A DNA stretch of 64,000 bases from Tubulanus polymorphus (GCF_964204645.1 NC_134026.1:5332001-5396000), one strand, 5' to 3'. Shown: positions 1-64,000, counted from the first letter of the stretch. Translations and numbers: made by a program. Notes: generated by a model not told the origin, from the letters alone.

Positions 1-1828
1 ATAGTACCACCGGTCTCCAGAAGGATCGAGCAGTAACACTGGTAACAGTGGTATCGGGGTAGCAGTAGTATCACCGGTCTCCAGAAGGATCGGGCAGTAT
101 CACTGGTATCAGTGCTATCGGGGTAGCAGTAGTATCACCGGTCTCCAGAAGGATCGGACAGTATCACTGGTAACAGTGGTATCGGGGTAGCAGTAGTATC
201 ACCGGTCTCCTGAAGGATCGGACAGTATCACTGGTATCAGTGGTATCGGGGTAGCAGTAGTATCACCGGTCTCGGAGAGGATCGGACAGTATCACTGGTA
301 ACAGTGGTATCGGGGTAGCAGTAGTATCATCGGTCTCCTGAAGGATCGGGCAGTATCACTGGTATCAGTGGTATCGGGGTAGCAGTAGTATCACCGGTCT
401 CCAGAAGGATCGGACAGTATCACTGGTAACAGTGGTATCGGGGTAGCAGTAGTATCACCGGTCTCCTGAAGGATCGGGCAGTATCACTGGTATCAGCGGT
501 ATTGGGGTAGCAGTAGTATCACCGGTCTCCAGAAGGATCGGGCAGTATCACTGGTAACAGTGGTATCGGGGTAGCAGTAGTATCACCGGTCTCCTGAAGG
601 ATCGGACAGTATCACTGGTAACAGTGGTATCGGGGTAGCAGTAGTATCACCGGTCTCGGAGAGGATCGGGCAGTATCACTGGTGTCAGTGGTATCGGGGT
701 AGCAGTAGTATCACCGGTCTCCTGAAGGATCGGACAGTATCACTGGTAACAGTGGTATCGGGGTAGCAGTAGTATCACTGGTCTCCAGAAGGATCGGACA
801 GTATCACTGGTAACAGTGGTATCGGGGTAGCAGTAGTATCACCGGTCTCCAGAAGGATCGGGCAGTATCACTGGTATCAGTGGTATCGGGGTAGCAGTAG
901 TATCACCGGTCTCGGAGAGGATCGGACAGTATCACTGGTAACAGTGGTATCGGGGTAGCAGTAGTATCACCGGTCTCCAGATGGATCGGGCAGTATCACT
1001 GGTATCAGTGGTATCGGGGTAGCAGTAGTATCACCGGTCTCCAGAAGGATCGGGCAGTATCACTGGTATCAGTGGTATCGGGGTAGCAGTAGTATCACCG
1101 GTCTCGGAGAGGATCGGGCAGTATCACTGGTAACAGTGGTATCGGGGTAGCAGTAGTATCACCGGTCTCCAGAAGGATCGGACAGTATCACTGGTAACAG
1201 TGGTATCGGGGTAGCAGTAGTATCACCGGTCTCCAGAAGGATCGGGCAGTATCACTGGTATCAGTGGTATCGGGGTAGCAGTAGTATCACCGGTCTCCGA
1301 GAGGATCGGGCAGTATCACTGGTAACAGTGGTATCGGGGTAGCAGTAGTATCACCGGTCTCCTGAAGGATCGGACAGTATCACTGGTAACAGTGGTATCG
1401 GGGTAGCAGTAGTATCACCGGTCTCGGAGAGGATCGGGCAGTATCACTGTTGTCAGTGGTATCGGGGTAGCAGTAGTATCACCGGTCTCCTGAAGGATCG
1501 GACAGTATCACTGGTAACAGTGGTATCGGGGTAGCAGTAGTATCACCGGTCTCCAGAAGGATCGGACAGTATCACTGGTAACAGTGGTATCGGGGTAGCA
1601 GTAGTATCACCGGTCTCCTGAAGGATCGGGCAGTATCACTGGTATCAGTGGTATCGGGGTAGCAGTAGTATCACCGGTCTCCGAGAGGATCGGACAGTAT
1701 CACTGGTAACAGTGATATCGGGGTAGCAGTAGTATCACCGGTCTCCTGAAGGATCGGACAGTATCACTGGTATCAGTGGTATTGGGGTAGCAGTAGGATC
1801 ACCGGTCTGGGAGAGGATCGGGCAGTAT
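1..1828 (+). repeat. 64-bp satellite array, left arm (about 28 units, open at window edge)
   Basis: Head-to-tail units recur at exactly 64 bp: the core accggtctcc starts at 9, 73 and 137. About 28 units are present and the array runs off the left edge. Each unit contains a short inverted repeat, cactg/cagtg around gtaa or gtat. Units differ at a few fixed places: ccagaagg, cctgaagg, cggagagg or ccgagagg after ggtct, and gggcag or ggacag. There are no unique spacers and no long open frame. The last unit carries the rare variant ggtctgggagagg and the one before it a rare attgggg, both repeated in mirror image at the inner edge of the array at 6577. Confidence 0.97.
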
Positions 1829-2130
1829 GCCATGAAGTTATAAGCAATAGTGAACTTTTAATTCTAGATATTTAAGATTCAAGCTAGTGTAGTATATTTG
1901 AAATGTGCGATGAACTGTGTTAATTTGTAGTAATGTTTTAATTCAAAGTTTGTATGATCATGATATCCTTAAGATGTTCCACAATAATAAATTAGATATA
2001 TGTATCATAAATATGAATTAATTGACCTTAAGATTGTATCTACTTACACTACATTCAGAAGGAGGGCGATTTTTACCTACTTTGAGGAATTTGGATTTTA
2101 GGGGAATTTAACCCTGAGGATTTTTACCAC
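1829..2130. mobile_element. Partial copy of the 3638-4300 inverted-repeat element
   Basis: This segment matches the right half of the element at 3638-4300 in direct orientation. Shared stretches include gaacttttaattctagata, tgttccacaataataaat and the closing block with ggatttttacctactttga. The left half and left terminal repeat are missing. It begins exactly where the satellite array ends, so the truncation point and the satellite junction coincide. Confidence 0.75.
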
Positions 2131-2872
2131 TAGCCGCTTTATATACCATCGTCGAACTGTCTATTTTACAGATGCACAGCCACTATTTGACCATAAGTGG
2201 CAAGAAAATTATAAGTAGAGGGAACTGTCCCAGATTACCGCGAACAGCAGAATTAACAGAACGTTTCTTTACCCTGAGCAGATATTTGCGAAATTTGATG
2301 AAAAATTTAAATTGTGGGCAATGTACATCTCTTAACAAATACATAGTAAAATACCCACGATATATACCGTCATACTCTCTATACCGTCAAAATTTTCTTC
2401 ACCGATGTGGATGGTATATCGGGGGTTGACTGTATTACAAAACAAAATAATTAATTCAAGTGATGAAAATATAATAGTAATAAAACTTGACGAGGACGTA
2501 TCCAGGAAAATGCAAAATGTGATTTACTTCTTTAAAATGAAATATTACACGCTTCCGCAAATTGTTCGCAAATGTTCTACATCTGAATTATCGATCCTGT
2601 AATGGGCTCAAGTAAAATTAAACCACCTGCATATTTTAACGCTCCAAGATCTGGCTATGTGACTACCAAAACTATGTAAGCTATCGATGCAAGCGGTGAA
2701 AAACAAAGAAGAAATAAGCCCCGGCCCTTGTTTTAATCCAATGAAAAATTCCGGTTTCATGTAACCGGCATATTTCCATATGAAATAAAAATCAATTAAA
2801 ATATTCTTCGTTTCAGTAATGATTTGAAAAGTAATGAGTAATGAATACGGTCGAAAGGGGGGTCATCCCTAG

Positions 2873-3516
2873 ATTCCCCAGGTTCTATGTTCCCCGGGCC
2901 CTATATTCCCCGGGTTCCATGTTCCCCGGGTCCTATATTCCCCGGGTTCTATATTCTCCCAAAGGAAATAATACAACGAGGGTTCCATATATTCTCCAAA
3001 TAATAAAAACGTTGACCGGTGTCCATACCTATGCTTTTTAATAATAGTCCATCAATCATATCATGTATTTGCTAGATACTATAAATTTGATACAGACAAG
3101 GTGCTTTTATTTTTTGCAAACGCCAGAACTTAACGAGAGAAATTCGAGATGACAATTAATCGATCGATCAGGTAATTTATTCAGTAGTTACGTCACACTG
3201 TAAAAAGGCTTTGAAACTTGCCCGGGAGATTTTTAATTGTGATTCATGTCGTTAATTTTCATTTAATAGAATAAAGATAAAGATAAAGATAAAGATACAT
3301 GTAGTGCCGATTTTCAACATCAACTAATTGGCAGCCTGACGCGTTATCATGCTCTGAATTCCCGGCGCCGAAATTGAGTGTATGTGGCCATGGGAACAAA
3401 GGACCTTTTTATACATTTTCCATAATCTTCCAGGAATATCGGATCCGGGGAATATAGAACCCCTTTTATGTTTAATCTCCCTTGGGGGAACATAGGACCC
3501 GAGGAACATAGGTATG
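2873..3516. mobile_element. Foldback-like element with minisatellite ends
   Basis: At 2873-2960 a roughly 17-bp unit (ttccccgggttctat with variants) is repeated about five times. At 3443-3516 similar units appear in reverse complement, including ggggaatatagaac and gggggaacataggacc. The block tccataccta near 3020 is also mirrored near 3512-3521. Inverted ends made of short tandem repeats are the hallmark of foldback-type transposons. The copy is imperfect and no transposase frame is present. Confidence 0.55.
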
Positions 3517-3637
3517 GACCCGTCGAAAGCACGACTTGCGTCCAGTCTTGGAATAATAATAAGTATAGCCGCGAGTACTCCAAGTCCAGTAGAACAGCAT
3601 ACAATCATGTGTACACTATGGTAAAAAACTTCTAGGT

Positions 3638-4300
3638 AGAAATCCCCAAATATTCAAAGTAGGTAAAAATCCCCACTTGGTGATTTTCAAGACCATTTCA
3701 AAGCAAAATGATACTCCAATTTTATTAATTTGCGATGAGACTGAAATATGTTTGGACTGTGCAATGAAATCTTTCGTTGTGATAAATTCTTAAGTAAACT
3801 CTTAGATTTCAATAAATTGTTAGAATTAATAAGAATAATACACTTTTATTTGTAATACCTTTAAATTCGAACCGGAATATCTTTGACCTGTGAACTCTTG
3901 TTAACTTGTGGTATATTTGAGCTGCGCGATGCAATGAATTATGAGCAATAACGAACTTTTAATTCTAGATATTTTAGTTTCAAACTAGTGTAATATATTT
4001 GACAAGTGCTAAGAACCCTTTCATTAAGCTGTGTGATAACTTTTGAGTACTAATTTAGTATTAATGAATTTTTGATTTGTAGTATGTTTGAATTCAAGTA
4101 GTATATGCAATAGTTTGTATACTCATGATATCCTTATGATGTTCCACAATAATAAATAGGATATGTGTATCATAAATATGAAATACCGGTAAATATGAAT
4201 TAATTGACCTTAAGATTGTATCTACTAAAACTACATTCAGAAGGAGGGGGATTTTTACCTACTTTGAAGAATTGGGGATTTTTACCAAGGGGATTTTTAC
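3638..4300. mobile_element. Non-autonomous element with terminal inverted repeats, about 660 bp
   Basis: The left end (3638-3676) reads aaatccccaaatattcaaag then taggtaaaaatcccc. The right end (4247-4300) is its reverse complement with about three mismatches in 35 bases, plus an extra ggggatttttac copy. The interior is AT-rich and non-coding. A half copy lies at 1829-2130. The size and lack of a transposase fit a MITE-like DNA element. Confidence 0.65.
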
Positions 4301-4621
4301 TGCACGGTAAAAGACACAGATTATCCGAGGTGATTGTGAAAAACACCAGGGAAAATTGGAAATTTTTGCAAAACTATTAAAGTTTTTCAACTAAAGAATA
4401 TTACAGTATTTCATTGACTTTTGCTGTGAAATCAAATTTGGGGGGATTTTGGGTTTTTTTTACCTAGGAGGGATTTTTACCTGTTACCAAATTATACTCT
4501 TCATCCATATGTGTACAGTTGCGTCCGCCTTACTCAGTGCTGGTCAACTTAGTATGACACTTAAGTTGTTGAATTTTACAAATAGGTATTTTGATGGACC
4601 TTCTATTTACACGGGATACGC

Positions 4622-5347
4622 CCATAATACCTCCGCCCAAAATGCCTCCGTCCAAAATCCCACACCCAGAATCCCTCCACCCAGAATACCCTCATATGTG
4701 TCCAAAATACCTCCACCCAGAATTTAAAAAAAAATACTATAATTATATTATTTAGATGTTTAAAGTACCACCAATATTGACTATTATTCATGTATAGGAT
4801 CATATATAATGTATTACGGTATATATAAACCTACTGAATAATAATTGAATAACAATTAATGACAATGTTCACTTGCAATTAGTTTTGGCTGGGAATATTA
4901 ATTAGTTTATCTCATGTCTTTAATCTTATGCTAGATTTCTCTGGAAACTATTCAATATTTAGATTATAGAATATTAATTAGTCCTATAATCTAAGAAAAC
5001 AATGTACTACATTTCGCTTTACACACTGAATTCAGTTCATTTCCATTTAAGTGCAACTATGATCACTGAAATTAACATTATACTTTGTTTTGCTCAATTA
5101 ACTACTTTTAAACTATAGAACTTTGGTTTATTTGAGTATTGCCTGTAAATTAAAACTTGGGGGGGGGACAAAATATTCATTCTAAAAAATTATATTTCTA
5201 ATAGGTTCAAATTTTTGTCCTTCGGGCATAAACCCATTAGATCTAGGGCCTGGAGGTATTTTGGACACATATGAGGGTATTCTGGGTGGAGGGATTCTGG
5301 GTGTGGGATATTTGGGTGGAGGTATTTTGGGCGGAGGTATTATGACC
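4622..5347. mobile_element. Foldback-like element with about 95-bp tandem-repeat termini
   Basis: The left terminus (4622-4715) is made of short repeats of the type cctccacccagaat or cctccgcccaaaat. The right terminus (5251-5347) is the same series in reverse complement, in the same order, including the marker ctcatatgtgtccaaaatac. The interior of about 535 bp is AT-rich with no gene. A transcript would form a long hairpin. Frames at 4449-4727 and 4603-4803 are by-products of these repeats. Confidence 0.75.
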
Positions 5348-6208
5348 CGGATTCATTTACACAGCCGATAGTCAATTGGTGAAATATTTTCAATACCAAT
5401 GCTACTAAAGCTGAGTTGTGGTCAATGGTAGTTCATTCAATGTTATAAAAACTGTGATGATCTGATACATTACTGCGTTGTATGCTTTTGATATTTTTGT
5501 GTTGTATGACTTCATTGGTGATTATATTTCTCAGGTATCATTTACATTTTACTTTACATTTTATTGTATCATATATTGTACATAATAGCAATGATTTATT
5601 CTCCATAGTCTTAATCTGCAATCTTGATATTGGTGCATATGTTTGTTTACAATATACTTAATTAGGCTGTTTAAAATTGAGAAACACTAATTAGTGAGTG
5701 ATTTGTGACTTAACTAATTTTTTTTAAATAAAGAAGTTTCCAGTTTCTAGGCGCCATTTTGTGGCGGTCCCTCGAGGTCCCCATTGTTGCGATAATTTGC
5801 ACTCATTTTTAAAACATAAGTTTAGATTGAATATCATATAGTTCTGCAGTCCCTTGCTCGACGAAATTAATTTATACACCATTTTTAAGGAAACGAAATG
5901 CAGATATTTGCTGGCGTTTCTTGGAATTTTTGAACGCAACAATTGAGAACACTGACGATGTGACCCCAAGGACCGCATATCTTAACCGCGCGTAAAAGAA
6001 ATCGCAACATTCATTAATTTCAAAATATCTAAGTATCTCTTAAAGCTATATTTCCAATTTTTACAGAGTTTAAAGAGGGTTATTTGCAGTTTAAGCCTGC
6101 GTTGAATATTTTTTTGAATATCTTTCCTGACGACTGATCTGTACCCGCTTGAGTTTGAGATTACCCGATAAAGTTAGATAATTTGATACGCCTTCAACAA
6201 ATCTTCCA

Positions 6209-6350
6209 GGGGCCAGTTGCATAGTTATGGCTTAGACTTAAGACCAGTCTAAGACCAACTTAGTTCTATAGCCAATCTAACAACTTGAGACCAGTCTTAA
6301 GATTTAAGACCACTTTTGGACTTAAGTCACAAACTGTGCAACTGGCCCCC
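6209..6350. mobile_element. Short hairpin element, ggggccagttgca family
   Basis: The ends are inverted: ggggccagttgcatagtt at 6209 and aactgtgcaactggccccc ending at 6350. The interior has further inverted taagacc/ggtctta copies, so the whole 142 bp can fold. It belongs to the same loose family as the elements at 16162, 33582, 40464 and 59116. Confidence 0.7.
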
Positions 6351-6576
6351 GATCCTTAGCTGCTATGTACTATTCAAAATCAAAAAACTTAGTACGGAGA
6401 GTATTACCAGGCAGTGGATACGGCGCACCAAAAAATGAAACCAAATTTTGCAACTCTGGAAAATAAATACATGTACCACCGATAAAAATTCCACTGTAAT
6501 ACTAGTCAAACCTCGCTACAACGAGATCTTTTATAACGAAATATCGGTTTAATCAAACGTGTCCGGCGCAAAAAAG

Positions 6577-9500
6577 TCTACTGCTACCCCGATACCACTG
6601 TTACCAGTGATACTGCCTGATCCTCTCCCAGACCGGTGATACTACTGCTACCCCAATACCACTGATACCAGTGATACTGCCCGATCCTTCAGGAGACCGG
6701 TGATACTACTGCTACCCCGATACCACTGATACCAGTGATACTGTCCGATCCTCTCAGAGACCGATGATACTACTGCTACCCCGATACCACTGTTACCAGT
6801 GATACTGTCCGATCCTTCAGGAGACCGGTGATACTACTGCTACCCCGATACCACTGTTACCAGTGATACAGCCCGATCCTCTCAGAGACCGATGATACTA
6901 CTGCTACCCCGATACCACTGTTACCAGTGATACTGTCCGATCCTCTCAGAGACCGATGATACTACTGCTACCCCGATACCACTGTTACCAGTGATACTGT
7001 CCGATCCTCTCCGAGACCGGTGATACTACTGCTACCCCGATACCACTGTTACCAGTGTTACTGCCCGATCCTTCTGGAGACCGGTGATACTACTGCTACC
7101 CCGATAGCACTGTTACCAGTGTTACTGCTCGATCCTTCTGGAGACCGGTGATACTACTGATACCCCGATACCACTGTTACCAGTGATACTGTCCGATCCT
7201 CTCGGAGACCGGTGATACTACTGCTACCCCGATACCACTGATACCAGTGATACTGCCCGATCCTCTCGGAGACCGGTGATACTACTGATACCCCGATACC
7301 ACTGTTACCAATGATACTGCCCGATCCTCTCGGAGACCGGTGATACTACTGCTACCCCGATACCACTGTTACCAGTGATACTGTCCGATCCTCTCGGAGA
7401 CCGGTGATACTACTGCTACCCCGATACCACTGATACCAGTGATACTGCCCGATCCTTCAGGAGACCGGTGATACTACTGCTACCCCGATACCACTGATAC
7501 CAGTGATACTGTCCGATCCTCTCAGAGACCGATGATACTACTGCTACCCCGATACCACTGTTACCAGTGATACTGCCCGATCCTCTCCGAGACCGGTGAT
7601 ACTACTGCTACCCCGATACCACTGTTACCAGTGATACCGTCCGATCCTTCAGGAGACCGGTGATACTACTGCTACCCCGATACCACTGTTACCAGTGATA
7701 CTGTCCGATCCTCTCAGAGACCGATGATACTACTGCTACCCCGATACCACTGTTACCAGTGATACTGTCCGATCCTCTCCGAGACCGGTGATACTACTGC
7801 TACCCCGATACCACTGATACCAGTGATACTGCCCGATCCTTCTGGAGACCAGTGATACTACTGCTACCCCGATACCACTGATACCAGTGATACTGCCCGA
7901 TCCTTCTGGAGACCGGTGATACTACTGCTACCCCGATACCACTGTTACCAGTGATACTGTCCGATACTCTCCGAGACCGGTGATACTACTGCTACCCCGA
8001 TACCACTGATACCAGTGATACTGCCCGATCCTTCAGGAGACCGGTGATACTACTGCTACCCCGATACCACTGTTACCAGTGTTACTGCCCGATCCTTCTG
8101 GAGACCGGTGATACTACTGCTACCCCGATAGCACTGTTACCAGTGTTACTGCTCGATCCTTCTGGAGACCGGTGATACTACTGATACCCCGATACCACTG
8201 TTACCAGTGATACTGTCCGATCCTCTCGGAGACCGGTGATACTACTGCTACCCCGATACCACTGATACCAGTGATACTGCCCGATCCTCTCGGAGACCGG
8301 TGATACTACTGCTACCCCGATACCACTGTTACCAGTGATACTGTCCGATCCTTCAGGAGACCGGTGATACTACTGCTACCCCGATACCACTGTTACCAGT
8401 GATACTGTCCGATCCTCTCAGAGACCGATGATACTACTGCTACCCCGATACCACTGTTACCAGTGATACTGTCCGATCCTCTCCGAGACCGGTGATACTA
8501 CTGCTACCCCGATACCACTGATACCAGTGATACTGCCCGATCCTTCTGGAGACCAGTGATACTACTGCTACCCCGATACCACTGATACCAGTGATACTGC
8601 CCGATCCTTCTGGAGACCGGTGATACTACTGCTACCCCGATACCACTGTTACCAGTGATACTGCCCGATCCTTCTGGAGACCGGTGATACTACTGCTACC
8701 CCGATACCACTGTTACCAGTGATACTGCCCGATCCTTCTGGAGACCGGTGATACTACTGCTACCCCGATACCACTGTTACCAGTGATACTGTCCGATACT
8801 CTCCGAGACCGGTGATACTACTGCTACCCCGATACCACTGATACCAGTGATACTGCCCGATCCTTCAGGAGACCGGTGATACTACTGCTACCCCGATACC
8901 ACTGTTACCAGTGTTACTGCCCGATCCTTCTGGAGACCGGTGATACTACTGCTACCCCGATAGCACTGTTACCAGTGTTACTGCTCGATCCTTCTGGAGA
9001 CCGGTGATACTACTGATACCCCGATACCACTGTTACCAGTGATACTGTCCGATCCTCTCGGAGACCGGTGATACTACTGCTACCCCGATACCACTGATAC
9101 CAGTGATACTGCCCGATCCTCTCGGAGACCGGTGATACTACTGCTACCCCGATACCACTGTTACCAGTGATACTGTCCGATCCTTCAGGAGACCGGTGAT
9201 ACTACTGCTACCCCGATACCACTGTTACCAGTGATACTGTCCGATCCTCTCAGAGACCGATGATACTACTGCTACCCCGATACCACTGTTACCAGTGATA
9301 CTGTCCGATCCTCTCCGAGACCGGTGATACTACTGCTACCCCGATACCACTGATACCAGTGATACTGCCCGATCCTTCTGGAGACCAGTGATACTACTGC
9401 TACCCCGATACCACTGATACCAGTGATACTGCCCGATCCTTCTGGAGACCGGTGATACTACTGCTACCCCGATACCACTGTTACCAGTGATACTGCCCGA

Positions 9501-10368
9501 TCCTTCTGGAGACCGGTGATACTACTGCTACCCCGATACCACTGATACCAGTGATACTGCCCGATCCTCTCGGAGACCGGTGATACTACTGATACCCCGA
9601 TACCACTGTTACCAGTGATACTGCCCGATCCTCTCGGAGACCGGTGATACTACTGCTACCCCGATACCACTGTTACCAGTGATACTGTCCGATCCTCTCG
9701 GAGACCGGTGATACTACTGCTACCCCGATACCACTGATACCAGTGATACTGCCCGATCCTTCAGGAGACCGGTGATACTACTGCTACCCCGATACCACTG
9801 ATACCAGTGATACTGTCCGATCCTCTCAGAGACCGATGATACTACTGCTACCCCGATACCACTGTTACCAGTGATACTGCCCGATCCTCTCCGAGACCGG
9901 TGATACTACTGATACCCCGATACCACTGATACCAGTGATACTGCCCGATCCTCTCAGAGACCGGTGTTACTACTGATACCCCGATACCACTGTTACCAGT
10001 GATACTGCCCGATCCTCTCCAAGACCGGTGATACTACTGATACCCCGATACCACTGTTACCAGTGATACTGCCCGATCCTTCCAGAGACCGGTGATACAA
10101 CTGATACCCCGATACCACTGTTACCAGTGATACTGCCCGATCCTCTCCAAGACCGGTGATACTACTGATACCCCGATACCACTGTTACCAGTGATATTGT
10201 CCGATCCTTCTGGAGACCGGTGATACTACTGATACCCCGATACCACTGTTACCAGTGATACTGCCCGATCCTCTCCAAGACCGGTGATACTACTGATACC
10301 CCGATACCACTGTTACCAGTGATACTGTCCGATCCTCTCAGAGACCGATGATACTACTGATACCAGTG
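6577..10368 (-). repeat. 64-bp satellite array, right arm, inverted (about 59 units)
   Basis: This array has the same 64-bp unit as 1-1828 in reverse complement, about 59 copies. It contains higher-order duplication: the rare variant gatagcac followed by tgctcgatcc recurs at 7103, 8127 and 8959, that is 16 and then 13 units apart. Towards the right end most units read ctgatacccc instead of ctgctacccc, a local homogenised subfamily. The inner-edge units carry the same rare variants as the left arm. The array stops at about 10368, roughly 120 bp before the eIF4H duplication. No coding potential was seen. Confidence 0.97.
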
Positions 10369-10488
10369 TTGCTACGGATGCTTTCGGCCCGTGTTGTATG
10401 CGGTGGTCCTGTTCTCACTGTATTGTCCCATGGCGCCCTCTACATAGCCGCCATCTTGAAACGGTGTTCTGGTACACCACCGAACAAC

Positions 10489-12942
10489 CCGTCTTATTCT
10501 GATCGAGACGGGTAATTTTACATCATTGCATCTGTCCAATTTCTCATTTACGATTTTTTCAGCCTACACAGTTTCAGTAGGCTTACATCAAATCAACATC
10601 TTCGTCAGATCGACGCTGAAACTGGAACTAACAAGCAACGCATGCATCGCTAACCAGCCGCCATGCTGCCGCCGCGCGCCATCGGCGTCACCTGCCTGCT
10701 GCTCTATTTGCTTGAGCACATACAACACAATACATATAAAGATACCAATATGCTTGCAGTGTGGTTGTTGGTTTAGAATTTAACGGGCTAAGTTCTAGCT
10801 GCAGGGTCGGGGAGCGGGATGATCTTTAAAAGGCAGGTCTTGATTGAACGCACTCAGACTTTTTAGGAATAGCATTTATTTCCAGATAATGTCTAAACTC
10901 AACAGGTTTATTCTATACTGGAATGTAGAGCGTATTTTAGTTGAAACGAAAAAGCCAGAATCGTTCGTTGAGACCGATCAAAACCTGCCTGTTGTTAGTG
11001 ATACTCACCATACTAGATACTGAGGCCTAAATTATGAACCCTTACCTTCAGATCAACCTGATTGATTCATCATCAAGAGACATGATTTGCCTAATTTTTT
11101 TGTCGCTGTCTCAAAATCATAATGAAAATTTGATTAATTGAAAATGAAAATGAAATTTTGAACGGGTTGTCCTATAGGTCTGGTAAGCTCGCTGTGCGTT
11201 GCATTGCATGGGCAGCTCATTAAAACACCATTAATTCTTTATTAGAACCCGTTAACATAGATTGTAGGTAAGACTTGCAGATCCACACCTACTTTGAACC
11301 ATTGTTGAAAGGTGCTGATCTGCACTTCTGATAGTATCAGTGTTGACTCCTCGATTCAATCTACTTTGAAATTGAAAATACTTTTATAAGTGGTTTCATT
11401 AGAGCAAAATGTCCAAAACTCCTTTTATATAATTTTTATAGTTCAGAAAACTACACCTAAATCGGTACAGTTGGAACCAGGATTTTTTCTACCAATTAGG
11501 TGGTTGTCCAATTTGAAACCTAGTTTAGATTAGTGCAAAGGATAGAAATTTGCCTACAAAACCATCGAATTAGTGGTTAACCGGGATAAACAGTAGGGCT
11601 ACCTATTTAGGAGGAGTCTACTGTAATGAAAGTGATGCGGACACTTCCTTGAAATTTCAAATGTTCTTGAAAACTCGTCATATCCAAGAATGACTGATCT
11701 GTAGAGTGGCCGAGTGGTTTAAACCGCCGGTCACTGGTCTTGTCAATCCAGGGTTTGTGGGTTCAAACCCGGGTGGCGACAGAGTTTCTTGGTCGAAGGT
11801 TCTTCTCTGGTCTCTCCCCCATTGGGAAAAAGAAACATCGAACTGGCTTATAATGCCCTGTGTGGCGCTTAGCAGGTTGAGGGTGTTGACCGATCTGTAG
11901 GGACCCCTGGATAACAGGCGCTATATTATTGAAACTGTTAGTTTGTTTTGTAGCGGCTATAACAATTATGGTGACAGACGAGGAGGAGGAGGAGGCGGCG
12001 GCGGTGGTGGACGATATCAACAAGAATTCCCGACCGAAGCACCGTTTACGGCTTACGTGGGAAATCTACCCGATGGCGTCGTGCAAGGAGATTTACATGA
12101 TATGTTCCAAGATTTAAAAGTGAGTTGAGACCAAAAATATAAATTTCAATGTAGGCCCTAATCAAATTCATGATGAATCTGGATCACTTGGAACTGATAA
12201 AATCTATAAAAGGCTCATTATAGCGGGGAAAAAAGCTTTGCGCTTTTATCATATAACTGTGATACAAGTAATTTCGAGTAATGTAGATGTTAATGAAATT
12301 TTTTTCAAACGAAAAATATTGTATTTTTATGTCATACAGAGTGGGTAGAGACAGTAACCCCTAGTAATGTCTAGTTTATGAAGTAATCCATAGTATTATT
12401 GGTATTCACCTCAGGTGATAAAATCAATCCAGGTTATAAGAAATTTGAATTGAATGTGATCGAATTATATATCCGGACTAAACCAAATCGGATTGAGCTG
12501 CTCCGGATTAGGCATGTTATTAAGTTGACAGTTTTGGTTATAAACCTAACCTCCATTAACCTTGTTTTTTCCAGGTTAAAAATTCTCGTTTGGTGCGCGA
12601 TAAAGTGACTGATAAATTTAAAGGATTTGCGTACGTCGAATTTGCCGACGGGGAAAATTTACGCGAGGCGCTTGAATTCGACGGTGCTGTTAGTATCTTA
12701 ATCTCGTGTAATAATTTAATAATGCCGAACTATTCGAGTTTTAATTCTAAATCGCTGTTGTATGTTTTAGTTATTTGTAGATAAAAATATACGGGTCAAT
12801 ATTGCGCAAGGTCGTAAGAGCGACCGAGGAGGTGGGTTCCGCGGTCGAGGAGGAAGTGGAGGTATATTTTTTAAACGTGATTTAATTCTGTCCGAATTTT
12901 GAATGAATTGATACCGGTACTTGTCTCGCACACCAGTGGTTT

Positions 12943-12944
<2 letters not shown>
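10489..12944 (+). pseudogene. 5'-truncated segmental copy of the eIF4H gene (copy A)
   Basis: This is a near-identical copy of 20170-22627. I counted roughly ten differences in 2.46 kb, including one glycine codon and a one-base deletion in an intron. It starts inside exon 1, keeping only its last 37 bases and lacking the ATG. It then carries exon 2 (11954-12119), exon 3 (12575-12688) and exon 4 (12771-12861) with intact frames and splice sites. It stops in intron 4, so exons 5-7 and the promoter are missing. It cannot make a normal eIF4H by itself. The very low divergence means a very recent duplication, gene conversion, or an assembly duplicate. Confidence 0.93.
11705..11886 (+). mobile_element. 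tRNA-derived SINE in copy A intron 1
   Basis: The 182-bp insert begins with a polymerase III type 2 promoter: box A tggccgagtgg and box B gggttcaaaccc, as in Ser/Leu-type tRNAs. The acceptor ends do not pair, so it is not a tRNA gene. A non-tRNA body follows. It is flanked by tgactgatctgtag (11691-11704) and tgaccgatctgtag (11887-11900), a 14-bp target-site duplication with one mismatch. The open frame at 11706-11900 is a by-product. Confidence 0.8.
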
Positions 12945-13029
<85 letters not shown>

Positions 13030-13037
13030 GTACGTAC

Positions 13038-13105
<68 letters not shown>
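12945..13105. repeat. (TA)n microsatellite at the duplication breakpoint
   Basis: About 160 bp of nearly pure TA dinucleotide, interrupted once by tacgtacgtacgtg near 13028-13041. It starts at the exact base where copy A stops matching the intact eIF4H gene. The Tyr-Ile open frames across it are artefacts. Confidence 0.97.
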
Positions 13106-13109
<4 letters not shown>

Positions 13110-13464
13110 TTATATATAGTACCTAAAGGATACGGGGTAAAAGATTTGTTTGTCAGGTCCCTGTGGATATTACAAATATAGAATTTCGCTCAAGAAAATT
13201 TAATTATTATGTAGTAAAACAACTACGCAATGAATTGATATTTAATTATTATTATTATCATCATACTATAATCCCAACTAACGAACTATCGGTTTCCTGG
13301 TCCCGTGAAGTTCGTTATAACGAGGCTTGTATTGTATAGGCCTACACCACAGGTTTAAACACGCGCCGCTAGTGGTAGGCTAACTCAACAAAGACCCTTC
13401 ACACACAGTTCAGCGCGACGACCAGACCCTTGACAACTTGACAACTATCAACAGGCAGCGTGCG
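13106..13464. other. Upstream region of the eIF4H paralogue
   Basis: No gene is seen. A fragment near 13281-13330 (gaagttcgttataacgagg) resembles pogo/Tigger transposon ends. The last 100 bases before 13465 are richer in CpG and are probably what remains of the paralogue's promoter and 5' UTR. Confidence 0.45.
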
Positions 13465-14143
13465 ATGGCGAACTACGGCAGTGATCACGGTGGATGAGAC
13501 GGGTAATTTTAGATTATTCATCTGTTTTATGATTTTACACGTAGGCCTACTATACAAATATATACAAATTCAACTGTGGGCTCATTCTGGGGCACCTTGC
13601 CACAGCATTTATCGTGAACTATCACGCGATCATGGGGTACCACATGGACATTGGGTTGGTACGTGGAGCTTTAGTATTTATAATATAGTCTATAGTATGT
13701 TGAAATCTGTCACGTCAAACGATTACGTCCGCGTATGAAACTTTCACAGTCGCTTAAATACTAGGAAACATAGAAGGTCGAGTTCGTATGTGGTGAATTT
13801 TTGTTACTCGGTTGATTAAATATTGCCGAAATAAAAGAAATTGAAATTTAGAAGTAGCGCCAGCCTCGTGTAGAAGTAAATCTGTATTAGTCCGCGCTTA
13901 AAATAGTGCCAATAGTGCCAATAGTGCATTTATTTTTAAAATAGCACTTTACACGGGCCTATACTGATTTAAAGCTCTTTATTTCCGTAGTTAGATATCG
14001 GGACATTTATTTTGTAGTTTAATGCCAGAAATTTCGTTATTTTTTCTTAGTTTGTGTGTCAGAATGTTAACAAGTCACAAGGCGATTTCGAGTACACGTG
14101 CTAAACTGCCGTTGTGTTCACGTGCACTCTAAATCGAGTACAC

Positions 14144-14180
14144 TCCATCCTCGCTTGCCAGGAGCCGGTATCGCTCCCCG
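14144..14180. repeat. Fragment of the dispersed repeat at 41700-41855
   Basis: The stretch ccatcctcgcttgccagg then agccggtatcgctccccg matches the reverse complement of 41813-41848 almost perfectly. This is one end of a dispersed element inside the long first intron of the eIF4H paralogue. Confidence 0.6.
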
Positions 14181-14410
14181 AACTGTCCGGGGATCGGCTT
14201 TATAGCTACTAAAAAAAAGTTCGAATCCTTAGAAGGGTGAAGACTGAACACACGCAGTATAGTTGTTTACTATTTAGTAAAACTCTGATCCTACAAACTA
14301 TTTAAATCACGAGAAAATCATGTTGCCAACAACTTCACAAACGGCCGCGAAGTCCAATTTAATTAGGCCTTAGGTCCTACTCACACGGGCTCGCATTTGA
14401 AGTTTAGTAG

Positions 14411-14506
14411 TGGGGGTGAATTGCTTAGATCATCCAATATCCAAGGTACTATATATATATTTCTTTTACCTTGGATATTGGATGATCTAAACAACAGTTC
14501 ACCCCC
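14411..14506. mobile_element. Near-perfect hairpin, MITE-like
   Basis: The left arm (14411-14448) begins tgggggtgaa and contains agatcatccaatatccaagg. The right arm (14467-14506) is its reverse complement with very few changes. An AT-rich loop of about 18 bp lies between them. Total length is about 96 bp. It is typical of a small foldback DNA element in an intron. Confidence 0.75.
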
Positions 14507-16161
14507 AAACTTCTAATAGGAGCCCCTGTGCTCCCATCTTCGTATTGAAACTGGACAACATCCAATACCAGTTTCTGGAATGGAAGGATCCGTCAATTTT
14601 TCTCAGATCAATCAGTTGACGATGAGCGGAGTCTCGAACCTGACATGGCATCGTATACAGCTTCGACGAGTCTAAACTTAGTCCGGTTCACGGTGAAACC
14701 AGATGAATTTATATAAGTAAGAATTATGTGCAGCACTGTTTATTTATTAATCATGCAATACTGTCTCAACTCTCCCGATTGGGTTCATAGCACGCAACAT
14801 AGGCTATAACACAAAAAAATCGCTACATACATGTGCATGTTATACTCTCCAAGTTTACAATGAGGATGACTGACAGCCTTCGTCTGAACGTGGCTTAAAC
14901 TTCAATGCACGGCAGAAGTATCGATCAAGTATCGCATAACAAAGTCAAAACGAATGCGCCAATTTTCTATTTTCACCACATTATTGGTAACTATGGAAGT
15001 AACCTAACCCATCAAATACATCCATTGATTATGCACAGAAGACCCGGTGATATTAGTCGAACTATTAGTAGGCCCTATTCCTATAGCGACGATTTAAGCG
15101 AGGTCAGCTGTACCATAAATGTTGCATTGTATGTTGACCTCAATTCTTTGTCTAATAGAGTGAAACTACTTGCAAACATGTTTGAAAGCCTTACCAATGA
15201 ACTCGTCTTCACCCTGAGTTTGAGTCTGTCTGTGTCGTCTTTCTGATTTTTGGCCTATAGACATTTATTGCTTTTAAAATTTTCAAATTTGTAAACAAGA
15301 GGTGAAGGCTTTTATAACGTATACAGAGCCAAACATTTTTTGGGGTCCAAAATCAAAGATCTATGTAAGGGCCAGCCGAACAATTCGGATTGGATTTGCT
15401 GTGGTGCACTTTGCAAGATTGAACATGTTCACGGATTATATTTCATAGTTTTGTGAGCACGTTCAGTCACTAGTGACAAACTGTTTTATAATCCTGAGAT
15501 AATTGCTCGTAGATTAAAGCAATAGAGACATTGAGTACGTACACAGTGGTCAACCTCGTTACAACATGGACGTATAAACTATAGGCCCTAACAAGTTTAT
15601 ACGGCTATGGTTACAGCGAACTTCACGGTAATAGAAAATATGTTCTTTAGAATCGATAGGCCGTTTTATCCAGTATGAAATTGATTATTTTAAATCTCTT
15701 AACGTACTTGGGGCGAAATTCTATATTTGTTATGCCACTAATTGTTGCTTTTGAGTTCTTTTCGGGCTCTATCGTACTGGGTGTAAATACATCCATAGTT
15801 CTGGGCAAAACCTCGCTGCAGAGAGACGTTTGTTACATAGAGGGATGGCCTTACGTTTGAACTTTCAGCATCACATCTACTTTGTCACTCCGAGTCATTG
15901 ACCCCATGCATAAATCAAGTCGATCGGTATTATCAAAAATTCATAGATGAATTTCTGGTATAAATGAATACTGATATAGTGGTTATGATATACATTCATT
16001 TTTCGGTCTGATGGATTGACGGGAAGCATCCAACTCGAGGTTTTAGGCTTAAGGCCGATTTCACTGAATGTTTTCGCAGAGTTTTTGGAGCCGATTCCCA
16101 AGCATCATATTTCGGACAGTATTCTTACAGTTGTCTGGTGATCCGTCATAGAATTATACAG

Positions 16162-16263
16162 GACCCAGTTCCACAGTTGTGAGTTAGAGTTAACTCTGAG
16201 TTAAAGTTAGTTCATTTTCAATGTTTTAACCCAGGGTTAACTCAGAACTGTGGAACTGGACCC
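16162..16263. mobile_element. Short hairpin element, ccagttccacagtt family
   Basis: It starts gacccagttccacagtt and ends aactgtggaactgg plus accc, with an internal gttaactc/gagttaac series that also pairs. It is nearly identical to the element at 40464-40573, 24 kb away, so it is an interspersed family and not a local palindrome. Confidence 0.8.
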
Positions 16264-19200
16264 AGATGTCTAAGTAATAATCGATTAATGCAAATTCAAA
16301 GGGTTGATCCAAGATTTCCAACGGTCGATAACTCTGCTGGTCTTCCCCCGGGATTTTGAAAAATTGCTCCCTTTTTCAATGCATCTGAGCATTGATCATT
16401 CCATATGTAACATATGACAAAAACTGAAAATTAATAATACGAAGGAAATTTTCCAAGCGTTGCAACAAAGCATATCCAATGATTTTTATATCGATCAATG
16501 ATGGTGTCATGAATTTTCTTGTTTATTTTTTTCTTGTAGCGGTTATAACAATTACGGTGGTAGACAAAGAGGTGGATACGGTAGATATGGAGGTGACGAA
16601 TATCCACAAGAAATCCCTACTGAACCGCCGTTTAAAGCTTACGTCGGAAATCTACCCTATAGCTTCGTTCAAGAAGATCTACTCAAAATCTTCAGTAATT
16701 TTGACGTAAGTCTAACCTTAAATTAACATTTGAAATGTCACATGATCGGTAATGATCATGATTTTCGAAATTATGTTTGGCATACGCATGTCGAAAAAAA
16801 CCATCAGCATCGAAAAACGAATCGGAGTTAATAAGATTTTTACATACGTAATTTAAATAACCTGCATTCGAATTATATATCGCGTTTAAGGGGGACGATC
16901 GAATGACAACCGGATCAGATCGAAATCAGGATTAACCTGTTCCAGTTTAAGCAGGGTTTACCTGGATTACAGCAGACACTTTTCGGTGGTCAATTCACGC
17001 GTTGTATTAGATTTTAAAATTGAATGTTTATTATTTACTTGGTGTCTACCCCCAAAACCGCCCTCCCATATATACCGGCACCCCATCTTACCGCCAGGTT
17101 TTCTCATCTGTACATCAGACCAATATCGGGAGTTTTGACGGTATTATCACTATCTAACCTTTAATTGTCCCGTTTTTCAGGTTAAAGATGCTCGTATGAT
17201 AAACGATAGAGATACTGGTAAATTCAAAGGATTTGCTTACGTCGAATTTGCCGATGCGGATAATTTAAGCAAGGCGCTTGAATTAGACGGCTCAGTGAGT
17301 AAATTCTTTCTCAAATCATCGATAATTCAAAACAGTCGTTAACAAAACTATTCGCCGTATTTGATTCTGTATCACTTTTACGATTCCATACATTTTAGTC
17401 ATGTGGTGAAAGAAGTATGTGGGTCAAAGTTGTGCATGGGCGGACTGACGGTGGAGGTCGTGGAGGTAATGTAGCGATTAAAACAATCAAGATTTCAAAT
17501 GCCTAATCTACAAAGCAGATGAGCTATGATTGACCTTTATATTTAAATTTTCGGCTGAAAATTCAGATTCCAGCGGCCATTAAATCCGATCGGCCTATTT
17601 TATAAATGCTCATTGGTTTTATCTGCTATATTGAAATGACATTTTCAATTTTGGTATTACAGGCTACAGAGGTTATGATAGAGGCGGCCGAAGTTTTGAT
17701 AGAGGTGGATACCGAGGAGGTTACAGGCGCGGCGGCGGATATAACGATCGAGGCGGTTACGGGGGCGGTCGATTCTCGTCTGATCAATGATCAGTGAGAG
17801 TTGGCGTGATTCGGATATTCCTCATGAACCATCACCTGGTAATACTTGGTTAATTTTTGATAATAGTTTTATTGCATTGAAATATTTCTCCTTCATAACT
17901 GTAACACTTCCCAGTTAATAACTACCGGCATATTCAATTTGCTTTGTAACGTATTTTGTTTAAGGTATTTTGTAATATTTTTTTTTTCTTTAATTTCAGG
18001 TGAAATGGTTTTATGTAGATTATACCTATTTGAATGAATTGAGCGCATACTCAATCGCAGAATGTGACATTCTGAAAAAAATGAGATAGGTCTATCCCTC
18101 TCTTATTTTCTTAATTATTACCTTTGAAAAAGAATATCGTTAAAAAAAATTAAGCTTGATTATTTACAGTAACATAATGCAAAAGAATGTAATTAACTTC
18201 CAATTTTCAATCTTGTCTTAATCTGCAATCATGAAAATCTCAAATGTGCAGTAGCGTGTGTTGTGTTGTGTAACACAGGATCGCGCCATGCCCAGCACGC
18301 GGCTAAATCGCCTTAGCCATTAATCTGTATTCGGTCTAGTGGGGTGAGGCTTTAAGAGTTTTATGTTTTTGCAATACAAGGCGATGATTATAAACGGGTT
18401 TAAACCAAATTCATGATCAGAGTGATCAGGTTTTACTTCTGATAAAAATAAATAAGGTTTTCTTTTTTAAAAAAAAAGTGTTGATGATTTGTTCCATTTC
18501 GGTGTAGGTTCGCAGAGAAGTTAATTTGTTGATCAGGTCATCGTTTAGTGGTCGGCTTCAGTGTCTGTGGATCGCGATCATATATTACACAAACTTTTGG
18601 TATACAACCACCAACGACTAAATACGATGAACGATGAAGTACTCGGTCATTGAAGCCTGTGCGTTCATGTTCACATAGGGGATAAGTGTAACCGGCTGGT
18701 TGTTGTATTGGTGGGCTGGCTGGGGAACTAGCATTTACACCAGCGGTACAGGATTCCATCCATCAGGAACAACAAGGCAGTTAAACCTTATATGTGCAAT
18801 CTTTATTGCATCCCGGAATGAGAATGATTATCATAGCTTTACATAGTCTTTATATACAGAATCATTAGTATAATGTGAGAACTAGGTGTCAGACAAGTTG
18901 TAGACATCAGGACTCGAAACAAACACCTAGTGACATGTTTGAGAGACATTAATTAATTATCGATGAGCACTGACTATAGCTAATTATTGTGAAAACATAT
19001 TGAGTAATGTCACATGTTGATTACGACCTTAAAGCACATATTGACACTATAGTCATAAGTTATATTATATTATTATTATTATTATTATTAATATGTAGTA
19101 GAGCTATGAAATGTTGTGAACTGTTCGATATGACATTGTAGATCTATATGATTATGAAATATGCAAATTATATCAGGGTGACATAAAGCCGGGTTCAAAA

Positions 19201-19385
19201 TTAACCCCCCAAGCCGTTCACTCGGTGCCTCTCGACCCTGCAGATTGGTCGTGGCCAGTTCTTCTGGGTTATCGAATGGGAAACAGGAGGATATATAACA
19301 TCTGCAAGAAAAGTACCTGAATTAACTAGAGAAATCCCACAATGATTCAAGGCAAAAGATGAAAAAAAGAAGAGTATATATTTTG

Positions 19386-19424
19386 GGCAACGTTTCGGCT
19401 AAACACTATCAGCCATCATCAGGC
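19386..19424 (-). mobile_element. Penelope-like element end motif with hammerhead-type core
   Basis: On the minus strand the sequence runs CTGATGA, then ggct, a loop, agcc, then GAAAC. This CUGAUGA-stem-GAAA layout is the conserved core of the hammerhead ribozymes known in Penelope-like retroelements. Stem II (ggct/agcc) is visible. I could not place stems I and III confidently, and no reverse transcriptase frame is nearby, so this is a remnant. Confidence 0.5.
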
Positions 19425-19584
19425 GTACTGGAAATAATGTAACAGAATATTTATACAAGAATCAGACAATAAGATTAAAGGGATTAAACAACAAAAACCA
19501 GAGATCAAAGGAGGCAAAACGACGAGGAAGGGGGTCGGGTACTAATGCAAAGCCAATCAATATTGTGTGGGCCCGCCGACCCTA

Positions 19585-19682
19585 GTCAGTAACCTGACTG
19601 GTTTAGTTTCACGATCGGATATTTTCACAAACCACGTTGGTATAAGCCCATCCGATTATAAAAAGCTTACCACCAACGATTA
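19585..19682. repeat. Dispersed repeat, copy 1
   Basis: This is nearly identical to 26522-26627. Shared blocks include gtttagtttcacgatcggat and cttaccaccaacgatta. It contains an internal inverted pair, atcggat/atccgat. Confidence 0.75.
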
Positions 19683-19787
19683 ACCAACCGTACGCCGACC
19701 CCGGAGAGTGATTATAAGGCATCCATCTTACACGGAGAGTATCTTCTTGACTCGTACCACAGGCCGGACTTGACACAAAAGGATTTT

Positions 19788-19832
19788 GACCCCAGTATCC
19801 TAGGTACTATTAGTATCTAGGATAGTGGGGTC
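19788..19832. repeat. Imperfect palindrome upstream of eIF4H
   Basis: The arms gaccccagtatcctag and ctaggatagtggggtc pair at 15 of 16 positions with a 13-bp loop. It lies about 300 bp upstream of the eIF4H start. It could be a small transposon remnant or a regulatory hairpin; the sequence alone does not decide. Confidence 0.6.
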
Positions 19833-19849
19833 ATAATCTCGAAATTCCG

Positions 19850-20136
19850 GCCACCTCGGTACACGACCGCCGCCCGCAGCCCCGGGGGGCGCGGCCACGC
19901 ACGACCCGTTACCGGCCGTTGGTCTCCACTACACATTACTTTTAGCTGGCAAAGTGGAAAACCGGGATATCCTAATTATAGGCTTCAATGAGCCCCTGTT
20001 TTGGATTGCAGAACAATCCGATACGGAGAATTTGCCACCACCCGCCGGATTCTCGACCGGCGTGTGCCCCGGCGAGCTGCTTAGATTCTAACCTGTTCTT
20101 TGCGGTAGTTAGTGCGATTAGTTCACCTATTCCAAT
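19850..20136 (+). promoter_or_regulatory. GC-rich probable promoter and 5' UTR of eIF4H
   Basis: GC and CpG content rises sharply just before the eIF4H start, with cgaccgccgcccgcagcccc near 19865. This contrasts with the AT-rich surroundings and fits the CpG-rich promoter of a constitutive gene. No TATA box was identified. Copy A lacks this region. Confidence 0.5.
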
Positions 20137-23100
20137 ATGGCGAACTACGGCCGTGATTACGATGATCGTCCGTCTTATTCTGATCGAGACGGGTAATTTT
20201 ACATCATTGCATCTGTCCAATTTCTCATTTACGATTTTTTCAGCCTACACAGTTTCAGTAGGCTTACATCAAATCAACATCTTCGTCAGATCGACGCTGA
20301 AACTGGAACTAACAAGCAACGCATGCATCGCTAACCAGCCGCCATGCTGCCGCCGCGCGGCATCGGCGTCACCTGCCTGCTGCTCTATTTGCTTGAGCAC
20401 ATACAACACAATACATATAAAGATACCAATATGCTTGCAGTGTGGTTGTTGGTTTAGAATTTAACGGGCTAAGTTCTGGCTGCAGGGTCGGGGAGCGGGA
20501 TGATCTTTAAAAGGCAGGTCTTGATTGAACGCACTCAGACTTTTTAGGAATAGCATTTATTTCCAGATAATGTCTAAACTCAACAGGTTTATTCTATTCT
20601 GGAATGTAGAGCGTATTTTAGTTGAAACGAAAAAGCCAGAATCGTTCGTTGAGACCGATCAAAACCTGCCTGTTGTTAGTGATACTCACCATACTAGATA
20701 CTGAGGCCTAAATTATGAACCCTTACCTTCAGATCAACCTGATTGATTCATCATCAAGAGACATGATTTGCCTAATTTTTTTGTCGCTGTCTCAAAATCA
20801 TAATGAAAATTTGATTAATTGAAAATGAAAATGAAATTTTGAACGGGTTGTCCTATAGGTCTGGTAAGCTCGCTGTGCGTTGCATTGCATGGGCAGCTCA
20901 TTAAAACACCATTAATTCTTTATTAGAACCCGTTAACATAGATTGTAGGTAAGACTTGCAGATCCACACCTACTTTGAACCATTGTTGAAAGGTGCTGAT
21001 CTGCACTTCTGATAGTATCAGTGTTGACTCCTCGATTCAATCTACTTTGAAATTGAAAATACTTTTATAAGTGGTTTCATTAGAGCAAAATGTCCAAAAC
21101 TCCTTTTATATAATTTTTATAGTTCAGAAAACTACACCTAAATCGGTACAGTTGGAACCAGGATTTTTTCTACCAATTAGGTGGTTGTCCAATTTGAAAC
21201 CTAGTTTAGATTAGTGCAAAGGATAGAAATTTGCCTACAAAACCATCGAATTAGTGGTTAACCGGGATAAACAGTAGGGCTACCTATTTAGGAGGAGTCT
21301 ACTGTAATGAAAGTGATGCGGACACTTCCTTGAAATTTCAAATGTTCTTGAAAACTCGTCATATCCAAGAATGACTGATCTGTAGAGTGGCCGAGTGGTT
21401 TAAACCGCCGGTCACTGGTCTTGTCAATCCAGGGTTTGTGGGTTCAAACCCTGGTGGCGACAGAGTTTCTTGGTCGAAGGTTCTTCTCTGGTCTCTCCCC
21501 CATTGGGAAAAAGAAACATCGAACTGGCTTATAATGCCCTGTGTGGCGCTTAGCAGGTTGAGGGTGTTGACCGATCTGTAGGGACCCCTGGATAACAGGC
21601 GCTATATTATTGAAACTGTTTGTTTGTTTTGTAGCGGCTATAACAATTATGGTGACAGACGAGGAGGAGGAGGAGGAGGCGGCGGCGGTGGTGGACGATA
21701 TCAACAAGAATTCCCGACCGAAGCACCGTTTACGGCTTACGTGGGAAATCTACCCGATGGCGTCGTGCAAGGAGATTTACATGATATGTTCCAAGATTTA
21801 AAAGTGAGTTGAGACCAAAAATATAAATTTCAATGTAGGCCCTAATCAAATTCATGATGAATCTGGATCACTTGGAACTGATAAAATCTATAAAAGGCTC
21901 ATTATAGCGGGGAAAAAAGCTTTGCGCTTTTATCATATAACTGTGATACAAGTAATTTCGAGTAATGTAGATGTTAATGAAATTTTTTTCAAACGAAAAA
22001 TATTGTATTTTTATGTCATACAGAGTGGGTAGAGACAGTAACCCCTAGTAATGTCTAGTTTATGAAGTAATCCATAGTATTATTGGTATTCACCTCAGGT
22101 GATAAAATCAATCCAGGTTATAAGAATTTGAATTGAATGTGATCGAATTATATATCCGGACTAAACCAAATCGGATTGAGCTGATCCGGATTAGGCATGT
22201 TATTAAGTTGACAGTTTTGGTTATAAACCTAACCTCCATTAACCTTGTTTTTTCCAGGTTAAAAATTCTCGTTTGGTGCGCGATAAAGTGACTGATAAAT
22301 TTAAAGGATTTGCGTACGTCGAATTTGCCGACGGGGAAAATTTACGCGAGGCGCTTGAATTCGACGGTGCTGTTAGTATCTTAATCTCGTGTAATAATTT
22401 AATAATGCCGAACTATTCGAGTTTTAATTCTAAATCGCTGTTGTATGTTTTAGTTATTTGTAGATAAAAATATACGGGTCAATATTGCGCAAGGTCGTAA
22501 GAGCGACCGAGGAGGTGGGTTCCGCGGTCGAGGAGGAAGTGGAGGTATATTTTTTAAACGTGATTTAATTCTGTCCGAATTTTGAATGAATTGATACCGG
22601 TACTTGTCTCGCACACCAGTGGTTTTGGTTAACTGTTGTGCTTCGATACCATATGGCAGTTGAGCTAAACAGACTTGCTGTTGACTGTTCCTGATGATAT
22701 CAATATTTTACCACTATTTTATCCTGAGAAATATTGATATGATTTGTTTGTCGTGTACTGTAATGTAAAAGTTGTTACAATTGATTAATGATTAATTTTA
22801 AAATTTCATATTTCACTGAAATTAGTAAAATTCAACTTATTACTGATAGCACTTCTTAGAGGTGTGGCTGCCATTAGGCCTTTATACTTTAATCATTGGC
22901 CACAGTGGCATGGACATGAATTATTGAAAATGTATCTTTTGCATGTCCAGTTATCTGTCGTATTAATGTGAATCTTTTTGTTTCATTTTTCGTATGATAG
23001 GCGGCTTCAGAGGTGGCCGAGGTAGTGATAGAGGTGGATACCGAGGAGGTTACCAGGATGACGAAAGAGGTCAACAATTTGACGGTGGTCGATACGGCGG

Positions 23101-23755
23101 AGGTAGAGGCGGCGGAGGTGGCTACAGAAGCGGAGGATTTAACGATCGCGGAGGTTACGGAGGCGATCGAGGAAGCGGTCGGTTCTCGCGTGATCGACCG
23201 AGGCGAGAAAGTGGCGGCGATTCGGATATTCCTCCTGAACCATCACCTGGTAAGAGAACGACTGTTCTGTTCAATTGCTTTCGATAACTTGTTCTGACAC
23301 TGTCATCATTTACGATTGAATGGGAATTTTAACACCTTAAAGATGGCTATTGAAAGATGGCTGCACCTGTCCTATCAAACATGAAGTAATGATGGATACA
23401 CCTCATGGCGGTGTAGATGCACTAAAGCGGTGTGCCCGTTATTCAACACACTTGAATAGAGGATATGTAGGAAAAAATGATCATCAAATTTCAATATCGT
23501 AAACAATATTGGCCACAAAATCATGTATTTTTTAGTGACAATAATTGTGGGTAACCAGTTGATTATTGGCTAACCAGTATCTCTGCTTATTTTCTTTAAG
23601 AATCCGCAGCTCAACGGCCCAGACTTAAACTACTGCCACGCACAGTTGCCAAACCATTGAACGAAGCAGCAAGTTCGGAACGTAACGCCAGTATATTCGG
23701 TACTGGAAAGCCACGAGAAGTTGACGCGGATACTGAATCGAAAGTTGCTTCTTGA
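20137..23755 (+). CDS. EIF4H: Eukaryotic translation initiation factor 4H (intact copy C)
   Basis: Six coding exons join in phase to give 277 aa: 20137-20192, 21635-21803, 22258-22371, 22454-22544, 23001-23249 and 23601-23755. eIF4H stimulates the eIF4A RNA helicase during 5' UTR unwinding in the cytoplasm. The N-terminus ([10 protein letters not shown]) leads into a polyglycine stretch, then an RRM at about residues 47-127 with RNP2 (AYVGNL) and RNP1 (KGFAYVEF). A long RGG/GGY region follows, and the C-terminal tail ([19 protein letters not shown]) matches vertebrate eIF4H. Vertebrate proteins are about 248 aa; the extra length is in the RGG region. This is the only one of three copies with promoter, ATG and tail. 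Confidence 0.95.
21386..21567 (+). mobile_element. tRNA-derived SINE in eIF4H intron 1
   Basis: This is the same insertion as at 11705-11886, carried along by the segmental duplication. The target-site duplications are 21372-21385 and 21568-21581. Box A and box B are intact. Here the box B region reads ttcaaaccctgg, where copy A has ttcaaacccggg. Confidence 0.8.
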
Positions 23756-25386
23756 GCTCAGTAATAGCATGATCGAATCCAATTGTAAGTACCAGTATGC
23801 TCCTCGCAAAACCATCTTAAGAATTACTGGTATTCATTGAGAACTCGGAGCATTTCATCTCGAAAATAGGGATATGGGTTTTAATTTGATTCCAGGATTA
23901 CTTAGACATTTTTTGAAAGAACTAGCAGATAGCTTAATCTCTGTATTGTGAAATAGTACTTTGCATCTGAGAAACTTTCCATTCTTAACTACCATACTGG
24001 AAAATTATATATTCGTTATTGCCTAGAATTACATTTTTCTTCAATTTAGTAATGTTCTTTTTATTTTCAGGTAGAATGGTTCAATGTAAATATTACCAAT
24101 TTGAATGAATTTGAGCACGTGCGTGGTGGCAGAATGTAACATTCTGAAATTGCGCAGGAAAGAAATTCAGCTTAAAAATGTACCGAGATAAAAAATTTGT
24201 GCCCTAAACGTTTTCAGCGGTAACTTCAGCAAAGGTGTTTTTTTCTGATTTTAATGAATTTGTAAAATATATACATATGAATATATATATATATATATAT
24301 ATACTATACAATGAATATGATCCATGCTTTGCGAGGGAAAGGTTTCTCCCTCTCTTCTCTCTTACTCTTGAATATTTACTGTTGAACATAATGGAAAATG
24401 ATTTATGAATGCAATTATGTTTCATTTTCAATCTTGTCTTGATTCGCGATCGTAAAAATCCAACATGAAATTCATAACGAACATGATAATTCTCCTTATT
24501 TGACTACAAAGCATTTTTCTAATGACAAATTTTGTACCGCGGTAGTTAGTATTAGTTTTAACCAATCCAACATGTTCATTTATGACTGATTTTCTCGGTA
24601 GAACAATCCATGATTGCATTTCGTGTCATTTCTAACGACGACTTTTCAGCGATGAAAAATGGGGGCTTGAATCCTTATCTATATATCTGATGAACCTTTG
24701 TTTCAAATATCTCACTGGTTGGAAGTCAGTATTTGGGTAAGGCATCAAGCTTTTGCGGAAATGACATACCACGGACGGTATGTTGCGCTTCATTGCGTTT
24801 TTGCATGCGCACGTATTGAAAATCGAATCAAATCAAAATACATTTGTTCCTGTAAATTTCTAACCTCGGAAGTTATAGATATCTGCCTGTAGCTAGCGAT
24901 TACTTAGTGAAATGATATTTTTGTTTTAGTCGTTTTAAGCATGATGCAGGCCATCATCGTTATGATAGATGAAAAATGTTTCTTTCGCTTTTTTGTGTAC
25001 TGTTCAAAATTAGGTCGTTTTAAATTTCCACCAGATAATGCTGAATGTGTTAGTAGCTAGTCGAGATGATCATTGGTCGATTATTCGGTGGCAATTCCAT
25101 TCTTCATATGTAAATACGGATCATGTATTTTGCAGTAACTTTGTCATTAGATATATTCTAGAACGCAGGGTTTTAATCCGGCAGTGAAATTTCTTGCTTT
25201 GAATGTATTAAGCCTTGCTGTTGGGAGTAGACTTGGTAACCGAACCAGCATCTTGAGAAAGCGTTTGTACATTGTATCTACTTTTCAGAAAAAATTGCTT
25301 TGTATTATATGTGAATGAAATAACACACTCTTATTATCATAATAATACTAATAATACATTCAATGACCTTAGAAAAAAATAATAAA
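23756..25386 (+). other. eIF4H 3' UTR with an intron, and downstream sequence
   Basis: After the stop codon the terminal exon continues 29 bases to a donor (aatt|gtaagt, exon end 23784). An acceptor ttattttcag at 24061-24070 starts a UTR exon at 24071. The paralogue has the matching acceptor and UTR at 18000, which supports the intron. A candidate polyadenylation signal AATAAA lies at 25381-25386. The stop lies less than 50 bases from the junction, so nonsense-mediated decay is not expected. No other gene is seen to about 26200. Confidence 0.6.
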
Positions 25387-25857
25387 AGTTGTATGGATTG
25401 TAAATATCACAAAAATATTCTGGTTCCATTTATTTTTCCAGTTTAAAACCCACTGACGATGATCTCTAGTGAGAGTTTTAAAGTTGTTTATTTTGATTTC
25501 AATTCTTGATAAAATAAAATTTGTGTTTAATCTTTTTAATTCTGTAAATAGTGGGTTTTAAACTTATTTTCCGTTCTCCACATCAGAGTGTGGCTATTTT
25601 ACCATTATTTTTCCAAAAAAATTGATGGAATTCTCGATTATTCCTTGGGATTTGAACCGGGTCCTACCGGTAGTTCAAGAGTTTTCGTTTCATTCGAAGA
25701 GAGTCATTCATTTGCTCATGTTTTCAACCTGGATATTCATGTAGCAGATACATAAATATGCATTATGCATATGTTGATTCCGAGTTTACACTTCTTATGA
25801 TTGAAACTATGATGTCCATGTTATTGCGTCAGCAGCGGGTCCATATGTTTTTTTTAA

Positions 25858-25906
25858 ATGCAAGATTAGGGTAATTTGTCACATCATCATTACCTTAATC
25901 TTGCAT
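25858..25906. repeat. Short hairpin
   Basis: The arms atgcaagattagggtaat (25858-25875) and attaccttaatcttgcat (25889-25906) pair at 17 of 18 positions around a 13-bp loop. The function is unknown; it may be a small transposon remnant. Confidence 0.6.
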
Positions 25907-26220
25907 ATCATAGAATTTAATCATTTTTGTGACACGTTGTATCAGGTCATTGATTGATTGTTTCATATCATAGCAAGTAATCGAATACATTTTTTCATAG
26001 GAAAACGTGAAACTTAATTTCAATTAATGGGGTTCGAATCCAACTACTGAAAAACGAACTGTTTCTGCGTCTTGAGAAACAGTCTGAAGTCAGGATTTGA
26101 CATACCAGTGAGTTCGAGTCCCTCTGAAATTCACGCCCGGCTTCTTGAAAATAGGCATCGGCTGCACCAAAAAGGACCGTTCAATTACCACACCCAACGA
26201 CCGAAAAGTGAAGAACCATC

Positions 26221-29200
26221 ATGTTGAACACAGGGTACGTGCTTCCAAATAGTAATTCACAAACCGGTTCAACAGCCAACCAAATACAACGAAAATTAAC
26301 TTAATGTTGATTTATTAAATTATGTTGTTGGCCTTTTTGGGGGTCTACTACATAGGCCTAAGTCATTTTTGATGAAATGATCTCCCGACCAGTGACCCTA
26401 CCCAGGAGATTTCACTGGTATGATAAAGTCACAAATTACAATGAGCTCATATAAGAAATTCAAGAATGAGGAGAGTTTCAGACAAGGTAGCATTTCGAAC
26501 TGGGGCAGGAATAGTCATAGAGTCAGTAACCTGTCTGTGACTGTGGTTTAGTTTCACGATCGGATATTTTCACAAACCACATTGGTATAAGGCCATCCGA
26601 TTATAAAAAGCTTACCACCAACGATTAGGTAACTAACTAGGGCAGGTAGGATGGTGAATGTCACGTTGAACATATTACCATTGTCGAATAGTCAAATAGC
26701 CCTCCTAATAGCCTATGTCAAATTAGGCATTTTTCCATCGGTCCAATACCTAACCAAACTTTTGAAATAATGGAACCTTATTTTGGCTGTAATCAAGGGT
26801 TCAATATAATTAGGCCTATACGTAATATTCTTCTGTTTCCAGGAAATTAGCTGGACGTACAATTTTCATCTCGGGCGCAAGTCGAGGAATTGGCAAAGCT
26901 ATTGCTCTGAAATGTGCTAATGATGGCGCCAATGTAGTTATAGCTGCTAAGACTGCGGAACCGCACCCAAAATTACCGGGCACCATTTACACCGCTGCTG
27001 AAGAAAGTAAGAGTTGGCATGTTGATATCATTTCATCATCTCCGGGAAAAAATTGTGAATTACCCCTCCCTGTAAGAGTTAGCGAAAACCAAAAAGGAAC
27101 ACGTCCGTACTGTACAAAAATTATTTTTTAAGCCGTACACACTCAATATGGAAAAAACGTTTTTCCTCTGAAAAACCATTTTCGATGAGTTTTATTATCC
27201 CTAGTGCTTTGTATTCCACAAGCTGAATAACCAATCGCCAAGCATCAGCAAGTGCATCTGATGACATACGCAAAAATTGCGGTTAATAACCAAGTTTGTC
27301 GTTGCCCTATGGGACTCTGTTTTCAGTGCCATGTGCGTTGGGCTTTGGTGTTGAAAAGGGATGTTACAGCTCGCTCCAATATCACTCGATTCATGTATAC
27401 AATACTGGAATCGACGCAACAAATACCGGTAACAATATGAGATACATGTACCGGTACTTAGTAACATTGATAGCAATGGCTATATATCGAATCCCCAAAT
27501 ATCAACACTCCCTGTGAAATTGTGAATTCTCCTTCCCTCTTGCCTCATCTTGCTCTTCCTCTCCCCCTCACCCTACACTCCTGCCTCTCTCTTGCCCTCT
27601 AAAATGAATATATTATTTAATATATTTGCAGTTGAGAAGGCTGGTGGGAAATGTCTGCCGTGTATAGTAGATATTCGTTTCGAGGATCAAGTGCAGACGG
27701 CGGTAGAAAATGCCGTAAAGAAATTCGGAGGGATCGATGTTCTTGTGAATAATGCCAGCGCGATATCTCTGACCGGAACCCTCGATACTAAAATGAAAAC
27801 ATACGATTTGATGAACGGCATCAACGCAAGAGGAACATTTCTGTGGTGTGTATAAGGCTACTTCTATGGGAATTTTGTGTAGATATCCCGGTTACCGTAA
27901 TCAGGATAGTGTACGGACACTACCTTTCCCCATTTAGGTGAAAGTGAGATCTTTTACACAATCACTGCCGACTGGGATCTATCTCGTACACTGCAACCAG
28001 TACACTCATAGCCAATCCTTCTTATCCACTTTTTCATGTTTGCACCCTGGTACACGGTAACAACATATTTTCTGATTGGCTGGCAATGTGAACAGTCTCT
28101 GCTTCATTCACCTTGCTCATTGGTCAATTTTGAGCCAAGGCTCGCTATGTAGCCTAATAGTTCCAGTGCCAAGCTGCAAGTATATGTGTAGTGGCAGTTT
28201 GCGAGGGCCGCATATTATCGCAGTGACAGCTAACATGTTCAAATCCAATCCAATAATCTATACTTTCAAGAAAGGTCCTGTATAGGCTTCACACTTTACT
28301 CGGAATCTAAGTCAATTGTTAGAAATTCAAGAAATTCTACCAATAGCTAAGTGCAAACAACGTATTCTATTTTCAGTTCACAGAAATGTTTGCCGTACCT
28401 TAAAGTCGGGAAAAATCCACATATACTCAACATCAGCCCACCACTCAATCTGAATCCTCGATGGTTCAGGGACCATGCTGGTAAAGTTGTAGTATACTTA
28501 CGAATTTGTATACATGTATGCTCAAAATATGACCTGTAGAGGTTTTTTGAAAGATAATGTATGGATTTACACTAAGTGTTCGGTTCTGTGTGTGTTACAG
28601 CTTACACGATGGCAAAATATGGAATGTCAATGTGTGCATTAGGAATGTCTGAGGAACTGAAACCGGATGGGATTGCTGTCAACGCACTGTGGCCAAAAAC
28701 TGGTATGTTACCAAAAAGCATGCTAATGTTAAATTCAGTTTTTAATCTGCTTCTGGATAAACTAGAGATGGATGAGGACCCTATTCCATCAGCTATCCGG
28801 CTAGATGGCGTACATTTCCACAGGACGACCTAACTAAAATTTAATTCATTTTCGATCAACTTTCTTTTATTAGTTTTAAGCCTTCCGCAAAAAAGGAAGT
28901 TTTCTCCTTCAAAACTCGTTATATCGACAAATGACTGATATGTAGGGACCCTGAGAGTCCTCATTTCCATTCGATGGATCCAAATTTTGTACATTGTTAC
29001 AGCTATTCACACTGCTGCTATGGAAATGCTCGGAGGCGGAAAAGAAATCGCGAGCTTCAGTCGTTCTCCCGATATCATGGCTGATGCTGCTTACGTGATG
29101 CTGACGAAAGACAGTAAATCGTATACGGGCAATTTCGCAATCGACGAAGATGTTTTGATCGAAGCTGGAGTCACCGGAATCAAAGAGAAATACAACCTAT

Positions 29201-30368
29201 CCCAAGGTTTGTTTTTTCTTTAGGGCCTACTTTGATAATAAGTAAACAAAATTGACAGTTTCCGGCATGCAATATCGTAATTAATCTATTGACTAAAATT
29301 TGAAAGGATGAATTTATGATTACCATATGGAACATTAACAAAGTGTTATTTATTAAGAGGATACCTCAAATTCTAGAGACTATACCAAATAATGGGGGCA
29401 CACCCCCCCCCCCCAAAAAAAAAGATGATAGAGAGAATTGAGTTGAAAAGCTTATTTGGAACGATGCAATGTAAAAATGTTGTCCTCAACTGAAGCTGTA
29501 TGTTTTAATCTACCATACTTTAATTCATTCAGATACGGAACCACTTCCCGATTATTTCCTCGACGATTTCATCGAACATGAAAAGAAACAGGCAGCAACT
29601 AGCGATGAATCGTCGCTATCCGGAGTCGAAGGCAACGTCGTCGATACGTTCCGTCAAGTTGAATCCGTTCTTAACGAAAAAGTTGTGAAAAAAGTTAACG
29701 GTATTATCGCGTTTGAACTGTCAGGTGAGTGTTGTAGCAGAGGACGGTCGGCTGTTCTGTGCGAGATAAAACAGTCGAGTCTGGTTAATTCGTAGCTGAT
29801 TCTTTTATCATTTAATTCATTAATTCATATTAATTTCGTTCTCTATACCTTGGAACCTTGTTAATACGAATCTTGTGGGCAAAAGTGAAATTTTCGTATT
29901 AATCTGGTTATGTATTATCCAAATCTGGATAGATATAGATATGTTACCTGGGACATGCCGGAAATCATCATGATAAATGGGTTTTATCTTTACAGAATTG
30001 TATTACCAGGGTATCAACTGTATATTTAAAGATCAAAAACTGAAATGATACGATTTAAGCGTACCGATACTTGACTGTAATTGATCTGTCTGAAACTGAG
30101 GTGTCTGAATGTTTTTGATTTTTCAGGAGCCGAAGCCGGCGAATGGTATATGGATTTAAAGACCGGCAGTGGGTCAATAAAACAAGGCAAACCTGCGTCC
30201 GATCCAGACTGCACATTCCAAATGGACAGCGATAATTTCATTAAAATATTCAAAGGAGAAATGAAATCAACGACGGCTTTTATGCTCGGCAGGATGAAAA
30301 TTAAAGGAAATCTTTCAATTGCTATGAAACTCGAGAAGATAATGGATTCGATGAGGTCTAAGTTATAA
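26221..30368 (+). CDS. HSDL2: Hydroxysteroid dehydrogenase-like protein 2 (SDR + SCP2)
   Basis: Eight exons join in phase to give 411 aa (human is about 418): 26221-26234, 26843-27006, 27632-27845, 28377-28480, 28601-28702, 29003-29206, 29533-29724 and 30127-30368. The first exon encodes only MLNTG. The SDR domain has the cofactor motif GASRGIG (residues 16-22), NNAS, and a YTMAK active-site YxxxK (Y167, K171). The INISPP-type segment and ALWPKT are also conserved. A linker leads to a C-terminal SCP2 sterol-carrier domain. The protein ends in SKL, a canonical peroxisomal targeting signal. It is presumed to act on fatty acyl or related lipid substrates in peroxisomes; the exact substrate is unknown for the family. 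Confidence 0.95.
26522..26627. repeat. Dispersed repeat, copy 2 (HSDL2 intron 1)
   Basis: This matches 19585-19682 with only a few differences. It is 6.9 kb from the first copy and in the same orientation, so it is an interspersed repeat. Confidence 0.75.
28880..28960 (+). repeat. Repeat fragment equal to the empty site of the SINE (HSDL2 intron 5)
   Basis: The sequence aaaactcgttatatcgacaa then atgactgatatgtaggga parallels the flanks of the SINE at 11705 and 21386, but without the SINE and with a single copy of the 14-bp target (28932-28945). It is therefore an uninterrupted relative of the repeat the SINE landed in. Confidence 0.65.
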
Positions 30369-30487
30369 GCAATACAGCTAATCATATTGTATGGTATTTG
30401 TGGGGGTATTGACAATTTTTACATTACACATTGATGTACACGTATTTACTTTTGTTAGATTTCTAATCTTCTTTTCCATGATGAATT

Positions 30488-30493
30488 AATAAA
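30488..30493 (+). terminator. Polyadenylation signal of HSDL2
   Basis: A canonical AATAAA lies 120 bases after the stop codon, giving a short 3' UTR. It is the first such hexamer downstream. Confidence 0.6.
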
Positions 30494-30804
30494 TTAATGC
30501 ACTACCGTACATCAGTGACTTGAATTTAATTTTCTGTCTGTATTGTTGAAAATTTTTGTACCGTGGAGAATATTCAAGACTGTCATGTGATCCTTTCGAG
30601 TAGATGCATTTTTAATTCCGACCTGTTTAACACAGCTTGGGAAATGGTTCCTGGTGATATAATAGTCTTTATATCTCAACACCAGACGCCATCTATGGTC
30701 TTTTTAAGTGGTAATCTGCAGCCTTAGTGTGATGTGAAAGTGTGGCGATGAATTGCCTAATATCTGCATGAAATATCGATTTCTGGGAAGTGGGTCTGGG
30801 CAGC

Positions 30805-30972
30805 CAGTTGAACCTCGTTAATACGATTCGGTTTTAAGACTAAACCCATTTATTACAACGATTTCTTTCTAGGATTTCCCCAGCTAAGAAACTATATCGA
30901 GCAAGATTTGGATAATACGAAACCCGTTTAATATAACAATTTCACAAGATTAGTATTGACAAGGTTTCACTG
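30805..30972. mobile_element. Pogo/Tigger-like MITE
   Basis: The left end cagttgaacctcgttaatac and the reverse complement of the right end, cagtgaaaccttgtcaatac, form terminal inverted repeats of about 20 bp. Such CAGT...AACCTCGT ends are typical of pogo/Tigger-derived elements. The flanking TA target site is visible only on the right. No transposase is present. Confidence 0.6.
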
Positions 30973-31258
30973 TACTTATGGTGTGCCTTATCGCAGTAGT
31001 ATGGGCAACTCAAAAAGGAATGGAATCCATGTGATCTAATGCTATCAAATAGACAATCAGATCAGATACAATAGACCCGGGGTACCTTGTTAAATATCCC
31101 CTTGTGAATACTGTATTCCTGTGATTCCTTAAACCTGACAAAGATGATCAATTACATAAGAATTTAAATATATGGACTGAAGTTGATATAAATTTATTCT
31201 AATAAAACAATAACTTCATTATACTATCGTATACTAATCAGATTTATTTCAGCAAACA

Positions 31259-34200
31259 TTAATAATTCTCCTGAGTTACTAAGGTGCTGCTGTTCGGATG
31301 ATTTTTCCGGCAATGTCTCAATAAATAATCATTACGAATGAATCGTTCTCCGCAGATCGAACAGACGTACGGGTGATCGCCGGTGTGCGTTCGCATGTGG
31401 ATCGTTAGCTTATTCTTGAATCGATATTGTTTCGGACAAATCGCGCACGAATACGTTTTACCGGCGTGTTGCGCGTGGTGTTCGTTCAATCGCGATTTCG
31501 TCATGAACGACTTCTCGCACAAACGACACTGATACGGCATCGGTTTATCGTTGTGCGAATACATATGAGCTTCTAAACTCCACTTCGACGACAGAAACGT
31601 CTGACAAATCGCGCACTGAAATCTTTTAATTCCCCGATGGCTTTCCTGGTGTTTTTTGAGATTTCCCTTTTGCGCGAAGGACTTTCCGCATTGATCGCAA
31701 TGGAAGTAATCCTTCGGATCGGAGTGCTCGCGCGTGTGCACTTTCAACGCGTGATTCGATACGTACCCCTTGCCGCACACTTCGCAAACGTACGGACGGA
31801 TTTTCAAGTGAGTTTTCAGATGCGACGCGAGATACTCCTTCACTTTAAACGACTTATTGCATATATGACACACGAACGGTTTACCGGATTTATGTAGAGC
31901 GCGATGACGCAACAAATTAGGCCGATCAATGAACTGGGCGCCGCACGTTTCGCAGACGTACTCTTTAACTCCCGCGTGTCGTTTCATGTGCGCTTTCAAA
32001 CCGCGTTTATCTTTCAGCGTCTGCTGACAAATCGTGCATTTCCAACGTTGACCGCGGTCATGACATTTAACGTGGTCGAACAATTCTTCGTCGGTGTGAA
32101 ACGTAATCGAACAAAACTGGCACGTGAAGTTCTGCTGTTCGTACGTCGCGTCATGCTCCGCGTTCTCGGCGCGTTCGCCAAGTTCGGCGTGCTTTTGCAT
32201 ATGTAACTTGTAGCCTTTTTTCGTCGAGAATCCCTTCTCGCATAACACGCATTGGATGATAGCCGGTTTCGAATTCGAATGCATCAGTTTTCGATACAAC
32301 GCTTCGTCGATTTCGTCTTTATTCAGATGTCGTTGCATGTGCATTTCGTAACCTCTCTTCGTCGTGAACGCCGTCTTACAAATAAAACAATTACAGGAAT
32401 ATTCAGCGATATCGAATTCGCCGTCAATTTCGCCTTTCTCCTGATGAACTTTCATGTGTTTTTTGTAGCCGACGTTCTCCGAGCTGAAGCCTTGACCGCA
32501 TATTTCGCAATGAAGTCCGGTTCCCGCGGCGTCCGATTCTTGTAGATTCTCGTCCAAATCTAAATGGCCGTTGAGGTGGTCTTTGAATAATTCTCCGTCT
32601 GTCAAAACGACTGCACAAATCGGACATTCGAACCGCATTCCTTCCGAAGCGAGATCGCCGCCAGTTTCGTCGAAAATCTCCTTTTTCGCTCGATGCGACT
32701 TCACGTGGTTATCGTAGCCTCGTTTCGTCGAGTATTCTTTGGCACAAATCGAACACGTATATAATTCAGCTTTTGTATTCGAATCGTATTCGGCGTCCGA
32801 ATCATAATCCTCTTGTTCTGATGGATTTTCAGGTATTATATCTTCGGTTTCGACTGCGTCACTGGTATCTTTATCCATCGAATGATTCTCCATGTGTATC
32901 ATCCAAATCGCTCGCGCGCTAAATTGCCTCGAACACAAATTACACCGATAAATTCTCTGTCGTCGGGTCTTCACGCGATCCGTTTCGCGTTGGCATTTCT
33001 CCGTATCGTGGTCATCGAACTCGGCTTTATTGAAGAATATCGCGTTGCATTCTTTGCACTGATATATACTCTCGATTTCGAAATCTTTAGTAGAATTGTC
33101 CGCGACTGCGCTGTCGTAGTATTCTTCGTCTATAATACCGCATGTCGGTTCATCTTTCACGAGCACCACGTGAATATCCTTGTTGTTTTCTAAAACAACA
33201 AAATATTCTTTGATTGACGAGTCGCATTAAAATGAAGCTAAATAACCCATAATTGACGCACATCGATACAGATATTCCCATGGAGAAAGAAATTTAGGTC
33301 TTTGATACTAACCACCTATGTTTTTTATCCTCGAACTTTCAGCGATATTTTCTGCAAGTCCAGTTTGAACTTCTTGCGTTTCATCAACATTGCTTTCATG
33401 TAAACTGGTTTGCATCGGCTCAAGATCCTCATTTTCGTCATCACCAACTGGATCATCATTACCATCAACATTACCTATAATTAGAACATTATCTTTAAGA
33501 AAATCGAAAGGAATTGGAAAAATTTCAATCTATATTGAGTATATGGCCAAAAGAAATCTCTATTTATCCATCTGAACACCTGGGGCCAGTTCCATAATCG
33601 ACCTGAAGACGGAAAGTGGTCTTAAGACTGGAACTTTAGTTCTTAGATTGGCTCTAAAACAGATGGTTATAGACTGGCCCTAATTCTAAGCCTTCACTAT
33701 GGAACAAGACCCTAGAATGCTTAAACACCTGGATCACCAGGAATACTTGTATTTTTACTTGCAATAAGCGTGTGTGTGATTTAGATGACGGCGTTGAATC
33801 GATGACATACCAGGCGCAGTTTTTCCTGATAAGAATCGATGTTTTATCCAATGAATCCAGGTTTTCTCATCGACATTACGCACCAAATCATCCAGCAGAT
33901 AAATGTTCTCTTTCAGCAGTTCTACGAATTCGCTGTCAGGATATTCCACTCCTAAACGAAGTTTGATGCATTGTAAATTAAGTTTTTTATATGAATTGAA
34001 CCAGAATTCACTTATAGGTTTTGAGTAGTCTGCTGAATACCAGTCGTTGTTACGGGTTCCCTACACAGTACAACCCATAGGCGTTAGGTTTGGGGAACAA
34101 CGGCTAGGTACTAAACTAGACAAAGGTTTTGAGCTCTCCTCACCTATAGCAGAAAATCCATCCTTTTCAGCTTTTTCCAGCAACGGTTTCAAAAACGATA

Positions 34201-34300
34201 TCTCAAAATCTGGAAAAGACAATAAATTGAAATCAATAAAATCAGAATTGATCAATATAATATCAATTGAATTGAATTTGTACTCGCCGAGCAAAACCAT
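31259..34300 (-). CDS. C2H2 zinc-finger protein, 17 fingers, 795 aa
   Basis: A 1.9-kb terminal exon (33189-31259) carries about 17 C2H2 fingers, the first irregular (second histidine replaced by Cys). Some linkers are TGEKP-like (e.g. THTGDHPY), but most are longer and acidic in the N-terminal half. Three upstream exons join in phase: 34300-34144 (ATG, with an in-frame stop upstream), 33951-33811 and 33474-33316. They encode about 150 residues with a leucine-rich helical segment (FVELLKENIYLLDDLVRNV) and an acidic stretch, not a KRAB, BTB or ZAD domain I recognise. It is probably a nuclear DNA-binding regulator. Candidate poly(A) signals lie at 31248-31243 and 31198-31193. The finger exon is certain; the upstream exons are inferred from phase. 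Confidence 0.85.
33582..33714. mobile_element. Short hairpin element in zinc-finger gene intron
   Basis: It starts ggggccagttccataatc and ends cactatggaacaagaccc, imperfect inverted ends around internal ggtcttaag-type repeats. It belongs to the same loose family as 6209-6350. Confidence 0.55.
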
Positions 34301-34512
34301 TTCTTCTCTAGATTTCTTCACTCCTCGGCTCAATATCCTCGATTTGTTCGCGTTTTTGTTTCCTCAAAGGGTACCATAAGTTGATAAACAATGCCTTCGT
34401 TGCTACAAAGCTCCAATAAATACTAAAACGTCATTTTTGAAACGCCGCCGAGATCGAGCAATTCAACGACAATTCTTTTTATTCCTATCCAATACTGGCA
34501 AGTGAGTTCAAG
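34301..34512. promoter_or_regulatory. Shared divergent promoter interval
   Basis: Only 212 bp separate the predicted start codons of the zinc-finger gene (minus) and the PREB/Sec12 gene (plus). Both 5' UTRs and any promoter elements must fit here, which suggests a bidirectional promoter. No TATA box was identified. Confidence 0.5.
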
Positions 34513-37500
34513 ATGGCGTCCAAGAAAGGTTCTGTGACGATACAATCTGTTGATTTTCCTCCATATGTCATTCAGATGCTACCGGATAGACATTTCCTCG
34601 TTGCTGGAGGAGGTGGACAAGCAAAGTGTGGAATCCCGAATATTATTGTAAGTATACAATCTGTAAATCTTACCAAAATTAGCTTCAAGTGCATGTTTGA
34701 GTTGGCGGGTATGCGTAAAATGCGGATTCGGAGCTTGTTTTGTATGGACTTTTTGGATTTTTGACATTTATGCGGGTACCGGGTGGCAATTATTTGGCAA
34801 TCAACTATAAAATGAGGGCTTTTGAATGGCATATGATAGTCTCATTATGATATGTTGATCCAACAAATTTATCTTTTAACGCATTCCTCTTGTTCACCCT
34901 TATAATTTTTTAGTGCTGACAAATGTATTGAAACCCACCCATATGCTATGCTGCATGTTTATTCAATATGCATAGGTTTGTCATTCTAAAACACATTGGA
35001 TGCACACAAAAAAGATTTCAATTTGACCTCTCCCCTTTCTTTTCCAAACATGTTTAAAGCATATTTTCTTTTTCCCCCAGATACGGAACAGAGAGATCAA
35101 TCTCAGATTATGATCCGAACAATTCACTTTGAAATTTGACCACAGAGAGGATGCCTCGTGTATCACTGACTTGAGCTGGTTGCTGGTCACTGGTCATGTA
35201 ATGTAGACGTATATTAGTCATCCTTTATTAACTTTGATGTGCCCATTTAGGAAGTGTTTGAGCTGAAGAAAGATGAAGATGCAGATACGTGTTATGCATC
35301 TAGTGTCTGTCGACATACCACTACTGATGCAATAATGAATGGTGCTACTGCGTACGATGGCAAAACACATTATCTGGCGGCCGGGGTCGAAGATCAATGT
35401 CAAATATATCATCTCAAATATAAATTAGTCAAACCAAAACCAAATACTGGTGAGTACGAACTAGTATTGCCGGAAATCTGGACCGAGAGTCACATTCCCA
35501 ATACATAGGTTTATACGCTTTTGGCAGAGAGTTGAAAGATTGATTAATCCATAACAGAATTGCAACTTGTAGAAAATGATGAAGTGAATCATCAAAATCG
35601 ATCGTACTGGAATATGTACTATTTTCAAGGATGAATTTTGTTTTAGTTATAATTCTGTTATGGATACATACAGGTAAATAACTGGGAATTATATTTTGTG
35701 GGCCTTGTAAAATATTTGGCTCATTTGAATTCCTATGAATGTTTATCCCATTAAGGCTAGACCTTATTTCTTATAGCCGTGGACGCAGATGGCAACGTAG
35801 CCGTTCGGAAACGTAAAGGAAATGCTACGGAATCCGATGATAATAAGGCCACACGTAATGTTGTATCGTTTGATATCACCCTCGACAAATCTGTACAGTC
35901 TGATTTCGCTGAAGATGGCGGATTACAAAATGTCGTTAAATTCAGCAGGGATCACACTCTAGTCATTACAGGAGGAGCTGATGGATATCTCAGAATATGG
36001 AAAGTAAGTTATATTTTCAATTGGATTACTACGAGGAGCTAGTCGTCTGAATGACTATATTTGTTACATGTATCCCTACAACTGTGACTAGATTTGGGAG
36101 CCAGCTATTTTGAAAACATTTGACTTCGAATTAAAAATCCAATATGCCAACCCCGTAACTTATTAATTTTAAAGCGTGCAGGCATGAAGAGAATTCATGA
36201 AATCGAAGCGCATAAACAGGAAATAGAAGATCTCGATATAAGCCCCGATGGCAACAGAGTAAGTACATTGACGCTTATAAAAAATATCACCGATGCTGCA
36301 GTTGTATTTTTAGTTTCTAAACGAAATTGAAATCAATTTAGATCGTGACCATTTCAAGGGAAAAAAAGGCGTGTGTTTGGAATACAAAAAATGGCACTAA
36401 GTTCGCGGATTTAGAATGGCCTCAAAAAACTGAAGCTAAATACCGGTTTAGGACTTGTAGGTGAGTTATTGAGTTATTGGTGAATCGATTATGATAATGA
36501 CTGTCGCCGAGCTCACTTTTCACGCGATATTGTTCTTTATAGATATGGTATTATTGAAAACAAGAAGGAAAATTTTAATCTTTATACAGTGAACATTCCC
36601 GTTACGCAAGGTCAGAAAAACGCCCAGTCGTTTATAACTATCTGGAATAGTAAGGACTTTCGAGTGAAAAAGATCAGTGGCACTGGTCCAGAAATTGTGT
36701 CCTCATTTGCTGTCAGGTAGGGCAGGTCTTCCACACCACATAATCCATAGCTCATTAACCACTTTTTGGCGTAGTCCGAAAAAGATATTTTTGTACTTTC
36801 ATTTCTTGGGATAAATATTTTCAATTTCATATTTTCGTGGTGAAAGTGGGACTTTCTTTTAATAATCCAGGCGAAAGTTGTAGCTCCCATCATATCCCTG
36901 CTAGTTCTGTGAGCATTTGCGATACTAAATTCAACTAGGCACAAGCCTTGATTGCAATAATATTGTAATGATATTTGAAGGAGGCTTTATCCCATTGTGC
37001 AAATATCGAATTACCGCAAACCCTTATTGAGTCATAATTGGCGGCCCCAATTTTAAACATTCTGCGTAATGATTTGAAGTACCCTGGTAATTGTTATGAT
37101 TTCAGCAATGACGGAATTTATCTCGCAACTGGTACTTTATCGGGTAGTGTGTCAGTATTTATATCGTTTAGTTTGAGTGTAAGTACAACCTGGCTCCGTG
37201 TTGAGTACCGGTTTTATCTACGCCACAAGTGTCGATCCCGGAAATCCTCAGTAATCCGAGATGATTGTTATTCGGAGCCTGAGGCCGAAGAACTGATAGA
37301 TTTCGCCGTATTTTTCTATTGCAGAGACTTTATCACATCAAAGATGCTCATAGTATATTCGTAACTGGTCTTCTATTTCTGCCGTCTACCGAAGAAGTTC
37401 GATCGCTTACCGGTGCTCAAGATTTCTCATTGATTAGCGTATCGGCTGATAACTGTATTAAACTCAATCAGATGCCACCTAGAGGTCATTATCGGAACTG

Positions 37501-37655
37501 ATTTTCCATTCGTTTCCAGATGGATGAATTTCATTCCTTCTAACCCGTGTCTACATTTGATAATTTCAGCTTCATTCAGCGCGATATGGTTATTGATCGG
37601 GTTCGTCATTATTATCTATGCAATATTCTGGCTGATGGCTGAACTCGGAGTGTGA
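34513..37655 (+). CDS. PREB: PREB / Sec12 guanine-nucleotide exchange factor for SAR1
   Basis: Nine exons join in phase to give 418 aa (human PREB 417): 34513-34647, 35251-35449, 35777-36003, 36175-36258, 36342-36460, 36543-36716, 37106-37178, 37325-37484 and 37570-37655. Sec12 sits in the ER membrane and loads SAR1 with GTP to start COPII coat assembly. The glycine-rich segment AGGGGQAKCGI near residue 32 matches the conserved cation-binding loop of Sec12. WD-type repeats follow (GGADGYLRIWK, ISREKKACVW, ATGTLSGSVSVF). The last exon encodes one hydrophobic helix (IWLLIGFVIIIYAIFWLM), the tail anchor. Exon 8 read through would give a false stop; the splice at 37484 restores the anchor. Confidence 0.94.
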
Positions 37656-38433
37656 ATCCTAGCGAAAATGAACTATTAAACTCGCGAGCAGCTTTTGAGT
37701 TTTGAATATTTCGACATCTATGGAATATAACTATAAGATCGTGATTATGGATAATGAGTCATCGTATTTACATGGACATGGCTGTTTCACAAATGAAAAT
37801 GTTGATTTGTATTTATGCTTTTCCTCTGTTAATTATGGAATAGATAAATCTCCAGGGTCCAGTCTTATAGGTCAGGATTTACTCCAACCAGAATTAAACT
37901 CAATTGACAGTTTTGAGTTAAGCCCTGGGTTAAAGTTAAAAGTGAAAACGACCCACGAGCTATTGATGTTTTACAACAATAAAATTCCTTATGTGCTGAA
38001 ATTTATAGAATTATCTCATAAAATACAACTTATTTATTAGTTATGTTATTTGATAAATGTAAGATGATTGTGAATTTTGATTTATTGTGGTGTTCAGATG
38101 AAAAGAGGGTTCGTTTTGATTGAAACCTCTAAGCGGAACCCATCTGTTTTGTATTGTCTCTAACGGCACTAATCCTGCTTCTAAATTGTTTGTCTATGAT
38201 CGTTTAAGCTCATTGTAAGAGTTCCTGGTAGAACCGTGGGGTTCAAAACCCATGGATTATGAAAGCAACTCATTGTGTGTTTTTTTTGTGAGAAGAAAGG
38301 AAGAAAATAGTTTCTGTAAATGTTTTACATTACGTGCTGTTTCCTAGACGTGATTGTTGAAACGTTTGTCTGTGATTTTAGATATTCGCCTATGTTTTAA
38401 TGATTTATTTATTGGGGGTTATATGTAATGAAT

Positions 38434-38439
38434 AATAAA
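38434..38439 (+). terminator. Candidate polyadenylation signal of PREB
   Basis: An AATAAA within aataataaacg lies about 780 bases after the stop codon. The 3' UTR before it has no other clear signal, so this is the best candidate. Confidence 0.45.
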
Positions 38440-40463
38440 CGAATTTATTCTGCAATTCAATGCGTTCTTGTTGATTCTCCGCTACAATGTACCGTAGCTG
38501 CATCATCGTCTTGTTGAAAGTTCACGTGTGTGCTGGCATTCACCCAGTACTGAATCTTAAAGTAAGAGATCGAGAAATGATTAACGCGCTGTATGTCCAT
38601 AGCACTTCGTAGACTGTCGAGCGCGTGTGAGATATAGTTTAGAAACTACACGATGCAACTTGGTAAATCGTAAAAATGTAACTAACACCACTACGCAACA
38701 CATTTTTGAAGCGACAAATCAAATCTATTTGAAATGACGCTTATACATGGCCATTTCAAATGAACTTTATTTGTGAAGTTAGAGCTGGCTTATCGATTTA
38801 ATATCGGTATACCAGCTCGCGTTCTGGCAATGAACTGCCGAGAAGGGAACTCATGTGGATTTATCAGGTCCGTGACAAACGACACCGTTAACATTATATA
38901 AAATCGGTTTATTTGATTAAAATTCGAAGGAAACAAAAAAAGAATTGAAATAGAAGATGCCAGAATTCACGATAGTGATGATTAATAAAAGATTGCATAG
39001 GAAAGGTCTTATATATAGTTTGTTCACACAGTGCACGGTGATGTCGCCTATATAGGAGGTAGAAGGTGTTTACCTCCCTTCTAGGAGGTAGATAGGAGCT
39101 TGTCTAGTCGTTACAAGCCTTCCGAATGCACTATGACCGTTATTCCATCAGTGCTATTCTCGTCTGAAAAAAATGAACACTAACAAATTAAAACAACATT
39201 AATTTCAAAATTCACGAATGAAGATTTTTTTCAAAGATTTTGGTAGCCGAGCAAGTAATATTGTTTTTTTACACGATTTTGATAATGCACCAAACAGCCT
39301 TTCACAAGACTAGGCGATTGAAACCTATGTAACTTCATTAATCACTTGCGTTTGCAAGAACTTTCTCAGCCGTTGATGAATAAAAAGTGAAAATGGTGCT
39401 TCTTAATAACTATCAATTAAATGTACATTTGTAAACCTTTTTAAACTCGAGCAGTAATGAATAAGAACACATTTTTCTTGTAAAACAAGAGTTCTCACGT
39501 ATGATTCCAATGCTCTCAAATACTATTTTAAGTGATCAGAGAGTGAAATTCTAGGAAGAGTGACTTAGGCTAGCTGTTTTTTTCTCTAATGGTGCGATAA
39601 TGTTGTTTCAAAAAGCCGGTTTTCAAAACTATTTCAGATTCTAAAAATCGATTTTCTGTTGTTTTTGCTTGAAAGTGGATGATTGTAAATTATAAGGATC
39701 ATGACTTCAAGATGCCTCTAAAAATGCATCTAGCGGGCTTCATTTAAAAAAGAATCTTCTGGGGAGACCTCTTGTTGCCTAGGGATAGTGGACCCTCCAT
39801 TAGTGCTCTCCCCCAGTGAACTCGTAGACCGGCCCCTGAATAGATAGAACAAATATTGACATGGCTAAATTTATACTCATTCATTATACATGCGTAAATG
39901 AATTTCAAACTATATTTTGCGCCGATGTATTAAATAACGAAATCTAATCCTGCGATAATATTACGTGGAGCGCTCATCTCTTTGATGACCGTAAACGTGG
40001 AATTCGATCCCATTCTTTGCAACCGAATAACTGAGATTAGTTAGAACGCGCGCGCGCGCGCGGCGTGACTGCGTATCAACCGAAACTAGGTGTGCTATGT
40101 CAGATCCGTGAACCGGGATAACAAATTTCTGATGGACAAAAATTTGCTGAGAAAATATTGTACTTTCGGTGAGGGTTTCCTTCACACACATCCGTGTAAA
40201 CAAATTAATGTCTGAGATATCGGTTTCTTCCGTCATAAATCTGTAATTACGGTTTATTCTATGGGCGATGAGACCTAGTCCATTATTAGACACCCCTCGT
40301 CACACTGCAGAATGATTTATTCTCTGGCAGATTTTTCCGTAGTTTTAGTTTTTCTATGATGCGAGAGTGGTGATCCCACTTCAAAATCATTCGGTCTGAC
40401 ACACGATTCAAGCCACTTAGTAGGAGTTTAATGGCGAGAAATGAGAGGAAGAATTCGATACCA

Positions 40464-40573
40464 GGACCCAGTTCCACAGTTGTGAGTTAGAGTTAACTCT
40501 GAGTTAAAGTTAGTTCATTTTCAATGTTTTAACCCAGGGTCAAATCTTAACTCAGAACTGTGGAACTGGACCC
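40464..40573. mobile_element. Short hairpin element, ccagttccacagtt family
   Basis: This is nearly identical to 16162-16263 with a small internal insertion (caaatctt). The ends are ggacccagttccacag and ctgtggaactggaccc. Confidence 0.8.
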
Positions 40574-41699
40574 TGAGTAGGGTATTTTTCACTTCGAAAT
40601 TTCTTATACATTGTAGAAAGAATTCTAATGGTATTTTTTAATAATCTTAAGCTATACGGACTAAAGAAACAGGCATTATCATCAAATTCATGACATTGAA
40701 GTGTTCCAAACTCCCAAACATTTTTCCCCTTCCGGAATTCTGGGACGCATGCCGATAAAAATGTGCCAAGCGCAGAGAACTTGGTCTGCAACCGGATCAA
40801 AAATACCAACAGCTACTTTATACGTAACGTTTCTATTATTCTTTACCACGGAGCACATATGACATAAACGTAATAACAAACATGTTGAACGATAAATCTG
40901 TAAGAATACGGAATTTTGCAAACTTTCGCGGAAACACCTTGGTTGAAAGATATACCTTCTTCGAAAAATCAGCCTGCTATTGCGTCTATTTAGAAATTGT
41001 GAACCCGGAACATTGGCATGGTGGCCAAGAATTTGTGGCCTGACTCAGAAGAGCGCCAGGTGTGGGTTTATAACAATGGAAATCTTATTTTATATTACCA
41101 CACTTTTCCTTACCATGCAAGAACTAACCTATAACATTTTCATGTTGACATTCTATTTGCATTCTGCAATGCGATACAAGCAAAATAATAAATGTTATTT
41201 CGTGTTAAGCCAACTGATGTATCTAGTTGCCTTATACCCCATACCCTCCCTTCTCTCCTCTCCCGCTATCTGAGCTGCGCGGTACCTCTAGCAAGATCTG
41301 GGCTAGCATAATTACGCTATTTCTATTTGCGGCATGGCCGCGGTTATATTTGTAGTCTAGTTGCTATTTTGGACGACGCACAACGGCGATGCACTGCACA
41401 AAAAATGCAAAAAACTGGCAGAAATAACAGTTAAGTATATCGGAGTTTCGGTGCATACCCTTAGTTCTCTACGGTGGTCGATAACACATCTGTTCTCATC
41501 GGTTTATCGAGCACACATGAGTTGTTTTTGTTCGAAACCTTATAATTTGTTATTTCTCTGCGAAACGACTCGATTTCTAGCAAATATACTTGAATTGAAC
41601 GTCAATCTTCAGAAAGAAAAATTACTCGGCAATTCGATATATATCGGCATCCCATATCCAACAAGCGGGCATTACATTAATTTATCTGCAACAACTTAA

Positions 41700-41855
41700 A
41701 CAGCGGCGGATCATCAATAGGGCGATTTGGGGGTCCTACCCCATCTTCACCCGTCAACGGATTCGAACCCACTACGCTAAAGCTGTTCCAAGAACTGGTG
41801 GAAGCGATAGCGGGGAGCGATACCGGACCCCTGGCAAGCGAGGATGGTCCTACCC
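41700..41855 (-). mobile_element. SINE-like dispersed repeat with box B
   Basis: Read on the minus strand it runs from ccatcctcgcttgccagggg through gtgggttcgaatccg, a good polymerase III box B, to agatggggtagg. A fragment of the same sequence occurs at 14144-14180. A box A could not be placed, so assignment to a tRNA-derived SINE is tentative. Confidence 0.4.
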
Positions 41856-43476
41856 CTGCAGTCACACAAAGCTTGGCCTTTCTTGTCAAGACAGTGATCG
41901 TCAATATTTGGCACCCATTGCATCATTTCGGATGTATTTTTCCAGATTTTCGAACACTGAGTGTAACACACTTCCCGCTTGTTCAATTGACTGCCTGGAT
42001 GACAGTGCGTCACTCGTTGACTTTTATATCCAGCCATCCATTTTGTCCCGGATCCGCCTCTCTTGAAACTTTATCATTCCGTCATTTTCAAATAACCCGT
42101 AATTGACACCCGATAGATTGACGAGTTGTTCTTCTGATTATAAACGCAGGAAGGCTATTCACATGGTTACAGCTTGGAGTTTTAATGATTACTCCAAGGT
42201 TAAAGTGTTGCCGTATTTTCTAAAAAAGTATATCACAATATGAAAAGTACCATCGCGTTGTTTAAGACAAATCTACTATTTTCTCTGATTGCAAAGATGA
42301 TCCGGAGTTTAAGTTAAGTGCGATTCGTCTGGATGTATCATTACAAATTGAATATAGATTTTCGAATAGATATCGGTGTATATCGATCGACGTGTCTGCC
42401 CGACGTGAAGTGTTGAGCCAGCAGGTATCGTCTATCTCATACGAGTCTATATTGCCAGGTTCTCTTTCTATAATCTCTAAAAAGTCGCCGACAAGCGCTT
42501 TGGCGAGTCGAACGTGGAAATCTACTCAGCGTGTCTGACATACAACTAACTGCTTGGCCTACTACCAACAAAATGTTACAACATGCCGATAAACTGTTCG
42601 AAGAGTTTATAAAACTCTGGAAGATTTTCAACGTAAAGTAAAATATACGCTATACGTATAGTTTTTTTTTTTAATGGCTCAAATGGTTTTGAACGTGAAG
42701 TTCTGAGAGAATTTGTCAGACGGATGTACGGTTTCGATGGTCGTTAGGTGTGATAAATTACGTCATATCGAGCAGTCCGATGGGAAACTCATTACAGTAA
42801 TTAATAATCCGCATTAATTATCGATTTATTATCTAAGTTGACGACTGTTCATACGTGGGTAGAGGAATGCTAGTACATACTCGAATGAATAAAACATGTT
42901 GCATATTTCAGATTTTACGACAAGGGCTGCACTTCATGTCCACCACTAAGTCCTTAGAATTTATGATAATGTTTCATAATTCGTGGACTTTTCTGAACCT
43001 GATTCCGTTCAGATTCAAACGCCTACCGGTATATAAGTCTATGCATGGATTCTAAACGTGTTTTATAGAGTCCATGGTCTGTGTTTCGTCTGGGAGTTCT
43101 CTTCCCTTAGAGTCCATGGTTAAAGTACATATCAAATCAAATGAAATCTATCAAATCAAATCAAAGGCAAGAGGGGAAATAGACAAGATGGGAAAATCCA
43201 TATTCGAAATACATATTCGAATACTTTGGTATGCAACGTATTCAATATACCTTCACCTTAGTTAATTTTCTTGTTAGAAATTGAAAGAAAAAATTGTTTC
43301 AGTTTAACACCTTCAAGGTGAAATGTTTTCTTTGTCGTTGAATAGAAACGAACATCACCTTGAAAATATCCCCTTTTGAACTTGGTAAAACGTGTCGTTT
43401 GATAATTTGATAGTTTTTGCAAAAGCATTTTATACCATCACATGTCACTATATGAGTAATTTTCGTTTTTCGTATA

Positions 43477-45627
43477 CTAACCTTCGTTATAGAATGATGA
43501 ATCGCGACTATTGTTATTTTTGAAATCTTCGCGTCGTCTGGCAAAATCACGCACGTTAGTTTTCGGCGGCTCTTCCAATGACGGATTTCTCGAGCTGATT
43601 AGGAATGGTTCGATTTCTATGGCTACGTGAGATCCATTGGTTTCATCGTAATCGTCCGAATAAGGTGAACTTGTCGTTAAAATCAACGGTTCACTTTCCT
43701 CGTTTTCCGGGGAATCAAGCGAACTTTGAAGATTAGAAAGGTAATGAAATTCGCTCCCCTGAGATCTGTTTTCAGTTTCTAGTGAACAAAGTCGACTAGA
43801 ACTACTTGCGACTGAAATTGGCGATGGATCCTGACACGGGTTATGATCTACCGCGAGAGAGTCCGATTCTTTGCGGTCGGAAAATGAATTCGGGGCCATA
43901 ATAGTTCGATATTTGCCGTTGTTCGTAGAGCAGGGATCGTCGGATGACGATAGTAGTGAAGATTCGCCCATCGTCGCGTCGTCGGAACTCTGCGAAGACG
44001 AGGATGGAATAGTAGTCGGTAGAGGAAGAGGAGGAGGGTACGGGTCGGTGATCTGAGGCAATGGTGAAGTGCGAAGGGATTTTGCCGATAGCCTCTTTTC
44101 ACAGCTGCAGCGATCTGTACAAATGGAATGGATATATCCAGGACGAGACACGTCACTTCTACATGTTTCGAGACAGTCGGAGAATGATTCCGAATAATTC
44201 GACGGTGGTTTATCAGTTGGTGACACTATATAGTATTTACTAAACGTAAATTCGCCCTTAGACGATCCTATGTTGTCTTCGTTGCTAAGGAAGACCGAAT
44301 TGCTCAGTTCGCTGTCCAGTCCATCGGAACTGTCCTCGGTACTGGGACGATGTCTCTTTATACTAACATCCGCCTCGTCTATGGATCGTTTGCTCGCGAA
44401 CATTCCATCGGGAGCCGAATGTCGCTGTCTTCCGCTGGCGTGCATCATTTGGCGACGATTTCGGATTTTCGCCGAGCGCACTCGTTCGAGCATTTTCTCT
44501 TTCATGTATAACGATTGTCCTAACGTCCTCTGCGGCTCCTGGAAATCTTTCGCATCCGTTCCCACACATGCGTCCACGCTATCTAATCGAATTGGTCGCG
44601 GTTTAATAAATTGATCCATGTCGCAGGGGTCTTCGTGGCATTCGGCTTGTATTTCTAACGGCGAGTTTGAAGTAGATGAATTCGCACGCGCTCTGGCCCT
44701 TTTTTCGAACCTAACTTTGTTAAAACTGGCGCTTCGGTTATGTCTAATCCCGACATCGCTATCTCGCTTACCCCACGGTGTGCTGTTCACGCGACGCAGC
44801 GACGGCGCTTTCGGGTTTTTCACCACGCTATGGCCAGGAGCTGGGCCACCGAAGAAATCCTCGACGACCCTCTTCTGACTACGGACGCTCGGTCGTTTTG
44901 AAAACAAGCCGCTGCGCTTTTCCTTGAAATAATCGCCAACGGAACTACTATTTCGAGACACGGTACTTGTAGTTTTTTGACTCCGATGAGAATCCCGCCT
45001 TTCGGTTTTAGATCTTTCCCGATCCGAGCCGGCTGCTAAAAGGAATGGTAACAATAGTAACTGATCTCGGCCGCTCATCGAACCTAGCCTTGCCTGATGT
45101 TTATGGTGAACGCCCAGATGAACGGCCAACAGGCCTTTCGCCAATGTCTTTTTCGGTTTTGTCTCTTTTATCACGCTCAAATCTTTTACATCGCGGCTCG
45201 TCCAATGACAACAACGAAAACATATCAATACGATGAACCCAAGAAGGGCTAAAAGAGGAAGGATTATCAAATGCGAGTTTTCAGGTGGTTCTGTAATGGG
45301 TTTTCTCTTCTCCTCGGCAACTGGGTCGAAAGTGCCGCAGTTTTCACATCGCCGATGACGCAGCTGTAATACTGTGGTCCTGCCATCTTTTATTCCCTGA
45401 GGTTGATCGGAATTTAGATCAGAATTTGCTTTCACTTTTTGCGAAGTCGCTCGATCGGTAACCGACACTTCATTCGCGTGACTTCGATTATCCGGTTTTG
45501 CTACCATTTCGGTAGCCGTTTGATTGACAATATCCAAATTACGAACACGCCCATCGTCGCAATCACCGCCGCTTATTATATACGGAAATATGAGTACAGA
45601 AAATATCACCGTTTTAACAATGTTCAT
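43477..45627 (-). CDS. Single-pass type I membrane protein, unrecognised
   Basis: One uninterrupted 716-aa frame. Residues 1-20 look like a signal peptide (MNIVKTVIFSVLIFPYIISG). A short ectodomain follows with N-glycosylation sites at about 35 and 47 and a CENC motif (Cys94, Cys97). One transmembrane helix lies at about 119-138 and is followed by FRCCHW, a possible palmitoylation site. The cytoplasmic part, about 575 aa, is very rich in serine, basic in its first half and acidic in its second, with proline runs (DPYPPPLPLP) and no domain I know. The frame ends at a stop overlapping a strong donor (gaag|gttagt, exon end 43482), so the true protein may continue in another exon. Confidence 0.8.
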   Translation of the reverse strand: MNIVKTVIFSVLIFPYIISGGDCDDGRVRNLDIVNQTATEMVAKPDNRSHANEVSVTDRATSQKVKANSDLNSDQPQGIKDGRTTVLQLRHRRCENCGTFDPVAEEKRKPITEPPENSHLIILPLLALLGFIVLICFRCCHWTSRDVKDLSVIKETKPKKTLAKGLLAVHLGVHHKHQARLGSMSGRDQLLLLPFLLAAGSDRERSKTERRDSHRSQKTTSTVSRNSSSVGDYFKEKRSGLFSKRPSVRSQKRVVEDFFGGPAPGHSVVKNPKAPSLRRVNSTPWGKRDSDVGIRHNRSASFNKVRFEKRARARANSSTSNSPLEIQAECHEDPCDMDQFIKPRPIRLDSVDACVGTDAKDFQEPQRTLGQSLYMKEKMLERVRSAKIRNRRQMMHASGRQRHSAPDGMFASKRSIDEADVSIKRHRPSTEDSSDGLDSELSNSVFLSNEDNIGSSKGEFTFSKYYIVSPTDKPPSNYSESFSDCLETCRSDVSRPGYIHSICTDRCSCEKRLSAKSLRTSPLPQITDPYPPPLPLPTTIPSSSSQSSDDATMGESSLLSSSDDPCSTNNGKYRTIMAPNSFSDRKESDSLAVDHNPCQDPSPISVASSSSRLCSLETENRSQGSEFHYLSNLQSSLDSPENEESEPLILTTSSPYSDDYDETNGSHVAIEIEPFLISSRNPSLEEPPKTNVRDFARRREDFKNNNSRDSSFYNEG

Positions 45628-46320
45628 GACATGAACTAGGATTTCCTATCGAAGACTGTCGCGGGGTTTTCCAATCAACCGCCAAGTCGCTATTCATGCC
45701 AAACATCACCACAACGCCTGACTACCCGTTTCCCACAGTGGAATAAAAGCAATTCAGATACGCGGATGATTTCTGCGTTGGTCACCAGTACCTGAAATGG
45801 CGAGAAAAATACTTATACATACACTCTATATAATGAATACTATTAATTTGATTGCGTTAGAACAAGCAACGGTAGTTTTATTAATGTTAATAATATAATA
45901 CTTGACCGTGTGTTAATTTCCGTTCAATGACTCTTGTTATGTGATATTATTTCGACTAATTGGCGTCGACTTCATATTATAACCTAAACGAGAGTGATTT
46001 CCCCTCTTCCGTGGCGAAAGGTAGTTGTTTGTTTTTACACTGTCGGGTATATAGGCGCACATTAGTTCAAGACATTATCTATACTTATACTTTATGTATG
46101 TGACCGCGCGTATATAGGCATACGTGGTTACTATGCCCTGTGACAACACGATTAGATTACATTGTCGTCTAGAATTATATATCTAATCATGCGCAAACGA
46201 CCTGACTTAAATTGAAGAAATAACGAAAAACCCGCTTATGAGTCACAGTATATCATATATATATCGCATAGATTCTAATTTTGAAACATTTAATCATACA
46301 CGATGACCTGATACCAGCCA

Positions 46321-46461
46321 GAGTTGTGATTCAAATTCACCAGCAGAGTTGTGATTCAAATTCACGTTTACTTTAAATATTTCAAAATATCCTGGTTTTC
46401 GCAAACAATTTGTTCACGTTTACTTTAAATATTTCAAAATATCCTGGTTTTCGCAAACAAT
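46321..46461. repeat. Two adjacent short tandem duplications
   Basis: A 25-bp unit with gagttgtgattcaaattcac is present twice (46321, 46346). It is followed directly by a 52-bp unit containing cgtttactttaaatatttca, also twice (46361, 46413). The copies are essentially identical, so both duplications are recent. Confidence 0.85.
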
Positions 46462-48269
46462 CTATTTTGTATGTATAAATACGTTGCTTGTATGTAAATT
46501 TATGTACGAGGTCACATTTTAGTACGATTCAGTTCGTAGCGAAGGACACGATCTTTTCAGTTCAGTGTTATCGTATTCGATGAGTTATTCAAATATTCAG
46601 ACTTCAGAAATTCTTCCATCTGCGACACGAATACGCTGTCATTGACGGTTAGATTTCAAGTTGTTTTACTCTACAAGTCAACAGTTGATGGGATGATATT
46701 CCTCTCCTCACAATGTCTAAAACTATATCGTTTTAGAGTCCACGGCTGGTCCAGACAAGATTTCATATTAATTCTCTTGTTCTTTATTGTTTTCAGATAT
46801 TGAGGAAATACTTAATTAAGATATTTCTAACCAACCTTCATTTTGAACAAACAATGCATTTGCTACTGAAATCGAGGAATTTGCAACTGAAATCGACTTT
46901 TCTTTCCGACATACGTATTGACATATTCTGTTATATCCTGGTTAGATATGTTGGTGATGAGATAATTTGGTCAATAATTATATGAATAATTCATTCAATA
47001 ACTGTTTACGTACATTTCAATATATTTCAAGTATAATTTTTATTGTTAAATATGACCGCATGGAAATTTTTCGTGGTTTAATTACCGTAAAATCCAGACT
47101 TTTCTACATATCTATATATACATATATCATATGAATGTATAGATAAAATTCTCCCGGTAAAAATTACATTGTAGCGACAATATTTGGATTCTATGAGTTG
47201 ATTGATTCAATTCGATAATTTGAATTCAGTCCTTAGAATTAAACTTCTAGCTAAGTGGTCACTTGAAAATATATCATTTTCACTAGAGAGGAATCTATCT
47301 TGATTTTATTGGCACTTGCTGATGTTTGGAAAAAGTTTTAAAGAATTTCACATATATCTGTTCATAACTTTTCAAGTTATTTCGCTAACATACAAAATGT
47401 TGCTTACATACAAACAAACAGACAGACAGATGAACTGCGGTAAAACACAACCTCCTCGGCGGAAAGTAATAACTTTCACTTCATTCAAGTTTGATATGTA
47501 CCACCAATAACTCTATTTGATGAAAAAGTGGAAATTTGCGGGGGTTTTCGAGGGGAAATTTACCGGTGGATATTTACTTGTTACCATATTATGTGATTTG
47601 TTTATCTGTTATTCCGAATTCCTGCAGAATATGGGGCGCATATGGCATATAGATCACTTGAAAATATTATGGGAGACTTAAATGAAAATAGCTCAAATAG
47701 AATTATGAATATTCTTCGTTTTATGTTCAGTTCAGTTCAGTTCAGAAATTTTTGCGAATTTTCCCTCACGGGTCTTAAGCAAAATCGTATGTGAACGTTA
47801 GTTATGATTGTGATTATTTGAATTTATGATTAGTATATCAATTCGCTTGGTACAAATAGTGTTAATCAAACTCGTAATTTCGTAATAAGTTTCCTTCCAC
47901 ACCACATTAATCGAAAAAATGGATGTAGCGAACGATTGCAAGAGACATGTATATGTTTTATGTCAATTAGCACGTTTTGCGAATTCGAACTTAAATATCC
48001 GTCCTTAATGCAGACAACCGCGGTTTGGTGAATGAATAATGGAAACTGTATTGGTTTGTATGCTGTTTGTTCTTCGATTTACGATACGTGTAGAGATATT
48101 CACGTAAAACGTTCGATCGGTTGTATTAAACGTACTTACAAATTTATCCGATGGATTCATTGATGACAAAGGTTTAAGAGTGGTAAAGGTTTAAATTGCA
48201 GCCATCGAATTTACGACAATTAACCGCGCTTATGTTACGAGATTAAGAGGAGTGACAGTGAAATTCTCG

Positions 48270-48330
48270 CGCACTTGCCGGGGATCGAACCCTGAACCAA
48301 TAGAACTAGACCACTTGTCCTACCCTATAA
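48270..48330 (-). mobile_element. tRNA-like fragment (SINE or tRNA relic)
   Basis: On the minus strand the sequence has a good box B (gggttcgatcccc) preceded by gtggtctagttct, which resembles a tRNA D-arm. The acceptor ends do not pair. Similar aagagaagcgacagtgaaatt sequences flank it at about 48245 and 48405, possibly a duplicated host repeat. Confidence 0.35.
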
Positions 48331-51300
48331 TTGCGACTGTCCTTAGGCGATTTACATTATAACTATTATTCAAATAATCCTGAGGCCCGGGTTCTCATTC
48401 TTGTTTAAGAGAAGCGACAGTGAAATTACCCCGGTCATTGAGAAATGAATTTCATTTATTCTGCGATGAATCGTCATTAAGATTCGCGTACGAGAAAATA
48501 AACTATATCATTGCAAATTTATTCAAATTATGAGACAAGTACGCATACTTGTGCATCGGAGCCTTGGCGAAGGCTGCAATCGATTTTCTAGAACGATAGG
48601 TTATAATGAGGACACATATTTTCAATGACAAAGAAATCAATTACGGTAATTACGATTTGAAATTATAGAAGATAATTAACAGACTTAATTTTTCGTTTAC
48701 ATAACAACTATAAAATGTATTACATGCCTGCATTAATTGAAATTGAAATTGAAATTAATTTTCATTAGGAAGATACATTATTGGACATTATTGTAAAGGA
48801 GTGTTATAATGAAGATACATATAACAGGACAATGGAGCTACACTGAGAGACTGTGGTCTGTCTATCCGAGCCATGTTACCCAAAAGCACCCAGGCGACAT
48901 TCAACACGACACATTTAACATTTTACAAAAATTATGTTATTATACATATATATAGATGTTTTTATGTAAGTCCCTTTGAAAGCAGGTTCGGGATAACGAA
49001 TAAATTGATCCAGGGAGAGTATTGTACAGAAAGGGGTGCATCTAGACTAGAAAAGTTGATACGTTGTTTCTAATTTCACTGAAAAGCAAGTTTTGACTCT
49101 CTGAAATCTAACACTTACCACAGTATCACTTGAAATAAGTGTAAGGCTAACATAATTAAAAAATCTTGTGTCTCATTTCTGCTGAGCTTTTAAATTTGAC
49201 GCGGCCGGCCGCCTATCTACCCTGTACATTACTTCTTTTAAAAATTATGATCAAGCTAACCACAACAGACCCGGCAGCAATGCAAATGTACTGATTATAG
49301 ATTTTATTGCGATTTCCAAATGACCCGACCGATTAGGAGAAACAGGGTATCATTCTTCTTTTTTTTTCTTTTTTTTAGCCATAGTTTCAGAGTTTTCTAC
49401 TAAAAGTTCTAAGATACGGTACTCCGAGTTTAAACCTATTTCGTGTAGGTCGATTATGAATTTGGTAAATGAAATTCCAATAATTATTGGTGGTTCTATA
49501 GGTAATATTCAATTAACAAATGTAACGATTCTCTCGAGTGAATAATATCAAAGCAACTCATTCATATTTCTACTATCAACGCCGACAACTTGATGTGGAA
49601 AAAAAATTCAAATTCAACACGAAGCCCCCACATCGACACATGATCTCCACAACAGATCGAAATAACAGCTCCGTTAGATCTTTATCGTTATCTTAACGTA
49701 ATCGCTTCTTTAGTCGGTCATAAAAAAATCATCGGCACACGCCGTGCCAACGAAGGTGAATACAAACGATACGAAGAATCGCGTTTCACTGGAATAAACA
49801 TAATTGAAAAAAGTATAGACTCACTCACCGTGAGAAATGCTCTCATTTTGTCGGTGATATCTATCGAATTTTTTTCGGAATGATCTTTATACATGTATCC
49901 ATATTCGCTATAATCAATGCGCCAGGCAATGGTCGCTAGTGAATGGCCGAAACCGAAGACCGTCGTCTCTTCGAAAATTTTGATGATAAATTTCGTTATT
50001 TAATCTTTTATAATGGAGTACGATTAAATTCTATTTAGCACACGCGGTGGTTATTCTATTGCAATGATTGCGCCTTAATCACATAGCTGAATTTATTTTC
50101 GCAATCTTGTATATGATAAAGGCGACGCTAAAAAGATAAGCAGGTTCCCTCTCACCTTGATTCCATGACGTAAACCTCCTATAGGAATCCGTGTATATGG
50201 CCAAGACAACTTCTCACCATTCCGTAGAGCACAGCTGTAAAAGACCAACTGGCGCTCCACGATATTCCATCCGAATGGCTACAATCTGTTACTGTCCCGT
50301 TTCAATGATTCCTCGCGCACTGCGTCCGGACAGACGAACTTATCATCTTGAAACGGAATCAAAATGAACGAAATATTCGTCTCTATATACATATATATAT
50401 ATATCTATAATATACATTGTAAAACTACGCAACGATTAGGTTATAGTTCCTATATACACTAGTATAAGAGGTTCTTACGCGAAGCTGGATAGATTTTCAC
50501 AACTGCTTCGATCACACAAGAACTGTTGCTTTTTCCGATCTAATTCCACTATAATGCTACAGCGTATAAAATCGAATCGTATGGAAACGGTCGACAAAAA
50601 TCGGGCGTAGGGTATAACCTGCCCCAATTTGAGGACCGTATATATCTCCTCTGCCTAGTTTGTTTGTAATACTGGACGACTTTGCGGTACCCGCGTAAAA
50701 CAAACTACGGAAACTTCGTTATTGCTGACAGGCAGTGCTGATGCCTCGAGTGGTAATTGCAGTAATAACGATAATTTATATAAGCGGGGAAGTCTTCCTC
50801 GGGTAAAGAAAAGTTATATCTAAAATACTATTCTATATACAATTTCGCACATAAAGGCTCCATACAATTCGCTTTCAGCTAATATCATTTATATTGACCC
50901 CCGCTGAATGAATTTCCATTAATAACGCAAAAACCCGCATTTGAATCGCGATAAAATCTTTTGAACGGGTCCGATCAAATGTGGTTATAGAGTTATTATT
51001 CCGGTAACGTATTTAAATAATCATGCCCGATTTTAGTTAAGTATATATGGGCATATAAGGGATTAAAGTGTGACTGGTAATGAATTACGAAAGATTAAAC
51101 AGTTCGCGTGAACGTGGACAACATCTTGTCGCCAGTCAAAGTCCAAAGATGGGTCCATTCAATATCCCGAAATGTTTTCAACATCGATATTCTAAATAAC
51201 ATATAGTGGACACACACATAGTGAAATGAATATTGCGTCTCTTGACGGCATTCCTCCGTTTAGTCATCGACCGCATACCATGAAGTAGACAAATATATTA

Positions 51301-53473
51301 GGATTAATGCAGTTTGTGTAGATTAGTTCCTGGATTAAGTCCTGTTGTTAATTGTGGGATAACGAAGTCGCTACATGGAACGTGTACACGTCCTGCTCGC
51401 CTCAGGATCCGGGTAGTGTCAATTCACTTTTCATTTAACTAGATCGACAAATTGCGAGTTGTGTGCGGCCATCGTTGAAATTAAACTTGTTTCGTCGTAA
51501 AGCGCATTTTTCGCGTTAATAAGCGCCTCATTCTGAAAGGGGCGCACTGTTCATCGGACTCTAGGTGCACTCATTTGCTACATCGGTTTAAGAAATTATT
51601 TTCATCTTTGTCATTTAGTATACATTGGTCCATACATTAACGAATAATAATTTTCGCGACGAAAAAGTTGTGACCGCAAAAAAATGCTCTTAAATCACGA
51701 TGTAGATTTTTCTTCCGCGCCCGAGTTTTGTCCGAGATTGTGGTTTACTTGCTTAATGTTTCCCAAGGGCAGATAGCAATCAACTTGACTCGCCTCCGAG
51801 CGATGGCAAGGTTTGATAAAATATATAAATAACACAGATTCGAACATGGATCCAACATATCTCCGCTGCCAGCGTTGCGACGGTCGCGGGAATTGCTAAA
51901 TACACTTAATAACACGTATTAATTCGCTTCTGAGTATAATCTCCTTATGATTAGACATGATTAGCCCCGTAACGATCATAATATCAAGTTTCTAGATGAG
52001 CAAAAGCCTTGACCTATAGAAAAAACATATAAGATATTTCGGTATGTTTGTATGCATGTATGCATGAATAATGATATCCAAGTCATTGCTTAGACCATGA
52101 CGCCTTGTAATTCATTTACGGTGCTTTACTGCATTATCAAGACTCGTGAGCCCTCTATGAGCTTATCGTTAAAGATGCTGTAAATTCGACCGCCGATCAC
52201 ACAACTTTATCTGTACTTCGATTTCCGATTTCAAAATCAAACCCCCTGTTTCGTCCCCGGCAGGTGTGTGGTGGGTTTGTAGGGGACACCGAATCAAAAC
52301 AAATCAAATCAAACGAAATCTATCTATCAAATAAATAACCGGGTCAATCCCTTTTTTAAGATCAAAAAGGGAGTATCCATTGTTTAGCGACTTAAAGGGC
52401 AACCCCACTGTATTGTTTTGTGAATCATTAAAGCGGACACTATCAAATGATTTGAAAGATCGTCTGTTTCGTTTAAAATCTTGAATACCAGGGCTAACGA
52501 CCGAAACCGATTTTATCATGATGAAACTAAAGCACATATCACACTCTAGTTTATGTATTGCCTAAAGTTCATACATCAAACTGACAAGCATATTCAAATG
52601 CGCATTATTTCTAAAGATTTCCATAAATTTCCATATGAAGATTTTGACGTGTATGGCTTATTGTCGAGGCAAGCATTTTTTCAAACCTTCAAATATGCTG
52701 AAAATGATTTAGATGAATTCTGTCACTAATCACCGATGCCTACGATATTGTCCATCATTCTCATACATAAGTTTGAAGAAAGAGACATGACCATATTGAA
52801 ACCACATCTGTTGCAGTCATCACCTATATCATTTCTCGATAGTTTCACCTCGACCAGGTTGATAAGATAAACCTTCGAGAAAAAATGTGACAATTCCAAC
52901 ACAATTCGACGAAGCGTCCCAGGGGCATAAGTATAGCGTTAGAAACTCAGAAATAATTTATTATTCCAAGAACACCTTTATACAGAATTATTATGCACCA
53001 GTGTAATAGTATTTATTCATATATATATATTTAAGTTTCGACCGTATAAAATACATGCAGGTGACACTGTGCGTTTGAAATGACATCATTTCATTAAAGC
53101 AGAATTTAATCATTTTTGCAACCACGAGGTTAACACAATAAGTATCTGCATTGTTATTGTAATTTACGTATATTCAAATACATTGCAACCATCTGTTTTG
53201 TACGGTCGCTGATTTGGGACATGTGAACATATACGGAATATTTTGTTTTTGCGCGTTTTCGTGGAGGACGAAAAAAATTTGTCCCGAATCCGCCACCATA
53301 GTTTTGAGTCATGAACTGAAAAACCACTTTTGTGGTCATTTTTGTGGTTGTGGCCATCATTTTACGATTGAGTTTTACTTAAAGATCATTTTTGGTGCAT
53401 GAAACTCACTCAGATATCTCGTTTACTGAAGAAAATAGAATTTGTGGATCATTAAAATTGCGAGAGTAAAAAT

Positions 53474-53535
53474 GCATCGGTCGGGATTCGAGCTCGGGCC
53501 ACCATTAGGTGGGTGAGAATCACTGAACCACCGAT
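53474..53535 (-). pseudogene. tRNA-Gly pseudogene
   Basis: On the minus strand it aligns with the intact tRNA-Gly at 55762-55692. It shares atcggtggttcagtg at the 5' end and cccgaccgatgc at the 3' end. It has lost bases of the D-arm, the anticodon loop is changed, and box B reads gagctcgaatccc. It could not fold as a working tRNA. Confidence 0.75.
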
Positions 53536-54112
53536 TTTTTAAGTCAGACTAATCTCATAATTTTTTTTCAAACATGTGAAACAATCATCTATCGCTGTTT
53601 TCAGAATAAACCATTTAGTAGAAGCTCAAACGGAATAATATGGAAACCATATGCTATATAAGTACACATGTGATTATATAAAGGTGGCGCTGCAAGGCAG
53701 TCATCTCAGCCAAAAACTAAACAAGCATATTTGACTTCATTGCCGATATTTTGTCACATATATCTATATTAGCTACCGGGATTAGATAAAAAATACATTG
53801 AAAAAATAATACAAAGAAATACATGTTCATGCTTCGACTTTCTGATTTTGCCAATCTATTTTTCTAAAAATCAATGTATGCGTTCCATATATACACAATA
53901 GACAACACAAACACAATCAGTGGTAGTTCTAAAGTTTCTTATTTCATTACGCGATGACAATAAGTTATTGTGATAGAATACATGAATTCTACATGAACAA
54001 ATTGATTCATCATTATGTACATGTTTATCCTGTGTGTATATCCTATAATTTTCATCATTTGCAAACCGATAATCCTTGAGTACGGTCAGTTCAGCGAACC
54101 TGAACGTGGATC

Positions 54113-55075
54113 ATGAATTCATCTTTGATGCAGATTGGTCGGCCTTACCACAGTTACAACATCCTCCTGTCATTGGAAAGCAAGTCTCCCGCTTACCGTA
54201 TGTTCTCTATATTCTTTCTGTCGATTACATTTTTGCTGGGGGCATTTGGAAACTCCGCTACTTTTCTCATTATGATAAGTCACAGATTCAGGAATTTATC
54301 TTATGCCAACTATCTTATTGCTCTATCTTCGTGCGATATGCTATTCTCATTCAACCTCACGATAATGCCCGTCGTACAGCTTGGTTTCTTACACGTGAAA
54401 AACGGTCCCATATTCCTCATCAACTCGCTAATAAGTTGTAAAATCTTCGAATTTCTAATGGGACTCGCAAGTTCTTGCAGTTCCTGGTTCATAGTAGCTG
54501 TATCTCTCGAACGTGCTGCAGTCGTGCTCTTCCCGCTGAAGTCTCGTTTGATATGTACACCGAGATTCGCCCGATATGTCATCGTGATCATTTTCATCGT
54601 GAATGCGCTGATCATCTACCTTTCTCCTTTCATGGATATGGGTTTCTTAGATAATTTTGGATGTTACTATAAACTATCGATACAATTCGTTCTTTATCTC
54701 TCACTTGCGGTTTACATCTACACTTTACCTTTGATTTTCATAGTTACATCAAATTATGTCATAATACTAAATTTGTCCAAAAGTTCCGAATTGATTTCAT
54801 CGGATAAAAAATCTACAACCTCAAAAAGAACAACAAAAATGCTTATCACAGTGTCACTAGCATTTGCGATATTCACGCTACCCGTCACTATGAATACGTT
54901 TTTACCAATTTCCGTAGAATCAAAAGACTTTCTTTTTGATGTGTTCAGCAATTTTCAATTGTGCAATTATGCAATAAACTTTTACATATATCTTTTGCTG
55001 GGAAGGGAAATTCGTGAATATTTCTGCGAAAGGGTTTGCTGCATGGATAAAGGACGAAATATAAGTCACTGGTAG
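54113..55075 (+). CDS. Class A (rhodopsin-like) G-protein-coupled receptor, orphan
   Basis: An intronless 320-aa frame with seven hydrophobic segments, presumably in the plasma membrane. TM1 carries the GN motif (GNSATFLIM, about residues 46-54). TM2 has the conserved aspartate (SSCDML). TM3 ends in ERA instead of DRY (residues 133-135). Cys109 and Cys184 are placed to form the usual TM3-ECL2 disulfide. TM6 keeps a proline (FTLPV) but not the CWxP tryptophan. TM7 has NFYIY in place of NPxxY. An NSS glycosylation site follows the initiator Met. The layout resembles invertebrate peptide-type orphan receptors. The ligand is unknown. Confidence 0.85.
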   Translation: MNSSLMQIGRPYHSYNILLSLESKSPAYRMFSIFFLSITFLLGAFGNSATFLIMISHRFRNLSYANYLIALSSCDMLFSFNLTIMPVVQLGFLHVKNGPIFLINSLISCKIFEFLMGLASSCSSWFIVAVSLERAAVVLFPLKSRLICTPRFARYVIVIIFIVNALIIYLSPFMDMGFLDNFGCYYKLSIQFVLYLSLAVYIYTLPLIFIVTSNYVIILNLSKSSELISSDKKSTTSKRTTKMLITVSLAFAIFTLPVTMNTFLPISVESKDFLFDVFSNFQLCNYAINFYIYLLLGREIREYFCERVCCMDKGRNISHW

Positions 55076-55691
55076 TTCAGTATAAAGAGTCCAGCAATTA
55101 TTTGTGCTAATGACCCGGAAGATTTAGTTTCATCGAAATCTATGATAATGAAAGAATTGTATCCATACCCTGCCGAAAGTAGATGATAATTTCGACGATG
55201 TCTTGTGTACGTAAAAAACTCTTAAGAGAATTTGACCGTGATGTCATTCATTGCGACCAAAAAATCGTATATCGCTGTCCAAATATGTGCACGTGGATGC
55301 ATTGTGGTCGTGAGATGAACTGAATTTATTTTGTGGGAAATTTCTTACTCAATTTTGTTACTTTTGTTTCGATAACAATTTCACTTACTGTTGTTTCACG
55401 TATATTGCGTTTTCCATAAATATAAGTTTAGGGTTATCTTCGAAAATGTCGATTCTTTGCTTACCTTGTTACAAATCCCATGAATTCCAAATTCTGCGGC
55501 GTTTACACTTTAGGCATCACTGACATGACTATATTCAAATTACAATAACTCAACATCCTGGTTTGTTACACGACTTTTATGTTCCAGTAAAAGAAACGTA
55601 TTATATTACCATGTCAATTTATCGTATATAGATGATATCTACTATCATATACATATACTAAAATAATATTTTCAGTCGGAAGAAAATAACA

Positions 55692-55762
55692 TGCATCGGC
55701 CGGGAATCGAACCCGGGCCCCCCGCGTGGCAGGCGAGAATTCTACCACTGAACCACCGATGC
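55692..55762 (-). tRNA. tRNA-Gly (GCC anticodon)
   Basis: A 71-nt tRNA gene. The acceptor stem gcatcgg/ccgatgc pairs fully. Box A is tggttcagtgg, the anticodon loop is within ctcgcctgccacg with anticodon GCC, and box B is gggttcgattccc. A TTTT polymerase III terminator follows within about 6 bases of the 3' end (plus-strand aaaa at 55683-55686). It is nearly identical to tRNA-Gly(GCC) of other animals and lies downstream of the GPCR on the opposite strand. Confidence 0.97.
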
Positions 55763-56107
55763 TTCACATACATAACCTGAAATACCATACTTGTGTATAC
55801 TCGAAATCCTAACCCAAAAAGAAATAAGACCATCTGTCGTGGCACAAGTGTTGGAAATTTCCTTTATTGTTTTCTAATCTTTATTACATCATCTGCTAAT
55901 ATCCTTTCAAAAACCTCAACAAGCTCTACTGGTACCACTTTTGTAAACGTGAACATATATAATAATACTTTAAGATAAAGCAAAGTATTATCAATACACA
56001 TTGTTTAATGAGAATTTTAAGAAACATCTCTAAAATCTAATAAATTAATACATTTCATATTTGCATCATTCGCCGATTATCGGTTTGTGAAGAGCTGAAA
56101 GATCGTT

Positions 56108-59100
56108 TTATTCGATGTCTTTTTTGATATCTTCCCAGGTTCCCTTCATGGCTATTTCATCCAGTTCGTTGTTGAGCGAATCGTCGGAGGCGATTACCTC
56201 AACTGTGTAATAAACCGTCTTGCCGTGGAACCAGCTGAATGTATTATCAAAAACCACCACGTCTATACAAATAGATATATACGACACAATATATACTCTA
56301 TCTATGTTGATTGATTAACTGATTAACCCTTTTTTAATTACTTGGAGTACGCAGGTCCGCCTCCCAGAATTCTGCAAACATTCATCAAATTTAAAAAAAA
56401 TTCTACTTTGTTTTAGTTCTCCGTATTATCATCACAATTTTTCAATATAATAAAACAGATTTTTTCTGTCCGTTTTGATTTTCAATCAAGTTTCTCGTTC
56501 ATCTTGATGTTCAGCGTCGTGTAATTTGCAAACAGTTCTCCCATCAAATTCATCATAATTTTCTTTTCCTTATTTTATTTTCCCCTCCTCCCTCCCATTT
56601 GTCCCCGCTTCCCCTAGTGATTAAAAACTCCTTATGTTTAAGAAGTTTTCCAGGAAGTACTGTGTTATTTTTTAACAGATAAAAAATAACTTAACACAAA
56701 CTGATCCTGGTTGTGAGATCAGGAACTAACAACCGATGAGTTACTCACATGTTCCAGCTTTGTCGCAGTTCACACTGCCATTCTCGGGCACAGTGTGACT
56801 ATTTACTCTTTCCATAGGCAGGATTTCTTCCAACTCGTCGCCATTCTTATAATATACACCGAAATCGATATCGTTTTTTTCGGTTTTAAAATCCCACCTA
56901 ATTTAAAACGAAAGCAAATTAGTTGAAGCAAATTTGAAATATATACATGTAAATAGCTAGGCTTAGTCATTTCTGAAATTTCACGAAAGCTCAAGATTGT
57001 ACAACTGATTGACACCGTTTAATCGGTAGATGATTAGTGATTGATTCCATGCCCGAATCAGTTTTTATTGATGTATTAGATCACCGGGAATGTTGTGGGT
57101 AGATGCAGAAAGTTATTGAAAATCCGGCGAATGATCAACTTAAATTAACCTACAAATTCATACATGGTATATACGTAAATTTGTGAAGACGGAAAACCCG
57201 CGAAGGCACACGCCGTACCTGAGAATGCTGTCCTTATTCTCGATAATTGTTTCCACGTCGTGTTTGCTTCCGGCCTCAACATTCACGCACGTCATATCCT
57301 TAGTAGATATTTTATCCTTGAGGAAATAAGAGTCTGGAACTTTGCCTCCCTGACAAATCTACGAGACAAAATGGACAATTTTACCCTCTCGGATCAAGGC
57401 ATAACCGACAAAACCTTCGTATTTGCTTTCAATCACTATAGGTTATCGATATCCTTTCAATTAATCGTATGAATTTTTAAGCTTGCGGGGGCAAATCTAG
57501 GGTCTGATATAGGTAGGGGTGCATCCCAAAATTATCATCCCATATCATATAATTACAAGTGGACTCCGAGAAAAGAACTCAACAGAAAAACTTCAACCCG
57601 ACCGTTTTTAGAATTACAGAGAAATTACTCATTCATCAGATATCAGATTGATTATAATCCCATAAAATGTCAGGGACACTTGGCACGTGCGCATCTCTCC
57701 CTTTGGATCAGCCCATGGCGTGTAAAAGTTGTGGGTTACTTTTATTCTGTTCATATTCCTCTATTTGAGTCCCTATTTTCCAGACGGTTGGATCGTTTTG
57801 GCTTTGTTGGATTTTAGTCGAAAATGACGAATATTTGGTCGGAATATGACGTTTTCATGATGTCAATTTTTTACTTTTCGACTTGAACGTCACTTTTGGT
57901 CACATTCTGTATCGTTTTGCTTCCGTCTTCTGGACGTCGAATCCCTGCTGGGGTGTTGATATCGAGAAATCATTTCAATGCTAACCTTCATTCTACATAG
58001 TGGATTTCCATCAGGATCGGTTTGTGTGCCACCATAAGCTACCGGTAAATTTTCGGGATCAATATAGTTCAGCAATGTTGGCAAATAGTCGGCTACAAGA
58101 ATAGATTGATTAGAAATTCATTCATAAATCGTAATACTACTTCATAATGTGATAAGATATTTTGAAATAACATGTGGGATGCTCTCGTCTGCAAGGTCTT
58201 AAGAGTTAATGCTATTTCGGAATTTGAGTATAAAACCTGTAACGCAACCAATTTAAGCCTAATGTTAAGATAATTCAAGTAGTGTTTATTGTATGATTCT
58301 TTTTTTTCTATGAATATAATATACGAGTCGCCCATTATATTATCGTTAAGTCGGGCGTAGGTCGGCCTTGCGACGCGACGCGATCGTCGCGTTGCGTCAC
58401 AAGTGGCCGCGCAAGTCGGTTGCGATGCGGTTGTCAGCGACTGTGTGCGACTAGTTGCTGCCAGTCGCAATAGCACGCAGGTCGGTTGCGACGATCGCGT
58501 CGCGTCGCAGAAAGTAGAACATGTGCGACTCATTGCGACTGGCGTCGCTGGCAGTCGCAACCCGTCGCTGGCAGTCGCAAGGTAGCGCAGGTCGGTGAGT
58601 CGTTGCGACGCGATCGTCGCTGGCGGTCGCAGTGAGTCGCGTCGCAATGAGTCGCAAGCCGTCGCAAGGCCGACCTACGCCCGCCAAACTCAGTAGTATA
58701 TTTTTACAAAAGTTGCAAACTAGTATTGGCCAACTCGGTATTACGAAGCTGTGATGGTAGGGATAGATATATGATAGGATATTCGCTTTATGGAAAATGC
58801 TCGATGCTTTTACCTCCTAGAACGTGAATCTTTTTTCGCATTTCTTCCGTGACTAAAGGACGGCTTAGTTTGTATAGAATAGGGAATATTCTTGGAGCTT
58901 AAACAAGAAATAACAGACACATACATCAATTCAATCATCACCCCTGTACGAATAATGTCGTAATCTTCTAGATAATCACTTACTGTTTATGACGAACATA
59001 TTTTTCATCATTTCCGGGTAATTGTCTTCTAATATTTTGACTAAACGTAGATACATCTGAATTCCTTTCAAAACGAAAGAACGTTTGACACCCATTAAAT

Positions 59101-60499
59101 CAAAGATAGTCACATGGGGCTGGTTTTATAAACTGGTATTAACCCGGAGGTTAACTCAATTGAAAATGAACTGAGTCAACCCCCGTGCTTAAGTTAATAC
59201 CAGTTTATAAAACCGGCCCATGGTATATAGGGTCTAAGCAAGTTTTTCTATCATTTCTGATAAAAGCTGATTATTTCGTTGACAGGAAAACTCGAAATCT
59301 GATACTAGAATAAATTAGTTCCGCTGATACCTGGTCGCCATAAATGTGTGGTAGCTCCGACATCGGCCATATCAAATATAACAGTCAAACCATCTACACG
59401 TTTACCCAACTGTTGGAATAAAAAACGCAATCTATATCCGTGTTATCTGGGGGTTCTAAGATTCTTACATTGTCTAACATAGTTGAAATACATTCAATAT
59501 TCAAGTCATTCAGAGAATTTTTTTCGAACCTTTTCGCTTTGTCTTTTCCAATCAGCGACGATTTCTTCACACATGAAGACTTTAGATTTTTCGAGGTCGA
59601 CCGTTTTTGCTGAATACATGATGCCTTTCATGTCTATAGTACCGTAAAGTTCTATTTTCAGCGGAGATCCGTCTTTGTCGTGGCCGACCAGTCCACCGGG
59701 CATATACTTCTTTATAACCTGCACAACAAAAAAGACGTTTTTACCGATCCGGCACTAATTTTGCTAAGCAGAATTTTTGGGGCGAGATTTTGGATGCAGT
59801 GAATTTGCAGTGTTATTTTACCTCTGGTATTGTATAGTCCTGCAGAATAGTATCGGCTCCTATTCGCTTCCGAAATTTCAAACTCTGAAATCAAATGAAC
59901 TAACATCTAACAGATATCATTTTCATAATTACTGATAAGTTTTAGCCATTTGTGGCGACCAGGTGATTACAGGCCGTTTCTTAAATGTGATCGTTCTTAC
60001 ATCTCTGAACATTTCACTCGCTTTCTTTACATCCCAGCTACGGGCTGAAAAAAAAAAAACAACGAATGCGATAACGGACTTTAGGAATATTAGAACGATA
60101 TAAGAGAATAATATGTAGATGGTTAGAATATTTCTCGCCTACCATAAAAACGGATCACTTACCTATCAACCACTTTCTTAGTTCATAGTCGTCATATTTA
60201 TCTCTATCTAAAACGTCCTTGACATTGTCTTTAAACTAAACGCAAAAGATATATTTCATATAGAATACGTAGATGACTGATGGCGATCGGAGATGGGAGA
60301 TTTGCCGTAGATTAATGATAAATCATTACCTGTTTGAGCGCGAAAGCTTCTTTGTCGCTTTTCGAGGCATTTGCCATCGATTCTTCGAGTGTTGGCAGCT
60401 TGTACTGAAAATATCATCCCAAGTTACACATAACTTCCAGGAGTTGAAGTAGGAGAAATAGAATTTGCATATGTATATTATACTTACTGATTTCCTCAT
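56108..60499 (-). CDS. SEC14-like lipid-binding protein (CRAL-TRIO + GOLD)
   Basis: Thirteen exons join in phase to give 413 aa (human SEC14L2 403): 60499-60488, 60404-60330, 60235-60163, 60044-60001, 59884-59822, 59718-59530, 59409-59331, 59064-58984, 58897-58814, 58092-57986, 57349-57219, 56897-56749 and 56262-56108. The CRAL-TRIO N domain is at about 28-90 (LRKWLIARSWD). The lipid pocket is at about 90-260, with [29 protein letters not shown] and [19 protein letters not shown] domain at about 285-395 has [15 protein letters not shown] and [13 protein letters not shown]. The family binds and transfers hydrophobic lipids such as squalene, tocopherol or phosphoinositides in the cytosol. The exon 6 donor is weak (aag|gttcga) but required by homology. 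Which SEC14L paralogue it equals is not decided. Confidence 0.93.
58353..58682. mobile_element. 330-bp GTCGC-rich MITE in SEC14-like intron 9
   Basis: Perfect 22-bp terminal inverted repeats run 58353-58374 (gggcgtaggtcggccttg...) and 58661-58682 (...caaggccgacctacgccc). The interior is packed with gtcgc and gcgac words in both orientations and is far more GC-rich than its surroundings. It has no transposase. The open frames 58093-58647 and 58451-58687 are side effects of this composition. Confidence 0.88.
59116..59220. mobile_element. Short hairpin element in SEC14-like intron 7
   Basis: The ends tggggctggttttataaact and agtttataaaaccggccca are inverted repeats, with nested ggttaactca/tgagtcaaccc pairs inside. 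It is 105 bp long and has the same general plan as the ccagttccacag elements. Confidence 0.75.
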
Positions 60500-62089
60500 T
60501 TTGCTTGATTTTTTATGTTTCGTCTCTGTTGTCCTGCGGTTTGCCTTCGATGATAGAAAAAAATAACATTTCTATAGTGCAGTTACCCCATTACATTTTT
60601 CGGTATATGTCTCAAATTACCCCGACGAAAGCAACAAATTTACAAGATAACAATAATTGCCTTTGCATCCATTACGTGCATTGCAAAAATGTAAGTGAGA
60701 GAAATATAATAACGGAATATGGCGTGGCGTTCGTTGATATATTCACAAAAAAATTACATAATTCATACGCATTAGATATTGAATTTAGTCCAGACCAAGT
60801 CTTCTAATGATCGGTGCTAAGCTCACGACCTCGAGAAACTGGGGTTATAAGTATATCTAATTACCTAATTTACGTTTTCATCATTTATTCCTCAGAAATA
60901 TCCGTTACGAAAATCTACCTTAATATAAAGCCTGTTTCTATGATATAATGTTCATGTCCTAGTTTTACATACACGCTTTATATGATTCAAGTCACTGAAT
61001 TCTTTATTTTATGGTTCCGCACATAGATTCAATTGAAAAACTAATTATATATATATGACATATACCAACGTTTCTAGAGACCAAAAATCATGATCTTAAT
61101 AGAAACTGACGCAAATGGATATTTTCAGGAGAAAAACAAGGAAAAACAAAAATAGAACTTCTTTAAATTAAATAATAATTGCTTGTGAATTCTGCGATAT
61201 TGAACAAACATTTAATACTGTCGCGGAATATAATTGACTGACCAATTTAATGGCATCAAAGAAAATATTTCGAAGATCCCCAACTTACCCCAATTTACCA
61301 GGTCGAGAAAGTCTAAGAAAACTGAGATATAACAGTAGGCCTACTTTATGTAAGGAAGCCGTACATGTCCATGCGTATAATCGAGGTTGTTTATTTTAAG
61401 AGACCAGTTCGTATGCAAAACTATCGTCACAATAGTCACAAGGCAGCGCGCTCTATCACCGCAATACACATGCGCTTATGAAGTCAGGTAAATGGAGAAG
61501 TCCCCAATAAATGATTATGCGATAAAATCTATTGTAATGAAATCACAACGTTTTAGCGGTTGGTTTTCAGGACGGCTTGCTGTCAACCATCGACGAAAAA
61601 TGACGGATCAGTGTGTTGCATTTTTTCTATCCATTACATACATGCGTCAGTGCCATGAACATAATTCATACTATGGATCTATGGCCGTCTAGGTGGACAA
61701 ACATTTCGGCAATTCAAGAAAACATTTTCTATACTTATGCGCTTATCAGGGTTACATGAAATTGTTTCCGAAAAACACCAGGAATACAGATAAATGTTAT
61801 AAACAATCTCTGCATAATCTGCAAACGACCAAAAGGACCGTTTTTCCATTCATTAATCAATTAGTCATGTAAATAATTCAAATCGTCAGAAAAAAAAACA
61901 AGTTACAAAAGTAACTGAATTAAAAACATTGATCAAAGAAATTCAATGTCAAAGATTTAAGATCCATATATGAGATATATCTGCAAATTACTTAATATTC
62001 CTATAGTCGATGCGAAAGTTTTAAAACTTGACAGTGGAGGCTTGAATTCTTAGAAATGAAAATTATTTTCTCTGAAAACCATACTTTAC

Positions 62090-62254
62090 CTCCATTATTG
62101 TTCCAGGACCCTCTTCAACTCTTTTCATGTGAAATATCCTGCGCAGAATGGACGACCAAAAACCAGTCCCGGTCTCCGATGGTGGAGGGGATGATGTAGT
62201 TTCATTTAGCCGAGACATGTTTTCCATGTTATCATCTGCGACTGAGTCCGTCAT
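62090..62254 (-). CDS. Possible alternative first exon of the SEC14-like gene
   Basis: A 55-codon open segment starts at ATG 62254 with an in-frame stop just upstream and ends at a good donor (atggag|gtaaag). It ends in phase 0, the same as the short first exon at 60499-60488, so it could splice directly to the exon at 60404. The peptide is acidic and serine/proline-rich, then has WSSILRRIFHMKRVEEGPG. It could equally belong to an unrelated small gene or be chance. Confidence 0.35.
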
Positions 62255-64000
62255 GTCGCGTCGTCGTGTCAATCAATGTAGATGGATACAGTTTCCTTTC
62301 GTCACGATCACTAAGGATGTAATGATTAATTATATATACGTTCATCCATTATAAAATCACGAGGTTGTTACGGTCCTTTGGTGTGGAAAGTGAAAAGCAG
62401 AAACGTGAAAATTGAATACGGAAGCCAGTCTCTCAATTGTATACTTGGTCTTTTACTATCCTTTAAACTTACGTATCATCTTAAAAAAGCAACTAATTCG
62501 TATATTTTTTTCAGTAATATCGTAAAGAATTAGACGGTATAATTTCATATGGTTTTACACTGTGCTAGGTTAGAGATAAGATTGTACAAGTCTATTTATA
62601 CAAATCTTAAATGCCCTGTAGTACGTTATGTACGTTACATATGTATGTTGAAATCAGTTATCGATAAGGATATGTATTGAAGAAACGATGGAAGTAATGT
62701 CTGAGTTGATTGAGAAATCCAATCTATCGCTCCCCTTTACCACGCCTTTAATCCTTATATTCCAATCATAATAAAAGCGTAATGACTAAATCTATGAATC
62801 GATATACGTAGTACTGTAATGAATGAATCCTCGGCTACGTGGAACAGCATGGGTGATATTTTCAAAGGACTTACCTGTCACTTGTTCGCCCTATCACTAT
62901 AGATTGATTAATACTTGCACTTGATGTGCTAGCTATGACTGAGCAAGTACCCTTCATATACACACAATAATGAAAAGCGGAAATATTCCATCGTTGATGG
63001 TAATTGACATATATATTAGCGCAGGCGTTGTTATTCATATACGCACAAAAAGGATACGCGTTTTTCCTAGAAATCCTTGGGTACCATCAGGCCTGAGAGG
63101 ATTTTCGCAGATTGGATATTTTGGAACTAGGAACTCAGCATTCAGGTCAAATTTGAATGGATAAAAAGTAGTACGCTCCTGTTTTTTAAAGGGTGGACTT
63201 CGTGGCAAGACCTCGGTCATTCTGTGGATAGTTTGGCACAGCATCCTCGTGAAAAGATCAGTACAGCAACGATTCCTGAAACCATCGCATCAAACCCGTA
63301 CTGAGAAAACCTTGTGATGTAAGAGGCAATCGAGAATAATAATTTTTGGAACAAAATGAAACAGACGAATTGTATCAAACTATTCAAATTCAACTAAACG
63401 CTAATCTTTATTTATTCCATAATGCATCGCACAAGACAACAACAATATACTTTAAACGTATAATATAGTTCATAAACAATGAGTCTCTATAACATTTCTT
63501 TTCATCTAGAATCCTATATTTCTTATGGTCCACACGTCATCTAATATAAGGGTGCCAAAAAAACACAATACCCCACCCATAGTTTAGCAGATCAATTCTG
63601 GCATTTTAACGCCTCAGATCGTTTCAGTGTTGTCCAGGCAGGGTATGTACGCTCTATCTATATTCATCTGCCTCATACCCAGCAAACAATAACGCCTGGA
63701 ATGACAAATCCTTCAGTTTGCTTTTTTCCTTTCCACCAATAAATCATCAAAATGACGCCGAACATTTTTGTAACAGCATTTTATAGAATATATACGGCAA
63801 CAACAAAACAGAATCCAATAACTATCATGGATTGGTAACACGTCATGGACGAGTGGTTCTACTGGTCTGCCAGTAAAATACCAATATACACTATATTCAC
63901 TAGATTTTGGAATTTCTTGTTAGCCACAAATAAATGCACCCACGAGAGACTGCACTCTAAAAATGGTGGTCGAGATCCTAGTTTAGTTATTTGTTGCCTA
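62255..64000. other. No gene recognised
   Basis: AT-rich sequence with short frames only, at 62970-63244. None shows a family signature. No clear repeat structure was found. Confidence 0.5.

Follow-up and report, generated by a model that had tools for sequence, protein, structure and literature searches.

The two inverted arrays of a 64-bp unit at the start of the window (the whole 64,000-nucleotide stretch of Tubulanus polymorphus DNA that was analysed, C2:5332001-5396000) are almost certainly the arms of a single element, which belongs to a young family of non-autonomous DNA transposons of the foldback type. The features of the foldback class are all present: tandem-repeat inverted ends, a unique terminal domain outside them, a TSD together with an empty site, dispersed copies with differing flanks, and arms of variable length. 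A previous reading made from the sequence alone had offered two origins for the mirror image, an inverted duplication of one array or a giant foldback-type element with long tandem-repeat termini; the inverted ends, nine perfect TSDs, empty site and near-identical dispersed copies described below bear out the second.

Structure of the window copy

The copy in the window, copy A, is 11,923 bp long (C2:5330567-5342489) and its first 1,434 bp lie to the left of the window. It is composed, in order, of a terminal inverted end of ~120 bp, 49 units, a 4,750-bp spacer, 60 inverted units and the opposite end. The features, in window coordinates, are:

1..10489, + strand: foldback-type transposon copy A, both termini located, perfect 8-bp TSD
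1..1828, + strand: left arm, inner part, tandem 64-bp units (the complete arm has 49)
1766..1828, + strand: innermost left-arm unit, with the ATTGGGG and GGTCTGGGAGAGG variants, present in 9 of 9 copies
1829..6578, + strand: spacer (middle domain), 4,750 bp
2861..3535, no strand assigned: probable older nested element in the spacer, with 16-bp tandem repeats at 2867-2956 and an inverted counterpart at ~3436-3520
4613..5354, no strand assigned: 742-bp nested element with inverted repeats and termini of 15-bp tandem repeats, absent in relatives K and M
5727..6173, + strand: a lone terminal repeat of ~445 bp from a different family of dispersed elements
6579..10373, - strand: right arm, 60 inverted units of the 64-bp repeat
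10374..10489, - strand: right terminal domain (~120 bp), 3' end type GGTTGTTCGGTGGTGTACCAG
10490..10497, + strand: TSD CGTCTTAT of copy A, second copy at C2:5330559-5330566
20171..20178, + strand: paralogous empty site with a single CGTCTTAT, in a tandem copy of the flanks

TRF places 28.5 copies of the 64-bp unit at window 2-1828 (+) and 59.2 copies, in the opposite orientation, at window 6578-10364, each array being ~93% alike internally. The left arm pairs with the right arm in many registers, over 1.83 kb at 93-94% identity. The inverted arrays first noticed in the sequence, around a spacer put at 4.7 kb, are therefore real. The object had, however, been seen only in part: the left arm extends 1.3 kb past the window edge, its outer end, which extension leftwards had been expected to reveal, is at C2:5330567 with the 5' end type GGTTAGTCAGTGGTGTACCAG, and window 10374-10489 also belongs to the element.

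The left arm is closed by GGTATTGGGG...GGTCTGGGAGAGG, the reverse complement of which sits one truncated unit inside the inner end of the right arm. The rare variants said to be shared by the two innermost units of each arm are thus genuine and in register, but the “two units” together make up neighbouring pieces of roughly one 64-bp repeat, and the third unit, described as matching in type, does so only via the common variant CTCCTGAAGG and adds nothing.

Copies of the family and their target sites

A genome search with the innermost left-arm units found eight other copies with the arm-spacer-arm layout, on C1, C2 (three more), C3, C7, C8 and C9, giving nine copies over six contigs; a search for other such loci had been proposed beforehand. 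The occurrence of the same layout at nine loci, with a perfect TSD at each, shows that it is not an assembly error. The family's spacers are 3.2-4.8 kb long, and the part equivalent to window 5700-6577 is 99-100% identical in all nine copies.

In every copy the ~120-bp sequence outside the right arm recurs, inverted, outside the left arm. These terminal domains begin with GGTTAGTCAGTGG on one side and GGTTGTTCGGTGG on the other, and the genome contains 38 matches to a 28-bp end pattern, as against 0 to a reversed control. Immediately outside GGTTAGT... and ...AACAACC there is a perfect 8-bp direct repeat in 9 of 9 copies: CGTCTTAT (the window copy), CTATGAAC, CTACTACG, AACGGAAT, CAACTTTA, CCATTTCT, GTTTATAC, GGAAAAAT and AGTTTTTC. 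Perfect 8-bp TSDs are also carried by relatives N (595 bp; GCTATATA) and K (14.4 kb; CTCCAACG), and the TSD is exactly 8 bp in all 11 copies where it is readable; relatives J and M have no matching TSDs at their ends.

Among the nine copies the spacers differ pairwise by 0.02-0.54% (99.5-99.98% identity). Copies D (C9) and G (C2), which have different TSDs and lie on different contigs, show 1 difference in 9,151 positions, arrays included. This near-identity at separate sites, together with the low divergence of the spacers, indicates recent movement of the family, and it shows that arrays of 47 and 19 units can come through transposition without change.

The window itself also contains an empty site. 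The DNA to the left of copy A (2,566 bp) matches window 17608-20178 at 99.1%, the DNA to its right (window 10490-12944) matches window 20171-22627 at 99.6%, and the two matches overlap by exactly one CGTCTTAT, at window 20171-20178. The host sequence is duplicated in tandem (second copy window 17608-22627, 99% identical) and the element is in one copy only. Judged from the sequence alone, the insertion of copy A lies in what appears to be a first coding segment, between ATGGCGAACTACGGCCGTGATTACGATGATCGTCCGTCTTAT and TCTGATCGAGACGGgt.

Search for the transposase

Genome searches for diverged ends turned up fragments or unrelated elements and no autonomous copy with the family ends, and in the spacer no transposase was recognised and there is no frame of at least 110 aa other than one crossing the 15-bp repeats. 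Several candidates were considered and rejected. The first is at C5:19444664 (L036), where a family end lies ~100 bp from the end of a transposase-like coding stretch. The stretch has no Pfam match, and the link is accidental: comparison with the longer relative at C10:7013695 (L043) places the family end inside another gene, and a deletion through a shared GAAACGG probably joined end and transposase-like stretch. Neither a partner end nor, by eye, a transposase frame accompanies the array-less ends on C1, C4, C6, C7, C8 and C9 (L035, L044-L049) or four further weak ends (L052-L055). At C3:19113630-19116082 the two paired ends belong to a different inverted-repeat element with no frame above 100 aa. 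The 20-kb J locus, considered as a large autonomous copy, has two ends of the 5' type and no TSD; its frames are RT, weak 7tm-like and zinc-finger, and it was taken as a recombinant. The 17.5-kb M locus is a truncated copy with an LTR-retrotransposon insertion.

The genome does contain many MULE transposase frames, none of whose matches lies beside any family end. Two near-identical 2.6-kb copies (L058 and L059) each have a 444-aa frame matching MULE, inverted ends built from tandem 16-bp repeats, of which one side has 6 in one copy and 5 in the other, and TSDs of 8-9 bp (TTCTGATAC and TGTGTTAC). This genome therefore does combine a MULE transposase with tandem-repeat inverted ends, and a MULE-type transposase is a plausible kind of motor for such an architecture here. 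The strict 8-bp TSD of the present family fits several transposases: MULE TSDs are 8-11 bp, mostly 9, and hAT, P-type and Merlin-type transposases give TSDs of 8 bp; hAT and P ends usually start with CA.

Two kinds of motor have to be weighed. That the same element is moved by a MULE (Mutator superfamily) transposase is a serious possibility, although we stop short of calling it probable. Ends starting with GG would fit, and to the many MULE frames is added the one MULE family, just described, with tandem-repeat inverted ends and 8-9 bp TSDs. Furthermore, most foldback elements of known affinity are MULE-related (PMC4079207, PMC3169594). Against this stand the absence of MULE matches beside the family ends and the TSD of exactly 8 bp in every copy, which is compatible with a MULE but not typical.

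The invariant length would be expected of a transposase with a fixed 8-bp footprint (hAT, P/THAP9-like or Merlin), and we regard such a motor as nearly as likely as a MULE. The family ends, however, lack the starting CA, and TSDs such as CGTCTTAT, CCATTTCT and AACGGAAT are off the hAT pattern nTnnnnAn, even though their length fits. In its favour, besides the 8-bp TSD in 11 of 11 readable copies, Galileo is a P-superfamily element with foldback-type tandem-repeat ends (PMC3573991, PMC3688188).

Whichever the motor, the searches gave no autonomous element with these ends, and so we can only infer that the terminal domains are recognised by a transposase from another locus and that the element moves by cut-and-paste. 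The transposase might perhaps also recognise sites in the arrays, as for Galileo; since the terminal domain and the 64-bp unit share no significant sequence (no similarity beyond that of shuffles), this is a guess by analogy. The arms would grow and shrink through unequal exchange of unit blocks. Their pairing would also permit recombination within an element, which would explain why in one copy, relative K, the spacer is inverted relative to the end types, an orientation that fits recombination between inverted arms. It is unlikely, in our estimation, that the arrays are functional transposase-binding sites selected for their length, serving a transposase of unknown superfamily, and that the arms regularly flip the spacer in the way suggested for K; were this true, the family would be a live system for transposon ends expanding into satellite arrays.

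Unit order in the arms

Had a single satellite array been duplicated in inverted form at this locus to give the mirror image, as the sequence-only reading proposed as one possibility, the units of the two arms should follow each other in mirror order, which that reading had set beforehand as the test. All 18 arms were divided into their units, 612 in number and of 124 types, and the ordered lists were compared with shuffles. Copy A has no mirror order beyond chance outside the innermost unit: the longest ordered subset common to its left and right arms has 10 units, compared to 10.5 +/- 0.9 by chance. In none of the nine copies does the left-right ordered subset stand out against shuffles; in copy C alone the longest left-right run (3 units) is rarely reached by them (3 of 200). 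Comparison of like arms gave a different result: between the left arms of copies A and B the ordered subset reaches 30 units where chance gives 14.7, and there is a run of 14 units; between their right arms it reaches 19 where chance gives 9.7.

Since unit order is shared between like arms of different copies but, beyond the innermost unit, not between left and right, the two arms belong to distinct lineages whose inverted arrangement goes back to the common ancestor of all copies. From that ancestor onwards the left and right arms have grown and shrunk independently. Across the nine copies the arms range from 27-52 units on the left and from 5-60 on the right, varying independently per arm and copy. 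The right arm of copy A holds block duplications of 13 units (832 bp), as unequal exchange would give. The divergence between units is about equal within and between arms; the arms are therefore not two separately homogenised satellites.

A recent inverted duplication at this locus, for which the opposite orientation and the shared innermost variants speak, is accordingly very improbable: the unit order is not mirrored beyond the innermost unit, eight other sites have the same layout with separate TSDs, and the empty site contains neither arm. Such a duplication could at most have taken place in a distant ancestor of the family.

Distribution of the unit in the genome

With 2 or fewer mismatches allowed, the genome has 769 matches to a 32-bp core of the unit (0 to a reversed control), of which 755 (98%) are in the examined loci of the element family, making the label “satellite” misleading. 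Tandem arrays independent of the mobile element are almost absent from the assembly, and sequence missing from it could hide more. Tandem 64-bp units and 13-unit higher-order repeats would suit ordinary satellite DNA lying by chance on both sides of an unrelated spacer, but with nearly all core matches inside family loci, a fixed spacer, fixed termini, TSDs at nine copies and an empty site, this explanation can be dismissed as extremely improbable.

Contents of the spacer

The spacer of the transposon is made in part of older nested repeats. The 742-bp element is flanked by ATTTACAC at window 4605-4612 and 5355-5362, and relatives K and M have in its place an uninterrupted site with a single ATTTACAC. 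The TU elements of sea urchins have long inverted ends of 15-bp tandem repeats and an 8-bp TSD, and it is this small nested element (window 4613-5354) that they most closely resemble by description. At window 2861 the edge GGGGTCATCCC of the probable older nested repeat resembles the edge GGGGTCATCCCACTAG of the MULE foldback family represented by L058 and L059. The family whose ~445-bp terminal repeat occurs singly in the spacer carries it elsewhere as an inverted pair ~0.87 kb apart. Copy E is without the equivalent of window 2620-4227.

Relation to known elements

As far as comparison with published descriptions can tell, the family is a new one among the foldback transposons, with nothing new in principle. 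By description its anatomy matches that of Tetris in Drosophila virilis, which has a terminal domain, variable numbers of tandem repeats per TIR, a non-coding middle, a TSD of 8-10 bp and no known transposase (PMC4079207). The Tetris unit is 220 bp, whereas here it is 64 bp with 5-60 units per arm; 37 bp are common to terminal domain and unit in Tetris and none is detectable here; and three complete copies compare with nine near-identical ones having perfect 8-bp TSDs (PMC4079207). The present family also differs in having almost no free units.

The Tm1 Mutator/Foldback family of root-knot nematodes, one group of which encodes a transposase, is alike, again by description, in its asymmetric short outer motifs, tandem-unit numbers that differ between the TIRs of a single element, conserved inner array end and paralogous empty sites (PMC3169594). 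It differs in units of 13-15 bp, TSDs mostly of 9 bp and the transposase of that group, none having been found here (PMC3169594). Galileo, of the P superfamily in Drosophila, for which binding of the transposase to the repeats has been shown, shares by description the long inverted ends, internal tandem repeats varying independently per end and non-autonomous copies, but has a 7-bp TSD, ends of at most ~1.25 kb and a THAP/P-type transposase (PMC3573991, PMC3688188).

The kind of element is thus known already and the understanding of foldback elements is unchanged in kind. What the family offers is a clean and recent picture of a transposon with satellite-like arrays as its ends, and its copies show the independent evolution of the two arms. 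It fits the idea, based on Tetris, that satellites are born inside foldback transposons, here with almost no free array in the assembly. With nine assembled copies bearing TSDs, two of them one base apart, the rate of array change within a mobile element becomes measurable. The arms could also, as had been suggested from their inverted arrangement, give rise to a long double-stranded RNA; such an RNA is possible, and its stem might reach ~3.1 kb.

Relatives of the element and the surrounding host DNA

Host DNA around the transposon is tandemly duplicated over at least 5 kb, window 17608-22627 corresponding to positions 1-2566 of the DNA left of the element (L009) plus window 10490-12944, and the two copies are 99.1-99.6% identical. 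The transposon is present in one of them, within an apparent first coding segment. An array of 80 TA dinucleotides (window 12945-13104) borders the duplication.

Two loci elsewhere in the assembly involve relatives:

C2:8888634-8908906 (L016/L017/L029), 20-kb locus, both outer ends of the 5' type, no target-site duplication (TSD)
L020 799-9326 (contig C4), LTR-retrotransposon and 855-aa frame, inserted in a relative

The 20-kb locus looks recombinant. A second inverted repeat is nested between its 64-bp arms, the 249/327-aa frame of which matched no Pfam family; further frames between the arms are an RT, a zinc-finger and a weak 7tm-like one. The retrotransposon in L020 matches protease, RT, RNase H and integrase.

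Other mobile elements and frames

L058 574-3256 (locus C5:10704200-10708700), 2.6-kb element, 444-aa frame with MULE match
L059 (C7:13339200-13343700), near-identical 2.6-kb element
C4:8846799-8846990 (L051), 192-bp MITE, near-perfect palindrome
L043 (C10:7009500-7016500), Polinton/Maverick-like frames, by eye
L052 (C3:13618500-13624500), likewise

In L058 and L059 the inverted ends are 16-bp tandem repeats (CCACTAGTCCGGGGGT) enclosing the frame, which matches PF10551 (MULE), and the TSDs are 8-9 bp; these are apparently foldback MULEs with recent activity, and possibly autonomous. The MITE has related ends (GGTTATATACTGGTGTACCAG) and lacks a clear TSD. By eye, the L043 and L052 frames resemble Polinton/Maverick-type genes, with an ATPase-like GVTNCGKT motif and an integrase-like frame; interspersed with those of L043 is a transposase-like gene (GHGDANRLLKEFK...ISMDGP), the conserved stretch of which matched no Pfam family. 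Within the window itself, a 323-aa open frame (54104-55075) resembles, again by eye, a seven-transmembrane receptor.
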